Origin: Bacteroidales bacterium
GTDB taxonomy: Bacteria > Bacteroidota > Bacteroidia > Bacteroidales > UBA1715
Length of the DNA stretch: 64,000 bases
Direction: 5' to 3'
Assembly: GCA_024409235.1 (NCBI GenBank)
Contig: JAKSUA010000011.1
Span: 1-64,000 of the forward strand
Part shown: in pieces, positions 1 through 64,000 of the stretch
How positions within the stretch are numbered: the first letter of the stretch is position 1
Layout: each line of letters begins with the position of its first letter
Notes under the pieces: generated by a model
Told to the model about the DNA's origin: nothing
Databases searched by the model: none
The model's input: the letters and a program-made list of their open reading frames with translations, nothing else
Translations under genes and position numbers: made by a program

Positions 1-106
1 AATTGACATAGACCGCCACACGTGTGCGACTCTTGTCAATAATGCCACACACATCTGAAAACAGTGCATTTTCTTGCGATTTTTCTACGCTAATTTCTTT
101 GGCCAT
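1..106 (-). CDS. DUF1016 (YhcG-like) protein, N-terminal fragment
   Basis: The reading frame starts at the ATG complementary to 104-106 and runs off the left edge, so only about 35 codons are visible. The end of the fragment, with GIIDKSRTRVAVYVN, resembles the start of the DUF1016 N-terminal domain, in which an alpha-helical region precedes a PDDEXK nuclease-like domain. It lies just downstream of a complete DUF1016 gene on the same strand, and both are preceded by the same 31-bp repeat. That suggests a tandem duplication of gene plus leader. DUF1016 genes often sit in restriction-modification or other defence loci, but the neighbouring genes are outside the window. Only the N-terminus can be judged, so the family call is moderate. 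Confidence 0.6.
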   Translation of the reverse strand, partial: MAKEISVEKSQENALFSDVCGIIDKSRTRVAVYVN

Positions 107-110
107 AATA

Positions 111-141
111 AGCAAACGCTATGATTGATACTATGTTAGTT
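111..141. repeat. 31-bp direct repeat, copy 1 (leader of DUF1016 gene)
   Basis: This 31-bp stretch, starting AGCAAACGCTATGATTGATA on the plus strand, matches 1209-1239 in the same orientation with one mismatch. Each copy lies 4-13 bases upstream of the start codon of a minus-strand DUF1016 gene, so it probably carries the promoter or leader that was duplicated with the gene. Confidence 0.8.
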
Positions 142-146
142 ATATT

Positions 147-1196
147 TTATTTCTCCATTAAAATCTTTTTTAATTGTTCTTTGCTTGGTAGTACGGTTTG
201 GTACTTACTCGCAAAAATCTGATTGTTATTTAAAGGCAAGCTGTACTCGACCACTGCTTCGGTTTTGTCTGCACATAGCAGCAAACCAATGGTCGGGTTT
301 TCACTTTCCAATTTAACTTCACGGTCGTAATAATTCACATACATCTGCATTTGTCCGATGTCTTGGTGTTTCAACTTGCCTTTTTTCAAATCTATCAACA
401 CAAAGGCTTGCAGTAATCTGTTGTAGAAAACAAGGTCGATAAAATAATGTTCTTCATCAAAAGTGATTCGCACCTGTCTTCCTACAAAAGTAAATCCTTT
501 CCCTAATTCCAGAAGAAATGCTTGTAAATGATCAATTATTTTCTGCTCTAAAGCGTTTTCCGAATAGTTCGGAAGCTCTGGCAAACCAGTGAACTCAAGA
601 ATATACGGGTCCTTTAATAAATCCTGAGGTTTTTCAACAATTTGTCCTTTTTTAGACAATTGCAATATCTCCTCTTTGTTTCTACTTAAAGACAATCTCT
701 CATATAAAGACGAATCAAATTGTCGTTCCAATTCTCGCAGACTCCAATGATTTTGAGTGGCTTCAATCTCGTAGAATTTTCGTTCAGCAATATCTGTTAT
801 CCGCATCAATTTCAAGTAATGCGACCAACTGAGGTTGAATTGAGGAACACAACGATTATCAGAAGAAATACTAGACACTGTCTCGTATTTTGAATAACAC
901 CTATAAAAATTCCTCATATTCTGTAGGTTATCTACCGAAAAACCTTTTCCAAATTTACCAGTCAAATGTGCCGATATTTTTTTCAATATGTTCTTTCCAT
1001 ATTCCGCTCTTTCTTCACCACCTTGCTCATCTTCCACAATCATTCTGCCTATCTCGAAATAGGTGTAAACCATAGCGGTATTGACAAACGAAACCACTTT
1101 GGTGCGGGCTTCCGTAATCAGCGACTCAATGCGCGATGCAAGCACATTTGCACGGTTAATTTCGTCTTGAGCAATATCTTTATTTATTTCTTTCAT
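147..1196 (-). CDS. DUF1016 family protein, PDDEXK nuclease-like (YhcG)
   Basis: The 349-residue protein has the two-part architecture of the YhcG/DUF1016 family. Residues about 10-190 form the helical N-terminal domain (TEARTKVVSFVNTAMVYTYF and a long charged region). Residues about 215-345 form a PDDEXK-like nuclease fold, with YFIDLVFYNRLLQ followed by FVLIDLKKGKL; the D and the D-x-K of these segments fit the expected catalytic positions. Family members are found beside type I restriction genes and in defence islands. The exact biochemical role is not settled, so DNA cleavage is inferred. The start codon follows the second copy of a 31-bp repeat. A second DUF1016 gene begins 41 bases past its stop. 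No terminator separates them, so they may be co-transcribed. Confidence 0.85.
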   Translation of the reverse strand: MKEINKDIAQDEINRANVLASRIESLITEARTKVVSFVNTAMVYTYFEIGRMIVEDEQGGEERAEYGKNILKKISAHLTGKFGKGFSVDNLQNMRNFYRCYSKYETVSSISSDNRCVPQFNLSWSHYLKLMRITDIAERKFYEIEATQNHWSLRELERQFDSSLYERLSLSRNKEEILQLSKKGQIVEKPQDLLKDPYILEFTGLPELPNYSENALEQKIIDHLQAFLLELGKGFTFVGRQVRITFDEEHYFIDLVFYNRLLQAFVLIDLKKGKLKHQDIGQMQMYVNYYDREVKLESENPTIGLLLCADKTEAVVEYSLPLNNNQIFASKYQTVLPSKEQLKKILMEK

Positions 1197-1208
1197 TCTT
1201 GAATAAAT

Positions 1209-1239
1209 AGCAAACGCTATGATTGATAATATGTTAGTT
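1209..1239. repeat. 31-bp direct repeat, copy 2
   Basis: This is the second copy of the repeat at 111-141, differing at one position. It sits 13 bases upstream of the start codon of the complete DUF1016 gene on the minus strand. Confidence 0.8.
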
Positions 1240-1499
1240 TAAAAATATCTTTATTAGTTATTCTTTGAATATTATAGTTTCTTATTCATCTTGTAACAAT
1301 ACAGTCAAGCGTAAAAAGTTCTAAATACTACTATAGTATATTGGATTTCAATTTACATTTACGATTGATATTGTTACTTTTTACAGTTGTAAAAATAAAA
1401 AAACTCTTCGAATTGGTAGATATTAGAAACCTTGATTTTTATTTTTTTAATAATCCCTCAAATTCTTCCAACAAAAAGTTCTTCGTTAGCAAAAAAAAC

Positions 1500-1507
1500 T
1501 ATCTTTG
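1500..1507 (+). promoter_or_regulatory. Bacteroidota-type -7 box for the ftsX operon
   Basis: The sequence TATCTTTG matches the Bacteroidota -7 consensus TAnnTTTG. It lies about 75 bases upstream of the ATG chosen for ftsX. I see no clear -33 TTTG at the usual 19-21 base spacing, so the call rests on the -7 box and position. Confidence 0.45.
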
Positions 1508-1582
1508 CCAAAGATTTTTAATGTTGGGATAGAGTGCACATACATAAAGTGCCTCATTCCCATTTGTGTTTTTGCGAGAATA

Positions 1583-2458
1583 ATGAAGCAGAATAAAGTT
1601 ATTCGTCAACGAATATTGACATCTTATACTTCCACGCTTATTAGTGTTGTAGTTGTTTTGTTTGTTTTGTGCTTAGTTGGCCTGCTACTAACAAGCGGTC
1701 GAACATTATCAAATCATATAAAAGAAAAAGTAGGATTTACCCTATTCCTAAAAACAGATGTTCGCGAAGCAGATATGTTTGAACTGCGGAAAAAAGTTGA
1801 TGCAATGGAAATGGTTAAATCAACGGAATACATCTCCGCTGAAGAAGCAAGCAACAGATTAGCAGAAACTTTAGGACAAAATTACGTTGATCTGGCAGAA
1901 GGAAATCCTATTCCCCCATCCTTGGAAGTTCATTTTTATGCTGAATACGCAACACCGGAAAACTTTGTGTTAATTGAACAACAATTCAAAAACAACGAAT
2001 TAATTGATTCTATACATTATGATAGATCACACATAAAAACACTTGATGCAAACATAAGGAGAATCAGCTGGTTTCTATTAGCTTTGAGTGCTTTGCTTTT
2101 TGTGGTTTCCATTGTATTAATCCACAATACAATACGATTGTCTATCTATTCTAAACGATTCCTGATAAAAACAATGCAGTTAGTAGGAGCAACAAATCAC
2201 TATATACGTTCACCGTTTTTGTTGCGTGGTACTTTTCAAGGACTTTTAAGCGGACTGATTGCAGTTGCACTAACCGCAGGAATACTTTATCTACTCCGGA
2301 CAGAAGCGTCCGAAATCATCAACTATCTTGATTTCGAGTTGTTAGGTATAGTATTTTTAGCTGTCATTTTAATTGGCATGTTCCTTACCTTTATTACAAC
2401 ATTTTTTGCTCTCAATAAATTTCTGAAATTAAATAAAGACGAACTTTACTTTATATAA
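1583..2458 (+). CDS. ftsX: Cell division protein FtsX
   Basis: This 291-residue inner-membrane protein has the FtsX layout. A short cytoplasmic N-terminus precedes membrane segment 1 (about residues 15-37). A periplasmic domain of about 120 residues follows, then three membrane segments with the conserved stretch KTMQLVGATNHYIRSPFLLR between the second and third. FtsX normally pairs with the ATPase FtsE to couple division to peptidoglycan hydrolases; no ftsE is adjacent, which is usual in Bacteroidota. I chose the ATG at 1583. The longer frame from a TTG at 1505 would start inside the promoter box and add 26 residues unlike the family. It heads the operon running to ung. Confidence 0.93.
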   Translation: MKQNKVIRQRILTSYTSTLISVVVVLFVLCLVGLLLTSGRTLSNHIKEKVGFTLFLKTDVREADMFELRKKVDAMEMVKSTEYISAEEASNRLAETLGQNYVDLAEGNPIPPSLEVHFYAEYATPENFVLIEQQFKNNELIDSIHYDRSHIKTLDANIRRISWFLLALSALLFVVSIVLIHNTIRLSIYSKRFLIKTMQLVGATNHYIRSPFLLRGTFQGLLSGLIAVALTAGILYLLRTEASEIINYLDFELLGIVFLAVILIGMFLTFITTFFALNKFLKLNKDELYFI

Positions 2459-2460
2459 GC

Positions 2461-2745
2461 ATGGCATTTTTTCAAAAGCAAACAGATGAAAATTACACAT
2501 TTAGCACCACAAATTATATACTTGTTGCTATTGGAGTTGTAATTTTAGTCATTGGATTCTTCCTATTATCAGGAGGTGCGCAGACCGATCCAAACGAATT
2601 TTATCCAAATGGAGATCCAACACAAGTTCCAGAAATATTCAATTTCAGGAGATTGACATTGGCCCCAATCGTAATCTTATTTGGATTTTTCTTTGAAATT
2701 TTTGCAATTCTTTGGAAACCAAAGTCTAAAAACATCACTAAATAA
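2461..2745 (+). CDS. DUF3098 small membrane protein
   Basis: The 94-residue protein has two predicted membrane helices, at about residues 19-41 and 67-87. They are joined by a loop rich in Asp, Pro and Asn that includes the motif [10 protein letters not shown]. This matches the DUF3098 family, found almost only in Bacteroidota between ftsX and uppP, as here. Its function is unknown. The position suggests a role in division or envelope assembly, but that is inference from context. It starts 2 bases after ftsX, and its stop codon overlaps the uppP start by one base (TAATG), so translation is probably coupled. Confidence 0.85.
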
Positions 2746-3572
2746 TGGATACAATACAGGCTCTCATTCTTGGATTAATTCAAGGATTAACTGAATATTT
2801 ACCTGTAAGCAGCAGCGGCCATTTAACTATTGGAGCAAATTTATTTGGCTTATCAGGAGAAGAAAATCTTTTGTTCAATGTTGTTGTACACGTTGCCACC
2901 GTTTGTAGCACATTAGTAATTCTTTGGAAGAAAATCATTTGGATTTTTAAAGGTTTCTTCAGAATCAACAAAAACGAACAGGGTAATTTATTACTGAATG
3001 AGGAACAAAAATATGTTTTAAACATTATTGTTTCCATGATTCCAGTAGGAATTGTCGGAGTTTTCTTCAAAGACTTTATTGAGGATATATTCGGTTCCGG
3101 TTTATTGATTGTTGGATGCATGTTGTTGGTAACAGCTTCGTTACTGGCATTTTCATACTACACAAAACCTCGCCAAAAAGAAAACATTTCCACAAAAGAT
3201 GCTTTCATAATTGGTCTTGCCCAAGCTTGTGCTGTGATGCCTGGTCTTTCACGTTCAGGTTCGACAATCGCAACCGGTTTGTTATTAGGAAACAACAAAG
3301 AAAAACTTGCTCAGTTTTCGTTTTTGATGGTTATTCCTCCAATATTAGGAGAAGCTTTGTTAGATGTGTTGAAAGTTGTTAAAAACGGCTTTGAAAACGT
3401 TTCTGCAGGAATTTCTGTAACTGCACTATCAGTGGGATTCTTAGCAGCATTTATTTCAGGATGTTTTGCCTGCAAATGGATGATAAACATAGTTAAAAAA
3501 GGAAAACTCATTTACTTTGCTATCTATTGTGCAATAATTGCAACTGCAACATTGATTTACACATTCATTTAA
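2745..3572 (+). CDS. uppP: Undecaprenyl-diphosphatase UppP (BacA)
   Basis: UppP removes one phosphate from undecaprenyl diphosphate, recycling the lipid carrier for peptidoglycan and other surface polymers. The 275-residue protein is polytopic. It shows both family signatures: an N-terminal block [15 protein letters not shown] (about residues 14-28), with the catalytic Glu and the Ser/His cluster, and PGLSRSGST (about residues 165-173), with the phosphate-binding Arg. The length is normal. Its start overlaps the DUF3098 stop by one base, and truB follows after a single base, so it is deep inside the operon. Confidence 0.95.
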
Positions 3573-3573
3573 G

Positions 3574-4266
3574 ATGGATTTTTTAGAGGGAGAAGTTTTA
3601 TATTTTGATAAGCCACAACAATGGACCTCGTTTGATTTAGTAAACAAAACGAGATACATGTTGCGTCGTGCCCTCGGTGTAAAAAAAATCAAAGTTGGCC
3701 ATGCAGGAACATTAGATCCTTTGGCTACGGGAGTAATGATAATCTGTACAGGAAAAGCGACAAAGAAAATAGACTCTTTTCTTCATCAGGACAAAGAATA
3801 TATTGCAGAGATAAAATTAGGAGCAACAACTCCGTCTTTTGACAAAGAAACCGAAGAAGATGCCGTTTTCGGTACCGAACATATATCAAAAGAACTTGTA
3901 GAAAAGACTTTACTGCAATTCAATGGGGAAATAAAACAAATACCTCCTGTATATTCTGCAATACGAATTCAGGGAAAACATGCCTATGAATTTGCAAGAA
4001 AAAGCCAGGACGTTGTAATGGAGCCAAGAACTGTCCGCATTGACAAGATAGAACTACTGGAGTATAATATGCCATATATCACCATTAAAGTTGCATGCAG
4101 CAAAGGAACATACATACGTTCGCTAGCACGCGATTTAGGCGAAGCTTTACAAAGCGGAGGATATTTAACCTCACTTCAACGTACAAAAATTGGTGATGTA
4201 TCAATTAACAAGTGTATTACATTAGAGCAATTTGAAAATATTTTAGAACAAGTAAAAATTATATAA
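3574..4266 (+). CDS. truB: tRNA pseudouridine(55) synthase TruB
   Basis: TruB converts uridine 55 in the T-loop of tRNAs to pseudouridine. The catalytic motif [12 protein letters not shown] is present with the nucleophile at Asp48. The family block [16 protein letters not shown] is near residues 175-190. At 230 residues it is shorter than the E. coli enzyme because it lacks a C-terminal PUA domain, which is common in this phylum. It starts 1 base after uppP and ends 1 base before queA, so this part of the operon is tightly packed around tRNA modification. Confidence 0.95.
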
Positions 4267-4267
4267 T

Positions 4268-5326
4268 ATGAAGTTATCAGAATTTAGATTAAAGATTCCT
4301 GCCGAATCAATTGCATTGTATCCAGCAGAAAACAGAGATGAAGCTCGTTTGTTAGTGTTAGACGCAAAAACTGGCAAAATGGAGCACAGACTTTTTAAAG
4401 ATATAATTGATTACTTTGAAGATAAAGACGTACTTGTTTTAAACAATACACGAGTATTTCCTGCACGTTTATACGGAAACAAAGAACGTACAGGAGCAAG
4501 AATCGAAGTTTTCTTGTTACGCGAATTAAACAGAGAACAATATTTATGGGACGTTCTTGTTGACCCAGCAAGAAAAATCCGTATTGGAAACAAACTTTAT
4601 TTTGGCGAAAACGACGAACTTGTAGCTGAAGTTATTGACAATACAACTTCACGAGGAAGAACTATTCGTTTCCTTTGCGAAGAAGACTATGACAAGTTCA
4701 AGAAGATTCTTTTCTCTTTGGGAGAAACTCCTCTTCCAGACCATATTTTGGCAGGAAGAAAAGTTGAAGATGAAGATCAGGATAGATTCCAGAACATTTT
4801 TGCTACAGAAGAAGGCTCGGTTGCATTACCTGCTGCAGGTACACATTTCAGCCGCGAACTTATGAAACGTTTGGAAATTAAAGGTGTTGATTTTGCTTAT
4901 TTAACACTTCATATGGGATTGGGAAATTTTAGCGATGTTGAAGTTGAAGATTTAACAAAGCATAAAATGGATTCTGAACGCATGATTATCCAGCCAGACG
5001 TTGCTGACATGATTAATAAAGCCCGTGAGGAAAAACATAATATTATTGCCTGTGGTACAACAATTCTTCGAGCAATGGAGACATCAGTTTCTATGAATGG
5101 ATTTTTGAAACCATACGACGGATGGACAAATAAATTTATTTTCCCTCCTTATGACTTCACTATTGCAAACAGACTTATATCAAACTTCCACCTTTCGCAA
5201 TCTACCATGTACATGATGGTTTCTGCTTTCGGAGGATATGATATAGTTAAAAAAACATACGAAACTGCAATTAAAGAAGGATACAAATTCGGTTCATACG
5301 GCGACGCTTTATTGATTTTGAAATAA
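4268..5326 (+). CDS. queA: S-adenosylmethionine:tRNA ribosyltransferase-isomerase QueA
   Basis: QueA transfers the ribosyl group of S-adenosylmethionine to 7-aminomethyl-7-deazaguanine in tRNA, forming epoxyqueuosine, the penultimate step of queuosine synthesis. The 352-residue length is normal. Family landmarks visible are the N-terminal [10 protein letters not shown] and [16 protein letters not shown], then [11 protein letters not shown] and [13 protein letters not shown], and the C-terminal [16 protein letters not shown]. The gene follows truB directly and is followed at once by the glycosyltransferase ATG at 5327. Confidence 0.96.
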
Positions 5327-6241
5327 ATGATTTCCGTTATTGTCTGTACGTATAATCGCGACGCATACATTTACAAGACACTTGAATGTATTGCTAATAA
5401 CAATTTTCCGTTAGACGAATACGAGATTATTCTTATAGACAATAATTGTACAGATAACACTGTCTCTGAATGTGAACGTTTCAGGAAAAATTTTCCTGAT
5501 GTTCCCTACTTTTACTTCAAGGAACTGCAGCAAGGACTTTCGTTTGCAAGAAACCGTGGCATTTCCGAAGCAAAAGGAGACACAATTGTTTTCATTGACG
5601 ACGACGCATACGTTCAAACAGATTATCTAAAAAATCTTAAACAAAATCTGGAAGAACATCCGGAAGCAATGGCTTTTGGAGGTAAAATCACACCTCTTTA
5701 CGAGTCAGGGAACGAACCGGAGTGGATGTCCTCGTGGTTAATTCCTATTGTTTCTGCCATAGATAAAAGCCCGAACATAGTTGCATTTGAAGGAAAATCG
5801 TATCCAATTGGTGCAAATATGGGATTCAGAAAAAATTGTCTTGAGACAATAGGATTATTTAACACGGCGTTGGGAAGAACAAAGAAGAACCTTCTTGGAG
5901 GCGAAGAAAAAGATATTTTCGACAGACTTCATCGAAATAACATGAAAATTCTATACTTCCCTACGGTTGCTCTACAACACGTTATACCCGAATCAAGGAC
6001 AACAATGGAGTATATTCGCAGAATGTCTTACGGTGTTGGAGTAAGTGAGAAAATCAGATGCTCAGGCAAACCATTCCAATATTTAAAATCAATTGCAAAA
6101 GAAGCCTGGAAATGGTGCGGTTCCCTTGTATTAAGTGTTTTATTCCTAATAAAAAATCAGTATCCTAAGGCAAAGGCAATCATAGTTTTCAGATGGAATG
6201 TAAGCATGGGATTATTGACAAAAAAACAATACAATGATTGA
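5327..6241 (+). CDS. Family 2 glycosyltransferase
   Basis: The 304-residue protein begins with a GT-A nucleotide-binding fold: ISVIVCTYNRDAY at the N-terminus, ARNRGISEAKGD near residue 75, and the metal-binding acidic motif FIDDDAY near residues 88-94. A later GGEEKDIFDRL block is typical of family 2 enzymes that build surface polysaccharides. A hydrophobic stretch near residues 263-278 may contact the membrane. The donor and acceptor sugars cannot be read from the sequence. It starts directly after the queA stop and overlaps ung by 8 bases, so it belongs to the same transcript. Confidence 0.87.
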   Translation: MISVIVCTYNRDAYIYKTLECIANNNFPLDEYEIILIDNNCTDNTVSECERFRKNFPDVPYFYFKELQQGLSFARNRGISEAKGDTIVFIDDDAYVQTDYLKNLKQNLEEHPEAMAFGGKITPLYESGNEPEWMSSWLIPIVSAIDKSPNIVAFEGKSYPIGANMGFRKNCLETIGLFNTALGRTKKNLLGGEEKDIFDRLHRNNMKILYFPTVALQHVIPESRTTMEYIRRMSYGVGVSEKIRCSGKPFQYLKSIAKEAWKWCGSLVLSVLFLIKNQYPKAKAIIVFRWNVSMGLLTKKQYND

Positions 6242-6899
6242 TCCAAAAATAGAAGAATCGTGGAAGAAGGTTTTATTAGATGAATTCAACAAGCCTTACT
6301 TTCAAACATTAAAAAATTTTCTTGTTGAAGAGAAAAAGAAATATACTGTATATCCTGCAGGTTCAAATATATTCAATGCTTTCGCTTATACGCCATTTGA
6401 TAATGTAAAAGTGGTTATTATCGGTCAGGATCCTTATCATGGACCAGGACAAGCCCATGGACTTTCGTTCTCCGTACCAGAAGGCATTCAAAAACCACCT
6501 TCATTACAAAACATTTTCAAAGAAATACATGAGGATTTAGGAAAGGATATTCCGGAAAGTGGAAATCTTGAAAGATGGGCAAAACAAGGTGTTTTGCTGC
6601 TGAATGCAACACTTACCGTTCGTGCCAATCAAGCCGGTTCACATCAAAAACAAGGATGGGAACAATTTACAGACAGCGTGATAAAACATATTTCCGAGCA
6701 GAAATCAGGAATCGTATTTCTTTTGTGGGGACGTTTTGCACAAAACAAAGATGTTCTGATAGACTCTTCCAAACATTATATTTTAAAAGCTGCGCATCCT
6801 TCTCCTCTTTCCGCATACAACGGATTCTTTGGATGCAAACATTTTTCTAAGACAAACGAAATTCTTATTTCCCAAGGGAAAGAACCTATTCAATGGTAG
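6234..6899 (+). CDS. ung: Uracil-DNA glycosylase
   Basis: Ung excises uracil from DNA as the first step of base-excision repair. The 221-residue protein has the family 1 water-activating motif GQDPYHGPGQAHGLSFSV with catalytic Asp66. The C-terminal HPSPLS motif contributes the conserved His and the minor-groove reading loop. The start overlaps the end of the glycosyltransferase gene by 8 bases. It is the last gene of the ftsX operon and is followed by a clear terminator. Confidence 0.97.
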   Translation: MIDPKIEESWKKVLLDEFNKPYFQTLKNFLVEEKKKYTVYPAGSNIFNAFAYTPFDNVKVVIIGQDPYHGPGQAHGLSFSVPEGIQKPPSLQNIFKEIHEDLGKDIPESGNLERWAKQGVLLLNATLTVRANQAGSHQKQGWEQFTDSVIKHISEQKSGIVFLLWGRFAQNKDVLIDSSKHYILKAAHPSPLSAYNGFFGCKHFSKTNEILISQGKEPIQW

Positions 6900-6920
6900 A
6901 ATAAACTATTATGATTTAAC

Positions 6921-6963
6921 AAAAAAGAGAAACTCAGATATGAATTTCTCTTTTTGTTTTTTT
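6921..6963. terminator. Bidirectional terminator between ung and the giant gene
   Basis: An 11-bp perfect inverted repeat (6922-6932 and 6945-6955) has a 12-base loop. It is flanked by an A-run on the left and a T-run on the right. It can end both the plus-strand ung operon and the convergent giant gene, whose stop is at 6977-6979. Confidence 0.85.
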
Positions 6964-6976
6964 AGCATTTCCTGTC

Positions 6977-9900
6977 TTATCGAAGCAGAACTACATTTCC
7001 CCAAATTGGTTTTGCTTTCTGAACAATCTTAAGGTTCTCTTCCTCATGATCTTCATAAGTAACGATAACCTTATAACGATAAGTTCCAGACTGCATCATT
7101 TTACCATTTACTTTACCATCCCATTCTGCACGAGGAGCACCACGTTCATCAATTCCTTCTGAATAATAAACAAGGTTATTCCATGCATCGTAAATCCAGA
7201 TTTCAAATGTTCTACAGTTGACTCCTTTTGGTTTAAATACACGTACCTCAGCATTGGTACTCAATGGAGCAAATGCACTTGGTATATATAATCTGTGTTC
7301 TACATCTACAAAGAAACTCCAATCTATTTTTGAAGAACAACCAAATTCATTAACAGCAGTCATTTCAGCCGTGTATTCTCCATAGCGATAACGTTGTTCA
7401 AATGTTTTTGCATTTTCAAGAACCACTGTACTATCAGTAGAGCGACCAAAATCCCAATAATAATCAACGTGGTATTCTTTTTCAAAATCGCCTTCTTCCA
7501 AAATCTGCTTTTCGGAAGTATTGTAGAATGTTACCACTCCTTCCTGACCTAAGGATTCTGTCATAAACTGAGCATCAGGAACAGGAATAACCTCAACCAC
7601 ATAGTCAGTTGAACCTTTACAGCCATATTTGTTTGTTTCTATAACAAAAATAGTATCAACACCAGGTTGTGTCCAATCTACAGAACGAACAAAACCTGTA
7701 TTATAATCAGAAATTGCATACGAAACTCTATCACCAGTCAAAGTCCAATCAATAGAGTTTTCCATATCAGTTTTTGTGATAACATATACTTCATTAGTAT
7801 TGGCACACAATTCCGACTTACCTGTAATTATCGGCGTTGGCAATGCACTGATATAAAATTGATTTGTGATAGTATCACTTACACAACCGTCAACCATCTG
7901 AGTCATCAAGACTTCGTATGTTCCCGGCTCAACATAATATGTAGTACAATTGTTGTTATACGGACAACCTGATATTAAAGAATACTGTGGAGTGTACCAT
8001 AAAATATTTTCACCCTGTGCCGAAAGTTTAACTGCACTACTGTCATAACAGAAGAAATCTTTATCCAACTTAGGAGCACTTGGTTGCGGAAGAATCACAT
8101 ATTTTACAGATTTCTCCTTACGTGTTTCGTATGAACATGAAGACACTGTAGTTCTTGCTCTAAATAAATAAATTCCAGGATTTGACAACAAACCTGCAGG
8201 TACATTCAACGTATCACCAATTCCTAAAATAGAACCATCTGGAGCAATCCACGAAACATTTTCGTTAGAAGATGTTCTTTCCACAATCAAAGTTCCAGGT
8301 TCATCATAAATACAAACAGAATCTTCCTCAATTACAATTGCTTCTGTAGGTGCTGGTTTTAAAGTAACACGTTTTGCCGCAAATTCACTTATACATCCAT
8401 ATTTATCCTTTTGTTTTGCATAAAATACATAAGATCCTTCCTCCAAATTTGAAATGGTGAAATAACGTCCACTAAAAATAGGGAAACCATTTTCGTCGTC
8501 GTACCAATAAACAGAATTTGACGATTCCGCTACAATTACAACATCATTTCCAACACAAGATACAATATCACTTGTTTGTTTGAAATTTACCGGACTCGGT
8601 TGTGGTTGTACTGTAAAACTTACTTCTGCAGGCAAACTCCTACAATTATTTTCCTCCTGTATTACATAGAATGTCTTACTTTCTTTTGCCTTTGGAGTAT
8701 GAACAGTTCCAATTTCAATTAAATCTGTCAGTTCCTCGTCTGCATACCATTTAACAACCTCAGCATAAGCACGTACTTCTACTGGTTCTATGTCATCATA
8801 GTCACAAATCACAGTATTCACAGCTGTTGGTCTCGAAGGAATAGAATAAATCGTAGCAGTAACTTCTTCAGTTTTTTCACTCATACATCCATTTACTGTT
8901 TGAGTAGCCTGAATAATAATTTCACCTGCATTTGTCTCAGAAACAACATATTCATTACCTTCGGCTATTTCAAATCCACCTTGGTACCAAATAATATCAT
9001 TTCCAGTTGCTGTAAATTCAACATCTTCTCCTTCGCATACGTTACTTGTTGTCACTATTGGTTGATCAGGCACTTTATTTACCTGAACTGATATTGACAA
9101 AGGATTACTGCTACAATATTCATCTGTATATACAACATACAATGTATATTCATTTGCCTCATCAAAAGAAACAACGTGCATAAAATCTTCTGCTACAGGT
9201 TCAGAACTGCTTGGATCAGCAGAATACCATGCAACCTTATTTTCTGCCGTTAATGTTAATTCTTCATTTTCACAGATGACCTTATTTCCTTCGATTTCTG
9301 GCTGTTCCGTTGTTTTCAGTTCATAATTTATCAAAGTCGGAAGACCTTCACAAACTCCATCATACTGAGCTGCATAATATTTATATACTCCCGCCATTGT
9401 AATATCATCCGGTGTATAAGTAAGTCCTGTCCACAAAATAGTATTCATATCCGAAGCTTTGTACCAACGAACTGTATAATCCTTATTTTCTGCCACAATC
9501 GATTTCATATCCTCATTAGTACAACCAATAATATTTCTATTTTCAATTGTTGGAGCAGGTACAGGACAATCTATCAATGTATAAGTTAAACAAGATGGAT
9601 CACTTGAACATACACCATCGCTTTCTGTTACGCAATAAGTCCATGAACCTACAGCAACATCAAACTGATGTTGGATTGTTTCTCCAGTACCAACAACATT
9701 ATTTTCAGAATCTGTCCAAGTATAAGTTCCTCCATTACCAGATGTAATTGTAATTGGGAATGATTCTGCAATTACAAGATTTGTTATGTTATCTACATTT
9801 ACCTGAGGTATTTCACGGATTTCAATCTTCTTACGTAAACAGCTTTCCTCATAACAATTTACAGCAGGATCCACTGCAGTACAACCTGTTTTTGGGTCAT

Positions 9901-12900
9901 AGTACGCATATTTTAATTCATATTCTCCCGGAGCATATTGGGTTGGATCAATTTCTGAAATACGTTTTCCATTGAAAGCAAACACAGTTCCCTCCAAATT
10001 TGACTGAGGAACTTTTACTCCTTCATTAATACAAATTACTTCATCTATTGTTACGATTATTTCCGGAGATGGATTAATTCTCAATGAAACAGGTGTTGCA
10101 ACACCTTCACAACCATTTTTACCTTTTGTTGTTTGAGTTACAGACCAGTTGTAAAATCCTGCTATGCCACTTACATGGCTTGGTTCGAAAGATTCACCTT
10201 TATACACTACAACACCATCCTCATACCATGTGAATTCCACATTTTCTTTTCCACTTGCAACAAACATTGGAATTTCATCAGTTGCACATATCTCATCTCT
10301 TTCAATATAAACTGAAGGAGCCGGAGTTGGACATTTTATACGGTCAACCTGAATAGTAGCACATTCACTCTCACAACCATATTTGTCAACCTGAGTAACA
10401 CCATAATCCTCACTTTGTAATCCAACCAAACCAGTTTTAAATGATGTTCCTTGATACAACAATTCTTTTGTTTCGCACGCGTCGTACCATTTTATTTTGT
10501 TTTTCGTATCACTAGGAGTTGCTTCCAATACTGTTTCGTAATCGCTTTCCAACTGTGTTATTGGAGTTACAACATCCAAAGCATCTACATGATGAACATA
10601 AAATCTTGAAGATTCTTCTGCAGAGCAATGCGTATCCGAAGTAACATAACTTACAGTAATTGGGATATAATTGCCAATTGTGGTTGCATTCTGAGGATAA
10701 AAATATCCATTTTCAACTGCTTCGCCACTAAACGTATATACGCCGCCTTCAATATTTGTTGATACTTCTATTAAAACAGGATCACTATAATCACAATAAT
10801 GAAGAGTCTCATTATCAATAGATATTTCTGGATTTGGATTTACCGTAAGAACAACAGTGGCGGCAGGTCCTTCACAAGCGTCTTCTCCCACAGTTGTCTG
10901 TGTTACCGTCCATGTTGTGGTTCCAGCTTTTCCTTTTAATGTTGTCGGAGTATAAGATGAAGGATTAGAAACACTTGTTAAACGGCCATTTTTATACCAG
11001 TTAATAGTTGCTCCTTCCTCCGATGAAACTACAAACGTAGGTACATTGTCGGAAGCACAAATAGAAGCAGTTACTTCTTTTTGTGGCAGTGCATCTGAAA
11101 ATGTTACCGATGGTGCAGGCGTAGGACAATCTACAATTGTCAACTTCATACATGCTGGTTCACTTGTACAAGTTCCGTCTGTCTCTGTTACACAATAACT
11201 CCATTCTCCTGAATTTTCAGAACTTGGATGTTTAACAGTTTCTCCTGTTGTCTTTGTTCCACTTTCATCCTCCCATACTAATGTTCCGCCATTTCCTTCT
11301 GCAGTAATTACTAAATCTGGTGATGTTACCACAATTTGTTTGTCATTCACTTTAGGCGAAGCTATTTCTCTAATTTCAAATGATTTTGTTACTTCACTAG
11401 TACAGTTATTTTCATCTGTATATACATATTTCAACACATAATTATCAACAAGTAAATCATTTGTATTGATTCCGGTAACTGCATTGTCATTAACATACAA
11501 AGTTCCTCCAGCAGGCGAAACCATAGGATTTACTTCTCCTGTGTTTTTACATTCTACAGAATTTGAAATCAAACTCAAAATAGGAAGCTTGTTAACCTTA
11601 ACTGATTGTATAACAGAATTTTCGCAACCTTCCTCTACTACTTTATATGTTACATTAAAATCTCCAGCCTGTTCTGGTGAGAATTTATTATCAGTGACAT
11701 GTTCTCCTGAGAACTCTCCTGTAGCAGGTTCTGCATACTGCAACAAATCAAAAACCTCATCATCAACACACGATGATTTTATCTTACTTAACGAAATTGC
11801 CGGTTTTGCATTTACTTTTATTGTTAAAGACTCCGAATTAAAACAGCTCTTTTCGTCTGTATAAGAATATGTGACTGTTGTTTCTGAGCCAGCTGTTACG
11901 GCAGCAGGATTAAACATTTTTTCTCTTGAAACACCTAATCCACTAAATTGTCCACCCTTTGGAGAAACATAATCACTTAAATCAAATTCATCGTCATATT
12001 CACATTTTTCAGGAATTTGCTCTAATGATATCGAAGGTAAATTATTAACAATCAAAGATTTTTCAACAGAATTAGAACATTGATTATCATCAGTATATGA
12101 ATATGTCAACTGATATGGACTATTCGTTACATCCGGGCTAATTGTTGTAATCTCGTTTCCTTCATACATTACAACACCGTTTTCCTGTGACTTATATTTA
12201 GCCAACTGAATCGTTTCTGATTTATCGCAAACTTCAGCTGGTATGTCAAAACTTACCGATGGCAAAGCATTTATTATATAAGTAATACTTGACTTACCAC
12301 TCTCGCATCTTGCATCGTTATCATACAAAGAAACATAGAATGTATATGAACCAGCCTCGGTTTGAGTTGGAATATATGTTTTTGTTGCCTCATCATGAAC
12401 TTTCGAGTCATTATAATACCAACGAACATTGCCTTCTTCCGCTGTTACAGTTAATGTTTTCTTTACATTATCTGTTTCGCCCTTACAAACCTTCACAATA
12501 TTAGTAACAGGTACTGGCGCTTCTGCTCCACATTCTGAAATATCTAAACTTACAGCAGTTTTCTCCGAAACACAACCTCCTTCTGTACTCACAACATAAT
12601 ATGTATATTTACCCGGTTTACCTTGTACTCCATCTATCACAACAGATGCTTCCGGTGTATAAGAATTACCTTCCCCTACCTTTACAGTTAAATCTTCATC
12701 AGAATACCACAACTGATTAACTCCCGTTGCTACTAAATCTGGAATAGTTCCAGCAGACACTTTTGTGTAAACTTTTGAAACATCTGTACCAACAGGTTTT
12801 TCCGGATCATAAACTTTTATAGTCTTTGCCACAGAATTTGAACAAACGCCATCTGAATACTCATATACAATAGAATACTCCTGCTTAATTGTTGCCAAAT

Positions 12901-15900
12901 TTGGATTAAATCCTGATTCCAAATTCATACTTGGTGTTGCAGTGAAAGTTCCACCTGTCTTATTTCCTGTCAAGGAAATAATCGATTCTGACTTACATGC
13001 AGTTTCCGGAAGTTCAAAATCCACATCAGGTTTGTCCTGTACAGTTATTGAGATTTCCTCGGATTTTGAACATCCATTAACCTCATACGTGTATGTTATC
13101 TTATGTGTTCCCACACCAGCCACAGCAGGAGAAAATACAGAACCGGAAACACCAGTTCCAGACCATTCTCCCGTTCCACCCGCAGGAGTAGCAGTAGCTT
13201 TTAACGTTACATTTTCACCATCGACACATTGATTTGCAACGGCATCAATTGAGATTACCGGAACAGGATTTACAACAACGGTAGCAGTTCCTTGTTCACT
13301 TGTACAATTACCAACTTTCACAATAAGCGAATACTCACCTGACGCTACAGTTGAAACAGCATCTATAGTAAGTTTTTGTTCAGAAGAGCTGAATTTATTA
13401 GGACCTGACCATGAATATGTCCCTTCGGAATCTGTCTCCAATGTCAATTCTGATTCAGCACAAACTGGCGAATTTGTTGTAATTACCGGTTTTGTTGGAG
13501 GTTCTAATGTTTTTACTTCAATATCTATTCTTTCACTTTCGCAATTCTTAACAGTTTGAGAAACATAATAATGTACACTTCCGACAGTAGATGTAGATGG
13601 AACCAACGTTTTATGCGTTGTAGTTCCTGTTGAAGTTGTGTACCATTTTAGATTCTCTCCTGTTGCAGAAAGTTTTTCTGAAACAAGTTCTCCCTTACAA
13701 TACTGTATTAATTTATTGTCATCATCAACAACAGGTACATCTGGAATAGGATTTATTTCCACCAACGTAGCAGCTGATTCACTAGAACAATTATTAACAG
13801 TTACAATCAAACTATATTCTCCTGATGCTGATACCTTCGGATTCTGAAGATCTGAAGTAAACTCATCCGGTCCCGCCCATGTATATGTAGCCGATGATAC
13901 CGATGATACCGATAATGTTACTTCCTCACCGTCACATTTTGGACCATTATTTGTCGGCACTGGTGTTTTTGGAATTGAATTCACAACAACATTTACCGCA
14001 GCCTCATCACTCACACAGTCTCCTACTGTAACAACAAGTGTATATTCTCCTTCATATTTAGAAGAAATATTTTTTATCGTTGGATTTTGTGCTATTGTGT
14101 GGAAACCATTTGGACCATTCCATTCATACGTACCGTCCAACTCTGTTCCCAATTCCAATGTTTCTCCCTCACAAATTGGTGAATTTACCGTAATTTCCGG
14201 AGCAGCAGGTTTATCAACCACAGAAACTATAACTTCCTCACGTTCACTTTCACAACCATCAACAGTTTGAGTTACATAATAAGTGACATCTTTTACAACA
14301 CTTGACGATGGTACCGGTGTTGTTGCTAACGCTGTAGCTGCAGTAGCTGTGCTATACCACTGAATATTCTTCCCTGTTGCAGATAAAGCAGTTGTTGCAG
14401 CTCCCTTACAATATAATATTGGAGATTTTGCTTCAGGTTTTTCTGGCACTGGATTTACAACCACAGTTGCAACAGCTTCATCACTCGCACAACCAAATTC
14501 TGAAGTAACAACAACAGAATAATCACCAGCGGCATCAACAGTTGCTGACGCTATTGTATTATCAACCTCATCTGAAGTATAACCATTTGGACCTGTCCAC
14601 GCATAACTTGCATTCTTCATAGACAAAGTAGAAATTGTCAAATCGCTTCCCGCACACACAGGACTATTTGTAGTAATCTTTGGAGTAGATGGCTTTGGAT
14701 TTACAACAACCGAGATTTCCGCTTTATCACTTTCTTCTCCATTTAAAATCTGAGAAACATAATATGTAGTTGTTCCATAATCAGCAGTTGAAGGTGTTGG
14801 AGCTTTTGACAACTTCGTTTTCTTATCGGTATCATACCAAACAAGTTCACCTTCGGCTTCTGCCGTCAAAACTTCACTTTCTTCTCCCTGACAATATTTA
14901 ACATCCTCAACAATAGGTTGTTCAGGTTTTGTGTTAGAACACTCTACAACAGCTTGTGCTCTAATCTCATCGTCTGCATGTCCTAATAAAGATACATGAG
15001 CCTCATTTATAATCCTCTCGCTGCATTCTTTAACAGTTGCTGTAACCGAGACTGTATATTTTTTACCAAATGGTATCGGATTATCCATGCCTTGTTCAAA
15101 AGTCCAGACCACATTCCCATTCGATAATAAACCTCCATCTGTTGCACTCACAAACTCTAATTCCGAAGGAAAATCATCTACAATCTTCAAATTATATGCA
15201 TAATCAGTGTGAACATGAATATTTGAATATTTATGATTTCCATGTGCAGGACTGTTAAAGCCAAACTTTCCTTCTTTTACTGGTACGTTTTCTACTGTAA
15301 ATGGAGCTGAAGCTGATGTGTCGGCAGAATTCCATAAACGAAGAATAGTTCCAGATAAATCTATTGCGAAATGAATATCCGAAGAACTTTCTGCAATACG
15401 TTCTGTTTTATTTCCATAGGTAACAACAAGAACACCATAGTCTTTTTTTACTGTGATTTTCTGGTCTCCTCGGAAAATGAAAGTTGCTTCTGCATATTCA
15501 GTTAAAGAGGCATCGAATTCAACATATATGTTCTCACTAGTAGAATTATTATACATTGTAGTTGTACCGGAATTGTTAGTGACAGTTCCATTTGAAACAC
15601 TTCCTCCAGACCAATCACTTGCATTTGCTCCTGCATTATTTGTTAAATAACCATGTGTTTGCTCATATTCTAAATCAAATGTTATATTGTCGCCTACTCC
15701 AACTGTTTCTGAACTTGCAACTTTACTAAGAGTAGTTGGGACTACAGGTTCCGGAACTTTTGCACATGTTATGGTAACCGTTGCCGTATCAGCTATTGGT
15801 GAGTTTAAATCTGCATAAATCCATGCCAGATTTTCAATATCTTCATCTGCTGACTGACATTTTGCACCTGATGGGAAATTGGCAGTTGCAGAATAAACAA

Positions 15901-18856
15901 TACTACCTTTTTGTTTGATTTGAAGCATTGGAATCTTCCATTCTACAACGTCTCTGCCGTCTGCTATTTTGTAAGTACGCCACGATGCTCCACTATTCTC
16001 TAAAGGACACTTACCTTGAAATGCCACGAAAGTCAACCCTTTTGGCAATGTATCAACTATTACCACATTCTCAGCATCTCGTCCTGCCATAGGGCCTGTA
16101 CCAAGAATACGACGCCACGTGTAACCATCAAATTCTTCGACCAATATATTGTTGATAGTTGCCTTGGGTTTTTCACAAATCGAAGGATTGTATGTTGTAA
16201 CTTCTTTTTCAATTGATTTTCCTGTTGTTGGATCAATTTCCTGCCAACTCGGAGTTACAGGATTATACGTTCCATCATCTTCATCTTCATATATTTTCGT
16301 ACTATACGACCAGTCATCTTCAAAGTTCGTAGCCGACCAATCCGAAGGATTTATATAACCAAAAACACGCAAAGGCTCTGCTCCACCACGGTGAACACGT
16401 GCACCCATTCCATAGTAATTACTGATATGTCCTGTACTTGTAACCAAAAGTGGTGCAAATTGCAAAAGCAATCGTTGATTCCATTTTCCGTATTCATCAC
16501 TACCTTCCACAACCGTTTCATGACTTACCGAAATTTTATCATTTTCGGAACGTTTACCTTCGTACACTGCCGTGTACCAATTCCATCCTGCTCTACCATT
16601 TGCTGCAAGTTGTTTCATACTTGCGTCATACATATAGTAGGCTATTCGATAATTGCCATAATTGATGTAAGGCTCAATAGCATCATTATAAAGACGAAAA
16701 CGAAGCCACATTTGCGAACCGCCATTTTTTACAGCATTTGAAACAGCAACCCCAACACGTGGACGACCACCATCAAGCCATCCTGCCTCCGAAGAGTTTT
16801 CAAAACTAATTGTATAGTTTACAACAGCACCTGGATTAGCTTGCTCGCGATCAGCTGTTTTTTCAATTATCAACGAACGCTTGATTACATCCACACAGTT
16901 TCGCTGCATTGTTGGTGTTATCGCGTTTGGATATTCGTTCGATGTCCAACCTAAGCCATTAGAACAAGTAATATCGGCAGTTGTACAATAACGACCTGAT
17001 GCACTCGGTCCAATCTTTACAGAGTAAGAAACACGTCCTTTTGTAACATCCACAGAAGCATCTTTCACTCCAGGGACATTTCCTATTTCCCATGTAACAG
17101 TATGATTTTTTGCATTATAAACACCTCCATTCGTTGCACTTACGAAAATAAAATCTTTGGGTACATTTTCTACAATCTTTACATCGGTTGCATCTACCGA
17201 ACCATAGTTTCGATAATCAAGATGGTACGTAAGCTCGTCACCAGTGTATGCACAGGAAACACTATCTTCCACTACACGATAAATCTTCATATTTGCTTGC
17301 GGAACCATTTTGCTTGGTGCTTGGTGGTTACCTGTTGCAATCAACATACCCAACAAACGGAAAAATCCATGGAAATATACTGGTACGCTACTTAAATATC
17401 CATCTCCACCAGTTTTTACATCCCACTCAATGTTACATTGACGATACAATTGACCAAGCAATTCCAAATCTTGAGCTGCAACAGCCGACGGAGTACCACA
17501 GGCAGGGACCCAGTTCAGTGTAAATGCTGATTTTACTGAAGTTCCATCGGGATTGATGTCCCATTGCAAAGTAGATGGACCTTTGTATGTAACATCAGGT
17601 CCACCACCATATTTTGTACAGGCACAGCCTTTCCCCCAATCCTGCGGACTACTCATATACCCGCTGAATTGTTTTGCTGCATTTAACTCATACGAATTTC
17701 CTCCATCAACAACTTTGTGCGTTGTAGGATTCCAAGAATATGTTGGATTTCCATGCCAAACATAGTTCAATGCCGTACGCCATGGAGATCGAAATCGTCC
17801 ACCCTGATTACCAGCTTCCATTGTAACCACATTTGCATTACTTACTGATGCCATTTCACCAAGGAATATATTTGTAGACGATTGTCCTACCCAATTTCCA
17901 ACCATCCAGTCACCCGAAGCTTCTGCACGACGATATTGTTCGCGTTCCCATGCCGGAGAATAGTCAAGGTCCAACTTCTGAAGTAAATCATAAAATTCGC
18001 GAAAATACCCAGTTGCCAAATAGTCTGTATGCATTTGTTGCGGACCTCCATATTCTGGATATTTCTGTATACCATTTTCCACATAATAATTCGCTGCCTG
18101 CGAAGCCCAACCCGTAATTTCTGTCCAGGTATCACCGTTTTTCATATAACCATCAAAACCAACTTCACCGGTATTGTTTCGTTGTGGATTTTCTGTTGGG
18201 AAACGAGTACTCATAGCCACTAAACCACGAATAACATCAATCATTTCCTTTCTGTACGAAATCATATTGCCTTTGGAATCCTTTACTCCCATATCGTCAC
18301 CCCACTGCATCCAAGCAACATAAAGGGCAAGAGCAATATCTACATCACCATCGGTTGCCGAATTTGCATTGTCTTTCAATGCATAATCGCCGTATGCATA
18401 GTTTGGTTCTAAAACAACGCCATCAATGTAACGTGGTTGCTTTACACGAGCTTTGTCGTGCACACACATCCAAAGACCATCAAAAGATGTCTTATCTCCC
18501 ATAAGTGCAGCAGCTAAAAGCGAATACCCGTCACCTTCACGACAATCGTATGGACATCCAATGTTTCCTCGAATATATTTTACTCCATTTACAACATCAC
18601 CAGTATACGTCCACTCATTTGCGAAAATCTGATAGGCATCACGAATATCTTGTTCCATTTCGGCATGTACAACACCTTCAGGGTTTTGTGTTCCTAAGTT
18701 TTCAAGCTTATGGGATGTACCCCATGAATAATCTAAAAATTGAGGGAATGGGAAATTAGGATTTCCTGAATTTATATGAACCGTTACCTCATTTTGCGCA
18801 CCTACAGTTAATGCCAATAAAATAAAACCGAAAAATACTATTATTTTATGTCTCAT
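6977..18856 (-). CDS. Giant T9SS-secreted protein: GH8-like domain, Ig array, CHU_C
   Basis: The ATG at 18856 gives 3959 residues with a signal peptide of about 21 residues (IIVFFGFILLALTVGA). Residues about 50-510 resemble glycoside hydrolase family 8. REGDGYSLLAAALMGD carries the likely proton donor Glu107, and ATDGDVDIALALYVAW carries Asp169. Family 8 contains endoglucanases, licheninases, chitosanases and xylanases; the substrate is unknown. A DUF11-type domain (about 525-650) and other beta domains follow. From about 1300 to 3700 there is a long array of Ig-like modules with recurring CxGxxxxLxA, WY and YYVxQ patterns. A PKD-like domain (about 3755-3855) and the gliding-motility C-terminal domain (CHU_C, T9SS type B) end the protein. 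The longer frame from a TTG at 18880 adds only 8 residues. Confidence 0.88.
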   Translation of the reverse strand: MRHKIIVFFGFILLALTVGAQNEVTVHINSGNPNFPFPQFLDYSWGTSHKLENLGTQNPEGVVHAEMEQDIRDAYQIFANEWTYTGDVVNGVKYIRGNIGCPYDCREGDGYSLLAAALMGDKTSFDGLWMCVHDKARVKQPRYIDGVVLEPNYAYGDYALKDNANSATDGDVDIALALYVAWMQWGDDMGVKDSKGNMISYRKEMIDVIRGLVAMSTRFPTENPQRNNTGEVGFDGYMKNGDTWTEITGWASQAANYYVENGIQKYPEYGGPQQMHTDYLATGYFREFYDLLQKLDLDYSPAWEREQYRRAEASGDWMVGNWVGQSSTNIFLGEMASVSNANVVTMEAGNQGGRFRSPWRTALNYVWHGNPTYSWNPTTHKVVDGGNSYELNAAKQFSGYMSSPQDWGKGCACTKYGGGPDVTYKGPSTLQWDINPDGTSVKSAFTLNWVPACGTPSAVAAQDLELLGQLYRQCNIEWDVKTGGDGYLSSVPVYFHGFFRLLGMLIATGNHQAPSKMVPQANMKIYRVVEDSVSCAYTGDELTYHLDYRNYGSVDATDVKIVENVPKDFIFVSATNGGVYNAKNHTVTWEIGNVPGVKDASVDVTKGRVSYSVKIGPSASGRYCTTADITCSNGLGWTSNEYPNAITPTMQRNCVDVIKRSLIIEKTADREQANPGAVVNYTISFENSSEAGWLDGGRPRVGVAVSNAVKNGGSQMWLRFRLYNDAIEPYINYGNYRIAYYMYDASMKQLAANGRAGWNWYTAVYEGKRSENDKISVSHETVVEGSDEYGKWNQRLLLQFAPLLVTSTGHISNYYGMGARVHRGGAEPLRVFGYINPSDWSATNFEDDWSYSTKIYEDEDDGTYNPVTPSWQEIDPTTGKSIEKEVTTYNPSICEKPKATINNILVEEFDGYTWRRILGTGPMAGRDAENVVIVDTLPKGLTFVAFQGKCPLENSGASWRTYKIADGRDVVEWKIPMLQIKQKGSIVYSATANFPSGAKCQSADEDIENLAWIYADLNSPIADTATVTITCAKVPEPVVPTTLSKVASSETVGVGDNITFDLEYEQTHGYLTNNAGANASDWSGGSVSNGTVTNNSGTTTMYNNSTSENIYVEFDASLTEYAEATFIFRGDQKITVKKDYGVLVVTYGNKTERIAESSSDIHFAIDLSGTILRLWNSADTSASAPFTVENVPVKEGKFGFNSPAHGNHKYSNIHVHTDYAYNLKIVDDFPSELEFVSATDGGLLSNGNVVWTFEQGMDNPIPFGKKYTVSVTATVKECSERIINEAHVSLLGHADDEIRAQAVVECSNTKPEQPIVEDVKYCQGEESEVLTAEAEGELVWYDTDKKTKLSKAPTPSTADYGTTTYYVSQILNGEESDKAEISVVVNPKPSTPKITTNSPVCAGSDLTISTLSMKNASYAWTGPNGYTSDEVDNTIASATVDAAGDYSVVVTSEFGCASDEAVATVVVNPVPEKPEAKSPILYCKGAATTALSATGKNIQWYSTATAATALATTPVPSSSVVKDVTYYVTQTVDGCESEREEVIVSVVDKPAAPEITVNSPICEGETLELGTELDGTYEWNGPNGFHTIAQNPTIKNISSKYEGEYTLVVTVGDCVSDEAAVNVVVNSIPKTPVPTNNGPKCDGEEVTLSVSSVSSATYTWAGPDEFTSDLQNPKVSASGEYSLIVTVNNCSSESAATLVEINPIPDVPVVDDDNKLIQYCKGELVSEKLSATGENLKWYTTSTGTTTHKTLVPSTSTVGSVHYYVSQTVKNCESERIDIEVKTLEPPTKPVITTNSPVCAESELTLETDSEGTYSWSGPNKFSSSEQKLTIDAVSTVASGEYSLIVKVGNCTSEQGTATVVVNPVPVISIDAVANQCVDGENVTLKATATPAGGTGEWSGTGVSGSVFSPAVAGVGTHKITYTYEVNGCSKSEEISITVQDKPDVDFELPETACKSESIISLTGNKTGGTFTATPSMNLESGFNPNLATIKQEYSIVYEYSDGVCSNSVAKTIKVYDPEKPVGTDVSKVYTKVSAGTIPDLVATGVNQLWYSDEDLTVKVGEGNSYTPEASVVIDGVQGKPGKYTYYVVSTEGGCVSEKTAVSLDISECGAEAPVPVTNIVKVCKGETDNVKKTLTVTAEEGNVRWYYNDSKVHDEATKTYIPTQTEAGSYTFYVSLYDNDARCESGKSSITYIINALPSVSFDIPAEVCDKSETIQLAKYKSQENGVVMYEGNEITTISPDVTNSPYQLTYSYTDDNQCSNSVEKSLIVNNLPSISLEQIPEKCEYDDEFDLSDYVSPKGGQFSGLGVSREKMFNPAAVTAGSETTVTYSYTDEKSCFNSESLTIKVNAKPAISLSKIKSSCVDDEVFDLLQYAEPATGEFSGEHVTDNKFSPEQAGDFNVTYKVVEEGCENSVIQSVKVNKLPILSLISNSVECKNTGEVNPMVSPAGGTLYVNDNAVTGINTNDLLVDNYVLKYVYTDENNCTSEVTKSFEIREIASPKVNDKQIVVTSPDLVITAEGNGGTLVWEDESGTKTTGETVKHPSSENSGEWSYCVTETDGTCTSEPACMKLTIVDCPTPAPSVTFSDALPQKEVTASICASDNVPTFVVSSEEGATINWYKNGRLTSVSNPSSYTPTTLKGKAGTTTWTVTQTTVGEDACEGPAATVVLTVNPNPEISIDNETLHYCDYSDPVLIEVSTNIEGGVYTFSGEAVENGYFYPQNATTIGNYIPITVSYVTSDTHCSAEESSRFYVHHVDALDVVTPITQLESDYETVLEATPSDTKNKIKWYDACETKELLYQGTSFKTGLVGLQSEDYGVTQVDKYGCESECATIQVDRIKCPTPAPSVYIERDEICATDEIPMFVASGKENVEFTWYEDGVVVYKGESFEPSHVSGIAGFYNWSVTQTTKGKNGCEGVATPVSLRINPSPEIIVTIDEVICINEGVKVPQSNLEGTVFAFNGKRISEIDPTQYAPGEYELKYAYYDPKTGCTAVDPAVNCYEESCLRKKIEIREIPQVNVDNITNLVIAESFPITITSGNGGTYTWTDSENNVVGTGETIQHQFDVAVGSWTYCVTESDGVCSSDPSCLTYTLIDCPVPAPTIENRNIIGCTNEDMKSIVAENKDYTVRWYKASDMNTILWTGLTYTPDDITMAGVYKYYAAQYDGVCEGLPTLINYELKTTEQPEIEGNKVICENEELTLTAENKVAWYSADPSSSEPVAEDFMHVVSFDEANEYTLYVVYTDEYCSSNPLSISVQVNKVPDQPIVTTSNVCEGEDVEFTATGNDIIWYQGGFEIAEGNEYVVSETNAGEIIIQATQTVNGCMSEKTEEVTATIYSIPSRPTAVNTVICDYDDIEPVEVRAYAEVVKWYADEELTDLIEIGTVHTPKAKESKTFYVIQEENNCRSLPAEVSFTVQPQPSPVNFKQTSDIVSCVGNDVVIVAESSNSVYWYDDENGFPIFSGRYFTISNLEEGSYVFYAKQKDKYGCISEFAAKRVTLKPAPTEAIVIEEDSVCIYDEPGTLIVERTSSNENVSWIAPDGSILGIGDTLNVPAGLLSNPGIYLFRARTTVSSCSYETRKEKSVKYVILPQPSAPKLDKDFFCYDSSAVKLSAQGENILWYTPQYSLISGCPYNNNCTTYYVEPGTYEVLMTQMVDGCVSDTITNQFYISALPTPIITGKSELCANTNEVYVITKTDMENSIDWTLTGDRVSYAISDYNTGFVRSVDWTQPGVDTIFVIETNKYGCKGSTDYVVEVIPVPDAQFMTESLGQEGVVTFYNTSEKQILEEGDFEKEYHVDYYWDFGRSTDSTVVLENAKTFEQRYRYGEYTAEMTAVNEFGCSSKIDWSFFVDVEHRLYIPSAFAPLSTNAEVRVFKPKGVNCRTFEIWIYDAWNNLVYYSEGIDERGAPRAEWDGKVNGKMMQSGTYRYKVIVTYEDHEEENLKIVQKAKPIWGNVVLLR

Positions 18857-18932
18857 TTCTTTAATATTTCTTTGTCCCAAAAGACAACTTTCTTAAACAA
18901 AAGGTTACTCGTTTTTAGTTTCAAAATAAAGT

Positions 18933-18964
18933 TCAAAATTATAAAATTAGCTGTATTTATACAA
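18933..18964 (-). promoter_or_regulatory. Promoter of the giant GH8/Ig gene
   Basis: On the minus strand a TTG (18964-18962) is followed after 21 bases by TAATTTTG (18940-18933). This matches the Bacteroidota TTTG-N19-21-TAnnTTTG arrangement. The start codon at 18856 lies about 76 bases further on. Confidence 0.55.
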
Positions 18965-19297
18965 ATAAAAAACACTTTGGATTTTACAGATAAAACAAAA
19001 ACATCTACTATCATCTTACAATCTTATTTTTTACTATTTTTTCTCTTTAAAAAAGATTATCCCAGCTTCAACAATGATTGATTTATCTACTCTCTCAAAA
19101 GAACTTATTTGCGAGATTTAAAGCAAACCGTACGGATAAAAAAATTATTCTTTTATCATTTTTAACAAATTCCATTCTTTTGTTCCTTGATTCAAATAAA
19201 TAAACTATTTTCGCCGACGCTTTTAGGGAAGCACCTAAAAAATCTATACTTAACTCTATTTCGTATAGAATAAATTCATTATAAAAAAAGAATAGAT

Positions 19298-19305
19298 ACT
19301 TTCGC
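19298..19305 (+). promoter_or_regulatory. Weak -7-like box upstream of the efflux operon
   Basis: TACTTTCG differs at one position from TAnnTTTG and lies 20 bases before the tolC-like start codon. There is no obvious -33 element at the usual spacing. Confidence 0.3.
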
Positions 19306-19325
19306 ACCGAAAATCTAAATTTAAT

Positions 19326-20615
19326 ATGAAAAGAATATCACTACTTGTAACAGTGTTTTTGAGTATTCTTAGCATTGGATTCGCCCAAGAAGATGAAAAG
19401 AGTCTTTCTCTTTCGTTGGAAGAGGCTCGCCAGTATGCGGTAGAACACAACAAAACTCTTCAAAATGCTTCGCTTGATGTACAAATTGCCGAAGCAAATC
19501 GTTGGCAGACAATTTCAACCATGTTGCCACAAGTAAGCGCATCGTATGACTATAACAATATGTGCGGTTACGAAATGGAGATGATGGGAATGAAAATAGC
19601 CATGCCACCATATAGTACACTTGGTTTAACTGCTTCTATTGCATTGACAGGTTCGCAAATAGTGGGCTTGCAAATGCAAAAAATAGCATTAGATATGTCC
19701 GAGATTTCATTGAAGAAAAGCGAACAGGATATTCGTTCTAGTGTAACGACAATTTATATGTCGATTCTTGCTATGGAATCAACTGTTAATTTGCTAGATC
19801 AAAACTTGGAAAACTTGAAGAAATTGCACGAAATGACAGAAAAGTCTGTTGTGATTGGTGTTGCAGAGCAAACTTCTGCAGATCAGTTGTTAGTGCAGGT
19901 TGCAACGATGCAGACAAGCATCAATTCAACAAAACGTTCTCTTGAAATGTTGTACAATTCTTTGATATTGCAATTAGGTTGTGACGTAAATATAAAATTG
20001 GTGTTGACAGACAAAGTAGACAATCTATTGAATGTAGAAGAAACAATGAGTTTGTTGAATACTCAATTTGATTTGGAAAATAATTACAATTATCAATTGT
20101 TAAACAAGAACTTAGAATTATCAAAGAAACAAGTTCTTGCAGAAGAAGTTGCTTTTGCTCCAACTATTAGTGCTTATTATCAATATAGCAATAAACATTA
20201 TTTCAGCGATGAAAAAACTATGGATATGACTCCTCCTAATGTTGTTGGCGCTTCTGTTAGTATTCCATTATGGAAAAGCTGGCAAAGAATGAGCAATATA
20301 AAAGAGGCAAAAATTTCATATAATAAGACTGCAAACACATTGGAGACATCGAAAGATGGATTATTGGTACAGGATAAACAACTTCGTTACAATCTAACTT
20401 CGGCTTACGAAACATATCAAACACAAGAAAGTAACTTGGATGTAACCAAACGCGTTTTTGAAAACATCTCTATCAAGTTTGAATATGGAACAGCTTCAAG
20501 TTTGGAAGTGACAAATGCGAGCACAAATTTGGTGTCGGCTCAAAGCAGTTACATTAACGCGATGTTGCAGTTAATCAATGCAAAGGTTGAATTGGAAAAC
20601 CTTTTGAATAAATAA
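19326..20615 (+). CDS. TolC-family outer-membrane efflux protein
   Basis: The 429-residue protein has a signal peptide (LLVTVFLSILSIGFAQ) and the long helical repeats of the TolC/OEP family. Two related halves begin around LSLEEARQYAVEHNKTLQNA and, near residue 255, NYNYQLLNKNLELSKKQVLA. A final LEVTNASTNLVSAQSSYINA block is typical of the family. It forms the outer-membrane duct of a tripartite pump. The membrane-fusion and RND genes follow on the same strand after 33 and 19 bases. The exported substrate cannot be told from the sequence. Confidence 0.92.
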   Translation: MKRISLLVTVFLSILSIGFAQEDEKSLSLSLEEARQYAVEHNKTLQNASLDVQIAEANRWQTISTMLPQVSASYDYNNMCGYEMEMMGMKIAMPPYSTLGLTASIALTGSQIVGLQMQKIALDMSEISLKKSEQDIRSSVTTIYMSILAMESTVNLLDQNLENLKKLHEMTEKSVVIGVAEQTSADQLLVQVATMQTSINSTKRSLEMLYNSLILQLGCDVNIKLVLTDKVDNLLNVEETMSLLNTQFDLENNYNYQLLNKNLELSKKQVLAEEVAFAPTISAYYQYSNKHYFSDEKTMDMTPPNVVGASVSIPLWKSWQRMSNIKEAKISYNKTANTLETSKDGLLVQDKQLRYNLTSAYETYQTQESNLDVTKRVFENISIKFEYGTASSLEVTNASTNLVSAQSSYINAMLQLINAKVELENLLNK

Positions 20616-20648
20616 AATTGGTAAGAAATATAGGTAAACAGAATAGAT

Positions 20649-21677
20649 ATGAAAAAGATTTTAGTAAACACAGTATTTGCAATTATTGCTATGAGCATGG
20701 TTGGTTGCGGAAACAAGTCTGAAAATAGCGAAACAGGAACTACGGATTCGGTTTCTACGACAGAATTGGTGAAAGTAACTGTTATGGAAGAAACTTCGAT
20801 TGCTAAAAGTTTGGACCTTACAACTACGCTTGAAGGATATGAAACAATGAATATTGCCCCTTCTGTAACAGGTAATATAGAGAAAATTCATGTTGAAGTA
20901 GGTAGCAAAGTTGTTCGTGGACAAAGTCTTGTTACTATGGATCAACAACAATATATCAATGCAAAATTAACAATGAGTAATTTGGAAACAGAAATGAAAC
21001 GTGTTCAGGCATTGAAAGAAACAGGTAATGTTACTCAACAAGTGTATGATCAAACAAAATTAGGTTACGATCAAGCAAAACAAGCACTTGAATTCTTAAC
21101 AAAAAACACTTTTGTAAAAGCCGATTTTGCAGGTGTTATTTCTGCAAAAAATTATGAAAATGGTGAAATGTATGCCGGCGCTCCAATTCTTGTGTTGACT
21201 CAAATAAAGACTTTGAAAGCTTTTGTAAATGTCCCTGAAACATATTTCTCAATGGTAAAGGAGGGAATGAAGGTTGATGTTATTTCCGACATCTATCCTG
21301 ATAAAACATTTGAAGGTGTTGTAGAAATTATTTATCCAACACTTGATGCAACAACTCACACATTTAAGGTAAAAATTAAAATCCCTAACGATGACGAAGT
21401 TCTTCGTCCAGGTATGTATTCTCATACAAAATTGGCGTTAGGTGAAATGAATGCAATCGTAGTTCCTTACCAAGCAGTATTGAAATTGCAAGGTTCTAAC
21501 GATCGTTATGTATTCGTAAACGAGAATGGCGTAGCAAAACGTGTTGCTGTAGAATTAGGTCAACGTTTTGACGATAAGATTGAAGTTATCTCTACTGAAT
21601 TATCAAAAGGTATGCAGTTGATCACAACTGGTCAATCTCGTTTGAATGATGGCGTTGCTATAGAAATTGCTGAATAA
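20649..21677 (+). CDS. RND efflux periplasmic adaptor (membrane-fusion lipoprotein)
   Basis: The 342-residue protein starts with a lipoprotein signal: MKKILVNTVFAIIAMSMVGC, with the lipidated Cys at position 20. The biotinyl-lipoyl-like half-motifs follow, NIAPSVTGNIEKIHVEVGSK and later FAGVISAKNYENGEMYAGAP. They flank a helical hairpin of about 60 residues, then beta-barrel and membrane-proximal domains. This is the HlyD/AcrA adaptor architecture. It links the RND pump in the inner membrane to the TolC-like duct encoded upstream. Confidence 0.93.
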   Translation: MKKILVNTVFAIIAMSMVGCGNKSENSETGTTDSVSTTELVKVTVMEETSIAKSLDLTTTLEGYETMNIAPSVTGNIEKIHVEVGSKVVRGQSLVTMDQQQYINAKLTMSNLETEMKRVQALKETGNVTQQVYDQTKLGYDQAKQALEFLTKNTFVKADFAGVISAKNYENGEMYAGAPILVLTQIKTLKAFVNVPETYFSMVKEGMKVDVISDIYPDKTFEGVVEIIYPTLDATTHTFKVKIKIPNDDEVLRPGMYSHTKLALGEMNAIVVPYQAVLKLQGSNDRYVFVNENGVAKRVAVELGQRFDDKIEVISTELSKGMQLITTGQSRLNDGVAIEIAE

Positions 21678-21696
21678 TCTGTAAAATGTAAGGACT

Positions 21697-24600
21697 ATGA
21701 TTTACAAGACCGCCATAAATAAACCAGTTACCACAGCATTGATTTTCGTTGCTGTGATGATTTTAGGTGTATTTTCTTTTAAAAAATTACCTATCGATCA
21801 GTTCCCAGAAATTGAACCTCCTTATGTTACAGTAATGACAGCATATCCAGGTGCCAATGCTTCTGAAATTGAAACAAACGTAACTAAGGTTATCGAAAAT
21901 GCCTTGAACTCTGTTGATGGTTTGAAGGATTTGCATTCAAATTCAAAGGATAATATCTCTGTTGTTACTATGGAATTTGAATGGGGTTCTAACATCGATG
22001 AAACCATGAACGATATTCGTTCGTATGTTGACTTGGTATACGATAATCTACCTGATGGTGTGGGCCGTCCAACTATCTTGAAATTGAATTCAAGTGCAAT
22101 GCCTATCATTGTGTATGGTTTCACTGCAAGTGAAAGTTATTCTGGTTTGGACAAAATCTTGGAAGATAAGGTTACAAACGTGTTGAACCGTATCGATGGT
22201 ATTGGTAACTTGACAATCTCTGGTGCTCCAGATCGATATATTTATATTGACCTGGATCCAAATCAACTTGATGCGTATCATTTAAGTGTTGAGGCTGTTG
22301 GTAATGCAATTAGTACTAACAACTTTAACTTGGCTTCTGGTACTGTTAAAATGGGTAAGGAACAATATCAACTTCGTGTTGAAAGTGAATATAAAGAAAG
22401 TTCTGAAATTAACGATGTTGTAGTCATGACAACTCCTGATGGAAAACAAGTGTTTGTTCGTGATTTGGCAACAGTTCGTGATACTATTAAAGATGTTACT
22501 TTGGATGAAAAAATTGACGGTCGTGATGCTGCTCGTTTGATTATTTCAAAGCAAACAGGTGCAAATACGGTTGAAATATGTCGTCAAGTACGTAAGCAAA
22601 TGGAGAAAATCAAGAAAACTCTTCCTCCTGATGTGAACGTAATCTTAATCCGTGATGGTTCTGAAGAAATTGAAAATGCAATTAATTCTTTGGAAGAATC
22701 GGTAATGTACGCGTTATTATTCGTGGTATTAGTTGTATGGTTCTTCTTGGGTAATTGGCGTACGACTATTATTATTGGTGTGACTATTCCGATTGCATTG
22801 GTAACGGCATTCATTTATTTGCTTGCAACTGGAAGTTCGTTGAACATCATTTCGTTGGCTTCTCTTTCTATTGCCATCGGTATGGTTGTGGATGATGCCA
22901 TTGTGGTCTTGGAAAATATTTCAAAACATATCGATCGTGGCGCCAGTCCGCGTGAGGCTTCTATTTATGCAACCAATGAGGTATGGACTTCGGTTATTGC
23001 AACAACATTGGTAATTGTTGTGGTATTCGTTCCTCTTACATTCTTAACTGGTATCGCAGGTATTATGTTTAAGGAACTTGGTTGGATTGTAACTATCGTT
23101 GTTTGTACATCTACAACAGTTGCAATTTCTTTAACGCCGATGATGTCTTCTAAGTTATTGAAAGGTAAACCAGTTTACTTATCTGTTGCTGAAAGAATCG
23201 AAGCCGAAAAGAAACAAGCTGAAAAGAATACAAAATCATTGTGGGGTAAAATTAATGCAATGTTCGAAGCTATTGAAGCTTGGTATGCACGTGTTCTTCG
23301 TGTTTGTTTGAACCATAAAAAGACTACAATTTTTGTGTCTATTCTTTTGTTTGTCATCTCTATGTTGCCTATGGCTATGGGTAAGATTGGTATGGACTTT
23401 ATGAAAGAACAAGATAATGGTCAGTTCTCTTTAACAATAGAGTTACAACGTGGTACTCGTTTGGAAGAAACTATGGCAACAGCACGTAAGGCTGAAGCAA
23501 CTATCCGAGAAGTTATCGGTGAAGATTTGATTTTGATTGCAACTTCAACAGGTTCTAACGACGACGGTGGTCTTTCGGCATTGTTCTCTTCTACCGATAA
23601 TATTACTATTAGTATGACGGTAAGAACTACAAAGAAATATGCTCGTAAAACTGATAGAACTATCTTCGATATGCAGGAACAAGTTCGTCAGGCTATGAAG
23701 AAATATCCAGAGATAATCAACTGTATCGTTGGCTCAAGCGGTATGGGTATGGGCGGAAACTCTATCGATGTCGAAATTTATGGTTATGATTTCGACAAAA
23801 CCATGAATACGGCATTGGCACTTAAAAATTCATTGAAAAATGTTGAAGGTGCTCGTGACGTTAAAATTGACCGTAAGGAAGACCGTGCAGAGTTACAGAT
23901 TATCTTCGATAAAGAAAAAATAGCTCGTCTTGGTTTGAACTCAACAACTGCTGCAGCTTATGTTCGTTATAGAATTTATGGTATGACTGCAGGATATTTC
24001 CGAGAAGATGGTGAAGAATACGATATCGTTGTTCGTTTGAAAGAAGAATATCGTAGTAGTATTTCTGATATAGAAAATCTTTCATTTATGACTGCAACTG
24101 GTCAACAAGTTAAATTGAAAGAAATTGCAGAAATCAAAGAATATTGGTGTCCTCCAGAAATTGCAAGAAAGAACCGTCAACGTATCGTTACAGTATCGGT
24201 AACTCCATACCAAACATCTTTGAGTGAGTTGGCACAAGGTATCCAAGCTGTAATCGATAAGATGGATGTACCACAAGGGGTGTCTTTGAATGTAGGTGGT
24301 AGTTATGAAGATCAACAAGAGTCATTTGGTGACATGGGAATGTTGGCATTGTTGATACTTTTATTGGTGTACATCGTAATGGCATCTCAATTCGAATCGT
24401 TCTCAAAACCATTCTTAATTATGATGGCCGTTCCTTTCGCTCTATCAGGTGTTGTTCTTGCACTTCTTGTTACAGGTGAAAACTTGGATATGGTTGGCGC
24501 ACTTGGTATAGTCTTATTGATTGGTATTGTTGTGAAGAACGGTATCGTGCTTGTTGACTATATCAATTTGATGCGTGAACGTGGTTACGAAATGAACGAA

Positions 24601-24903
24601 GCTATCGCTTTGTCTGGTCAATCTCGTATGCGTCCGGTATTGATGACTGCTTTCACAACTGTACTTGGTATGGTGCCAATGGCATTGAGCCGTAGTGAAG
24701 GTTCTGAACTTTGGAATACAATGGGATATGTGGTAATTGGTGGTTTGACAGTTTCAACATTGGTTACATTGATTATCGTTCCTGTATTGTATGGCGTCAT
24801 GGCAAAACATGGTGAACAAGACAAAGAAGCAGAAGTTCGTAAATCATTCGTATTCATGAATATCGAATTAGAAGAAGAAAATAATAATCAAAATCAAAAC
24901 TAA
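21697..24903 (+). CDS. RND-family multidrug transporter, AcrB/HAE1-like
   Basis: The 1068-residue protein has the twelve-helix RND plan with two large periplasmic loops. The start YKTAINKPVTTALIFVAVMI is typical. The proton-relay aspartates lie in GMVVDDAIVVLENI (helix 4), and the matching Lys lies in GIVVKNGIVLVDYI (helix 10). It is more like the HAE1 drug-efflux class than heavy-metal CzcA pumps, though the substrate is unknown. It completes the tripartite operon begun by the TolC-like and adaptor genes. Codon use favours T- and G-ending codons, as expected for a coding strand rich in G and T in this part of the window. Confidence 0.95.
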   Translation: MIYKTAINKPVTTALIFVAVMILGVFSFKKLPIDQFPEIEPPYVTVMTAYPGANASEIETNVTKVIENALNSVDGLKDLHSNSKDNISVVTMEFEWGSNIDETMNDIRSYVDLVYDNLPDGVGRPTILKLNSSAMPIIVYGFTASESYSGLDKILEDKVTNVLNRIDGIGNLTISGAPDRYIYIDLDPNQLDAYHLSVEAVGNAISTNNFNLASGTVKMGKEQYQLRVESEYKESSEINDVVVMTTPDGKQVFVRDLATVRDTIKDVTLDEKIDGRDAARLIISKQTGANTVEICRQVRKQMEKIKKTLPPDVNVILIRDGSEEIENAINSLEESVMYALLFVVLVVWFFLGNWRTTIIIGVTIPIALVTAFIYLLATGSSLNIISLASLSIAIGMVVDDAIVVLENISKHIDRGASPREASIYATNEVWTSVIATTLVIVVVFVPLTFLTGIAGIMFKELGWIVTIVVCTSTTVAISLTPMMSSKLLKGKPVYLSVAERIEAEKKQAEKNTKSLWGKINAMFEAIEAWYARVLRVCLNHKKTTIFVSILLFVISMLPMAMGKIGMDFMKEQDNGQFSLTIELQRGTRLEETMATARKAEATIREVIGEDLILIATSTGSNDDGGLSALFSSTDNITISMTVRTTKKYARKTDRTIFDMQEQVRQAMKKYPEIINCIVGSSGMGMGGNSIDVEIYGYDFDKTMNTALALKNSLKNVEGARDVKIDRKEDRAELQIIFDKEKIARLGLNSTTAAAYVRYRIYGMTAGYFREDGEEYDIVVRLKEEYRSSISDIENLSFMTATGQQVKLKEIAEIKEYWCPPEIARKNRQRIVTVSVTPYQTSLSELAQGIQAVIDKMDVPQGVSLNVGGSYEDQQESFGDMGMLALLILLLVYIVMASQFESFSKPFLIMMAVPFALSGVVLALLVTGENLDMVGALGIVLLIGIVVKNGIVLVDYINLMRERGYEMNEAIALSGQSRMRPVLMTAFTTVLGMVPMALSRSEGSELWNTMGYVVIGGLTVSTLVTLIIVPVLYGVMAKHGEQDKEAEVRKSFVFMNIELEEENNNQNQN

Positions 24904-24910
24904 ATTGCCG

Positions 24911-24966
24911 ATTGACAATTGGGGAACTTCCTCAATTGTCAATTATCAATTGTCAATTATCAATTA
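24911..24966. repeat. Inverted repeat plus 14-bp tandem repeat
   Basis: An 11-bp perfect inverted repeat (24911-24921 and 24933-24943) surrounds an 11-base loop. Its right arm runs into two and a half exact copies of TCAATTGTCAATTA (24932-24945, 24946-24959, 24960-24966). The block ends 2 bases before the start codon of the PII-like gene, so it replaces any normal ribosome-binding region. It could form a hairpin in the mRNA between the pump gene and the PII-like gene. Confidence 0.8.
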
Positions 24967-24968
24967 TT

Positions 24969-25262
24969 ATGAAAGCGGTATTTATTACATTTAATCAAGC
25001 AAACACAGAACGTGTTGAATATATATTGGATTCATTGAATGTTCGTGGATTCACATTTTGGGAAGATGTGCAAGGTCGTGGTTCAAAAACAGGTGACCCA
25101 CATCGTGGTACCCATACTTGGCCGGAAATGAACTCGGCTGTAATTTCAATTGTAGAAGATGACCAAGTTGAGCCAATTCTTACATTGGTAAAGAAACTTG
25201 ACAAACGAAATACTGATGTGGGTATTCGTGCTTTTGTTTGGAATGTGGAACAAACAGTGTAG
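24969..25262 (+). CDS. Small PII/DUF3240-like protein
   Basis: The ATG at 24969 gives 97 residues beginning MKAVFITFNQANTERVEYIL. An in-frame ATG 57 bases upstream would translate the repeat block and is rejected. The pattern is a beta strand, a helix, a long loop with WEDVQGRGSKTGDPHRGTHT, then strands with NSAVISIVEDDQVEPILTLV. It resembles the ferredoxin-like fold of PII-type regulators and the DUF3240 proteins found after some RND operons. It lies directly downstream of the RND gene and just before a strong terminator, so it is probably the fourth gene of the operon. The family call is by fold and context. Confidence 0.5.
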   Translation: MKAVFITFNQANTERVEYILDSLNVRGFTFWEDVQGRGSKTGDPHRGTHTWPEMNSAVISIVEDDQVEPILTLVKKLDKRNTDVGIRAFVWNVEQTV

Positions 25263-25270
25263 TGTGTTAT

Positions 25271-25302
25271 TCCCTATTGGTTTTCCAATAGGGATTTTTT
25301 TT
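25271..25302 (+). terminator. Intrinsic terminator of the efflux operon
   Basis: A perfect 9-bp stem (25272-25280 with 25285-25293) has a TTTT loop and is followed by A and eight T residues. It lies 9 bases beyond the stop of the PII-like gene. Confidence 0.95.
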
Positions 25303-25346
25303 GAAACGCGCCTTGTCGTTTCTTTGGTATTTCTCTTATTATTTGT

Positions 25347-26336
25347 ATGATTTCAATGATGATTTTTGCCGCCATTGTGTTAGGAATTTTAGTAGCTATT
25401 ATTCCGCAAATTGCTTGGCTTTTGGTGTTTCTTATTTCAAAGGTTTTTCATTTTAGTTGCTCGTACGCTTCGTTTGGATATACTTCGGTAGGTTTGGTTG
25501 TATTCGCATGGGCAATATTAGCCTATGGTTTCTTTTTTGGACGTTTCACATTGGATATTAATTCGGTGAAATATGCCAATAAAGACTTACCAGAAGCTTT
25601 TAATGGATATAGAATTGTTCATATAAGTGACTTGCATTTATCTACATTTGACGATAATCATCAAAAGTTACAAGATTTCGTCGATAGTATTAATGCACAA
25701 AATCCTGATGCAATTTGTTTTACAGGCGATTTGGTTTCTTTAGGTGTAGAGGAAGTGTTGCCGTGTAAGGAAATATTGAAAAATCTTCATGCACGTGATG
25801 GTATCTTCTCGGTACTTGGAAATCATGACTTTTTAATTTATTCTCGTAAATTTAATTCTGCAACTGAGCGAGAAGAGGCAGTGGAACAATTGGCAAGATT
25901 TGAGCGCGAGGAACTTGGTTGGAATCTGTTACGTAATCAAAATTGTGTTATTACTCGCAATGGTGAAACGCTTACTTTTGTTGGAGTTGACAATCAGAAC
26001 TGTGCGAATCAAGGATTTAAAACTATAGCTCGTGGTAGACTGCAAGATGCATTGCAAGGAACAGATGGTTTCAGAATCTTGTTGTCGCACGATCCAAGCC
26101 ATTGGCAAGGAGAGGTTTTACCACAAACCGATATTCCACTAACATTGAGTGGACATACACATGCCGCACAAATAAAATTATTTGGTTGGACTCCGGCAAA
26201 ATGGTCTTTCATTGAAACGGATGGAATGTATGAGAAAGATGGACAAAATTTGTATGTGAATGTAGGTCTTGGATGTACAATGCCTGTTCGTTTAGGTGCC
26301 AATGCAGAGATTACGGTAATTACGTTACATAGATAA
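25347..26336 (+). CDS. Membrane-anchored metallophosphoesterase, YkuE-like
   Basis: The 329-residue protein has two N-terminal membrane helices (about residues 3-28 and 44-62). A calcineurin-like phosphoesterase domain follows, with all metal-binding motifs in order: ISDLHLS, FTGDLVSLG, LGNHDF, LLSHDPSHW and LSGHTHAAQ. Homologues such as YkuE act on lipid-linked or small phosphate esters at the membrane, but the substrate here is unknown. It stands alone between a terminator and the convergent mnmA gene. Confidence 0.88.
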   Translation: MISMMIFAAIVLGILVAIIPQIAWLLVFLISKVFHFSCSYASFGYTSVGLVVFAWAILAYGFFFGRFTLDINSVKYANKDLPEAFNGYRIVHISDLHLSTFDDNHQKLQDFVDSINAQNPDAICFTGDLVSLGVEEVLPCKEILKNLHARDGIFSVLGNHDFLIYSRKFNSATEREEAVEQLARFEREELGWNLLRNQNCVITRNGETLTFVGVDNQNCANQGFKTIARGRLQDALQGTDGFRILLSHDPSHWQGEVLPQTDIPLTLSGHTHAAQIKLFGWTPAKWSFIETDGMYEKDGQNLYVNVGLGCTMPVRLGANAEITVITLHR

Positions 26337-26347
26337 TGATTTGTTGT

Positions 26348-26407
26348 GGCAGAACACTGCCCGTACGATTAAAATGGAAGCCGTCGGGGCGGGGCTCTGC
26401 TCCGCCC
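26348..26407. repeat. GC-rich double hairpin, REP-like
   Basis: Two hairpins lie between the convergent metallophosphoesterase and mnmA genes. The first is GGCAG-N4-CTGCC (26348-26361). The second pairs GGGCGGGGC (26387-26395) with GCTCCGCCC (26399-26407) around a 3-base loop, with one G.T pair. The second is strikingly GC-rich for this AT-rich sequence. The arrangement recalls REP/BIME palindromes, which occur as dispersed copies; only one copy is seen in this window. It may also serve as a weak terminator. Confidence 0.55.
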
Positions 26408-26470
26408 AATTTGTTGGCGAAATAATTATTGGTAAAAATCCCTTATTTTATTTATTTGGATTTGAGGAAT

Positions 26471-27628
26471 CTAAATTCTTTTGTTTATGATTCCGCCACC
26501 AAGTACCACACCATTTTCGTAAATTACAACAGACTGGCCTGGAGCTATTGCTTTTTGTGGTGTTGCAAATGTAAACTTCCATGCTTGACCAATGAATGTT
26601 TCATTGTCTGTTGGAGTATATTTTTCTATAATTGCAGAAACGACTTTACTGGCTAATCTGGTTTTTATTGTTGCTTCAAAAGATTCCTGTGGTTCAATGT
26701 TGTTTGGCCAGACAAAATCGTCAGCGATAAATGACTGTACTTGTAATGCTTCGATGGGAGCAAGTACTACTTGATTTTTTTCGGCATCGATGGAATGTAC
26801 ATATACAGGATATGAAACAGCAACGCCTAAACCTTTTCGTTGACCAATTGTGTAGTGTTCAATGCCTTTATGCTTTCCAAGAAATTTTCCTTCCAAATCA
26901 ACTATGTCGCCTTCAACACATGGCTTGTCGGCAAAAAGGATATCAAAGTATTGTGGATCGATAAAATCCTGGCTTTCTAAATGATTTGCAGCCTGTAGTT
27001 TTGCTTCGTGAGCCAGTTCAAAAACTTCTTTTTTGCTGATGTTTGCGAGTGGGAAGCGAACTTTTTCCAATGTTGTACTTGGAACTCGGTAAATAAAATA
27101 TGTCTGGTCTTTTGTTATGTCTTTTGCTTGTGCAATCATATATGGTTTCTGGTCGGTACCATATAGCCCATCTTTCGGTTTCACAACTTTTGCATAATGT
27201 CCGGTACAGAAGTAATCGTACGAGATACCTAGTTTTTCAATGTTTGTAAGCATTGCTTTGAATTTCATCGTTGCATTACATTTAATGCATGGATTTGGAG
27301 TACGGCCAGCACGATATTCTTTTTTGAAATATTCTAATACATTGGCTTTGTATTCTTCGTGAAGATCAATTACGTGATATTCAATATTGTTTTCTTTACA
27401 GAATTGCTCACATTCTGCTATACTATCGGACTCATTGGCGTCAAAACAATGTTCTTTTGCACTTTGTATTTTAGGAAAACTGTCATCCCAAAGAGACATT
27501 GTTACACCGATTACTTTACATCCACGTTTTTTTAGAAGAAGAGCAGTAAGAGTTGAATCAACACCTCCCGACATTCCTACTAAAACAGTGTCGCCAGCTT
27601 TAGGCAACTCTTGCTCTATAAATTCCAT
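26471..27628 (-). CDS. mnmA: tRNA 2-thiouridylase MnmA-like
   Basis: MnmA activates uridine 34 of certain tRNAs with ATP and replaces its oxygen with sulfur. The 385-residue protein has the ATP-pyrophosphatase P-loop GMSGGVDST (residues 18-26), the catalytic-site Cys pair in GRTPNPCIKCN (Cys114 and Cys117) and HYTIGQRKGLG. The second catalytic cysteine is usually in a segment such as ESxxICFI. Here the aligned segment reads ESQDFIDPQYF and has no cysteine, so sulfur transfer may use a different residue or an iron-sulfur cluster. It starts 1 base after the racemase stop, at the end of a minus-strand series leading back to the sulfate-assimilation genes. Confidence 0.88.
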   Translation of the reverse strand: MEFIEQELPKAGDTVLVGMSGGVDSTLTALLLKKRGCKVIGVTMSLWDDSFPKIQSAKEHCFDANESDSIAECEQFCKENNIEYHVIDLHEEYKANVLEYFKKEYRAGRTPNPCIKCNATMKFKAMLTNIEKLGISYDYFCTGHYAKVVKPKDGLYGTDQKPYMIAQAKDITKDQTYFIYRVPSTTLEKVRFPLANISKKEVFELAHEAKLQAANHLESQDFIDPQYFDILFADKPCVEGDIVDLEGKFLGKHKGIEHYTIGQRKGLGVAVSYPVYVHSIDAEKNQVVLAPIEALQVQSFIADDFVWPNNIEPQESFEATIKTRLASKVVSAIIEKYTPTDNETFIGQAWKFTFATPQKAIAPGQSVVIYENGVVLGGGIINKRI

Positions 27629-27629
27629 G

Positions 27630-28319
27630 TTATTTTGCTTTATCGTAAATTGCTGCAGAATGAATAATTGTTGAGTTTAATGCAGGAACCGATAAGTCGC
27701 CATCTTTTATAATTAATGGTAATTCGGTACATCCTAGTAATACGCCGTCAATATTGTATCGTTGTATATATTTCTCGGCTAATGCAATTATTGCTTCTTT
27801 CTCTTCTTGGAGAATGATGCCATTTTCAAGGTTTGGAAAGATAATGCTTCCAATTATTTTTTGATCAATACAGGATGGAGTTACCGATTGAATATTGCAG
27901 GCGTGTAGTGCTTGTTCATACATTCTGCTGCTCATTGTGGTAACTGTACCTAAAATCAGAATATTGTGAAAATTCCCTTGTTTAATTGTATCAACAACGG
28001 CATCAACAATATTAATGAGAGGTAAAGAAAATGGTTCGTTAATTTTGTTTAAAACAGTGTGTGGGGTATTAGAGCAAATTGCCACGATTTCAGCACCTGC
28101 AGCTTGTAAAGAGTTTACACTTTTGCTTAAGATTTTTTGAATCTCCTTGATATTTCCTTCATCAAGTGCGGCAACAATTGTGTTCATTTTAATGCTGTCG
28201 ATAACTAATTCAGGATAGTCATCAAGGCCGAAATCTGCGTGATACAATCGATTAATTTCCCAATAATAGTCGATTGTGGATGCAGGTCCAATACCGCCGA
28301 TTAAACCAATTTTCTTCAT
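27630..28319 (-). CDS. Aspartate/glutamate racemase family protein
   Basis: The 229-residue protein belongs to the cofactor-independent Asp/Glu racemase superfamily. It has the N-terminal motif GLIGGIGPASTIDYY and two catalytic cysteine motifs, ICSNTPHT (about residue 80) and GCTELPL (about residue 192). The spacing fits aspartate racemases of the YgeA type rather than MurI glutamate racemase, but substrate preference cannot be fixed. It lies between pstB and mnmA, 27 bases after pstB and 1 base before mnmA, and probably shares their transcript. Confidence 0.85.
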   Translation of the reverse strand: MKKIGLIGGIGPASTIDYYWEINRLYHADFGLDDYPELVIDSIKMNTIVAALDEGNIKEIQKILSKSVNSLQAAGAEIVAICSNTPHTVLNKINEPFSLPLINIVDAVVDTIKQGNFHNILILGTVTTMSSRMYEQALHACNIQSVTPSCIDQKIIGSIIFPNLENGIILQEEKEAIIALAEKYIQRYNIDGVLLGCTELPLIIKDGDLSVPALNSTIIHSAAIYDKAK

Positions 28320-28346
28320 TACAATATGCGAATAATTATGTGAAAT

Positions 28347-29189
28347 TTAGCTAATAGCACCAGATAGATATTTCTTTGTGAGCTCGTGTTGTGGGTTTTC
28401 GAATACTTGTTTTGCATCGCCAACTTCAATCACTTCTCCCATGTATATAAATACTACGTAGTCAGCAATACGTAATGCTTGACGCAGTGTGTGTGTCACC
28501 ATAATAATGGAATATTGTTCCTTAAGTTTTACGAACAAGTCCTCAATCGTTTTACTAGAAACAGGGTCTAATGCGGAAGTTGCTTCATCGGCAAGAATAA
28601 ATTCTGGTTCAACGGCAAGACTACGAGCTAAGCATAAACGTTGTTGTTGTCCGATTGACAAACGAGTTGCAGGATTGCCGAGACGGTCTTTTACTTCATC
28701 CCATAAACCAACCACTTTCAAGTAATGATGCACGATTTTCTTCAATTGTCTTCGCCCTTTTAAGCCATGGATTTTGCAACCATAGGCAATATTTCCAAAA
28801 ATCGACATCGGTAGTGGAGTAGGACGTTGTGGTACTAAACCAATACGTCTTCGTAGTTCGACTAAGTCTGATTCCGAACAGTTTACAATGCTTTGGTCAC
28901 CTAATCGAATGTCTCCGCTTGTTTTAACTCCTTCGATGGAGTCGGAGAGACGGTTTAAACTTTTTAGTAGGGTAGATTTTCCACAACCAGAAGGACCAAT
29001 GATACACGTAATTTTATTAGCAGGAAGTTTTACGCATACATCTTTCAGTATTTGCGCTCCGTCAATTGAAAGATTGAAGTGGTCAACTGTTATTTCTGGA
29101 GCAACTGCAGGATGCTGGAATTTTGCATTAGGAACGAACGGTTCGTTAGTGTCTGCTGGTATAAACCAACGTAGAAATGGATTTCTCAT
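28347..29189 (-). CDS. pstB: PstB-like ABC transporter ATPase
   Basis: The 280-residue ATPase has Walker A GPSGCGKSTLL, the signature LSIGQQQRLCLARSLA and Walker B EFILADEATSALDP, all in the PstB-type order. It is about 25 residues longer than typical PstB because of an N-terminal extension (MRNPFLRWFIPADTNEP). It energises the permeases PstC and PstA encoded upstream and overlaps pstA by 4 bases. By homology the substrate is phosphate. The genes lie just downstream of cysDNH and a shared operator-like site, so sulfate or another oxyanion is also possible. Confidence 0.88.
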   Translation of the reverse strand: MRNPFLRWFIPADTNEPFVPNAKFQHPAVAPEITVDHFNLSIDGAQILKDVCVKLPANKITCIIGPSGCGKSTLLKSLNRLSDSIEGVKTSGDIRLGDQSIVNCSESDLVELRRRIGLVPQRPTPLPMSIFGNIAYGCKIHGLKGRRQLKKIVHHYLKVVGLWDEVKDRLGNPATRLSIGQQQRLCLARSLAVEPEFILADEATSALDPVSSKTIEDLFVKLKEQYSIIMVTHTLRQALRIADYVVFIYMGEVIEVGDAKQVFENPQHELTKKYLSGAIS

Positions 29190-30034
29190 TTTAGTCTGTT
29201 TTTAGAAAAATGATTAGTAATAAATCTTCCGAGTAGGCTAATAACTAATACGATAATAGTTAATACTAACGCAGCTGCGTATGCTCGGTTTTGCACTTCG
29301 ATTTGAGGTGCACTTAATTGAAAGAATATGGACAAAGGCAATGTGGCTGCCTGTTGTGTAAATGATGTTGGGATAGAATCCGAGAATCCTGCCGTAAACA
29401 TTACGCCGGCAGCGTCACCAATTGCTCGACCAACCGATAATAGAGTTGCCGTTGCTATACCAGGTGCAATTTGTCGTACAACAATGCCCAAGGTTTCTAA
29501 ACGAGTAGCGCCAAGAGAAAAAGATGCTTCGAGCAAGTCTTTGGGAAATGTCTTTGCAACTTCATCCATAGAACGAATAAATATTGGAATAATGAGCAAT
29601 GTTGTTACTATAATACCACCGAGTAGCGATGTCTTTAATCCAAGATAAATCATTAGTGTAAATGCAAATGCGCCATACACGATAGAAGGTATTCCAAATA
29701 ATACATCGAATGCCAATCGTGCTATGTAAGCGAATTTGGAAGTTTCTTTTAGAAAAACATTTAGGTAAAAAACTATAGGAATACTAATTAGTAGTCCTAT
29801 TGCCGTTGATGCAAGTACTATGTAAAGAGATCCAACGATGGCGTTTAGGAAACCGCCTTCTTTTCCGATATAGAAACCTCCGCCAGGTAATGATGTAACC
29901 ATTTCCCATGTGATGCACGAAAATCCACGACTGAAGATTGTCCAGATAATGCTGACAACGAGAATCAAAACAGCGACAATGGCTATAGCCATAAAGCTTT
30001 GAGCTATTTTCTCTTTTATTACACTTTTCTTCAT
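29186..30034 (-). CDS. pstA: PstA-like ABC transporter permease
   Basis: The 282-residue protein has six predicted membrane helices and the permease EAA-type loop near LLEASFSLGATRLETL, where it docks with the ATPase. It fits the PstA family in length and order. It lies 2 bases after pstC and overlaps pstB by 4 bases. Together with PstC it should form the inner-membrane channel of the oxyanion importer. Confidence 0.88.
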   Translation of the reverse strand: MKKSVIKEKIAQSFMAIAIVAVLILVVSIIWTIFSRGFSCITWEMVTSLPGGGFYIGKEGGFLNAIVGSLYIVLASTAIGLLISIPIVFYLNVFLKETSKFAYIARLAFDVLFGIPSIVYGAFAFTLMIYLGLKTSLLGGIIVTTLLIIPIFIRSMDEVAKTFPKDLLEASFSLGATRLETLGIVVRQIAPGIATATLLSVGRAIGDAAGVMFTAGFSDSIPTSFTQQAATLPLSIFFQLSAPQIEVQNRAYAAALVLTIIVLVISLLGRFITNHFSKNRLK

Positions 30035-30036
30035 TG

Positions 30037-30927
30037 TTATTGTTGTTTTTCAATTCGATACAAAATCACTCGTGATGTTACATTGAACAAAAGCACGACA
30101 AAAAATAGAATTAATGCGGCAAACATGAGAGCAGCTTCATATAGCGGTAGCGAAAGCATTTCCCCATAGTTGTTTGCAATTAATGCCGGTAACGGATAGC
30201 AGGCATCAAAAAGGGAATGCGGTATTTGTGGTAGATTACCGCAAACCATAAGTACTGCTATAGTTTCTCCTAATGCACGTGAGATAGCGAGAACAACAGC
30301 AGCAAAAATACCAGGCAAGGATTTTTTTGTAACAACAGATATGGCGGTTTGCCATCGAGTTGATCCTAAAGAATAAGATGCGGCACGAAGTTCGTCGGAA
30401 ACACTGCTGAATAATTCAACGAAAAGGCTAACCAATAAAGGTAGAACCATAATACTTAGCACAATTCCAGCTGCTAAAGTTGTATAGCCGGCAGAGAAAT
30501 CAACAAAATGCGGAGCCAATGTATCCGAAATCCATGGGACAATTATGAGTGTTCCCCAAACGCCATAGATAACAGATGGTAGTGAAGCCAAAATGTCTAA
30601 TGCCGGGAATACGAAACGTTTAACGATTCGATGGGCGTATTCGGTTAGGTATATTGCTGTAAGCAATGACAATGGTAATGCAATAGCGATGGCTATTAGT
30701 GTTACCCAAATTGTTCCCATAAAAAATGGAAGAAAGCCGAATTCGTTTTTAAACGGTCTCCACGATGAAGCGGTAAGCAAATCCCAAAGGGAATGTTCTG
30801 CAAAAATAGGTGCTGATTTTAGATAGAGGCCTATGCCCATTACGATAACAAGCAAAAGGGCAACAATGGTTATTGTAGCCATTATTGCACCTGTAGCTCT
30901 ATCTTTTATGATTCTTAGTTTATTCAT
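30037..30927 (-). CDS. pstC: PstC-like ABC transporter permease
   Basis: The 296-residue protein begins with a cytoplasmic helix and a first membrane segment (ATITIVALLLVIVMGIGLYL). Five more follow, with the EAA-like loop DELRAASYSLGSTRWQTA. It pairs with PstA. The gene follows the binding-protein gene after 3 bases and precedes pstA by 2, so all four ABC genes form one tight operon. Confidence 0.88.
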   Translation of the reverse strand: MNKLRIIKDRATGAIMATITIVALLLVIVMGIGLYLKSAPIFAEHSLWDLLTASSWRPFKNEFGFLPFFMGTIWVTLIAIAIALPLSLLTAIYLTEYAHRIVKRFVFPALDILASLPSVIYGVWGTLIIVPWISDTLAPHFVDFSAGYTTLAAGIVLSIMVLPLLVSLFVELFSSVSDELRAASYSLGSTRWQTAISVVTKKSLPGIFAAVVLAISRALGETIAVLMVCGNLPQIPHSLFDACYPLPALIANNYGEMLSLPLYEAALMFAALILFFVVLLFNVTSRVILYRIEKQQ

Positions 30928-30930
30928 ATA

Positions 30931-31902
30931 TTACTTTAGAATTGATAGAGATTTTTCTATTTTTTCCTGTGGAATAGCAATGTATCCAGTTGGTTCGTTT
31001 TTCTTTTGTCCTTCTGTTAATACATATTTTAGGAATGCTTTTACTACAGGATTTTCAGGGTTCCCCTTTGTTACAAGATAAAGGTCACGTGCTGGAGGCG
31101 AAGGATATTTACCTTCGGCAATTGCTTTAGTAAGTTGATCCTTTAAATCGTAGAAATTTTCGTCTGCAGAGATTTGTCCGTCGTTGTTAGAATCTATAGG
31201 CAATACAAGTATGCCGGCGTTTGGTTTGTGGCTATCGTTGTCGTATGCATAACCAATGTTGTTCAAACCTATACCATAGATATCTTTTTGTACGGCAGCT
31301 GCAACTCCAGGGTCACCGAATACTGCTGTGCCACCAAGATCTTCTTGTTTTTTGCCTAACCATTTAGCCCAAGTTTCAGCAGCTCCACAAGCGTCAGAAC
31401 GAGTATATACATGTAATGGCGTTTTATCGTCAGTACCAAGTATGTCGCCCCATGTTTTTGCTTCACCGGTAATCCAAATTTTAATAGCAGTTTCTTGACT
31501 TAAACCATGGGCAAGAATTTCTTTGATTAAAGGGTTGTTTGCGTTGATTGTTGGAACAACAGCATCTTTTGCCACAGCAAAACCAACGGCCCCTTTTTCA
31601 ATTTCTTGTGGGTAAACTTCGCGAGAAACCATTCCGAAGTCAACTACACCTGCTAATGCATCGGTCATACCTTTACCGGCACCACCTGCAGATACATCTA
31701 CTTTAACATCGGGATACAATTCTTGGAAACTATTTGCCCATTCTACAGCTAATGGATACAATGCAAATGCACCAGATAGTGATAATTCACCTGAAAGTGT
31801 TTCTCCGTTATTAGAAGACTTTTGTTCGCTACTACCGCCGCATGATACTAATGTTGCGACAGATGTTAATCCTATTAATAAATATGTTGTTATTTTTTTC
31901 AT
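30931..31902 (-). CDS. pstS: PstS-like oxyanion-binding lipoprotein
   Basis: The 323-residue protein has a lipoprotein signal ending LVSCGG (lipidated Cys21) and a two-lobed PstS-type binding domain. The motif order is that of the family, but the ligand residues are unusual. The usual Thr/Ser after the first glycine is replaced in SGAFALYPLAVEW. The G-S-G of the second loop reads SAGGAGKGM. The canonical RSDGSGT reads RSDACGAAETW. By eye, the hydroxyl groups that contact phosphate are therefore missing in all three loops. The product may bind sulfate or another oxyanion. It precedes pstC by 3 bases and follows the porin gene by 36. Confidence 0.82.
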   Translation of the reverse strand: MKKITTYLLIGLTSVATLVSCGGSSEQKSSNNGETLSGELSLSGAFALYPLAVEWANSFQELYPDVKVDVSAGGAGKGMTDALAGVVDFGMVSREVYPQEIEKGAVGFAVAKDAVVPTINANNPLIKEILAHGLSQETAIKIWITGEAKTWGDILGTDDKTPLHVYTRSDACGAAETWAKWLGKKQEDLGGTAVFGDPGVAAAVQKDIYGIGLNNIGYAYDNDSHKPNAGILVLPIDSNNDGQISADENFYDLKDQLTKAIAEGKYPSPPARDLYLVTKGNPENPVVKAFLKYVLTEGQKKNEPTGYIAIPQEKIEKSLSILK

Positions 31903-31938
31903 GGTTATATATTTTAAGAAAGATAATAGATATGTTTA

Positions 31939-32979
31939 TTAGTATTTTATTGTTGCTAAGAAATAGATTCCACTTGCATTGTCACGACCTTTGTAGTTTT
32001 GTAATGTATAGTTCAATTTTAAATTTACTGGTTTCCAAGGTGCGTAGTTAATACCAATTGTGTAGTCTTGTTCTGAGTAATCTTTGTTATCAATGTCGTC
32101 GTCAAAGTAATCAAGGCGAGCAACTGCTGTCCAATTTTTGATGAATTCATATCCTCCTGCTACATAGAAACCGCCAGAGTTTAATTCACCTGTTTTTCCG
32201 GTGATATATTCAGCACGTGCAAATCCTTTTTTAGCCTTGTATGCAACACCGCCACCATATCGTTGCAATTGCACATAGTTATCTTCGGTTTGTGCAGTGA
32301 ATTTTTGTGTGGCTTCGTCGTATGTAGGAAGAGCTCCTGCTCCCCATTGATAGTATCCTGCGATAGATAATTCTTTGAATGGATTTACAATAATACGACC
32401 TACAATATCTTTTCCTTTGTTGTTGTCGTTGGCATTTAATGTGTATCCGTTGAATATAGCTAATTCATAGTTTAACAAAGAATAGTCATCTTGTTTAAAT
32501 GCGCTTCCTAAGAATTCGAAACCTAAATCACGGCCGTTTTGATTAAATCCTGATAAATCTTGTTTACTCATTCTTGCAAGTCTTTGGACTACAAGAGAGT
32601 AATTTATGAATTCAAGTTTTGTTGGATTGTATTCCGAGTTTTCAATCGACAATGGAGATTTGAATTGTCCTAGTTTAATTCCAAATTCGTCAATTGGTTT
32701 GTAGCGGAAATATAAGTCTAGAATTTTTGGTGTCCCAGTTAATTCTACTTGTAATTTGTAGTCAGCTTTTCCTGCATCACCTTTGTAAAGATCACCCGCT
32801 AAAACCAAACGAGCACGACGTAAAAGAAATGTTGATACATCTTTTGAATAATTGTAACCTGTTTGTAGAAATCCTGAAGGAGTTACTAATGATTGTTTTA
32901 CTTCTGTAACAGGCTCTATTTGAGCAAGTAATGTTGCAGAAAGTAAAGACATACATAATATGATAGATAATCGTTTCAT
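31939..32979 (-). CDS. OprO/OprP-like outer-membrane porin
   Basis: The 346-residue protein has a signal peptide (LSIILCMSLLSATLLAQ) and many alternating strands ending in the aromatic-rich terminal strand of a barrel. It fits the phosphate-selective porin O/P family (FLRRARLVLAGDLYKGDAG near the start). It lies directly upstream of the PstSCAB-like genes, so it probably brings the same anion across the outer membrane. A 21-bp operator-like site lies 10 bases upstream of the start codon, between cysH and this gene. That ties it to sulfur regulation. Confidence 0.82.
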   Translation of the reverse strand: MKRLSIILCMSLLSATLLAQIEPVTEVKQSLVTPSGFLQTGYNYSKDVSTFLLRRARLVLAGDLYKGDAGKADYKLQVELTGTPKILDLYFRYKPIDEFGIKLGQFKSPLSIENSEYNPTKLEFINYSLVVQRLARMSKQDLSGFNQNGRDLGFEFLGSAFKQDDYSLLNYELAIFNGYTLNANDNNKGKDIVGRIIVNPFKELSIAGYYQWGAGALPTYDEATQKFTAQTEDNYVQLQRYGGGVAYKAKKGFARAEYITGKTGELNSGGFYVAGGYEFIKNWTAVARLDYFDDDIDNKDYSEQDYTIGINYAPWKPVNLKLNYTLQNYKGRDNASGIYFLATIKY

Positions 32980-32988
32980 TCGTAGGTC

Positions 32989-33009
32989 AACCTATTAATT
33001 AGGTAGGTT
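32989..33009 (-). promoter_or_regulatory. Operator-like site 2, cysH-porin junction
   Basis: The site has the form AACCTA-N9-TAGGTT, with perfect 6-base arms. It matches the sites before cysD and the Cys-rich gene exactly in arm sequence and spacing. It lies 10 bases before the porin start and 16 bases after the cysH stop. No TAnnTTTG box is visible in the gap, so bound protein might block elongation or initiation close to the start codon. Confidence 0.7.
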
Positions 33010-33025
33010 AAATGGATAAAAAAAT

Positions 33026-33721
33026 TTATTTCACATGCAATCCACATTCTCTGTGGTCAGGATCTTCCCACCACCAACGACCCGAACGAATGTCTTCGCC
33101 TGGTTCTATAGCTCTTGTACAAGGTTGACAGCCTATGCTTGGAAAGCCTTTGTCGTGTAGTTTGTTGTATGGTACACCATGGTCTTTTACATATTGTTTA
33201 ACTTCGTCTTCTGTCCAATTGATGAGAGGATTTAATTTGATGAGGTTGTTTGCTTCGTCATATTCAACCATTTGCATATCTTTTCGAGTAACGCTTTGTT
33301 GTCGGCGAAGTCCGCAAATCCAAACTTTTAATCCTTTTCTTGCTCGTGCAAGAGGTTCTAATTTTCGAATCTGACAGCAAAGATGACGATTTTCAATACT
33401 TTCGTAGAAAAGGTTAATACCATGTTCGCGCACCATTTGTTCAACCTTCTCATGGTCAGGGAAAAATACTTCGATAGCAATTTCGTATCGTGCATTTGTA
33501 CGAGCTATTAATGAGTATGTTTCAGGGAAACAACGTCCGGTGTCAAGTGTGAATATACGAGTTGATTTGTCAATATTGCAAATCATGTCGGTTAACACTT
33601 GGTCTTCGTAGCTTAAACTGGAAGAGAGTGCAATTTCTCCTTTATATTCTCGTAGAAAATATTGCAACAACTCTTCTGCTGTTGCGTTCTCAAACTGTTT
33701 GTTAAGTGCTTCTATATCCAT
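33026..33721 (-). CDS. cysH: Assimilatory adenylyl-sulfate (APS) reductase CysH
   Basis: CysH reduces activated sulfate to sulfite. The 231-residue protein carries the iron-sulfur cysteines of the APS-using type, a Cys115-Cys116 pair and Cys198-x2-Cys201. Its catalytic C-terminal motif is RECGLH (Cys226). Enzymes that use PAPS lack the cluster cysteines, so this organism probably reduces APS directly. That fits with the absence of an APS kinase (cysC) nearby. It follows cysN by 2 bases. Electrons should come from thioredoxin. No sulfite reductase is in the window. Confidence 0.93.
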   Translation of the reverse strand: MDIEALNKQFENATAEELLQYFLREYKGEIALSSSLSYEDQVLTDMICNIDKSTRIFTLDTGRCFPETYSLIARTNARYEIAIEVFFPDHEKVEQMVREHGINLFYESIENRHLCCQIRKLEPLARARKGLKVWICGLRRQQSVTRKDMQMVEYDEANNLIKLNPLINWTEDEVKQYVKDHGVPYNKLHDKGFPSIGCQPCTRAIEPGEDIRSGRWWWEDPDHRECGLHVK

Positions 33722-33723
33722 AA

Positions 33724-34986
33724 TTATTCAATCATTCCGGCACCGAGAGTGTCGTTTGTGTCAGGGTCAACAACAATTATACTGCCTAAAACTTTGTTTG
33801 TATGATAATTCTCGAAAACTAGTGGACTTGCTGTTTTTAATTGTACAAAAGCAATGTCGTTCATTGTCAATTGAGAAATACCAGTTTGTTTTTCTTGTGA
33901 ATTGATGTCTATCTTGTAGTCGATAGATTTGAACATACCTTGAACTTCTTGTGTAGCATGACGAATGATGTAGCGTTTTCCTAATTGTAGAGGAGTTTCT
34001 CTAAACCAACAGATGTTCATTGCAATTGTTTGTCCGACTTCTGGTTCAGCAGTATCGCCTGCAACCAACACATCTCCACGGCTAATGTCGATGTCGTCTT
34101 TTAAGCAAATGTTTACCGAATCTCCTTGTGAAGCTTCTTGTAACTCTTTGTCGGATAACCATATTGAAGCAACTTCAGAGGTTTGTCCCGAAGGTAGAAC
34201 TTTAACTTTGTCTCCAACTTTCACAACACCGCTGGCAATACGTCCTGCGTAACCACGGAAATCAGCAAACTTATCGGAGATAGGGCGGATAACATATTGT
34301 ACAGCCATTCTAAAAGGATCGGTTGAATCAACGTTGATATTGACAGTTTCAAGGAATTCCAATAATGGTTTTCCTGTGTACCATGGAGTTTGAGTTGACG
34401 CATTCACTACATTGTCGCCGTTTTTCGCTGAAATAGGAATAAAATCAACTTTTCCTATAGGAAGATTTGCAGACATTGCTTTGTAGTCTGCAACAATTTT
34501 ATCGAAAACTTCTTGTGAGAAATCAACAAGGTCCATTTTGTTTACACATACTACAATTTGTTTTATTGCTAACAATGCAGCTACATACGAGTGACGTATA
34601 GTTTGTTCCATAACGCCGTGGCGAGCATCAATCAAAATAACTGCTAAATCAGCAGTTGATGCGCCTGTAACCATGTTTCGAGTATATTCAATATGTCCGG
34701 GAGTATCGGCAATAATGAATTTTCGTTTTGGCGTTGCGAAATAACGATATGCAACGTCAATGGTAATACCTTGCTCACGTTCTGCTCGTAAGCCATCGGT
34801 TAATAATGCAAGGTTTACTTCTTCATTACCTCTACTTTTTGATGCTGTTTCAACAGCTTCCAATTGATCTTCGAAAATCGATTTGCTGTCATAAAGCAAA
34901 CGACCAATTAATGTACTTTTTCCGTCGTCAACGCTTCCTGCTGTTGTAAAGCGAAGAAGCTGCATATCTAAATATCCGTTATTCAT
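33724..34986 (-). CDS. cysN: Sulfate adenylyltransferase large subunit CysN (GTPase)
   Basis: CysN is the GTPase subunit of ATP sulfurylase. GTP hydrolysis drives formation of APS from sulfate and ATP by CysD. The 420-residue protein has the elongation-factor G motifs: GSVDDGKSTLIGRLLYD (G1), DTPGHIEYTRNM (G3) and NKMD (G4), followed by EF-Tu-like beta domains. It has no fused APS-kinase domain. It lies 12 bases after cysD and 2 before cysH, forming a compact sulfate-activation operon. Confidence 0.95.
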   Translation of the reverse strand: MNNGYLDMQLLRFTTAGSVDDGKSTLIGRLLYDSKSIFEDQLEAVETASKSRGNEEVNLALLTDGLRAEREQGITIDVAYRYFATPKRKFIIADTPGHIEYTRNMVTGASTADLAVILIDARHGVMEQTIRHSYVAALLAIKQIVVCVNKMDLVDFSQEVFDKIVADYKAMSANLPIGKVDFIPISAKNGDNVVNASTQTPWYTGKPLLEFLETVNINVDSTDPFRMAVQYVIRPISDKFADFRGYAGRIASGVVKVGDKVKVLPSGQTSEVASIWLSDKELQEASQGDSVNICLKDDIDISRGDVLVAGDTAEPEVGQTIAMNICWFRETPLQLGKRYIIRHATQEVQGMFKSIDYKIDINSQEKQTGISQLTMNDIAFVQLKTASPLVFENYHTNKVLGSIIVVDPDTNDTLGAGMIE

Positions 34987-34998
34987 TTCTACAAAAGT

Positions 34999-35901
34999 TT
35001 AAAAGTAACCTAATTTCTTTCTGTCTTCCATTGCAGTTTCCGAACGTTTGTCGTCGGCTCTGCCGCCTCGTTCTGTGACACGTGTTGCTGCAATTTCTGC
35101 GATAATATCCTCAAGATTATGTGCTGTTGAAAGTGTAAGACCTGTACATGTAATGTCACCAATTGTGCGGCAACGAACGTCTTTTTCTACAACAACTTCT
35201 TCAGGACGACGTTTTATGCAATCTTCGGCTGCAAGCCATTGACCATCGCGTTGGAATACCTTGCGAGTATGCGTATAGTATAGACTTGGAAGTTCAATAC
35301 CTTCTTGCAAAATGTATTGCCAAACATCCATTTCTGTCCAGTTGCTGATAGGGAACACGCGAAAATGTTCGCCAATATTTTTGCGGCCGTTAAATATGTT
35401 CCACAATTCAGGTCTTTGATTCTTTGGATTCCATTGACCGAAATCATCTCGGTGCGAGAATATACGTTCTTTTGCACGAGCTTTTTCTTCGTCACGGCGA
35501 GCACCACCTATGCAAGCATCGAATTTGTATTTTTCAATAGTGTCGAGTAGAGTGGTTGTTTGCAATGAGTTTCGGCTTGCATTAAATCCGCTTTCTTCTT
35601 TTACTCTACCAGTATCTATAGATTCTTGGACCGAACCAACAATTAGTTCTGCACCAAGTTTCTTTACTAATTCGTCACGATATTGAATAGTTTCCACAAA
35701 ATTATGACCTGTATCAATATGTACAAGAGGAAAGGGAAGTTTTGCCGGATAGAAAGCTTTGTATGCTAAGTGAGTTACTACAATAGAATCTTTTCCTCCA
35801 GAGAAAAGAATCGCTGGTTTTTCGAACTGGGCAGCTACTTCTCGTAGGATGTAGATGGACTCTGCTTCCAATTCTTTTAGATGGGTTTTTGTTTGTTCCA
35901 T
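34999..35901 (-). CDS. cysD: Sulfate adenylyltransferase small subunit CysD
   Basis: CysD is the catalytic subunit of ATP sulfurylase and belongs to the ATP-pyrophosphatase family. The P-loop FSGGKDSIVVTHLA and the residues following VHIDTGHNF are intact, and the 300-residue length is typical. I chose the ATG at 35901. A longer frame from a TTG at 35928 would overlap the promoter -7 box (35926-35933) and adds 9 non-conserved residues. It is the first gene of the minus-strand sulfur operon and is preceded by a strong operator-like site. Confidence 0.95.
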   Translation of the reverse strand: MEQTKTHLKELEAESIYILREVAAQFEKPAILFSGGKDSIVVTHLAYKAFYPAKLPFPLVHIDTGHNFVETIQYRDELVKKLGAELIVGSVQESIDTGRVKEESGFNASRNSLQTTTLLDTIEKYKFDACIGGARRDEEKARAKERIFSHRDDFGQWNPKNQRPELWNIFNGRKNIGEHFRVFPISNWTEMDVWQYILQEGIELPSLYYTHTRKVFQRDGQWLAAEDCIKRRPEEVVVEKDVRCRTIGDITCTGLTLSTAHNLEDIIAEIAATRVTERGGRADDKRSETAMEDRKKLGYF

Positions 35902-35925
35902 ATCGAAAATGAAAAGTTTTATTGG

Positions 35926-35933
35926 CAAATATA
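35926..35933 (-). promoter_or_regulatory. -7 box of the cysD promoter
   Basis: On the minus strand TATATTTG matches TAnnTTTG and lies 24 bases upstream of the cysD ATG at 35901. The operator-like site 35950-35970 begins 16 bases upstream and covers the expected -33 region. Confidence 0.6.
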
Positions 35934-35949
35934 TAAATAAAATTACACT

Positions 35950-35970
35950 AACCTACTATGTTGATAGGTT
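35950..35970 (-). promoter_or_regulatory. Operator-like site 1 upstream of cysD
   Basis: This 21-bp inverted repeat has the form AACCTA-N9-TAGGTT and identical arms to sites 2 and 3. It overlaps the -33 region of the cysD promoter, the position expected of a repressor site. The likely binder is the Rrf2-family protein encoded at 36969-37406; this is inference from co-occurrence. Confidence 0.75.
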
Positions 35971-35980
35971 AATATTCAAA

Positions 35981-35998
35981 ATAGGTGTTTATACCTAT
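35981..35998. promoter_or_regulatory. 18-bp palindrome between cysD and GNAT genes
   Basis: ATAGGT-N6-ACCTAT is a perfect inverted repeat with arms in the opposite sense to the AACCTA-N9-TAGGTT sites. It lies between the two divergent promoters, just upstream of the GNAT -7 box (TATATTTG at 36029-36036). It could be a second operator or a binding site for another dimeric regulator. Confidence 0.45.
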
Positions 35999-36069
35999 AA
36001 ATTATCTATCGTCGTTGATCCCCGGAAATATATTTGATTTAATAATTGTATCTCATTTTTAATAGAGAT

Positions 36070-36531
36070 ATGGCAATAGAAATAGTTGATTATAAACCGC
36101 AATATCTTGATGATTATTGTAGATTGACAGAAGAATGGATTACCAAACATTGGGTAATGGAGTCTCGTGACTACGAAGAACTTCGTGAAGTTCAATCTAT
36201 GATTGACGAGGGCGGTTTTTTGCTAATTGCGTTGTTGGATGGAAAAGCTGTCGGTACTTGTGCTATGATTCCCATGGATGGCGAGAAATATGATTTTGAA
36301 TTAGCAAAATTTTGTGTTTCTCCATGTGCACAGGGCTTAGGTTTGGGTTCCAAATTGATTCGTGCAGCTTTGCAACGTGCTAAAGAGATGGGGAAAAATA
36401 GAATCTATTTAGAAACAAATCATTTATGTGAAACTGCTATTCATTTATATGAAAAGTTAGGTTTTTCTCATTTAGAAGGACATAGTAAGGTTTTTGATAG
36501 GGGAGATGTTTTGATGGCTGTGATTCTATGA
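36070..36531 (+). CDS. GNAT-family N-acetyltransferase
   Basis: The 153-residue protein has the GNAT fold, with the acetyl-CoA pyrophosphate loop in VSPCAQGLGLGSKLI (near residue 90) and the C-terminal YEKLGF motif. The substrate is unknown. The ATG at 36070 is preferred over an upstream TTG at 36046 that lies just after the -7 box TATATTTG (36029-36036). It is transcribed divergently from cysD. The shared control region holds an operator-like site and a palindrome, so the gene may respond to the same signal. Confidence 0.8.
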   Translation: MAIEIVDYKPQYLDDYCRLTEEWITKHWVMESRDYEELREVQSMIDEGGFLLIALLDGKAVGTCAMIPMDGEKYDFELAKFCVSPCAQGLGLGSKLIRAALQRAKEMGKNRIYLETNHLCETAIHLYEKLGFSHLEGHSKVFDRGDVLMAVIL

Positions 36532-36597
36532 TTTTACAGATTTCTCCAAGTTAGTTGTAAGCAATATCGTCTTATTGTTTAAGAATATCTATAATTA

Positions 36598-36638
36598 AAC
36601 CTATTGATTTGGTAGGTTTAATGGTTTTGTTATTTTTG
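36598..36638 (+). promoter_or_regulatory. Operator-like site 3 over the Cys-rich gene promoter
   Basis: The 21-bp AACCTA-N9-TAGGTT site (36598-36618) contains TTTG (36608-36611), which is spaced 19 bases from TATTTTTG (36631-36638). That is a full Bacteroidota promoter, TTTG-N19-TAnnTTTG, with its -33 element inside the operator. This is the clearest example here of a repressor overlapping a promoter. The start codon at 36657 lies 18 bases past the -7 box. Confidence 0.78.
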
Positions 36639-36656
36639 TAGAAAATAAAAATGGTT

Positions 36657-36914
36657 ATGAAGAAATTTTTAATTGGTTTTACTACTATTGCACTAGGTGC
36701 ATTGTTGGTAAGTGCTTGCTGTAATTGTGAAAAAGCAAAATCTTGTGAAGATAAAAAATGTTCAACTGAACAAGTACAAGGTTGTGGTTGTTGTGCTGAT
36801 TGCAATGCTTGTTGCAAGGGCGATTGTAAATGTACAGAAACATGTACTGATTCAACAGCTTGTTGTTCAAAAGAACAAAAATGTGCGTCGGATACAGCTT
36901 GTTGTAAAAAATAA
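36657..36914 (+). CDS. Small cysteine-rich lipoprotein (19 Cys)
   Basis: The 85-residue protein begins with a lipoprotein signal (FLIGFTTIALGALLVSAC, lipidated Cys21). About 65 mature residues contain 19 cysteines in CC, CxC and CxxC patterns, with many Lys, Asp and Thr. I do not recognise a family. The composition resembles metallothioneins or other metal- or thiol-binding proteins, but the lipid anchor would place it in the envelope. An in-frame ATG at 36651 is possible but leaves a very short leader. The operator-like site over its promoter ties it to the cys genes. Confidence 0.75.
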   Translation: MKKFLIGFTTIALGALLVSACCNCEKAKSCEDKKCSTEQVQGCGCCADCNACCKGDCKCTETCTDSTACCSKEQKCASDTACCKK

Positions 36915-36931
36915 GCAACCGGTTCAAATTA

Positions 36932-36965
36932 TAAAAAAAGCTCGTAATTTCTTACGAGCTTTTTT
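36932..36965. terminator. Bidirectional terminator, Cys-rich gene / rrf2
   Basis: A perfect 14-bp stem (36933-36946 and 36951-36964) with a 4-base loop carries A-run and T-run ends. It separates the convergent Cys-rich lipoprotein gene and the Rrf2 regulator gene. Confidence 0.92.
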
Positions 36966-36968
36966 GCT

Positions 36969-37406
36969 TTATAATGATGCTCCAAAAAATCCAGCAGCTG
37001 CATCTTGTTTCATAAGGTCGGCAACTGTCATGCTATCAAAAAAATCATTGACTAAGTTATATAGCTTTTCCCACATTGGGAGTGTTCGGCAAATAGATTC
37101 TCGCTCACATTTTTTTGCATCGCAACCTAAACAGGCAACAGGAGCAAGTGATCCTTCGGTGGTTCGTAGGATTTCGCCAATAGTATATTCTTCAGGGGTT
37201 CTGTTTAAACGATAGCCGCCTCCTTTTCCGTGTGCTCCGTCAATTAGGCCACTTTTTGAAAGAGTGGTTGTTATACTTTCGAGATATTTTTGTGAAATAT
37301 CTTGACGTTCAGAAATATCTTTCAAGCGGATGTAGTCTGTTGTTCCGTGTTCTGCTAAATCTATCATAAGACGAATTGCATATCGTCCTCTTGTTGAAAT
37401 CATCAT
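36969..37406 (-). CDS. Rrf2-family transcriptional regulator with cysteine cluster
   Basis: The 145-residue protein starts with the Rrf2 winged helix: STRGRYAIRLMIDLAEH, then RLKDISERQDISQKYLESI as the recognition region and the wing HGKGGGYRL. Four cysteines follow (Cys92, 95, 100, 106). Their spacing resembles but does not equal that of IscR (92, 98, 104), so an iron-sulfur cluster or thiol sensor is likely. It could also work as a CymR-like cysteine-metabolism repressor. It follows nadA by 12 bases. An operator-like site upstream of nadA would make it autoregulated. An ATG one codon downstream is also possible. Confidence 0.88.
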   Translation of the reverse strand: MMISTRGRYAIRLMIDLAEHGTTDYIRLKDISERQDISQKYLESITTTLSKSGLIDGAHGKGGGYRLNRTPEEYTIGEILRTTEGSLAPVACLGCDAKKCERESICRTLPMWEKLYNLVNDFFDSMTVADLMKQDAAAGFFGASL

Positions 37407-37418
37407 AATAATAAAGTT

Positions 37419-38339
37419 TTAACCTAATCGTAACATTTCATCAATACTTCGTTTTGCTTGTAGTCGCAGTGCCTCGTCTAAAATAATTTCTTCACCACTT
37501 GTGCCGACAATACTGCCATAAACATCTCCCAAGGTGGTAAGTTTCATATTGTGGCATACACAGTTTTTCGAAAGAGAGTAAAATTGCTTATCTTCTCCAA
37601 TACAGTCAAATTGCAAGTGCTGCACTATACTGTTTTCTGTACCTATAATGAATTCCTTTTTGTCGCTGTTCTTCGCAAATGCAATGATTTCGGTTGTACT
37701 TCCAACAAAATTTGCTTCTTTTGTTACTGCTGGCTGACATTCGGGATGCACAAGTAATAAGGCATTAGGATGTTGTTCTCTCGCTTTTTGTACATCTTTC
37801 ACCGACATTAAAAGGTGGGTAGGGCAACCTCCTGGTACAAATTGGAATTCTTTTTCTGGTATTTGTTGTTGAACCCATGATCCTAAGTTGCAGTCCGGTA
37901 TAAATAGAATTTTGTTGTTCTGTATAGCTTTTACAACTTTAACTGCCGATGACGATGTCACACATACGTCGCAAAATGTTTTGAGTTCGGCTGTTGTGTT
38001 TATGTAGGCAACAACGGTGTGCTCTGGATATTGTTCTTTTAATTTTGTGATAAATGCAGGCGAGATTTGTTCAGCCATAGGACATCCAGCATTTGGGTTC
38101 GCTAAAAGTACTCTCTTCTGTGGTGCAAGAATTTTGACCGTCTCTGCCATAAATCGTACACCGCACATTAATATTGTATCGGCATCAGATTGTGCCGCCT
38201 TTTGACTAAGTCCAAATGAATCACCAACATAGTCGGCAATATCCCAAATATCATGGCTTTGATACGCGTGGGCAAGTATACATACGTTCTTTTCTTTCTT
38301 AATATGTAGTATTTCGTCTTGTATTTGTCTTGTGTTCAT
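37419..38339 (-). CDS. nadA: Quinolinate synthase NadA
   Basis: NadA condenses iminoaspartate with dihydroxyacetone phosphate to make quinolinate for NAD synthesis, using a [4Fe-4S] cluster. The 306-residue protein has the cluster cysteine motifs MCGVRFMAETVKIL, GGCPTHLLM and CVCHNMKLTTL in the expected order. It also has the N-terminal AHAYQSHDIWDIADYVGDS. It is a single-gene step here; nadB and nadC are not adjacent. It shares a transcript with the Rrf2 gene and is preceded by an operator-like site, perhaps because the enzyme needs an iron-sulfur cluster. Confidence 0.94.
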   Translation of the reverse strand: MNTRQIQDEILHIKKEKNVCILAHAYQSHDIWDIADYVGDSFGLSQKAAQSDADTILMCGVRFMAETVKILAPQKRVLLANPNAGCPMAEQISPAFITKLKEQYPEHTVVAYINTTAELKTFCDVCVTSSSAVKVVKAIQNNKILFIPDCNLGSWVQQQIPEKEFQFVPGGCPTHLLMSVKDVQKAREQHPNALLLVHPECQPAVTKEANFVGSTTEIIAFAKNSDKKEFIIGTENSIVQHLQFDCIGEDKQFYSLSKNCVCHNMKLTTLGDVYGSIVGTSGEEIILDEALRLQAKRSIDEMLRLG

Positions 38340-38354
38340 TTGTTTCTTTTTTTA

Positions 38355-38397
38355 CAAATATAGCTAATTATCCTATTCCCTACCATGTTAATAGGTA
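38355..38397 (-). promoter_or_regulatory. Operator-like site 4 and promoter of nadA-rrf2
   Basis: On the minus strand the -7 box TATATTTG is at 38362-38355. The site at 38377-38397 keeps the core CCTA-N9-TAGG but has weaker outer bases than sites 1-3. It lies 14 bases upstream of the -7 box and covers the -33 region. It is the weakest of the four matches, which would suit a self-regulating gene. Confidence 0.6.
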
Positions 38398-38404
38398 AAA
38401 GTTT

Positions 38405-38437
38405 CAAAAAAAAAAGCCATAACTTTTTGTTATGGCT
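38405..38437 (-). terminator. Intrinsic terminator of cysK
   Basis: A 9-bp stem (38415-38423 and 38429-38437) with a 5-base loop is followed on the minus strand by a run of about ten T residues. It lies 24 bases past the cysK stop and ends the cysK transcript before the nadA promoter. Confidence 0.85.
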
Positions 38438-38461
38438 TCAAAAAATATGAATGTTTGAGAT

Positions 38462-39394
38462 TTATTCAGCAAATAGAGGAGTGCTTAAATATCTGTCTCC
38501 TGTATCAGGAAGAAGAACTACAATTGTTTTGCCTGCATTTTCTTCTTTTTGTGCTAATTGGATAGCTGCCCATAGAGCGGCTCCTGAAGAGATACCTACC
38601 AAAACACCTTCTTTCTTTCCAATTTCTTTTCCTGTAGCGAAAGCATCTTCATTGGCTACAGTAATAATTTCATCGTAGATTTTTGTGTCAAGTACGTCTG
38701 GCACGAATCCGGCTCCAATACCTTGGATCTTATGTGAACCGGCAACGCCTGTCGAAAGTACTGCAGAAGTTGCTGGTTCTACTGCTACTACTTTTGTGCT
38801 TGGATTTTTTGACTTCAAATATGTTCCAACACCAGTTATTGTTCCGCCTGTTCCAACACCTGCTACAAATATGTCAACTTTTCCGTCTGTGTCTTCATAA
38901 ATTTCAGGACCGGTTGTCTCCAAGTGAGCTTTAGGGTTTGCTGGGTTTACAAATTGACCTGCAATGAAACTGTTTGGTGTTGCATCGGCAATTTCTTGTG
39001 CTTTTGCAATTGCACCTTTCATTCCTTTGGCTCCGTCAGAAAGAACTAACTCTGCTCCGTATGCCTTCATTAATTGACGACGCTCAACGCTCATGGTTTC
39101 TGGCATTACAATTATGATTTTATATCCACGGGCAGCAGCAACACTTGCCAAACCTATACCGGTGTTTCCGCTTGTTGGCTCAATAATCACAGAATTTGGT
39201 TTTAATTTACCTGATTTTTCGGCATCGTCGATCATTGCTTTTGCAACACGGTCTTTTACGCTACCTGCTGGGTTAAAGTATTCCAATTTTGCAAGTATTC
39301 TTGCTTTTGTGTTGTAAATTGCTTCAATATGAGTTAGTTCCAAAAGTGGTGTGTGTCCAATTAACTCGTCTGCTGATTTAAATATTTTTGCCAT
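38462..39394 (-). CDS. cysK: Cysteine synthase CysK
   Basis: CysK makes cysteine from O-acetylserine and sulfide with pyridoxal phosphate. The 310-residue protein has the PLP lysine in NPAGSVKDR (Lys47), the substrate-binding [12 protein letters not shown] and the phosphate-binding loop [13 protein letters not shown] strong AGGAG lies 9-10 bases before its ATG on the minus strand, unusual in a phylum with weak ribosome-binding sites. A minus-strand TAAATTTG (39426-39419) may be its -7 box. I see no copy of the CCTA-N9-TAGG site upstream, so it may not share the regulation of cysDNH. Confidence 0.95.
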
Positions 39395-39520
39395 AGCTAT
39401 AATCTCCTATATTTTTTTCAAATTTATTTAATTGCTTCAAATGCTGAAATTACAGTTATAGAGTTGCACTCAGGGAAATTTTAAGCCTGCCCAGACCTTT
39501 TTTATTACATATAAATCCCC

Positions 39521-39528
39521 TACCTTTG
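39521..39528 (+). promoter_or_regulatory. -7 box of the HD hydrolase gene
   Basis: TACCTTTG matches TAnnTTTG and is followed by the start codon 17 bases later. No clear -33 TTTG is seen. Confidence 0.5.
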
Positions 39529-39545
39529 CATATAAACTATTTATA

Positions 39546-40184
39546 ATGGACAAAAGAATTGAATATATTCAATCTGAAGTTAAACGTACTTTACAGAATG
39601 CAGAGTGTGGTCATGATTATTCCCATGCAATTCGTGTAATGAAAAATGCTGAACAGATTGCTGCCAGCGAAGGCGGTGATATAATAACAATACAAGCTGC
39701 AGCACTGCTACATGATGTTTCTGATGAAAAATTCAGTAATGGAAACAATGTCATTGGATTAAAGTTAACCGAAAACATTCTCAAAAAGGCTAAATTTAAA
39801 TCTGCAGAAATTGCAAAGATTATCGATATTATAAAAAATATATCCTACAAAGGAGGATTCAATACTTCCGGTGTTCTTTCTATAGAATGTGCTATTGTTC
39901 AGGATGCCGACCGACTTGATGCGATTGGGGCAATCGGCATAGCACGTGCATTTCATTACGGAGGATTCAAAAACCGTGAACTTTATAATCCAGAAATTGA
40001 GCCACAGGATTTTGCAAATGCAGAAGAATACAGAAAATCAAATGGAACTACAATAAACCATTTTTATGAGAAACTACTAAAACTCAAATATTTAATGAAC
40101 ACACCAACGGCAAAAGAAATGGCTGAACCACGCCATCAATTTTTGGAAGATTTTCTTGCCCAGTTCATTAAAGAATGGAATTGA
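39546..40184 (+). CDS. HD-domain phosphohydrolase, YedJ-like
   Basis: The 212-residue protein has the HD-domain metal motifs in order. DYSHAIRVMKNAEQIA carries the first His, ALLHDVSDEKF the HD pair, and IVQDADRLDAIGAIGIARAF the last Asp. This subgroup hydrolyses nucleotides or related phosphate esters; the substrate cannot be assigned. It begins a plus-strand pair with the IorA-like gene, 52 bases apart, and lies just right of the divergent cysK gene. Confidence 0.85.
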   Translation: MDKRIEYIQSEVKRTLQNAECGHDYSHAIRVMKNAEQIAASEGGDIITIQAAALLHDVSDEKFSNGNNVIGLKLTENILKKAKFKSAEIAKIIDIIKNISYKGGFNTSGVLSIECAIVQDADRLDAIGAIGIARAFHYGGFKNRELYNPEIEPQDFANAEEYRKSNGTTINHFYEKLLKLKYLMNTPTAKEMAEPRHQFLEDFLAQFIKEWN

Positions 40185-40236
40185 TTTTTATGTATTTTCA
40201 CTTAACACAATTTATAGATTTTAATAAAAGATCATC

Positions 40237-41832
40237 ATGAAGGAATCGTTACTACTTGGAGCAGAGGCTGTTGCACTTGGTGCAATTGATGCAGGAATTT
40301 CTGGTGTTTACGCATATCCAGGAACACCATCTACAGAAATAACTGAATATATCCAGAAATCTAAGGATGCAAAAGAAAAGAATATTCGCTCAAAATGGTG
40401 CAGCAACGAAAAAACAGCCTATGAAGCAGCTCTTGGAATGTCCTATGCTGGAAAACGCTCTATCGTGTGCATGAAACACGTGGGACTAAATGCCTGTGCC
40501 GATGCCTTTATGAATTCCGCAATTACCGGTGTACACGGAGGACTGGTATTAGTAGTAGCGGACGATCCTTCCCAGCATTCGTCTCAAAACGAACAGGACA
40601 GCCGTTATTATGGAAAATTCGCATTGTTACCCGTATTAGAACCTTCAACACAGCAGGAAGCATATGAATGTGTTCACTATGGATTAGATTTATCTGAAAA
40701 ATACGAACTTCCATGTATTTTACGAATCACCACTCGCCTATCACATTCTCGTTCAGTAATATCTAACAGAAAAAAACGTGAACAGAATGCTTTCAATCCT
40801 ATTTATAATCCTAAAAAATGGATTACACTTCCGGGGTTTGCAAAACCAATGTATCGTTCTCTAGTAGCAAAACAAGATGCTCTAACTTCAGAAGCAGAGA
40901 ACTCTCCTTTCTTAAAATTAATCGAAGGAACAGGCAAAAAAGCTGTTATTGCTTGTGGATTGGCATACAATTATGTTATGGAAATACGTCAAAGTTATAA
41001 TTTAGACTTTGCTGTATTAAAAATTTCCCAATATCCACTACCAAACAAACAAATAGCAGAATTCCTTAACAAATACGACGATATTTTAATTGCAGAAGAA
41101 GGTTATCCCATTGTTGAGGAATATCTTCGTGGCTTTTTAAATAATCCTAAAATCAAAGGTAAATTAGATGGTGCTTTAAACCGGACTGGTGAATTAAATC
41201 CCGATGTGATGGCACTTGCTCTTGGCGTTGAGCCTATAAAAACTGCGGAAACACCTGATTTTATGGTTAATAGACCGCCTGCCCTTTGTAAAGGCTGTAG
41301 CCACCGTGATACGTTCGAAGCTTTAAATAATGCACTAAGTCAATATACCGAACGTCATGTTTTTGGTGATATAGGATGCTATACATTAGGTGCATTAAAA
41401 CCTTTTGAATCCCTTGCAACAACAGTTGACATGGGTGCTTCCATAACCATGGCAAAAGGTGCTGCAGATGCAGGTCTTCATCCATCAGTAGCTGTTATTG
41501 GAGATTCAACATTCACACATTCTGGTATGCCTGGACTACTTGACGCAGTTAACGAGAAATCTAAAATGACCGTAATTATTTCAGACAACTCCACAACAGC
41601 AATGACAGGAGGTCAGGATTCGGCAGGAACAAGCAAGATTCATCTTATTTGCAAAGGTTTAGGAGTTGAAGAGGAACATATACGTGTTATTGTTCCTCTC
41701 AAGGCAAATCTTGAGAAAAATATTGCAATTCTAAAAGAAGAATTTGAATACAACGGTGTTTCTGTAATTCTTGCACAACGCGAATGTGTGCAAACAGCTA
41801 TCAGAAACAAAAAGAAACAAAAGAAAGCATAA
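40237..41832 (+). CDS. iorA: Indolepyruvate ferredoxin oxidoreductase alpha subunit, IorA-like
   Basis: IorA-type enzymes oxidatively decarboxylate aryl pyruvates to aryl-acetyl-CoA, passing electrons to ferredoxin. The 531-residue protein has the N-terminal pyrimidine-binding domain (GVYAYPGTPSTEITEY) and the C-terminal thiamine-diphosphate domain (GDSTFTHSGMPGLLDAV, then SDNSTTAMTGGQD). It ends without the two-cluster ferredoxin domain found at the C-terminus of many IorA proteins. The beta subunit gene iorB is not adjacent; the next gene is convergent. It may pair with an iorB elsewhere. A terminator follows. Confidence 0.88.
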   Translation: MKESLLLGAEAVALGAIDAGISGVYAYPGTPSTEITEYIQKSKDAKEKNIRSKWCSNEKTAYEAALGMSYAGKRSIVCMKHVGLNACADAFMNSAITGVHGGLVLVVADDPSQHSSQNEQDSRYYGKFALLPVLEPSTQQEAYECVHYGLDLSEKYELPCILRITTRLSHSRSVISNRKKREQNAFNPIYNPKKWITLPGFAKPMYRSLVAKQDALTSEAENSPFLKLIEGTGKKAVIACGLAYNYVMEIRQSYNLDFAVLKISQYPLPNKQIAEFLNKYDDILIAEEGYPIVEEYLRGFLNNPKIKGKLDGALNRTGELNPDVMALALGVEPIKTAETPDFMVNRPPALCKGCSHRDTFEALNNALSQYTERHVFGDIGCYTLGALKPFESLATTVDMGASITMAKGAADAGLHPSVAVIGDSTFTHSGMPGLLDAVNEKSKMTVIISDNSTTAMTGGQDSAGTSKIHLICKGLGVEEEHIRVIVPLKANLEKNIAILKEEFEYNGVSVILAQRECVQTAIRNKKKQKKA

Positions 41833-41858
41833 AGGGTTAAAATTCCTATAATTGAAAA

Positions 41859-41890
41859 GTGCAGATTCTCAGTGAGTTTCTGCATTTTTT
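41859..41890. terminator. Terminator after the iorA-like gene
   Basis: A 6-bp stem TGCAGA (41860-41865) pairs with TCTGCA (41879-41884) and is followed by six T residues. It sits between the convergent iorA-like and FAD-oxidoreductase genes and can serve the plus strand. Confidence 0.7.
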
Positions 41891-41898
41891 ATATCTTC

Positions 41899-43455
41899 TT
41901 ATATCTTATTTTTCTGAGCAATTGCTTCTGCACAATTCATTCCATCTATTGCAGAAGAAACTATTCCACCTGCATAACCAGCACCTTCCCCGCATGGATA
42001 TAAATTTGATATTCGTATATGTGACAGTCTTTCTGAATCTCTCGGTATTCGTACAGGCGAGGACGAACGTGATTCTACTCCTACAATCTTTCCTTCAGAA
42101 CTGGCAAAACCATGCATCTGTCTATCAAAAAATTTCAACCCTTCCTGTAATCTTTTAGAAATAATTTCCGGCATCCAAAAATGCATAGGTGAACTTACTA
42201 AACCTGGCAAATATGAGGTTTCTGACAAATCACCTGAAATTCTATTCCTAACAAAATCTGATATTCTCTGAGCTGGAGCAACCTGGTTTTGCCCACCATT
42301 TTGGAAAGCTAATGTTTCAAAATATTCTTGAAATTTTAATCCTGCCAACTCATTATGTTCCTTAAAATCAGCAAAATCCTGTACCTGCAATTCCACTACC
42401 ATTCCAGAATTAGCAAACGGGGAATTTCTTCGGGAATTCGACATTCCATTTACAACGGTTTGATTTTCAGCAGTCATTGACGGAACAATTATTCCACCGG
42501 GACACATGCAGAAAGAATACACTCCCCGTCCTTCTACTTGATGCACAAGAGAATAACTTGCAGCTGGCAATTCTTTCAATACATTTCCATGATATTGTAT
42601 CTTATTTATCATCTCCTGCGGATGTTCCACACGTACACCCATAGCACATGCTTTAGACTCCAGCTCAATTCCTGCTCTATGCAAAGCATAATATAGCGGA
42701 CGAGCAGAATGTCCCATTGCTAAAATTACATTTTCTACAGAAAAGTAATCATTACCGCAAATCAGCTTGTTTAGCTTATTGCCAGAAAATTCAAAATCTG
42801 TAACTTGTTTGTCAAAATGAACCTCTCCACCACATTCAATAATTGTTTTACGCATATTGGCAATTATGTCTGGCAACTTATCGGAACCCAAGTGAGGATG
42901 GGCATCCACTAAAATAGAGGATTTTGCACCATGAATCACAAATAATTCAAATACACGGCGATTATCACCTTTCTTCTTTGAACGTGTATATAATTTTCCG
43001 TCAGAAAATGTTCCTGCTCCACCTTCTCCAAAGCAATAATTTGAAAGAGGATTGCAGCCTTGATTTAAATTCAGTCTAGCAATATCTTTCTTTCTCTCCG
43101 ACACATTCTTTCCTTGTTCAATAACAATAGGCTTCAGATTTAATTCTATTAAACGTAATGCAGCGAACAAGCCTGCCGGACCTGCTCCTACTATGTGTAC
43201 CTCTGGACATAGCGAGACATCTTTTTTGTCAAAGACAAGATGTTCTTTCGGCAATAAAGAATCATTTCCCGCCGCTACCATTACAGAAAGATTCACCTTT
43301 ATATTACGAGAACGGGCATCTATCGACCTCTTTGTAATTCTATATTCATGAACATCTGTCATCTGAATCCTTAATTGCTCCGCTATAGATTTTTTTAATA
43401 AAAAATCATTTGAAGCAATTTTGGGAGATACTTGAATCGATATAGTTTGTATCAT
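41899..43455 (-). CDS. FAD-dependent oxidoreductase (COG2509-like)
   Basis: The ATG at 43455 gives 518 residues. The first about 85 residues form a small N-terminal domain, then a Rossmann motif VHIVGAGPAGLFAALRLIEL binds FAD. Later blocks include GEGGAGTFSDGKLYTR, FCMCPGGIIVPS and PCGEGAGYAGGIVSSAIDGM, the last binding the FAD ribose. This matches the uncharacterised FAD-dependent dehydrogenase family common in Bacteroidota. An upstream in-frame ATG at 43518 would overlap the end of porT by 61 bases and is less likely. The gene follows the porT stop by 2 bases. Confidence 0.85.
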   Translation of the reverse strand: MIQTISIQVSPKIASNDFLLKKSIAEQLRIQMTDVHEYRITKRSIDARSRNIKVNLSVMVAAGNDSLLPKEHLVFDKKDVSLCPEVHIVGAGPAGLFAALRLIELNLKPIVIEQGKNVSERKKDIARLNLNQGCNPLSNYCFGEGGAGTFSDGKLYTRSKKKGDNRRVFELFVIHGAKSSILVDAHPHLGSDKLPDIIANMRKTIIECGGEVHFDKQVTDFEFSGNKLNKLICGNDYFSVENVILAMGHSARPLYYALHRAGIELESKACAMGVRVEHPQEMINKIQYHGNVLKELPAASYSLVHQVEGRGVYSFCMCPGGIIVPSMTAENQTVVNGMSNSRRNSPFANSGMVVELQVQDFADFKEHNELAGLKFQEYFETLAFQNGGQNQVAPAQRISDFVRNRISGDLSETSYLPGLVSSPMHFWMPEIISKRLQEGLKFFDRQMHGFASSEGKIVGVESRSSSPVRIPRDSERLSHIRISNLYPCGEGAGYAGGIVSSAIDGMNCAEAIAQKNKI

Positions 43456-43457
43456 AC

Positions 43458-44183
43458 TTACTCGAAATGAAATGAAAGAATAAACATGCGGCTTTTCAAA
43501 CCATCCATTACTGTGCAATATTCGGTAGGTTCCTGAACCAAAATATTTTTTATTCCAAAGCTATATTTAAACTCTGTAGCTAACTTAAAATACACGAAAA
43601 AGAAATCTACTCCGAAACCAAACTCATAAAAGTAATCAAGCGGCCGTTGATTTATAGAATAGTCATCATTGTCCTTTGCTATTCTACGAGTATCCAAATC
43701 GTAACGCAACGCCATTCCTCCCACTAAATAAGGACGATAATTATTTATTCTTTGAGCCTTATACTTCAGCAACAACGGAGCATCAATATAAATGCTCGAT
43801 ATCTTCATTCTATATTCTTTCAACGTCGGCTCAAACCTAGGTGAATCTTCCTTACGCATTTGATAAACCAAATCTCTTTGCCCAAACAACAAACCAGGCA
43901 AAAAACGAAGTGCAAGATATTCGCCAAGTTTTATTTCGCTGATTATTCCTAAATTAATTCCCATCGTTCCATGAGCTTCCACATGATATACCGAATCAGC
44001 TAGTCCTGTATAAAGAAGACTTGAATCCGGAAATATACGGTAATTCATTTGGTTAGTACCTAATGTAAAACCAAGATGAAGCCATTTTTTATCATAGGAC
44101 TGATCATGCAATAATTTCTTTTTTTGCGCAAATCCCTGCACAGAAATTAAAACAAGAAGCAGTATATAAAAGGCCTTTTTCAA
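43458..44183 (-). CDS. porT: PorT-like outer-membrane protein of the type IX secretion system
   Basis: The 241-residue protein has a signal peptide (FYILLLVLISVQGFAQ) and about eight beta strands typical of the PorT/SprT family, including KWLHLGFTLGTNQMNYRI and the final MFILSFHFE strand. PorT is needed for secretion by the T9SS, probably in outer-membrane maturation of the machinery. The ubiE-porT order matches what I recall from other Bacteroidota. It supports the reading that the GH8/Ig giant and the type A cargo protein in this window are secreted by an active T9SS. Confidence 0.85.
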   Translation of the reverse strand: MKKAFYILLLVLISVQGFAQKKKLLHDQSYDKKWLHLGFTLGTNQMNYRIFPDSSLLYTGLADSVYHVEAHGTMGINLGIISEIKLGEYLALRFLPGLLFGQRDLVYQMRKEDSPRFEPTLKEYRMKISSIYIDAPLLLKYKAQRINNYRPYLVGGMALRYDLDTRRIAKDNDDYSINQRPLDYFYEFGFGVDFFFVYFKLATEFKYSFGIKNILVQEPTEYCTVMDGLKSRMFILSFHFE

Positions 44184-44194
44184 GGAAACTGAAG

Positions 44195-44917
44195 CTATTT
44201 AGTACATAAATATAGACTCGCTATACCAAACGAAAGTGACACTATTTTAGTATGTTTAAATCCTGCTGTATGAGCAATATCTACAAAATTCTGTCCTGAC
44301 GGGAATTCCTGTACAGATTGAAACAAATAATAATACGCATCATAATCCTTTGAGAACAATTTTCCAATTAAAGGCAACACATAGCGAAAATAATAGGTAT
44401 ATAATTGTTTGATTGGAAAATATTTAGGCATAGAGAACTCTAAAATTGCTGCGACACCATTTTGTGTCAATACCCTATGCATTTCACGCAATCCTTGTTC
44501 TAGATTTTCAAAATTTCTTACCCCAAAACCTACTGTTATCGCATCAAATGTATTTTCCTCAAAAATCATTGCCTCACTATCACCTAACTGCAAATCAACA
44601 AGATTCTGTAAATTCATTTTTTTTACTTTTTCTTGTCCAACCTCAAGCATTTTCTTGGAAATATCGATGCCTACAATTTTCTCGGCGCTTAATTTTTTTG
44701 CTGAAAGTATAGCAAAGTCACCTGTACCTGTTGCTACGTCCAAGATTTTTTTAGGATTATTTTTCTTTATTGCCTTTATAGCTTTATTCCTCCATATTTT
44801 ATCAATATTCAACGACAAAGCATGATTTAAAAAATCATATTTAAAGGCTATGTTATTGAACATATCAATAATCTGTCCTTTTTTCCCTTTTGATGAATCC
44901 TTATACGGAATTGCCAT
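44195..44917 (-). CDS. ubiE: Demethylmenaquinone methyltransferase UbiE/MenG
   Basis: The enzyme performs the last methylation in menaquinone synthesis with S-adenosylmethionine. The 240-residue protein has the SAM motif ILDVATGTGDFAIL (about residues 50-63) and the family block DAITVGFGVRNFENLEQGL. The start FNNIAFKYDFLNHALSLN is also typical. A minus-strand TATCTTTG (44942-44935) lies 17 bases before its ATG. It heads a three-gene operon with porT and the FAD oxidoreductase. Confidence 0.93.
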   Translation of the reverse strand: MAIPYKDSSKGKKGQIIDMFNNIAFKYDFLNHALSLNIDKIWRNKAIKAIKKNNPKKILDVATGTGDFAILSAKKLSAEKIVGIDISKKMLEVGQEKVKKMNLQNLVDLQLGDSEAMIFEENTFDAITVGFGVRNFENLEQGLREMHRVLTQNGVAAILEFSMPKYFPIKQLYTYYFRYVLPLIGKLFSKDYDAYYYLFQSVQEFPSGQNFVDIAHTAGFKHTKIVSLSFGIASLYLCTK

Positions 44918-44934
44918 AACTCAATTTTATAGTA

Positions 44935-44942
44935 CAAAGATA
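44935..44942 (-). promoter_or_regulatory. -7 box of the ubiE-porT operon
   Basis: TATCTTTG on the minus strand matches TAnnTTTG, 17 bases upstream of the ubiE start codon. No well-spaced -33 TTTG is seen. Confidence 0.5.
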
Positions 44943-45026
44943 GAAAATATCGTCAAACTCACGATATAGTTTCTTTGTTATGCTTTATGAGTTATTTTTT
45001 CTATACTTGCACAGATTATTACAAAA

Positions 45027-46313
45027 ATGAGCTTTATTCTTCCTGTTTTTTGGACTATCATCTTCCTTTTTATCATTTGGAAACATAGCATTTTCAAAAT
45101 TCAGGGGTTGTCTCAATGGATACTACCATCAATCTTTTTTTGTAAAATATTGTCTTCGGCAATTCTTCATTTTATTTACACCAATTACTATCCAGACAGA
45201 TCAACTGCCGATATTTTCAAATATTTTGACGATGCTGTTGTACTATTTGATTCTATCCATCATTCCGTTCCCGATTTCTTGAAAATTCTTTTCGGAATAC
45301 ATTGTGAAACTCCCGACATGTTTCACTACTTTATTGACACGAATCATTGGACAAGAATGTATGAATACGCTCCTTTTCTTGATAATAGGCTTATTATACG
45401 CATCAACATGGTGATTCTTTTTTTCTCCGCAGGAAACATTGCTGTTCACTACATTTTTGCGAATTTTCTTTCTCTCATTGGATTTCTACTGATTTACAAA
45501 ACAATAGAATTATTTTTTGAGAGAAGCTATATCGCCCTAGCACTCATCTTTCTAATGCCGTCTTCTCTGTTATGGACGGCCGGTATTCTTAAAGAATGTA
45601 TAGCAACATTTGCTGTAGGGTGCATTGTTTACGGATTTTTTTGTTCTTGCCAAAAAACAACATGGAAGACTGTCCTTCTCACTATATGCGGACTTGCACT
45701 TTTAATCATAGTGAAATTCTATATTCTGGCAGCTCTTATCCCCGCTCTTATAAGCTACCTTATCGTCGAAAAATTACATCCACAACGTGTTTTTCTATCT
45801 TACTTACTATTATATGCTGCAGGTATTTTCATCATTTGTATTTTAGACTTCGGGACGCATACAATTCCGTTCTTTGAATCATTTGCAGGAAAAAGAACAG
45901 ACGCTATTAATACGGCCATTCTTTATGATGCACAAAGCATACTGCCTATCAGTCCCATCAATGCAACATTACTAGAATTCGTTAAAGAAACTCCAAACGC
46001 AATCTGGAATGTTTTAGCTCTTCCATATATCTGGAATTTTAAAGGAATCGTTCAGCTATTTCCAGCATTAGAATCATTGTTGTTCTTTGTACTTTTGATT
46101 TTAACATGTTTATTTTTTAAAAAGCCATGTGCTGAACAACAGGCTTTTATTTATTTCATAATATTCTTTTCGATTGTTTTAATTTGGGAAGTAGGAATAT
46201 CTACTCCAATTATAGGCGGCATTGTCCGTTATAAAATTTTGATTTTCCCGTTTTTATATACAACTATGGCAATGCTTATTGACTGGAAGAAAATAACGAA
46301 GAAACCACTGTAA
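45027..46313 (+). CDS. Polytopic membrane protein of unknown function
   Basis: The 428-residue protein has about ten to eleven predicted membrane helices spread over its whole length. It has a polar loop of about 60 residues after the second helix (including YPDRSTADIFKYFDDAV) and another near residue 280. The pattern of long loops between helices recalls polysaccharide polymerases and GT-C glycosyltransferases, but no signature is clear. I do not assign a function. A near-match -7 box TATACTTG (45002-45009) lies 17 bases upstream. It is a single-gene unit between the divergent ubiE operon and the LDH2 gene. Confidence 0.7.
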   Translation: MSFILPVFWTIIFLFIIWKHSIFKIQGLSQWILPSIFFCKILSSAILHFIYTNYYPDRSTADIFKYFDDAVVLFDSIHHSVPDFLKILFGIHCETPDMFHYFIDTNHWTRMYEYAPFLDNRLIIRINMVILFFSAGNIAVHYIFANFLSLIGFLLIYKTIELFFERSYIALALIFLMPSSLLWTAGILKECIATFAVGCIVYGFFCSCQKTTWKTVLLTICGLALLIIVKFYILAALIPALISYLIVEKLHPQRVFLSYLLLYAAGIFIICILDFGTHTIPFFESFAGKRTDAINTAILYDAQSILPISPINATLLEFVKETPNAIWNVLALPYIWNFKGIVQLFPALESLLFFVLLILTCLFFKKPCAEQQAFIYFIIFFSIVLIWEVGISTPIIGGIVRYKILIFPFLYTTMAMLIDWKKITKKPL

Positions 46314-46374
46314 TTCAAGACATTTTCATCAATAATTAAATCTCCAAGAACCTCGCAACAAGAACGAAAAAATG

Positions 46375-46382
46375 TATCTTTG
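46375..46382 (+). promoter_or_regulatory. -7 box of the LDH2/DapF-like operon
   Basis: TATCTTTG matches TAnnTTTG and lies 35 bases before the start codon at 46418. The -33 region is not clear. Confidence 0.5.
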
Positions 46383-46417
46383 TAATTATTTTTTTAACGC
46401 TCTTAATAAAAAATTAT

Positions 46418-47500
46418 ATGGCAGATACACAATCGTTTGATTATCAAAGATTACGAACATTTGTTGTAAATGTTCTTGAAGCAATTGGACATTCTCACGA
46501 AGATGCACTTTTGGCTTCCGATGTTCTTTTAACCGCCGATCTTCGTGGCGTTGACTCACATGGTGTTGCTCGTCTTCGAGGTTACATTAACCTTTGGAAA
46601 GCAAACCGTATGAATCCTCAACCGAAAATAAGAATTGAACACGAAACACCTTCAACGGCAACAATCGACGGTGACAATGGACTAGGTTTAGTTGTTGCTC
46701 CTAAAGCAATGCAAATTGCCATTGAAAAAGCAAAAAATGTTGGCTGCGGATTCGTAGCTGTCAATAATTCAAATCATTTCGGAATTGCTGGCTACCACGC
46801 CATGATGGCTCTTGAACACGATATGATTGGTTTTGCCTCAACAAATGCAACTCCAACAACAGCTCCAACTTTTGCAAAACAAAAAATGCTTGGGACAAAT
46901 CCTATTGCTGTTGCATTTCCAACAGACAAACAGCCAAATTTAGTTGCTGACTTTGCAACAACAGCAACCGCGGTAGGTAAACTTGAGATATTACAACGCA
47001 AAGGCGAAGATGCTCCTAAAGGTTGGATTCAAGATAAGGAAGGTAATCCAACAACAGACTCCTTTGGACTAAAAAAAGGCGGTATGCTACTTCCTTTAGG
47101 TTCAGACCGCGAACATAGTAGTCATAAGGGATTCTGCCTTGGTTCGATTGTAGATATTATGTGCGCCGTTCTTTCCGGTGCAAACTATGGACCTTGGGTT
47201 CCTCCATTTTTAGCATTCTTACAACCTCGTGAGGATTTAGTAGGAAAAGGAATCGGCCATATTGTTGGTGCTATGCGTGTTGATGCTTTCCGTCCTACCG
47301 ACGACTTTAAAAAACACATGGACAACTGGATTGAAGCTATGCGTGCCTGCGAACCTGTTGAAGGACATGATCATATTATTATTCCTGGTGATCCAGAACG
47401 TGAAAACACAGCAGAACGTATGAAAAATGGCATTCCACTATTAATGCCTGTGGTTGAAGATTTACAAGATATTGCAAAAACATTTAATGTAACACTATAA
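46418..47500 (+). CDS. LDH2/MDH2-family oxidoreductase
   Basis: The 360-residue NAD(P)-dependent oxidoreductase belongs to the malate/L-sulfolactate/ureidoglycolate dehydrogenase family. It shows LRGVDSHGVARLRGYI, the NNSNHFGIAGYHA block with the catalytic His, and LGTNPIAVAFPT. The family has diverse substrates, including Δ1-pyrroline-2-carboxylate and Δ1-piperideine-2-carboxylate, so the substrate is not fixed. Its stop overlaps the start of the DapF-like gene by one base, so the two are translationally coupled. That suggests that they act on the same metabolite. Confidence 0.87.
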   Translation: MADTQSFDYQRLRTFVVNVLEAIGHSHEDALLASDVLLTADLRGVDSHGVARLRGYINLWKANRMNPQPKIRIEHETPSTATIDGDNGLGLVVAPKAMQIAIEKAKNVGCGFVAVNNSNHFGIAGYHAMMALEHDMIGFASTNATPTTAPTFAKQKMLGTNPIAVAFPTDKQPNLVADFATTATAVGKLEILQRKGEDAPKGWIQDKEGNPTTDSFGLKKGGMLLPLGSDREHSSHKGFCLGSIVDIMCAVLSGANYGPWVPPFLAFLQPREDLVGKGIGHIVGAMRVDAFRPTDDFKKHMDNWIEAMRACEPVEGHDHIIIPGDPERENTAERMKNGIPLLMPVVEDLQDIAKTFNVTL

Positions 47501-48357
47501 TGGAAACTAACTTCTATGTAAAGTCTCACGGTCTTGGCAACTGCTACATCGTGATAGACTCAGATAAAATTGATTTTGAACTGACTGACGAACGAGTAAT
47601 CCGAATCTGTGATTTACACTTTGGTATCGGTTCAAATGGTATTCTTCTTAAAGTTCCTTCACAAATAGCAGACTTCGGATTGAAAATTTACAATACTGAT
47701 GCTTCTATTGCAGAAAACTGTGGAAACGGTTTAAGAATCTTCAGCAAATTCCTTCACGATTATGGCTATTTATCTTCAGATAAATTCACTGTAGATATTC
47801 TTGGCCGTTTAATTCATTGTGAAATCTTAGAGAAAAATGCGGAAGGCAAAGCTATTAAAATCCGTGTAGACATGGGAAAAGCAAATTTTATTGCAAAGCA
47901 AGTTCCTGTAAACTACTCAAAAGAAGAATGTATCAATGAACCAGTAACATTTGGTGGAAAAGAATTCAGAATCAACTGTGTTTCTGTTGGAAATCCTCAT
48001 TGTGTTGTTTTCAGAGATGAATTAAACCAAGAAGAACTTTTACAATACGGTCCTATCATTGAAACAGATAAAATGTTTCCAAACCGTACAAACGTGCAAT
48101 TTGCTCACGTAGTAAATAGAAACTTGGTTGAGATAAAAATCTGGGAACGTGGTGTTGGAAATACACTTGCTTCTGGAAGTTCTTCATGCGCAGTAGCATC
48201 GGCTATGCGTAAAAATAATCTAGTAGATAAAGATGTTACTATAAAAATGCCTGGAGGCGAACTTCAAATTTCTATAGATGAGGAATGGAACATAAAAATG
48301 ACCGGACCTGTACAAGAGATTTGCTCCGGAGTCTTCTGTAAAGAAATGCTTTACTAA
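47500..48357 (+). CDS. DapF-like protein lacking the second catalytic cysteine
   Basis: The 285-residue protein has the diaminopimelate epimerase fold, with the first catalytic motif intact in NTDASIAENCGNG (Cys74). The second motif normally reads ERGxGETxACGTG. Here it is ERGVGNTLASGSSSC: Asn221 replaces the Glu and Ser225 replaces the catalytic Cys. A two-cysteine epimerase mechanism is therefore unlikely. It may be an elimination or dehydration enzyme, or a divergent epimerase. It is coupled to an LDH2-family reductase. I do not use the dapF symbol because of these changes. Confidence 0.8.
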   Translation: METNFYVKSHGLGNCYIVIDSDKIDFELTDERVIRICDLHFGIGSNGILLKVPSQIADFGLKIYNTDASIAENCGNGLRIFSKFLHDYGYLSSDKFTVDILGRLIHCEILEKNAEGKAIKIRVDMGKANFIAKQVPVNYSKEECINEPVTFGGKEFRINCVSVGNPHCVVFRDELNQEELLQYGPIIETDKMFPNRTNVQFAHVVNRNLVEIKIWERGVGNTLASGSSSCAVASAMRKNNLVDKDVTIKMPGGELQISIDEEWNIKMTGPVQEICSGVFCKEMLY

Positions 48358-48376
48358 TAAGACATAATCAGAAAAT

Positions 48377-48412
48377 AAAAATCCCGATTGGATATTCCAG
48401 TCGGGATTTTTT
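48377..48412. terminator. Bidirectional terminator after the DapF-like gene
   Basis: A long stem (48377-48391 and 48397-48411, one G.T pair) has a 5-base loop, with A- and T-runs at its ends. It ends the LDH2/DapF-like transcript and the convergent lipoprotein gene. Confidence 0.9.
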
Positions 48413-48432
48413 ATTTCTTTTATTTATTACAA

Positions 48433-49716
48433 TTACTCAGGTTTCGTTGTAAATGAAACGAGATTACTATATGCTACACCAACTTTATTTTTCACATACG
48501 CACACACGTAATATGTTGTGTTTGGAGTAAGTCCCTCCAACTTATCATAGAAGATAGTATTTGAGGTTTCTACCTCAACTTTTTTATCATCTATAGTAGG
48601 AAGCATAAATTCATCTGTAGTTATACAAAAACCTCTTGAGATAATAGGAGCTGCTCCATCAAATGTTATTACTGCTCCCACCGATACAGAATTACTTGTT
48701 ATGCTGTATGGACTAAAAGATGTAAGTGTAGGTAAAGTCCATGTAGAGAAAGTTGTTTCTTCAGCATAAGCGGTTCCATTATCACTGATTACATAGGCAC
48801 GTACATAATAAACAACACCTTCCTCATTTTCTACAGTAATAGATGCGCTAAAGTCACCTTCTTGTACTGGATCAATATCGATTCTTTGAGAAGATTCCAC
48901 TGTTGGATTATGACTTTTTCCCCAACAAAATCCGCAACCTGTTATCTGTAATCCAGGAACTGCTTCAAGAATACTTCCTGTGCAAGGTATTGTGTAAACA
49001 TCCTCTACAAAATCGACTGCACCAGTTTCTGTTTGTTTTAAAACAGGATTATCTAATGTAGTGAACGATTTTTCCTCACCATAGGCAACACCTGCCGCAT
49101 TAACAACAAATGCCTTGAAATAATATTTTGTATTTGGAGTTAAATTTCTCATCCAAAGCATAAAATCTTCTTTTGCATCATTTTCATTATAAACAATAGA
49201 ATCTGTAATTGTCGGATTCGTTTTTGTACTCCAGCAAAGACCTTTCATTTTTATAGATGTATCTCCCTCGCTTTTTATTGAACCACCAGCCATTGCACAG
49301 TTTCCTAAAACATCTTTTGCAGAAACAGTTGAAATTGCTATTTTTTTCGCTGTGGTAAAGCTTATCTCCTCGCCATAAATAACACTTGAATTATTTGCGG
49401 CAAAAGCACGTACATAATATTTCTGATTATCTAACAAACCTGCCATTACACATGTAAATTCGGCAGAACCAACTTCTGCATAAGCAACAGAATCGGCAAT
49501 TGTAGGATTTGAAGTAGTTGACCAACAAACACCCATTTTAGAAACTGTTGCAATACCTTTATCGAATTTACCACCGGCAACAGCTGAATTTCCAGTTACC
49601 GAAGTAACCGAAGTTGTTACCATTTTTGTTGATTCAGGTTTTGGATCTTTTTGGCAACTTACAACACCAAAAACTAATCCTATCAATAAACTATATATAA
49701 CAAATCCTCTTTTCAT
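48433..49716 (-). CDS. Lipoprotein with four fibronectin III-like repeats
   Basis: The 427-residue protein has a lipoprotein signal ending VVSCQKD. About four repeats of 90-100 residues follow. Each carries a GVCWST or GFCWG segment (GLCWSTKTNPTITDS in repeat 2), a YYVRAF or YYFKAF strand and a closing YGEE.SFTT. This is a fibronectin III-like pattern common in Bacteroidota surface lipoproteins. The binding target is unknown. It follows an outer-membrane protein gene after 12 bases and probably shares its transcript. Confidence 0.82.
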   Translation of the reverse strand: MKRGFVIYSLLIGLVFGVVSCQKDPKPESTKMVTTSVTSVTGNSAVAGGKFDKGIATVSKMGVCWSTTSNPTIADSVAYAEVGSAEFTCVMAGLLDNQKYYVRAFAANNSSVIYGEEISFTTAKKIAISTVSAKDVLGNCAMAGGSIKSEGDTSIKMKGLCWSTKTNPTITDSIVYNENDAKEDFMLWMRNLTPNTKYYFKAFVVNAAGVAYGEEKSFTTLDNPVLKQTETGAVDFVEDVYTIPCTGSILEAVPGLQITGCGFCWGKSHNPTVESSQRIDIDPVQEGDFSASITVENEEGVVYYVRAYVISDNGTAYAEETTFSTWTLPTLTSFSPYSITSNSVSVGAVITFDGAAPIISRGFCITTDEFMLPTIDDKKVEVETSNTIFYDKLEGLTPNTTYYVCAYVKNKVGVAYSNLVSFTTKPE

Positions 49717-49728
49717 ATTCTTATACTA

Positions 49729-50355
49729 TTAAAAGAAATAACCTCCACCTATTTTTAGTTCAAAAAAATTAGATCTATTAAAGTTTGTAACACTTGAAAT
49801 ACCTGCAGAAACAGCAATGTCATCAAAACTTGTCATAGCCATAAATTCCCAACGCAAACCTGAACGAGGAGATGAACTTGTTTTCCAACTTGCCCACGAT
49901 CCATCTTCCATCTCATATCTTACCGTACGGTTTCCATAACCCAAACCACCAAGCAAATAAATTGGAATATTATATGATGGTATTTCCATTCGAACAACAT
50001 ATCCTGCTGACAAAGCAAAATAAGAAGTCTTTTTATTTCCAGTATAGAAAGGATACTCACCATCGATATATCCAGCTGCATCAGCTTTATAATCTGTAGA
50101 GAATTTAAATCCAAAATCAGTAGTAAGATTTGCATACCAACCAAAAACCCTTACCTGGCCATACGTAACACCTAAACTAAAATCTGGATACAATGACATT
50201 CCTATATGTCCCAATGCAAATTGTTGCTGACGTACAGGAGCGGCAGAAGAAAATATATTTTCTTCCGAACTCTGCGTATTAAGGAAACTATAGCCTTCTG
50301 TTGCATAAATCATAGTTGGGAAAACCAACAAAAACAATAGTAAAACTTTTTTCAT
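49729..50355 (-). CDS. Predicted outer-membrane beta-barrel protein
   Basis: The 208-residue protein has a signal peptide (LLLFLLVFPTMIYA) and alternating amphipathic strands rich in Gly, Tyr and Phe, ending FELKIGGGYFF, as in small outer-membrane barrels. I do not recognise a specific family. It lies upstream of the fibronectin-like lipoprotein gene, 12 bases away, and 130 bases downstream of a T9SS cargo gene. A shared surface role is plausible but not shown. Confidence 0.7.
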   Translation of the reverse strand: MKKVLLLFLLVFPTMIYATEGYSFLNTQSSEENIFSSAAPVRQQQFALGHIGMSLYPDFSLGVTYGQVRVFGWYANLTTDFGFKFSTDYKADAAGYIDGEYPFYTGNKKTSYFALSAGYVVRMEIPSYNIPIYLLGGLGYGNRTVRYEMEDGSWASWKTSSSPRSGLRWEFMAMTSFDDIAVSAGISSVTNFNRSNFFELKIGGGYFF

Positions 50356-50485
50356 ATTAAAATTTCACGTTAAATCAAACAATGATTTTTCTTGATAGTG
50401 TAAAAATACTATTTTTTTTGAAAAAAAGTAATTTGGCCTTATCTTTTATAGCTTCTTAAAAGAATGAAGTGATTAATCCAGACTT

Positions 50486-52975
50486 TTATTTTGCAACAAT
50501 CAATTTTGCAAAAAATGTTTTTCCGCTCTCTGTTAGAACTTTTACGGCATAACAGCCATTTTCTAAAGATGATACCGAGAAACTATCCTTTGTTGTTTTA
50601 AAAACAATCTGCCCCAACATGTCTATAACCTCAACAGATGCACAAGCTTGATTTGTCAACACGTTTACCTGACTTTTCGCTACTGTTGGCACAAGCTTTA
50701 AATCACCTGTTTCTAACACTTCAACACTTGTTTTCGGTGTATAAAAATCAAAGATTGGACGAAGTAATAAAGCTCCCTTTTGTACAGAACTTTCCCATTG
50801 AAATCCCAAATTATAATACAAGCGATTGTTTAAGGTGGTGTTAAGATCTATACCCATATTCAACAGAACATCGTTCGGTTGTTCCCATCCAATAAAAAAA
50901 GTTTTCCCAACTACCAAGCTCTTATCTCCAGACACTATATTTTCTGGAACTATTTCATATTCAACAAATTCGAACATTCCGTCAGCAAACTTCACTTTCT
51001 CAGTTGGAGAATAGTACAATAACTTTCCAGGAAGACCATTTTCATTGTCCCAAACACATAAATTAAATGTAGTTGATACATTTAGCATTGTCGGATTAAA
51101 ATAAGTAGAAATTGCCTTCAATGTATCTGATTCTAAAATATCATATTTAAAAGCGACACGTCCCATTGGAGCATCACGTAAGCCATAACCGGCTTCAGGT
51201 GTACCATCATCGTAAGCATAATAATTCGACAGAACCAACTTCGTACGGCATGTATCATTCCATCTATACTGTGAATAGAGCAAATTATTAATATCGGTAA
51301 AATAATATTTGAATTCATACTCGCCCTCTTTATACAAAGGAATATCCTGAGCTATGAAATTCGGAACAACATCATCATCAAAGAAATCCATCAAAATATC
51401 TGCTTCGGAGACAGTTGTATCCGCAGGAATATCTGTTTCGTATGTAGAATATTGTAATTCATCACCATTATGTTGTTTTGTCACTGAGAAATTAAACTTT
51501 ACTTTACGGTAATCGTTATCAAAATTTGTAAATTTAGAATGGATTGTCATTCTAAAATCATTCGGTTCAACATTTGCAAAATGAGACATCGGTAATGCCT
51601 TATACTTCGGATATAATGCCGATATTTCAGAGGCAAAAGCTACATCAGGAACATTACTGTTTTCTATACTTCTATGGGAATTCAGCCAAACAACATCCAA
51701 ATGCCAAAAATCTTCATTTCTTGCATGACTTTCATCATTACTCAAACTTGTGTAATTTTTAAAACGAAAACGAAATCCTTTCACCAAGTAAGAAGGTTGG
51801 TCTATGGCTATGTATTTTAACAAAAAATTATCTCCTGTCTTTTGATTTGTTGACCAAATCCATTTCCAAGAAGGATTACATTCGCCCAATGTTTCGGTTG
51901 CAGTGTAAGACCACGAAGGATTTCCATCTGTCAGCCTTGCATACACTATATCCTCGCCCAATTTTTCTCCAATGGCAATACTGTCAACAATCTTTTTCTC
52001 TGGAGAATATAAGTATGCCATAGCAATAACCAATGAATCGACACCGAAGATTTTTGGTGATATCACCGCATGTCTATACGAAGAAATAACAACAGAAGAC
52101 AATACATAATACGACAAAGAATCTTCTGATACAGCATCAATTTGCTTTGGCAACAAATAGTAGCCAGTCAAATCAACAATAGAATCTGTCGCATTATATA
52201 TTTCTATTCCCGAAGAACATATTTCATTCAAAAATATTCCCGAAGTATCATACGGAACATAAAACTCCAAAGTTAAGCTATCCCTTGCTTCCGGTGCATC
52301 AACATAACCTCCAGCCTGATAAAAAAAGCTCAAGGCAAGAGAATCCTCTAACTGATATTCATAAAATGTATGTTCACAATCGTATGAACCTGCAATATAT
52401 TGATGATTCTCATCGAACAAAGAATCTTTTACTGCAGTATATGTATCAGATACCATTGTATATAAAGTATCACCTGCATAATACACAGTTCCCTGAATAA
52501 CAGGGATGTACGTGTCTAACTTTTTATCATATAGAAAATATGATTCATCTAATAGCGAAAATTTCTCTCCATCCTTCCGATATAATTTATCACTAGAATA
52601 AATCAACTCGTAGGTTTTCAAATTAATAGGCAACGAAGTGAGATAATCTGACACACTAGCTGTCGTTGAAACATTTTCATGAAGTTTTCCATTACTTGCC
52701 ATAGCATCTAAGGAAGCAACTCCAATTGTCTTTACATTCTTTGCAAAGGCAGAATTTACATAAGCATCGTCATCCTGCCATAACGATGGAAGCGGTTTTG
52801 TGTATGGATAAGCAAAATCATCAAAAAAGGGCAATGATTTTAATTCCGTAAAATTATCTTCTTGCGACTTCAGTTGTATATCTGGACTATAATTTACTAT
52901 TATTTCCTCATATTGAGAAAAAGAACAAAATGATAACAACAAAAAGAAAATACAATGAAATATTTTCAACCTCAT
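50486..52975 (-). CDS. T9SS type A sorting-domain protein with lamin-tail-like domain
   Basis: The 829-residue secreted protein has a signal peptide (IFHCIFFLLLSFCSFS). Near residues 235-345 a segment with FLNEICSSGIEIYNATDS, then DLTGYYLL, resembles the lamin-tail domain found in many secreted bacterial proteins. The C-terminal 75 residues are a type A T9SS sorting domain (VEVIDMLGQIVFKTT, then LENGCYAVKVLTESGKTFFAK). The rest is beta-rich and unassigned. It follows the PASTA gene after 1 base, so the two are co-transcribed. That suggests a cell-wall or surface function. Confidence 0.82.
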   Translation of the reverse strand: MRLKIFHCIFFLLLSFCSFSQYEEIIVNYSPDIQLKSQEDNFTELKSLPFFDDFAYPYTKPLPSLWQDDDAYVNSAFAKNVKTIGVASLDAMASNGKLHENVSTTASVSDYLTSLPINLKTYELIYSSDKLYRKDGEKFSLLDESYFLYDKKLDTYIPVIQGTVYYAGDTLYTMVSDTYTAVKDSLFDENHQYIAGSYDCEHTFYEYQLEDSLALSFFYQAGGYVDAPEARDSLTLEFYVPYDTSGIFLNEICSSGIEIYNATDSIVDLTGYYLLPKQIDAVSEDSLSYYVLSSVVISSYRHAVISPKIFGVDSLVIAMAYLYSPEKKIVDSIAIGEKLGEDIVYARLTDGNPSWSYTATETLGECNPSWKWIWSTNQKTGDNFLLKYIAIDQPSYLVKGFRFRFKNYTSLSNDESHARNEDFWHLDVVWLNSHRSIENSNVPDVAFASEISALYPKYKALPMSHFANVEPNDFRMTIHSKFTNFDNDYRKVKFNFSVTKQHNGDELQYSTYETDIPADTTVSEADILMDFFDDDVVPNFIAQDIPLYKEGEYEFKYYFTDINNLLYSQYRWNDTCRTKLVLSNYYAYDDGTPEAGYGLRDAPMGRVAFKYDILESDTLKAISTYFNPTMLNVSTTFNLCVWDNENGLPGKLLYYSPTEKVKFADGMFEFVEYEIVPENIVSGDKSLVVGKTFFIGWEQPNDVLLNMGIDLNTTLNNRLYYNLGFQWESSVQKGALLLRPIFDFYTPKTSVEVLETGDLKLVPTVAKSQVNVLTNQACASVEVIDMLGQIVFKTTKDSFSVSSLENGCYAVKVLTESGKTFFAKLIVAK

Positions 52976-52976
52976 C

Positions 52977-53774
52977 CTATTGCTCGTTTAAATCATCAGT
53001 TATAGCATTATAGATAGGATCCAAGCCAAACCAAACATCGATAGTCTCCCCAGCATTCATCTTACCACCTTCAACATACGCCGGCACCTGACGTTGTACG
53101 TAACTTTTTAACGAATCATCTTTTGTTCGTATTTCCGGTCCAAAAAGAGCATTCACGTTTAAACCACGAGCCATAAGAGAATCAGAAACCGCAGTCCACG
53201 ACAAACCAATCAATGATGGAATCGGTATAACAACACCTTCGCCACCTTTTGCTACCAATAAGTCAATAGCAGAACCCTTAGGTATTTTAGTTCCGGGTTC
53301 TATTAGTTTTGACTTATAACGCTGTTCAAACACATAGTTATTTGCAAAATCAGGTTTGTATTCCAGAACACCAACACGCAAACCAGCATTTTCAAGTTTT
53401 TGCGTTGCCTGACGCAAAGAAACATCTGTTACTTTAGGCATTACAACCATTACAGGCGTCATAGAATTTATAGAAAGATAAATTGTCCTTCCGCGTTTAA
53501 CTTTTGAACCAGCTGTCGGAAAATGATCTACAACAGTACCTGGAGCGACTTCATCAACACTCAATGTATCAGTTATCTTCACCTGTAAATCTTCTTTCTG
53601 TGCAAGAATCTGAGCAGCATCGAAATCTAGATTAGAAAAATTAGGAACCTCAACCGTTTCTCCATGCGAGGTGTATGAATCCAACCATATAGTAAACGTA
53701 AAAAACGCAGCAATAAATACAAAGAGGATACAACCTAGATTTATTAATAATATTTTATGATTTTTAATTTCCAT
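52977..53774 (-). CDS. PASTA-domain membrane protein
   Basis: The 265-residue protein has one N-terminal membrane helix (ILLINLGCILFVFIAAFFTF) and three PASTA-like domains. They begin near VEVPNFSNLDFDAAQI, MVVMPKVTDVSLRQATQKL and IPIPSLIGLSWTAVSDSLM. PASTA domains bind peptidoglycan stems or beta-lactam-like ligands; here no kinase or transpeptidase domain is attached. The protein should be anchored in the inner membrane and face the periplasm. It precedes the T9SS cargo gene by 1 base. The structured element at 53836-53967 lies in or near its leader. Confidence 0.9.
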   Translation of the reverse strand: MEIKNHKILLINLGCILFVFIAAFFTFTIWLDSYTSHGETVEVPNFSNLDFDAAQILAQKEDLQVKITDTLSVDEVAPGTVVDHFPTAGSKVKRGRTIYLSINSMTPVMVVMPKVTDVSLRQATQKLENAGLRVGVLEYKPDFANNYVFEQRYKSKLIEPGTKIPKGSAIDLLVAKGGEGVVIPIPSLIGLSWTAVSDSLMARGLNVNALFGPEIRTKDDSLKSYVQRQVPAYVEGGKMNAGETIDVWFGLDPIYNAITDDLNEQ

Positions 53775-53835
53775 AACAATAGAGTTAACGCATGAACAAA
53801 AATAAAATTATAAATGGAAACTAAAAAATAATGAG

Positions 53836-53967
53836 AAAGAAAAAACGGGTAACCAGAGAAGAAGAAATTAACTAAAAACTACCTTACATTAACCTCAAAC
53901 ACCACATAACCAATCATGAAAAAGCCGCAACACCATGAAAAAAAGAGAAGACCTGGCTACCCGTTAA
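53836..53967 (-). ncRNA. Candidate structured RNA closed by a 13-bp helix
   Basis: AACGGGTAGCCAG at the 5' end of the minus-strand element (53965-53953) pairs with CTGGTTACCCGTT at its 3' end (53856-53844). That is thirteen contiguous pairs with one G.U. A T-rich run follows the 3' arm, as at an intrinsic end. A weak TTG-N18-TACTTA arrangement lies just upstream. The interior of about 95 bases is T- and G-rich with no strong stems. It could be a 6S-Flavo-like or other regulatory RNA, or the leader of the PASTA gene. A small transposon-like inverted-repeat element is an alternative. Confidence 0.35.
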
Positions 53968-53998
53968 GTATGATTATGTAAATAATCTCAATGAACAA

Positions 53999-54025
53999 AA
54001 CCAATTCGTACTATCCAAATTGGTT
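53999..54025. repeat. 8-bp inverted repeat
   Basis: AACCAATT (53999-54006) and AATTGGTT (54018-54025) form a perfect inverted repeat around an 11-base loop. A run of T residues begins 14 bases later on the plus strand. Its role is unknown. Confidence 0.5.
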
Positions 54026-54070
54026 GTACAAAAATACTTTTTTTTTCACAAATCCAAAACTATTTGCAAC

Positions 54071-54118
54071 AAAAAAGTGTAAAAACTACAATTTGTTTTT
54101 CTAAGTGTAGTTTTTACA
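54071..54118 (-). terminator. Terminator overlapping the 3' end of the kinase gene
   Basis: A perfect 13-bp stem (54078-54090 and 54106-54118) is followed on the minus strand by C and a run of T residues. The first arm (54118-54106) lies within the last codons of the kinase gene, whose stop is at 54103-54101. It ends the minus-strand membrane/DUF4286/kinase transcript. Confidence 0.88.
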
Positions 54119-54958
54119 TTTTTGAGAGAAAAAATGTTGCATCTCCAATAATGGCGAAGCCACTATTTTTTTAACCTGAAGTCCAACCTGATTCAAATTA
54201 TTCGACAACGTATCGGAGAACACTTGAGCAAGCGATCCTACAAATGCTATTGTATTTGTATCATACTCTCTTGCAATAGGTTCTGCATACACTGTTGCAA
54301 ATTCCTTATATGCATCACCTACAATTTTGTTCAACTCTTTATTGGAAATATTTTCAGAAAAGAATGGGACAAAACTCGCCAAGAAAGTATTCGGACGCGG
54401 TTGCTTATAAACCCTATCAAGTAACTCAGCAAGAGTTAAATTATATTTCTGCTGAAACAAGTCTATGAGTTCCTGACTCACACGTTTTTCAAATATTGCC
54501 TGAATTAATTTTCTACCTAAAACAGCCCCGCTTCCGGCATCACCAAAAATATATCCCAAAGAAGGCATTGGAGTTTCCAATTTTTCACCATTCCAATAAC
54601 CGATATTCATACCTGTTCCAAGAATTGCAACAATGCCACTGGAATTTCCATAACATGCAATTGCAGCTCCTACCAAATCAGAATCGACGCAAATCTTTGC
54701 TTTTATAAACAAGCTTTTTAAAGCATCCTTCACTATTTGCTGGGATTCAACTCTGCCACAACCTGAGCCATAAAAATAGATTTCTTTTATAGAGTCCTTA
54801 CACACTTCCTTCGGTAAATTACTGCTAAGTTCATCTATAATGTTTTCTTTTGTTACAAAGTATGGATTCATTCCAATCGTATTAAAACGAATAGATTTGT
54901 CTCCTTCCACACACACCCACGCAGTTTTTGTTGATCCGCTGTCAGCTATTAAAATCAT
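54101..54958 (-). CDS. BadF/BadG-family kinase, N-acetylglucosamine kinase-like
   Basis: The 285-residue protein belongs to the ASKHA ATPase superfamily. It has the phosphate-1 loop LIADSGSTKTAWV, the second-phosphate motif ILGTGMNIGYW and the family block GYIFGDAGSGAVLGRKLI. The closest functional group is N-acetylglucosamine or glucosamine kinases of the BadF type, probably used in amino-sugar salvage. That matches anmK later in the window, but the substrate is inferred. It overlaps the upstream DUF4286 gene by 4 bases. Confidence 0.82.
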   Translation of the reverse strand: MILIADSGSTKTAWVCVEGDKSIRFNTIGMNPYFVTKENIIDELSSNLPKEVCKDSIKEIYFYGSGCGRVESQQIVKDALKSLFIKAKICVDSDLVGAAIACYGNSSGIVAILGTGMNIGYWNGEKLETPMPSLGYIFGDAGSGAVLGRKLIQAIFEKRVSQELIDLFQQKYNLTLAELLDRVYKQPRPNTFLASFVPFFSENISNKELNKIVGDAYKEFATVYAEPIAREYDTNTIAFVGSLAQVFSDTLSNNLNQVGLQVKKIVASPLLEMQHFFSQKCKNYT

Positions 54959-55254
54959 AAAGAAGTAAGTACTGTTTTAAACATTCCAAACTGATTTGTA
55001 AACTTTGCATACAATGCAGTTTCAAAATCCTGTTGAAAACGGTTTTTGTATTGGTCAAAATTTTCCTGTGATTTAAAATGAATCTGCAGAGCAAAACATT
55101 CATCAGCACCTTGCTGAGCTTCCACCATAAACAAAAGTGAATCACTTACAAAAGGATATTTTTTCAATAATGGGATATATTCACTCTTCAACCATTCTAC
55201 GGCAGATTTTTGAATGGCATCAGCGAACGAAAGCGTAATATTCACAATAATCAT
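54955..55254 (-). CDS. DUF4286 small protein
   Basis: The 99-residue soluble protein matches the DUF4286 pattern: an N-terminal strand MIIVNITLSFADAI, the block SDSLLFMVEAQQGADECFAL and a C-terminal helical part. The fold may be ferredoxin-like. Function is unknown. It overlaps its neighbours by 4 bases on both sides (ATGA-type), so it is co-translated with the kinase and the membrane protein. Confidence 0.75.
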   Translation of the reverse strand: MIIVNITLSFADAIQKSAVEWLKSEYIPLLKKYPFVSDSLLFMVEAQQGADECFALQIHFKSQENFDQYKNRFQQDFETALYAKFTNQFGMFKTVLTSL

Positions 55255-55982
55255 AACTGCATATTTTGATTTGCTAAACTGTAATATAAAAGAATAAATG
55301 GCACCATTACAGTTTCACTCAACACCGTTAGTGCCGACGAAACCAATAAATTTGCCACAGTATTTCCTTCCGGTAATATCTGACCAAAGAACAGCGATGT
55401 TATTATAATTGCCGAATAACAAAGCAACACAACTGAAAAGCTCTGTTTCCAATTTGTTCTACAAAGATTTACACATCTTGACAAACTAATAAAAAAAGAC
55501 TGCTTAATATTTATTGCATCATATACAAAGATAGACAACGGAGCCATAAGCATGATGCCAGGAACAATAAAACAACACAATCCGAGGAACTGTACCATAA
55601 ACATGAACACTGTTGCAGATAAAGCAAAAAAAGCACTTTCCTTAAAATTCCTTTTAATGTACCCTATCTCATCCTGCTCTCCTGACATATACATATTTAC
55701 ATAAATACAGGTCAGAAAAATTCCGAAAAATTTTGCCATCAAAGAAAATAACAAAGCAATATGTATATGATAGATTTCAAAACTACCTAGATTTATCAAG
55801 GGATTTTCAAAATCCTCCTGTGTCAAAAGATAACCTCCGATTAAGGAAAATGGCAAAACAAAAACACCCAAGGTTATTACATAAGACTTGCCGAAAACAG
55901 ACTTTATAAAAGCCCAATAATCAGAAAAAATCTCTCTTGTAGTACGTGATTTATTAAAATCTATAAAAACTTCCTCTGCCAT
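55251..55982 (-). CDS. Polytopic membrane protein, unknown function
   Basis: The 243-residue protein has about six membrane helices after a soluble N-terminus of about 30 residues with FSDYWAFIKSVFGKSY. Conserved-looking features are the GLCCFIVPGIMLMAPLSIFV helix and FFISLSRCVNLCRTNW. The pattern resembles membrane proteins of the glycerophosphodiester phosphodiesterase membrane-domain type, but I would not assign that. It starts 3 bases after the HD-domain gene and overlaps DUF4286 by 4 bases. Confidence 0.7.
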   Translation of the reverse strand: MAEEVFIDFNKSRTTREIFSDYWAFIKSVFGKSYVITLGVFVLPFSLIGGYLLTQEDFENPLINLGSFEIYHIHIALLFSLMAKFFGIFLTCIYVNMYMSGEQDEIGYIKRNFKESAFFALSATVFMFMVQFLGLCCFIVPGIMLMAPLSIFVYDAINIKQSFFISLSRCVNLCRTNWKQSFSVVLLCYSAIIITSLFFGQILPEGNTVANLLVSSALTVLSETVMVPFILLYYSLANQNMQL

Positions 55983-55985
55983 ATA

Positions 55986-56597
55986 CTACAAACTTTCAGG
56001 CTTTCTTGTTTCTTCCAAAATTCCCGAAGCTAAACAATCAGAAGCTTGAAGAATCGAACATAAAGGACTAAGATTTTTTGCTGTAGAATAACAGCTCTGG
56101 AGTTCATGACTCTGCATAGGCAAATCCCACGCAGACATATGCCAACGAATAGCCATTATTTCATCAGGTGTAAGCTTTAAGCCTATCATCAGCAACATTA
56201 TGACCGATTTCTCGCCATGTCCAAGTGGAAATTTAGAGTAATCTACCGTATAACCTTTATATTTTTCCCAGTTACCAGCAGCTCCTTTACGACTTTTTAT
56301 TTCCTCTTTATAAATATTTGCTTTGCACACATCATGTAACAAAGTTGCAATTATTACATTTTCTTCCGTCAATTTTAAAGCAGTTTCCGGTTTTTGTGCA
56401 ATAACCACATCCCGCAGTTTTAAACCTAATTGACAACAATTCAGGGAATGTTCCGCCAAACCACCTTCATAATTTCCATGAAAGTTTGTTGACGCAGGTG
56501 CAGTAAAGAAATCTGATTTACTTTCCAGAAAATCAATTACATTTTCCATTCCCTCTCTCTTAGTTGACCGAAGTAACTCTATAATTTTATTTTTCAT
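55986..56597 (-). CDS. HD-domain hydrolase
   Basis: The 203-residue protein has HD-domain metal motifs in order: GLAEHSLNCCQLGL (His), TLLHDVCKANIYKEE (HD pair) and a distal WHMSAWDLP. Such proteins hydrolyse nucleotides or tRNA ends. The substrate here is not known. I chose the ATG at 56597 because a minus-strand TATGTTTG -7 box (56624-56617) lies 19 bases upstream. An ATG at 56627 would be inside that promoter. It heads the operon that continues to the GlcNAc-kinase-like gene. Confidence 0.83.
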   Translation of the reverse strand: MKNKIIELLRSTKREGMENVIDFLESKSDFFTAPASTNFHGNYEGGLAEHSLNCCQLGLKLRDVVIAQKPETALKLTEENVIIATLLHDVCKANIYKEEIKSRKGAAGNWEKYKGYTVDYSKFPLGHGEKSVIMLLMIGLKLTPDEIMAIRWHMSAWDLPMQSHELQSCYSTAKNLSPLCSILQASDCLASGILEETRKPESL

Positions 56598-56616
56598 ACA
56601 AAATTGTTTTTCTCTA

Positions 56617-56624
56617 CAAACATA
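56617..56624 (-). promoter_or_regulatory. -7 box of the HD/kinase operon
   Basis: TATGTTTG on the minus strand matches TAnnTTTG and lies 19 bases from the preferred start at 56597. It excludes the longer start at 56627. Confidence 0.55.
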
Positions 56625-56686
56625 CAAAAATTAGCAACTACAAAACATCCTTATTCCAATTCAAAAACACAAATATTTTTCTTTAT

Positions 56687-56719
56687 TCTGGTTCAAGAAA
56701 AATGAAAATACTACCTTTG
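56687..56719 (+). promoter_or_regulatory. Promoter of the DJ-1 family gene
   Basis: TCTG (56687-56690) is followed after 21 bases by TACCTTTG (56712-56719), close to TTTG-N19-21-TAnnTTTG. The start codon at 56735 is 15 bases downstream. Confidence 0.5.
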
Positions 56720-56734
56720 AATAAATTTAAAACT

Positions 56735-57283
56735 ATGGCATCAAAAGTATATATATTTCTAGCTGATGGCTTCGAAGAAATGGAAGCATTAGTTCCGTTC
56801 GACGTTTTGAAACGAGCTGGTTTTGAGGTAGAAACTGTTTCAATAACCAATAACCTTAACGTTATTGCAACTCATGATCTTCGTGTTTCATGCGATACAA
56901 CCATTGATAAAATTGACATTGAATCTGCAGAACTTTTAATTCTCCCTGGAGGTATGCCAGGAGCAAGTAATTTAGCTTCAAGTAACACTCTTGCAGAAAT
57001 GCTAAAGAAACATAACGAAAAAGGGAAATGGCTTGCTGCAATTTGTGCTGCACCATACGTTTTGGGAGAACTTGGTATATTGCAAGGGAAAAAAGCAACT
57101 TGCTTCCCTGGCTATGAAAAACACCTTATTGGCGCAGAACATTTGAATCAGTCTGTAGTTGTCTCACAAAATGTAATAACAGGAAACGGCGCCGGTGCAG
57201 CAGTTACATTCGCTTTTTCTATTGTTGAGCAATTAAGAAGTAAACGTGTAGCAGACTTCTTAGCCGAAAAAATGATGTTTTAA
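56735..57283 (+). CDS. DJ-1/PfpI family protein
   Basis: The 182-residue protein has the DJ-1 fold, with the nucleophile elbow AAICAAP (Cys104) and the paired glutamate in LADGFEEMEAL (Glu15). Family members act as glyoxalases, deglycases or thiamine-biosynthesis chaperones; it is closest to the DJ-1/ThiJ group by length and motif. I chose the ATG at 56735. A longer start at 56702 would precede the -7 box and add 11 residues unlike the family. It stands alone between two divergent or convergent minus-strand genes. Confidence 0.88.
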   Translation: MASKVYIFLADGFEEMEALVPFDVLKRAGFEVETVSITNNLNVIATHDLRVSCDTTIDKIDIESAELLILPGGMPGASNLASSNTLAEMLKKHNEKGKWLAAICAAPYVLGELGILQGKKATCFPGYEKHLIGAEHLNQSVVVSQNVITGNGAGAAVTFAFSIVEQLRSKRVADFLAEKMMF

Positions 57284-57302
57284 ATAACATATAGAAGCAG
57301 AA

Positions 57303-58556
57303 TTATTTCATCAAGCGTTTGACACATAATTCTGCTTCTTTCACAATATCTTCCTCGCCATCAACATGACGATTACGCATAACAAATTTTCCATTACAAA
57401 TAACGGAATCAATTGCGGTTGAATTTGCTCCATAAATCCAGTTACTTACAATGCTATTATTTGGACAAAGTCTTTCGTTTTTCATATCCAATAAAATGCA
57501 ATCAGCAAGAAAACCCTCTTCTATCCTTCCCGCATCATTCCATCCAAAAGCACGAGCCCCACAAACAGTTGCAGTTTCTAAAATTTCTTGTTGAGAAATA
57601 CTATTAGTTCCACTATAAACATTTGAAATCAATGCAAACATCTTCATTTCTTCTTGCATATCAAGATTATTATTTGAAGAAGCTCCATCAGTTCCTAATG
57701 CAATAGGAATTTTTGCTTTTCGCATACCAATAACATCAGGAATTCCACTTTGTAATTTTAAATTTGAACATGGATTTATTACTGCCGTAGCACCAGCATC
57801 AGCAAATAGTTTTCTGTCACTTTCAGTAAAATGAACACAATGTGCAGCAACAAAATCAGTATCAAATGCCCCATATTTTTCCATTAATTCTACAGGGCTA
57901 CAATGATATTCATTTAAACAATCTTGCACCTCTTTCTCTGTCTCCGACAAATGAGTATGCAACACATAATTTTCAGATTTTGCAATTTCTACAGAACGAC
58001 GAAATGTTGCTTCTGAATTTGTATAAATCGCATGTGGCATTACCGAAAGTTTTACTCGTTCAGATTCACCTGTATGAGCCTTTAAGAAATTAAAATGCTC
58101 CTCAAGTAAATCAGGAGGAGTTAACATATCAGCAATTGTAATTCCAATTGTAGCACGAATCCCCATCTCTTCGACAACCTTCATTGTTGCCTCACGAAAA
58201 TAATACATATCAGAGAAAAAAACTGTCCCTGATTTTATCATTTCTAAGACAGCTAATCGTGATCCAACTTCAACAATTCTATCGTTTAATTTTGCCTCAA
58301 TTGGCCAAATATATTTTGTAAGCCATTCATGTAGAGGCTTGTCATCAGCATAGCCACGAAACAAAGTCATTGCTGAATGACAATGAGCATTATAAAAAGC
58401 TGGCATTATTGCAAAGTCACTACAATCGATTTCTTCAACATTTTCAAACGAAATCTTTTGTTCTGACTTTACAATCTTTTCAAATCGATTGCCTTTTATC
58501 AAAACATCATATTTTTCATTATTATGAAAAACTGATTTTAGAAGTAGAGATTTCAT
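57303..58556 (-). CDS. mtaD: Amidohydrolase, methylthioadenosine/S-adenosylhomocysteine deaminase-like
   Basis: The 417-residue protein belongs to the TRZ/ATZ amidohydrolase group. It has the metal motif AHCHSAMTLFRG, the substrate-loop VMPHAIYTNS, HTHLSETEKEV, AAHCVHF and LGTDGASSNNNLDM, which includes the last metal Asp. These match MTA/SAH deaminases, which convert methylthioadenosine or S-adenosylhomocysteine to the inosine forms in sulfur-nucleoside recycling. Guanine deaminase-like activity is less likely. It follows a small outer-membrane protein gene by 8 bases on the minus strand. Confidence 0.85.
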   Translation of the reverse strand: MKSLLLKSVFHNNEKYDVLIKGNRFEKIVKSEQKISFENVEEIDCSDFAIMPAFYNAHCHSAMTLFRGYADDKPLHEWLTKYIWPIEAKLNDRIVEVGSRLAVLEMIKSGTVFFSDMYYFREATMKVVEEMGIRATIGITIADMLTPPDLLEEHFNFLKAHTGESERVKLSVMPHAIYTNSEATFRRSVEIAKSENYVLHTHLSETEKEVQDCLNEYHCSPVELMEKYGAFDTDFVAAHCVHFTESDRKLFADAGATAVINPCSNLKLQSGIPDVIGMRKAKIPIALGTDGASSNNNLDMQEEMKMFALISNVYSGTNSISQQEILETATVCGARAFGWNDAGRIEEGFLADCILLDMKNERLCPNNSIVSNWIYGANSTAIDSVICNGKFVMRNRHVDGEEDIVKEAELCVKRLMK

Positions 58557-58564
58557 TGCTTTTG

Positions 58565-59122
58565 CTAAAAATTAGTTCCCAACGACATACCGACACACGT
58601 CTTTGTATTCAAAAAATGGTAAGGCGATTGAACCGAAAAATTTGCTGCGCCATACAACCACGATCCTAACGGAACCTTTACTCTGACACCTATTTCCATA
58701 ATAGGATAAATATGTTCTTTTGTAAATTCTATTAATAACGGGTTCAAATATGGCGTAAAAATAATCTCATCGCTCATCGGAACATTATAAGAAACTCCTT
58801 CTGGGATAAAACACAACAACAAACCTATGGCAGGAATATCTGAATCGGTATATTCTAGAGCTGCCATTGCTAAAAGTCCCGTTACTGCACCAACAGGACA
58901 TTGAAACAGAAAGTCATGATTAGTTTCACGACCAAAACGCAAACTATAATTTAAGCCAAGACTTCTGCTTTTTGGAATCCACTCAAAATGCACTCCAGTT
59001 GTATAAGAAATTTCCGAACGAATATTAGTACCAACTTGTCCGAATCCAGACAGTTCAAAAGAGCTCTGAGAAAATCCGACTAACGGAAGTATCAATATTA
59101 CAATTAAAAACAACTTTTTCAT
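58565..59122 (-). CDS. Predicted outer-membrane beta-barrel protein
   Basis: The 185-residue protein has a signal peptide (LFLIVILILPLVGFSQ) and strands typical of small outer-membrane barrels (FELSGFGQVGTNIRSEI, SLGLNYSLRFG), ending TKTCVGMSLGTNF. I do not recognise a family. It lies between cca and the amidohydrolase gene with short gaps (5 and 8 bases), so it is probably co-transcribed. The grouping gives no clear functional link. Confidence 0.7.
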   Translation of the reverse strand: MKKLFLIVILILPLVGFSQSSFELSGFGQVGTNIRSEISYTTGVHFEWIPKSRSLGLNYSLRFGRETNHDFLFQCPVGAVTGLLAMAALEYTDSDIPAIGLLLCFIPEGVSYNVPMSDEIIFTPYLNPLLIEFTKEHIYPIMEIGVRVKVPLGSWLYGAANFSVQSPYHFLNTKTCVGMSLGTNF

Positions 59123-59127
59123 GACAT

Positions 59128-60537
59128 TTATATATTAGCAGTCAATCCAAGTTCTTTGCCCTTTTGCAACATAAAAGCAAAAGCTTCTTCATGATTATTA
59201 CCTATCACACCATCAAGAATTGCCTCACGGATTGCAAGCTTGATTTCGCCGACTTCGCGCGAAGGCTGAATATTAAAAGTAGCAATAATTTCCTCACCTG
59301 TAATTGGTGGTTGCCAATTACGTAAAGCATCCTTCTCCTCTACCTGTTTTAATTTCTCACGAACTAGCTGAAAATTGTCAAGAAACTTTTTTACCTTCAT
59401 CTCATTCTTTGAAGTAATATCCGCTTCACACAATATCATAAGGTCGTCAATATCGTCACCTGCATCAAACAAAAGTCTTCTCACAGCTGAATCACTTACC
59501 TCATCATCGACCAAAGCAATCGGACGAAGGTGCAAAGAAACAAGTTTCTGAACGTATTTCATTTTTTCATTCATCGGCAACTTCAAACGACGAAAAACAT
59601 CTACCACCATACGTCCGCCTACTACATCATGTCCGTAAAAAGTCCATCCAATTCCTTCGACATATTTTTTCGTACGAGGTTTTGCAATATCATGAAGCAA
59701 AGCAGTCCATCGCAGCCATAAATTGTCGCTATGTTTTGCCACATTATCAAGAACTTCCAAAGTATGAAGAAAATTATCCTTGTGACCACATCCATTAACA
59801 TACTCAACACCTTTCAACTTTGTCAGTTCCGGGAAAATCAATTCTAACAAACCTGCTTTGTCAAGAAGCATAATACCCTTTGACGGTACCGCAGTCATTA
59901 GAATCTTGTTGAATTCATCCATATTGCGCTCCATAGACACAATGGAAATTCTTTCACGCATACGACGTATTCCTTCAAAGGTTTTCTCCTCTATTGTAAA
60001 ATTTAACTGAGATGCAAAACGAACAGCACGCATCATGCGAAGTGGATCATCGGAAAAAGTAATGTCTGGATCAAGCGGCGTGCGGATGATTTTGTCATTC
60101 ATATCCTGCAACCCATTGAACGGATCCAACAATTCCGCAAAATTTTCCTTATTTAAAGAAAGAGCCAAGGCATTTATAGTAAAATCCCTCCGGTTCTGGT
60201 CTTCCTGCAATGTTCCAGCTTCTACATGGGGCTTACGTGAATCATGTGAATATGATTCTTTTCTTGCACCAACAAATTCATAATCAAAATTTTTATAACG
60301 GAACATTGCCGTACCAAAATTTTTGAATACAGAAACTGTCAACTTTGGTGAAATAGCATGAGCAGTTTTTTCGGCAAGTGAGATTCCATTTCCCAACGTC
60401 ACAATATCAACATCACTATTTGGGCGACGAAGAAAAATATCACGTACAAAACCTCCTATTACAAATGCTTTAACACCTTCTGCATCTGCAATCTCGGAAA
60501 TTTTTTTTAATACAAAATCGTCAAGAAACTCTTCCAT
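59128..60537 (-). CDS. cca: CCA tRNA nucleotidyltransferase / poly(A) polymerase family
   Basis: The enzyme adds or repairs the CCA end of tRNAs. The 469-residue protein has the class II nucleotidyltransferase motif VIGGFVRDIFLRRPNSDVDIV (first 20 residues shown in part), with the two catalytic Asp. The nucleotide-selecting block EDQNRRDFTINALAL follows, then a C-terminal HD domain (HDIAKPRTKKY). The window contains a tRNA-Leu without an encoded CCA, which would need this activity. A minus-strand TATCTTTG (60562-60555) lies 17 bases upstream of the start. Confidence 0.9.
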   Translation of the reverse strand: MEEFLDDFVLKKISEIADAEGVKAFVIGGFVRDIFLRRPNSDVDIVTLGNGISLAEKTAHAISPKLTVSVFKNFGTAMFRYKNFDYEFVGARKESYSHDSRKPHVEAGTLQEDQNRRDFTINALALSLNKENFAELLDPFNGLQDMNDKIIRTPLDPDITFSDDPLRMMRAVRFASQLNFTIEEKTFEGIRRMRERISIVSMERNMDEFNKILMTAVPSKGIMLLDKAGLLELIFPELTKLKGVEYVNGCGHKDNFLHTLEVLDNVAKHSDNLWLRWTALLHDIAKPRTKKYVEGIGWTFYGHDVVGGRMVVDVFRRLKLPMNEKMKYVQKLVSLHLRPIALVDDEVSDSAVRRLLFDAGDDIDDLMILCEADITSKNEMKVKKFLDNFQLVREKLKQVEEKDALRNWQPPITGEEIIATFNIQPSREVGEIKLAIREAILDGVIGNNHEEAFAFMLQKGKELGLTANI

Positions 60538-60554
60538 AACCTATTTGACATTTG

Positions 60555-60562
60555 CAAAGATA
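60555..60562 (-). promoter_or_regulatory. -7 box of the cca gene
   Basis: TATCTTTG on the minus strand matches TAnnTTTG, 17 bases upstream of the cca start. No -33 TTTG is found at the usual spacing. Confidence 0.5.
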
Positions 60563-60630
60563 CAAGAACATTCAAAGTTTCATTCTATCAATTAAAAATT
60601 TTGTTTTCTTTGTTCTGTCAAATATCTGCA

Positions 60631-62793
60631 ATGAAAAAATATCTTAGTGTTGTAATTCTTACGATTTTCTGTAGTGTTGCTTCGCCAGCACAAAAACTTA
60701 CCCTAGACGACATCTACAAGTATTATGTATATTATCACAATTACTTTTTTGATGAATGCAACGTATATGGTAATTCCATTTACTATGGTCCGTATCGTAT
60801 TCCTTTTACTTCGGAAAATAATTTGTTCCCAGCAAATAAAATACAACAGATTCCTCAGGTTCCAAATTCGGTTGAGTTAAAAGTAAATAAACAAGAATCA
60901 ATTGCTATTTTCAGCAATGATTTAGCTGCATTACGTAGAAATTCAGCCATTGGATCATATCAATTTATTCAACTTAACAGCAGCGATACATGTGCAAAAC
61001 CTCTGATAAAAGACAATAACATCCAGCTAATTAATCCTATTTTTTCACCTGACGGAGAAAAACTTTGTTTTGTACACAACAACAATTTATGTTACACATC
61101 TTTTGATGGAAATTTAACATATATCACTACCGATGGAAAAGATGGTGAAAAAATAAACGGCTTACCAAATTTAGTCTATGAAGAAGAATTTTCCATGACA
61201 ACAGCGTATTGGTGGTCTCCTGACTCAAAAAAAATACTATTCCTTTCTTTTGACGAATCACACATCAAAGATAGACCATTATATCTCTATGATGCAGAAG
61301 AAACTGTTGATGCCCAACTTCAATTTCAAAAATACAGTTTTGCAGGTGAAAAAAATGCAGTGATTACTGCCTTTACCTATGATTTAGAGCATAATAAAAT
61401 TGAAGAAATTCCTGTTCCACAAGATGTTTTTGATGCAAGTTACATTCCTTCTGCCACATGGATTAACGAAAATGAACTTACACTTTCCTATTTAAACCGC
61501 AGGCAAAATCACGAACAGATTTATATTTTCAACATAAAAGACAAATCATTTAAGAAGATAACAGATAATCTGTCTGTTTACATTAACAAAAGTGAAATTT
61601 ACCCAATACCTAACGAACCAAACAGATTTCTACTTATTACCGACAATTACTACGATAATAAATACATTTATATCTGGAATGGAACAGAACGAGAGAAAGA
61701 TTTCTGGGGCCCGATAACTGATTTTTACGGTTACTTCAGCGAAGATTCCACAATTCGTTTCCAAACTCAAGGAAATACACTACGCGATAGAAATATCGTT
61801 TCTCTAAATATTTATACAAAAGTTTCCACAATTCTATCCGAAACAACAGGATGGAACGAAGCAAAATTTTCTTCCAACGGGCAACATTTCTTGCTGAATC
61901 ACAATGAAATTAACATAAAAGAAAATTCTGAATACACTTGCTCAATGAAGATTGACCATGGAAAAGTTGACACTTTGTGGACCCGCTATGAAAACTCCAC
62001 AATTCATAATTTTTCTTATTCTGATTTTCAGTTAGCACCAATCGAGTGGATTTCTATTCCTTCAGAAAATCTAACCCTCAATGCTTACATTATAAAACCA
62101 AAACTTAAGAAAAAGCAGAAATGCCCTGTTTACGTTACCGTATATGGTGGCCCAACAGAACAAATTGTTGTTAATGCATATAACTACGAAACTTTTTGGT
62201 TTCAATATCTTGTTCAACAAGGATATGCTGTGGTTGTAGTTGACCCACGAAGTTCCACAGGAAGAGGTACCAATTTTGAAAAACAAGTTTACGGAAAACT
62301 TGGAACTATGCAGGCCAAAGATATGCATCATGTGGCAAATTATCTAAAAAGCCTTCCTTATGTTGACGGAAATAATTTAGCAATAGAAGGATGGAGTTTT
62401 GGCGGCTACCTTTCATTACTAACTGCCACAAAATATCCCGATGACTACAAAGCTGTTATAGCCATTGCTCCTGTTGCAGACTGGCGCATGTACGACAATA
62501 TATATTCCGAAAAATACATGGGACTGCCGGAGGAAAATACTGAAGGATATGAAAACAGCAACGTTCTTACTAACATAAAGAATCTTCAGGCCAGCGTATT
62601 AATTGCATACGGTACTGCTGATGACAACGTAAGAAACTGCAATGAAATGGCAATTATCAGAGAATGCATTAACAATGAGAAGGATGTACGGACACTTTTA
62701 TTTCCGGGAGACAACCACAATTTAGCAGGCTATCATTCACGTATTTTTTTAATCCGCAATATGTTTAAATTCCTTGAAGAGAATTTAAAGTAG
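60631..62793 (+). CDS. Dipeptidyl peptidase IV-like protease (S9 family)
   Basis: The 720-residue protein has a signal peptide (LSVVILTIFCSVASPAQ), an N-terminal beta-propeller (about residues 45-470) and a C-terminal alpha/beta hydrolase domain. The nucleophile elbow is GWSFGGY with Ser589, followed by GTADDN for the acid and DNHN for the His. The propeller carries YEEEF, the glutamate pair that binds the substrate N-terminus in DPP IV. It should cleave Xaa-Pro or Xaa-Ala dipeptides outside the cytoplasm. I chose the ATG at 60631 because a TTG at 60601 adds 10 residues before the signal peptide. Confidence 0.9.
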   Translation: MKKYLSVVILTIFCSVASPAQKLTLDDIYKYYVYYHNYFFDECNVYGNSIYYGPYRIPFTSENNLFPANKIQQIPQVPNSVELKVNKQESIAIFSNDLAALRRNSAIGSYQFIQLNSSDTCAKPLIKDNNIQLINPIFSPDGEKLCFVHNNNLCYTSFDGNLTYITTDGKDGEKINGLPNLVYEEEFSMTTAYWWSPDSKKILFLSFDESHIKDRPLYLYDAEETVDAQLQFQKYSFAGEKNAVITAFTYDLEHNKIEEIPVPQDVFDASYIPSATWINENELTLSYLNRRQNHEQIYIFNIKDKSFKKITDNLSVYINKSEIYPIPNEPNRFLLITDNYYDNKYIYIWNGTEREKDFWGPITDFYGYFSEDSTIRFQTQGNTLRDRNIVSLNIYTKVSTILSETTGWNEAKFSSNGQHFLLNHNEINIKENSEYTCSMKIDHGKVDTLWTRYENSTIHNFSYSDFQLAPIEWISIPSENLTLNAYIIKPKLKKKQKCPVYVTVYGGPTEQIVVNAYNYETFWFQYLVQQGYAVVVVDPRSSTGRGTNFEKQVYGKLGTMQAKDMHHVANYLKSLPYVDGNNLAIEGWSFGGYLSLLTATKYPDDYKAVIAIAPVADWRMYDNIYSEKYMGLPEENTEGYENSNVLTNIKNLQASVLIAYGTADDNVRNCNEMAIIRECINNEKDVRTLLFPGDNHNLAGYHSRIFLIRNMFKFLEENLK

Positions 62794-62836
62794 TTTTTTG
62801 CACCATAGAAAAAAAGATTATTTTTGTGCATCAGTT

Positions 62837-62920
62837 GCTCAAATGTTGGAATTGGTAGACAAGCATGTTTCAGGAGCATGTGCCTTTACGGGCATACGGG
62901 TTCGACTCCCGTTTTGAGCA
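62837..62920 (+). tRNA. tRNA-Leu (CAG)
   Basis: The 84-base tRNA has a 7-bp acceptor stem (GCTCAAA with TTTGAGC), a T arm with GGTTCGACTCC, a long variable arm and the anticodon loop TTCAGGA. The anticodon is CAG, reading CUG. The 3' CCA is not encoded. A second tRNA-Leu follows 5 bases later. Confidence 0.9.
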
Positions 62921-62925
62921 CTTTA

Positions 62926-63012
62926 GCCCATGTGTTGGAATTGGTAGACAAGCATGTTTGAGGGGCATGTGGCCATTAGGCTGTACGGGTTCAAGTCCCG
63001 TCGTGGGCACCA
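62926..63012 (+). tRNA. tRNA-Leu (GAG)
   Basis: The tRNA body is 62926-63009, with acceptor stem GCCCATG pairing with CGTGGGC, a T arm with GGTTCAAGTCC, a long variable arm and the anticodon loop TTGAGGG. The anticodon is GAG, reading CUC and CUU. The bases after the discriminator A read CCA (63010-63012), so the tail may be encoded, or this may be chance. Confidence 0.9.
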
Positions 63013-63022
63013 AACTTTTCTC

Positions 63023-64000
63023 ATGAAATCCCAGGTTTTCATAGGTTTAATGTCGGGTACATCCGTGGACGGACTGGATATATGTGCCGCAACTTTCAAA
63101 GATAATTCATACACTATTCTCGACGCCGACACTATTAAATACCCAAAAGAACTTCACGACAAGTTACTATACTCACATGAATTGTCAGCCTTGAACTTAG
63201 CACAATTAAGTGTTGATTTTGGTAAATTTTGTGGTCAGCAAGTTGCAGAATTCGTAACAAAAAAGAACGTCCGTGCTGATTTTATTGCAAGCCACGGACA
63301 AACAGTTTTCCACACTCCTCACACAGGACTAACTCTACAGATTGGCTCAGGTGCACATATTGCCGCAGAATCTGGAATTTCAACAATATGTGATTTCCGT
63401 TCACTTGACGTTGCCACTGGTGGCCAAGGCGCTCCCCTAGTTCCTATTGGAGACGAGCTTCTGTTTCCTGAGTACGACTATTGTCTTAATATCGGCGGAT
63501 TTGCAAACGTTTCCACCAAAACAAACGGAAAAAGAATTGCCTGGGACATATGCCCATCGAATATTGTATTAAATTCATTTGCTCAGAAATTCGGATTTGA
63601 TTATGACGAAAATGGTATTCTTGGGGAAAAAGGAAATATCAATCAAGAACTTCTGCAGGATTTGAACGATATCGTTTTTTACTCACAACAGGCACCAAAA
63701 TCATTAGGCAGAGAATGGGTAGAAACATACATACACCCTCTTTTCGAAAAATATGCCTTAAGCGACGAAGATTCAATGCGTACGTATTACGAACATTGTG
63801 CAATGCAGATTGGACACACACTAAAAGGAATATCAACAAGAACACTTTGTACAGGAGGTGGTGTAAAGAATAAATTTCTTATGCAATTAATTGCTAAATA
63901 TTCCGAATCAGAACTTATTATTCCAGAACCACTGCTTATTGACTACAAAGAAGCACTCATATTCGCATATTTAGGCTACTTGCGGGTTAATAACAAGCCA
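63023..64000 (+). CDS. anmK: Anhydro-N-acetylmuramic acid kinase AnmK, partial
   Basis: AnmK opens and phosphorylates 1,6-anhydro-N-acetylmuramic acid released during peptidoglycan turnover, forming MurNAc 6-phosphate. The open frame starts with the ATG at 63023, 10 bases after the second tRNA, and runs off the right edge after 326 codons. The phosphate-binding GLMSGTSVDGLD is at the N-terminus, followed by FIASHGQTVFHTP, YCLNIGGFANVS and LCTGGGVKNKFLM, all typical of the family. Only the last residues appear to be missing. Peptidoglycan recycling also fits the BadF-type amino-sugar kinase in this window. Confidence 0.93.
   Translation, partial: MKSQVFIGLMSGTSVDGLDICAATFKDNSYTILDADTIKYPKELHDKLLYSHELSALNLAQLSVDFGKFCGQQVAEFVTKKNVRADFIASHGQTVFHTPHTGLTLQIGSGAHIAAESGISTICDFRSLDVATGGQGAPLVPIGDELLFPEYDYCLNIGGFANVSTKTNGKRIAWDICPSNIVLNSFAQKFGFDYDENGILGEKGNINQELLQDLNDIVFYSQQAPKSLGREWVETYIHPLFEKYALSDEDSMRTYYEHCAMQIGHTLKGISTRTLCTGGGVKNKFLMQLIAKYSESELIIPEPLLIDYKEALIFAYLGYLRVNNKP

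Follow-up and report, generated by a model that had tools for sequence, protein, structure and literature searches.

As a rule, proteins that assimilate sulfur are low in sulfur amino acids (PMC2940859). The presence of a cysteine-rich lipoprotein gene among the sulfur-assimilation genes of a Bacteroidales bacterium, a host represented solely by MAGs, raises the question of what its product does, and to which signal the gene responds. The gene lies in a contig region of 64,000 nucleotides (contig JAKSUA010000011.1, positions 1 to 64,000; hereafter the window), which forms part of a 2.6 Mb assembly estimated to represent a 98%-complete genome.

The cysteine-rich lipoprotein and its distribution

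The gene (36657-36914, plus strand) comprises an ORF of 85 amino acids, with a second in-frame ATG at 36651. It translates as MKKFLIGFTTIALGALLVSA, the predicted signal peptide (residues 1-20), followed across the predicted lipoprotein cleavage site by CCNCEKAKSCEDKKCSTEQVQGCGCCADCNACCKGDCKCTETCTDSTACCSKEQKCASDTACCKK, a mature protein of 65 residues which begins at the predicted lipidated Cys21. As read from the sequence, the N-terminus (MKK-FLIGFTTIALGAL-LVSA, followed by the cysteine) carries K-K at its start, then a hydrophobic stretch and the lipobox VSAC. The Sec signal, lipobox and +1 cysteine of bacterial lipoproteins are all present, and argue strongly for a predicted exported lipoprotein. 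The residues following the lipidated cysteine (CNCEKAK), when judged by eye, lack the acidic run which serves as the surface-export signal in Bacteroidetes, and this reading suggests a location on the periplasmic face. Nineteen cysteines and ten lysines are present in the mature protein, while aromatic residues, His, Leu, Ile, Met, Arg and Pro are entirely absent. The cysteines are arranged in five CC, three CxC and several CxxC motifs, and account for 22% of the ORF including the signal peptide and 29% without it. When the window was simulated sixty times with a first-order Markov model, no ORF of at least 60 codons exceeded 15% cysteine, and the cysteine content of the ORF is thus not attributable to chance. 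The ORF, the lipobox and the cysteine count confirm the initial annotation of a predicted lipid-anchored mature protein of 65 residues with nineteen cysteines.

Upstream of the gene, an Rrf2-type operator (ACCTATTGATTTGGTAGGT; 36599-36617, plus strand), identical in the three species carrying the gene, overlaps the -33 region of the promoter. The TTTG of the -33 element (36608-36611, plus strand) falls inside this operator, as had been observed in the initial annotation, and is followed after 19 nt by a -7 element (TATTTTTG, of the form TAnnTTTG; 36631-36638, plus strand). By its spacing, this is the predicted -33/-7 promoter arrangement of the Bacteroidetes. An intrinsic terminator hairpin (36934-36965, plus strand; z = -4.2), usable by both convergent genes, follows the lipoprotein gene, which is thus a single-gene unit convergent with rrf2.

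Orthologues are found in two sister species (G001 and G006), at 96% and 99% identity, represented by one MAG from horse faeces and one UBA MAG, with all nineteen cysteines retained. Eight substitutions distinguish the gene among the three species (five synonymous and three non-synonymous), none of which alters a cysteine. The excess of synonymous changes over the neutral expectation of 23% (P = 0.02) provides modest evidence, from very close relatives, of selection on the coding sequence, and conservation of the cysteines is weakly tested by the three near-identical homologues. Searches of the four remaining congeners, other members of the family, approximately 390 genomes of the order and 395 of the phylum, as well as of plasmids, phages, viral contigs and further GTDB contigs, retrieved no copy of the lipoprotein beyond those of the sister species, with the proviso that similarity searching handles cysteine-rich, low-complexity sequences poorly and that a diverged relative could escape it. 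Cysteine-rich proteins elsewhere in the source genome were likewise sought by similarity only. No Pfam family was matched at E <= 1 and no meaningful PDB match was obtained, while the sole NCBIfam match, at the end of the signal peptide, is attributable to chance (E 0.03). The initial annotation would have been refuted by an absence of homologues with lipobox and cysteine pattern; such homologues exist, although they are confined to two closely related species. The regulon is older than the lipoprotein, which was added to it; no cysteine-rich lipoprotein was found at nineteen operator-bearing regions of the four congeners or at one of a sister species.

Several weak candidates at E 8e-4 to 0.5 were inspected and rejected. 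L004 is another small lipoprotein-like ORF, poor in cysteine, L005 lacks a cysteine-rich frame, and L016-L018 represent cysteine-rich shadow frames of other genes. The DNA pattern of the DSTACC-K motif recurs four times elsewhere in the order, in no case (0/4) within a cysteine-rich lipoprotein.

The operator, its regulon and the Rrf2 protein

Approximately twenty promoters in six species of the genus carry the operator motif, ACCTA-N9-TAGGT, over their -33 region, 13-20 nt upstream of a TAnnTTTG box. The source genome and its congeners were searched for the motif, and twenty regions around the best sites were read. As the raw count at two mismatches was not above the control, only near-perfect arms preceding genes were counted. 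Among the genes behind the operator-bearing promoters are cysD, metY-cysK, nadA, rrf2, additional cysK and cystathionine-type PLP genes, those for an outer-membrane porin together with a phosphate-type ABC system, and that for a YeiH-like transporter. Some of these genes were named on the basis of profile scans (Pfam, NCBIfam), and the remainder by sequence reading.

Within the window, the sulfate activation and reduction genes cysD, cysN and cysH (33026-35901, minus strand; cysD and cysH identified by profiles, cysN by sequence reading) are preceded by an operator at 35951-35969 (minus strand). The same motif is thus found upstream of cysDNH and the lipoprotein gene, as the initial annotation had it, but the two sites are separate. 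Further operators are located upstream of the porin, substrate-binding protein and ABC permease genes (32990-33008, minus strand) and of nadA-rrf2 (38378-38396, minus strand). The quinolinate synthase gene nadA (37419-38339, minus strand; profile matches) ends 12 nt before rrf2 (36969-37406) on the same strand. The two genes likely form one operon, and the operator preceding them likely serves in autoregulation. Predicted co-regulation of the lipoprotein with sulfur assimilation is well supported by these operators, and the regulon is a sulfur regulon rather than a metal regulon. Most of its other products are poor in cysteine (0/310 residues in CysK, 3/420 in CysN and 1/346 in the porin), which bears out the earlier remark that a cysteine-rich lipoprotein is odd in such a regulon.

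The product of rrf2 is a putative repressor of the Rrf2 family (Pfam Rrf2, 3e-36), with cysteines at positions 92, 95, 100 and 106, and is the likely regulator of the operator. Its scores do not reach the cut-off of any Rrf2 equivalog model in NCBIfam, with IscR (112.8 of 207.55 bits) and CymR (94.8 of 195 bits) being the closest. The triad Cys92-x7-Cys100-x5-Cys106 is invariant in the alignment, even in homologues with 30% identity. Three conserved cysteines characterise the Fe-S-binding Rrf2 proteins (PMC5863699), and their presence here suggests that the protein carries an Fe-S cluster. Its position and apparent autoregulation point to binding of these operators, and in the other congeners rrf2 is situated directly behind metY-cysK. 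The protein resembles the CymR, IscR and RirA class in having a three-cysteine triad and in adjoining its putative operators. Like CymR, it appears to regulate cysteine synthesis, but it differs from CymR, which lacks the triad. To our knowledge, no cysteine-rich lipoprotein forms part of the CymR or IscR regulons.

Possible functions of the lipoprotein

Judged from its sequence, there is roughly an even chance, weighed against all other readings together, that the lipoprotein is a lineage-specific, envelope-anchored, metallothionein-like buffer of soft metals or thiols which a small clade of gut Bacteroidales recruited into its sulfur-assimilation regulon. Its composition is that of the metallothioneins, including the animal proteins (approximately twenty cysteines), SmtA (PF02069) and mycobacterial MymT. 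It is likewise small, with approximately 29% cysteine in CC, CxC and CxxC motifs, rich in lysine, free of F, Y, W and H and without a predicted fold in the absence of metal. It does not, however, match the bacterial metallothionein family PF02069 or any other metallothionein family. AlphaFold, run on the single sequence without an alignment, produced no confident fold (mean pLDDT 54), as would be expected of a protein folded by metal and equally of any single sequence without an alignment. Neither VKOR nor DsbB is encoded in the 98%-complete source genome, so that envelope thiols may stay reduced, which fits metal binding over disulfides, although other oxidants of these thiols are possible.

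In the proposed mechanism, the holo form of the Rrf2 repressor would sit across the -33 box, and a shortage of cysteine or Fe-S clusters, arising from cysteine starvation or from Cu, Cd, Zn or oxidant stress which consumes thiols and clusters, would cause it to leave its operators. Its release would allow cysteine to be made through sulfate uptake, cysDNH, metY and cysK, and the lipoprotein to be made from its own single-gene promoter. The latter would then expose eighteen free thiols in a periplasm that lacks both DsbB and VKOR as oxidases, and would chelate metals or take up oxidants in the envelope in the fashion of a metallothionein. The more specific proposal, that a lipid-anchored envelope metallothionein is induced by an Fe-S-sensing Rrf2 protein together with cysteine synthesis, with one signal (thiol or cluster loss under metal stress) yielding both the ligand and its building block, is advanced tentatively.

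A precedent linking sulfur control and copper stress exists in Staphylococcus aureus, where deletion or loss of cymR derepresses the copAP copper efflux genes and raises copper sensitivity (PMC2869319). The occurrence of a cysteine-rich product among cysteine-poor ones further suggests that the regulon is also used upon thiol or Fe-S damage, and that the signal is more than simple sulfur hunger. Against a buffering function, no metal-resistance genes adjoin the lipoprotein gene and no metal-responsive regulator is present. Furthermore, since sulfur-starvation proteins are usually poor in cysteine, making the lipoprotein during true cysteine starvation would be wasteful.

Metallothioneins of the SmtA type are regulated by a metal sensor such as SmtB, whereas a sulfur-type Rrf2 operator precedes the lipoprotein gene. 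The bacterial metallothioneins that have been reviewed are cytosolic (PMC7558416), in contrast to the lipoprotein signal observed here. NosL and the exported Csp1 are exported or lipid-anchored metal binders, as the lipoprotein is predicted to be anchored in the envelope, but they are larger and pre-folded, while the lipoprotein has no predicted fold and no homology to them. Literature searches retrieved neither a lipid-anchored bacterial metallothionein nor an account of this Bacteroidales regulon. If metal binding holds true, the protein would represent a metallothionein of the cell envelope rather than the cytosol, for which no precedent was found in the library searches. The pairing of a metallothionein-like lipoprotein with a cysteine-synthesis switch, in a gut Bacteroidales bacterium and two sister species, would be unusual, and the gene constitutes a natural reporter of the signal to which such Rrf2 proteins respond in gut Bacteroidales.

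Other functions can be envisaged. The predicted envelope export, the CxxC and CC motifs and a sulfur regulon active alongside sulfide production would suit a redox or structural protein without metal, whose disulfides cross-link the envelope or which sacrificially scavenges oxidants or reactive sulfur. This is rather unlikely, given the lack of VKOR and DsbB, a host that is presumably an obligate anaerobe, and a cysteine spacing and composition of the thiolate-cluster type with no hydrophobic core. A role in holding iron or Fe-S clusters, or in metal delivery at the envelope, within an Fe-S-sensing regulon is improbable. The Fe-S-type cysteine triad of the Rrf2 protein and the inclusion of the Fe-S enzyme NadA in the regulon lend it, and the suggestion of Fe-S demand in the initial annotation, some support, but the lipoprotein matches no ferredoxin-type family, the regulon is mostly concerned with sulfur uptake and assimilation, and Fe-S loading outside the cytoplasm is unusual. 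The extreme cysteine content and the sulfur-assimilation operator would also suit a reservoir of cysteine or sulfur, or a sink for its overflow, with reduced sulfur stored in the envelope as protein and recovered by proteolysis. This finds little support and is quite improbable, as the predicted control is backwards for storage, with the operator common to uptake and synthesis genes expected to be on at sulfur scarcity, a lipidated protein of the envelope is ill suited to storage, and congeners possess the same regulon without the lipoprotein. Finally, a recent orphan ORF or a cysteine-codon-rich, attenuator-like ORF, neither producing a functional protein, would accord with the restriction to three sister species and the terminator that follows, but is very improbable in view of the full lipoprotein signal, the canonical promoter with operator, the synonymous excess and the retention of all nineteen cysteines; the attenuator was rejected, as there is no same-strand gene downstream for it to control.

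Other genes associated with the operator

The porin, PstS-like lipoprotein and PstC/PstA-like permeases encoded at 29186-32979 adjoin cysDNH and are associated with the sulfur operator in several congeneric species. This system, assembled from phosphate-type parts, is a candidate importer of sulfate or another sulfur oxyanion. The Fe-S enzyme gene nadA (37419-38339) similarly belongs to the regulon in several congeneric species, where it stands by itself or follows an MnmA-like tRNA thiolation gene, while a YeiH-like putative sulfate/sulfite exporter with the same operator is encoded at G000:C12:199908 (L030) and at L082. A second metY-cysK-rrf2 cluster is present on another contig (G000:C41:1-4000; L015, L024 and L025). 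Its Rrf2 protein shares 88% identity with the window copy, and the cluster is either paralogous or derived from a contaminating congener. Both sister species also carry an Rrf2 operator (ACCTACCGGATTGATAGGT) and a TATATTTG box upstream of a GNAT gene (36070-36531 in the window, with the upstream region at 36045-36069), and the window genome lacks the approximately 50 bp that hold these two elements. Eight of the substitutions distinguishing the window copy of the GNAT gene cluster in 36210-36246, which suggests local recombination.
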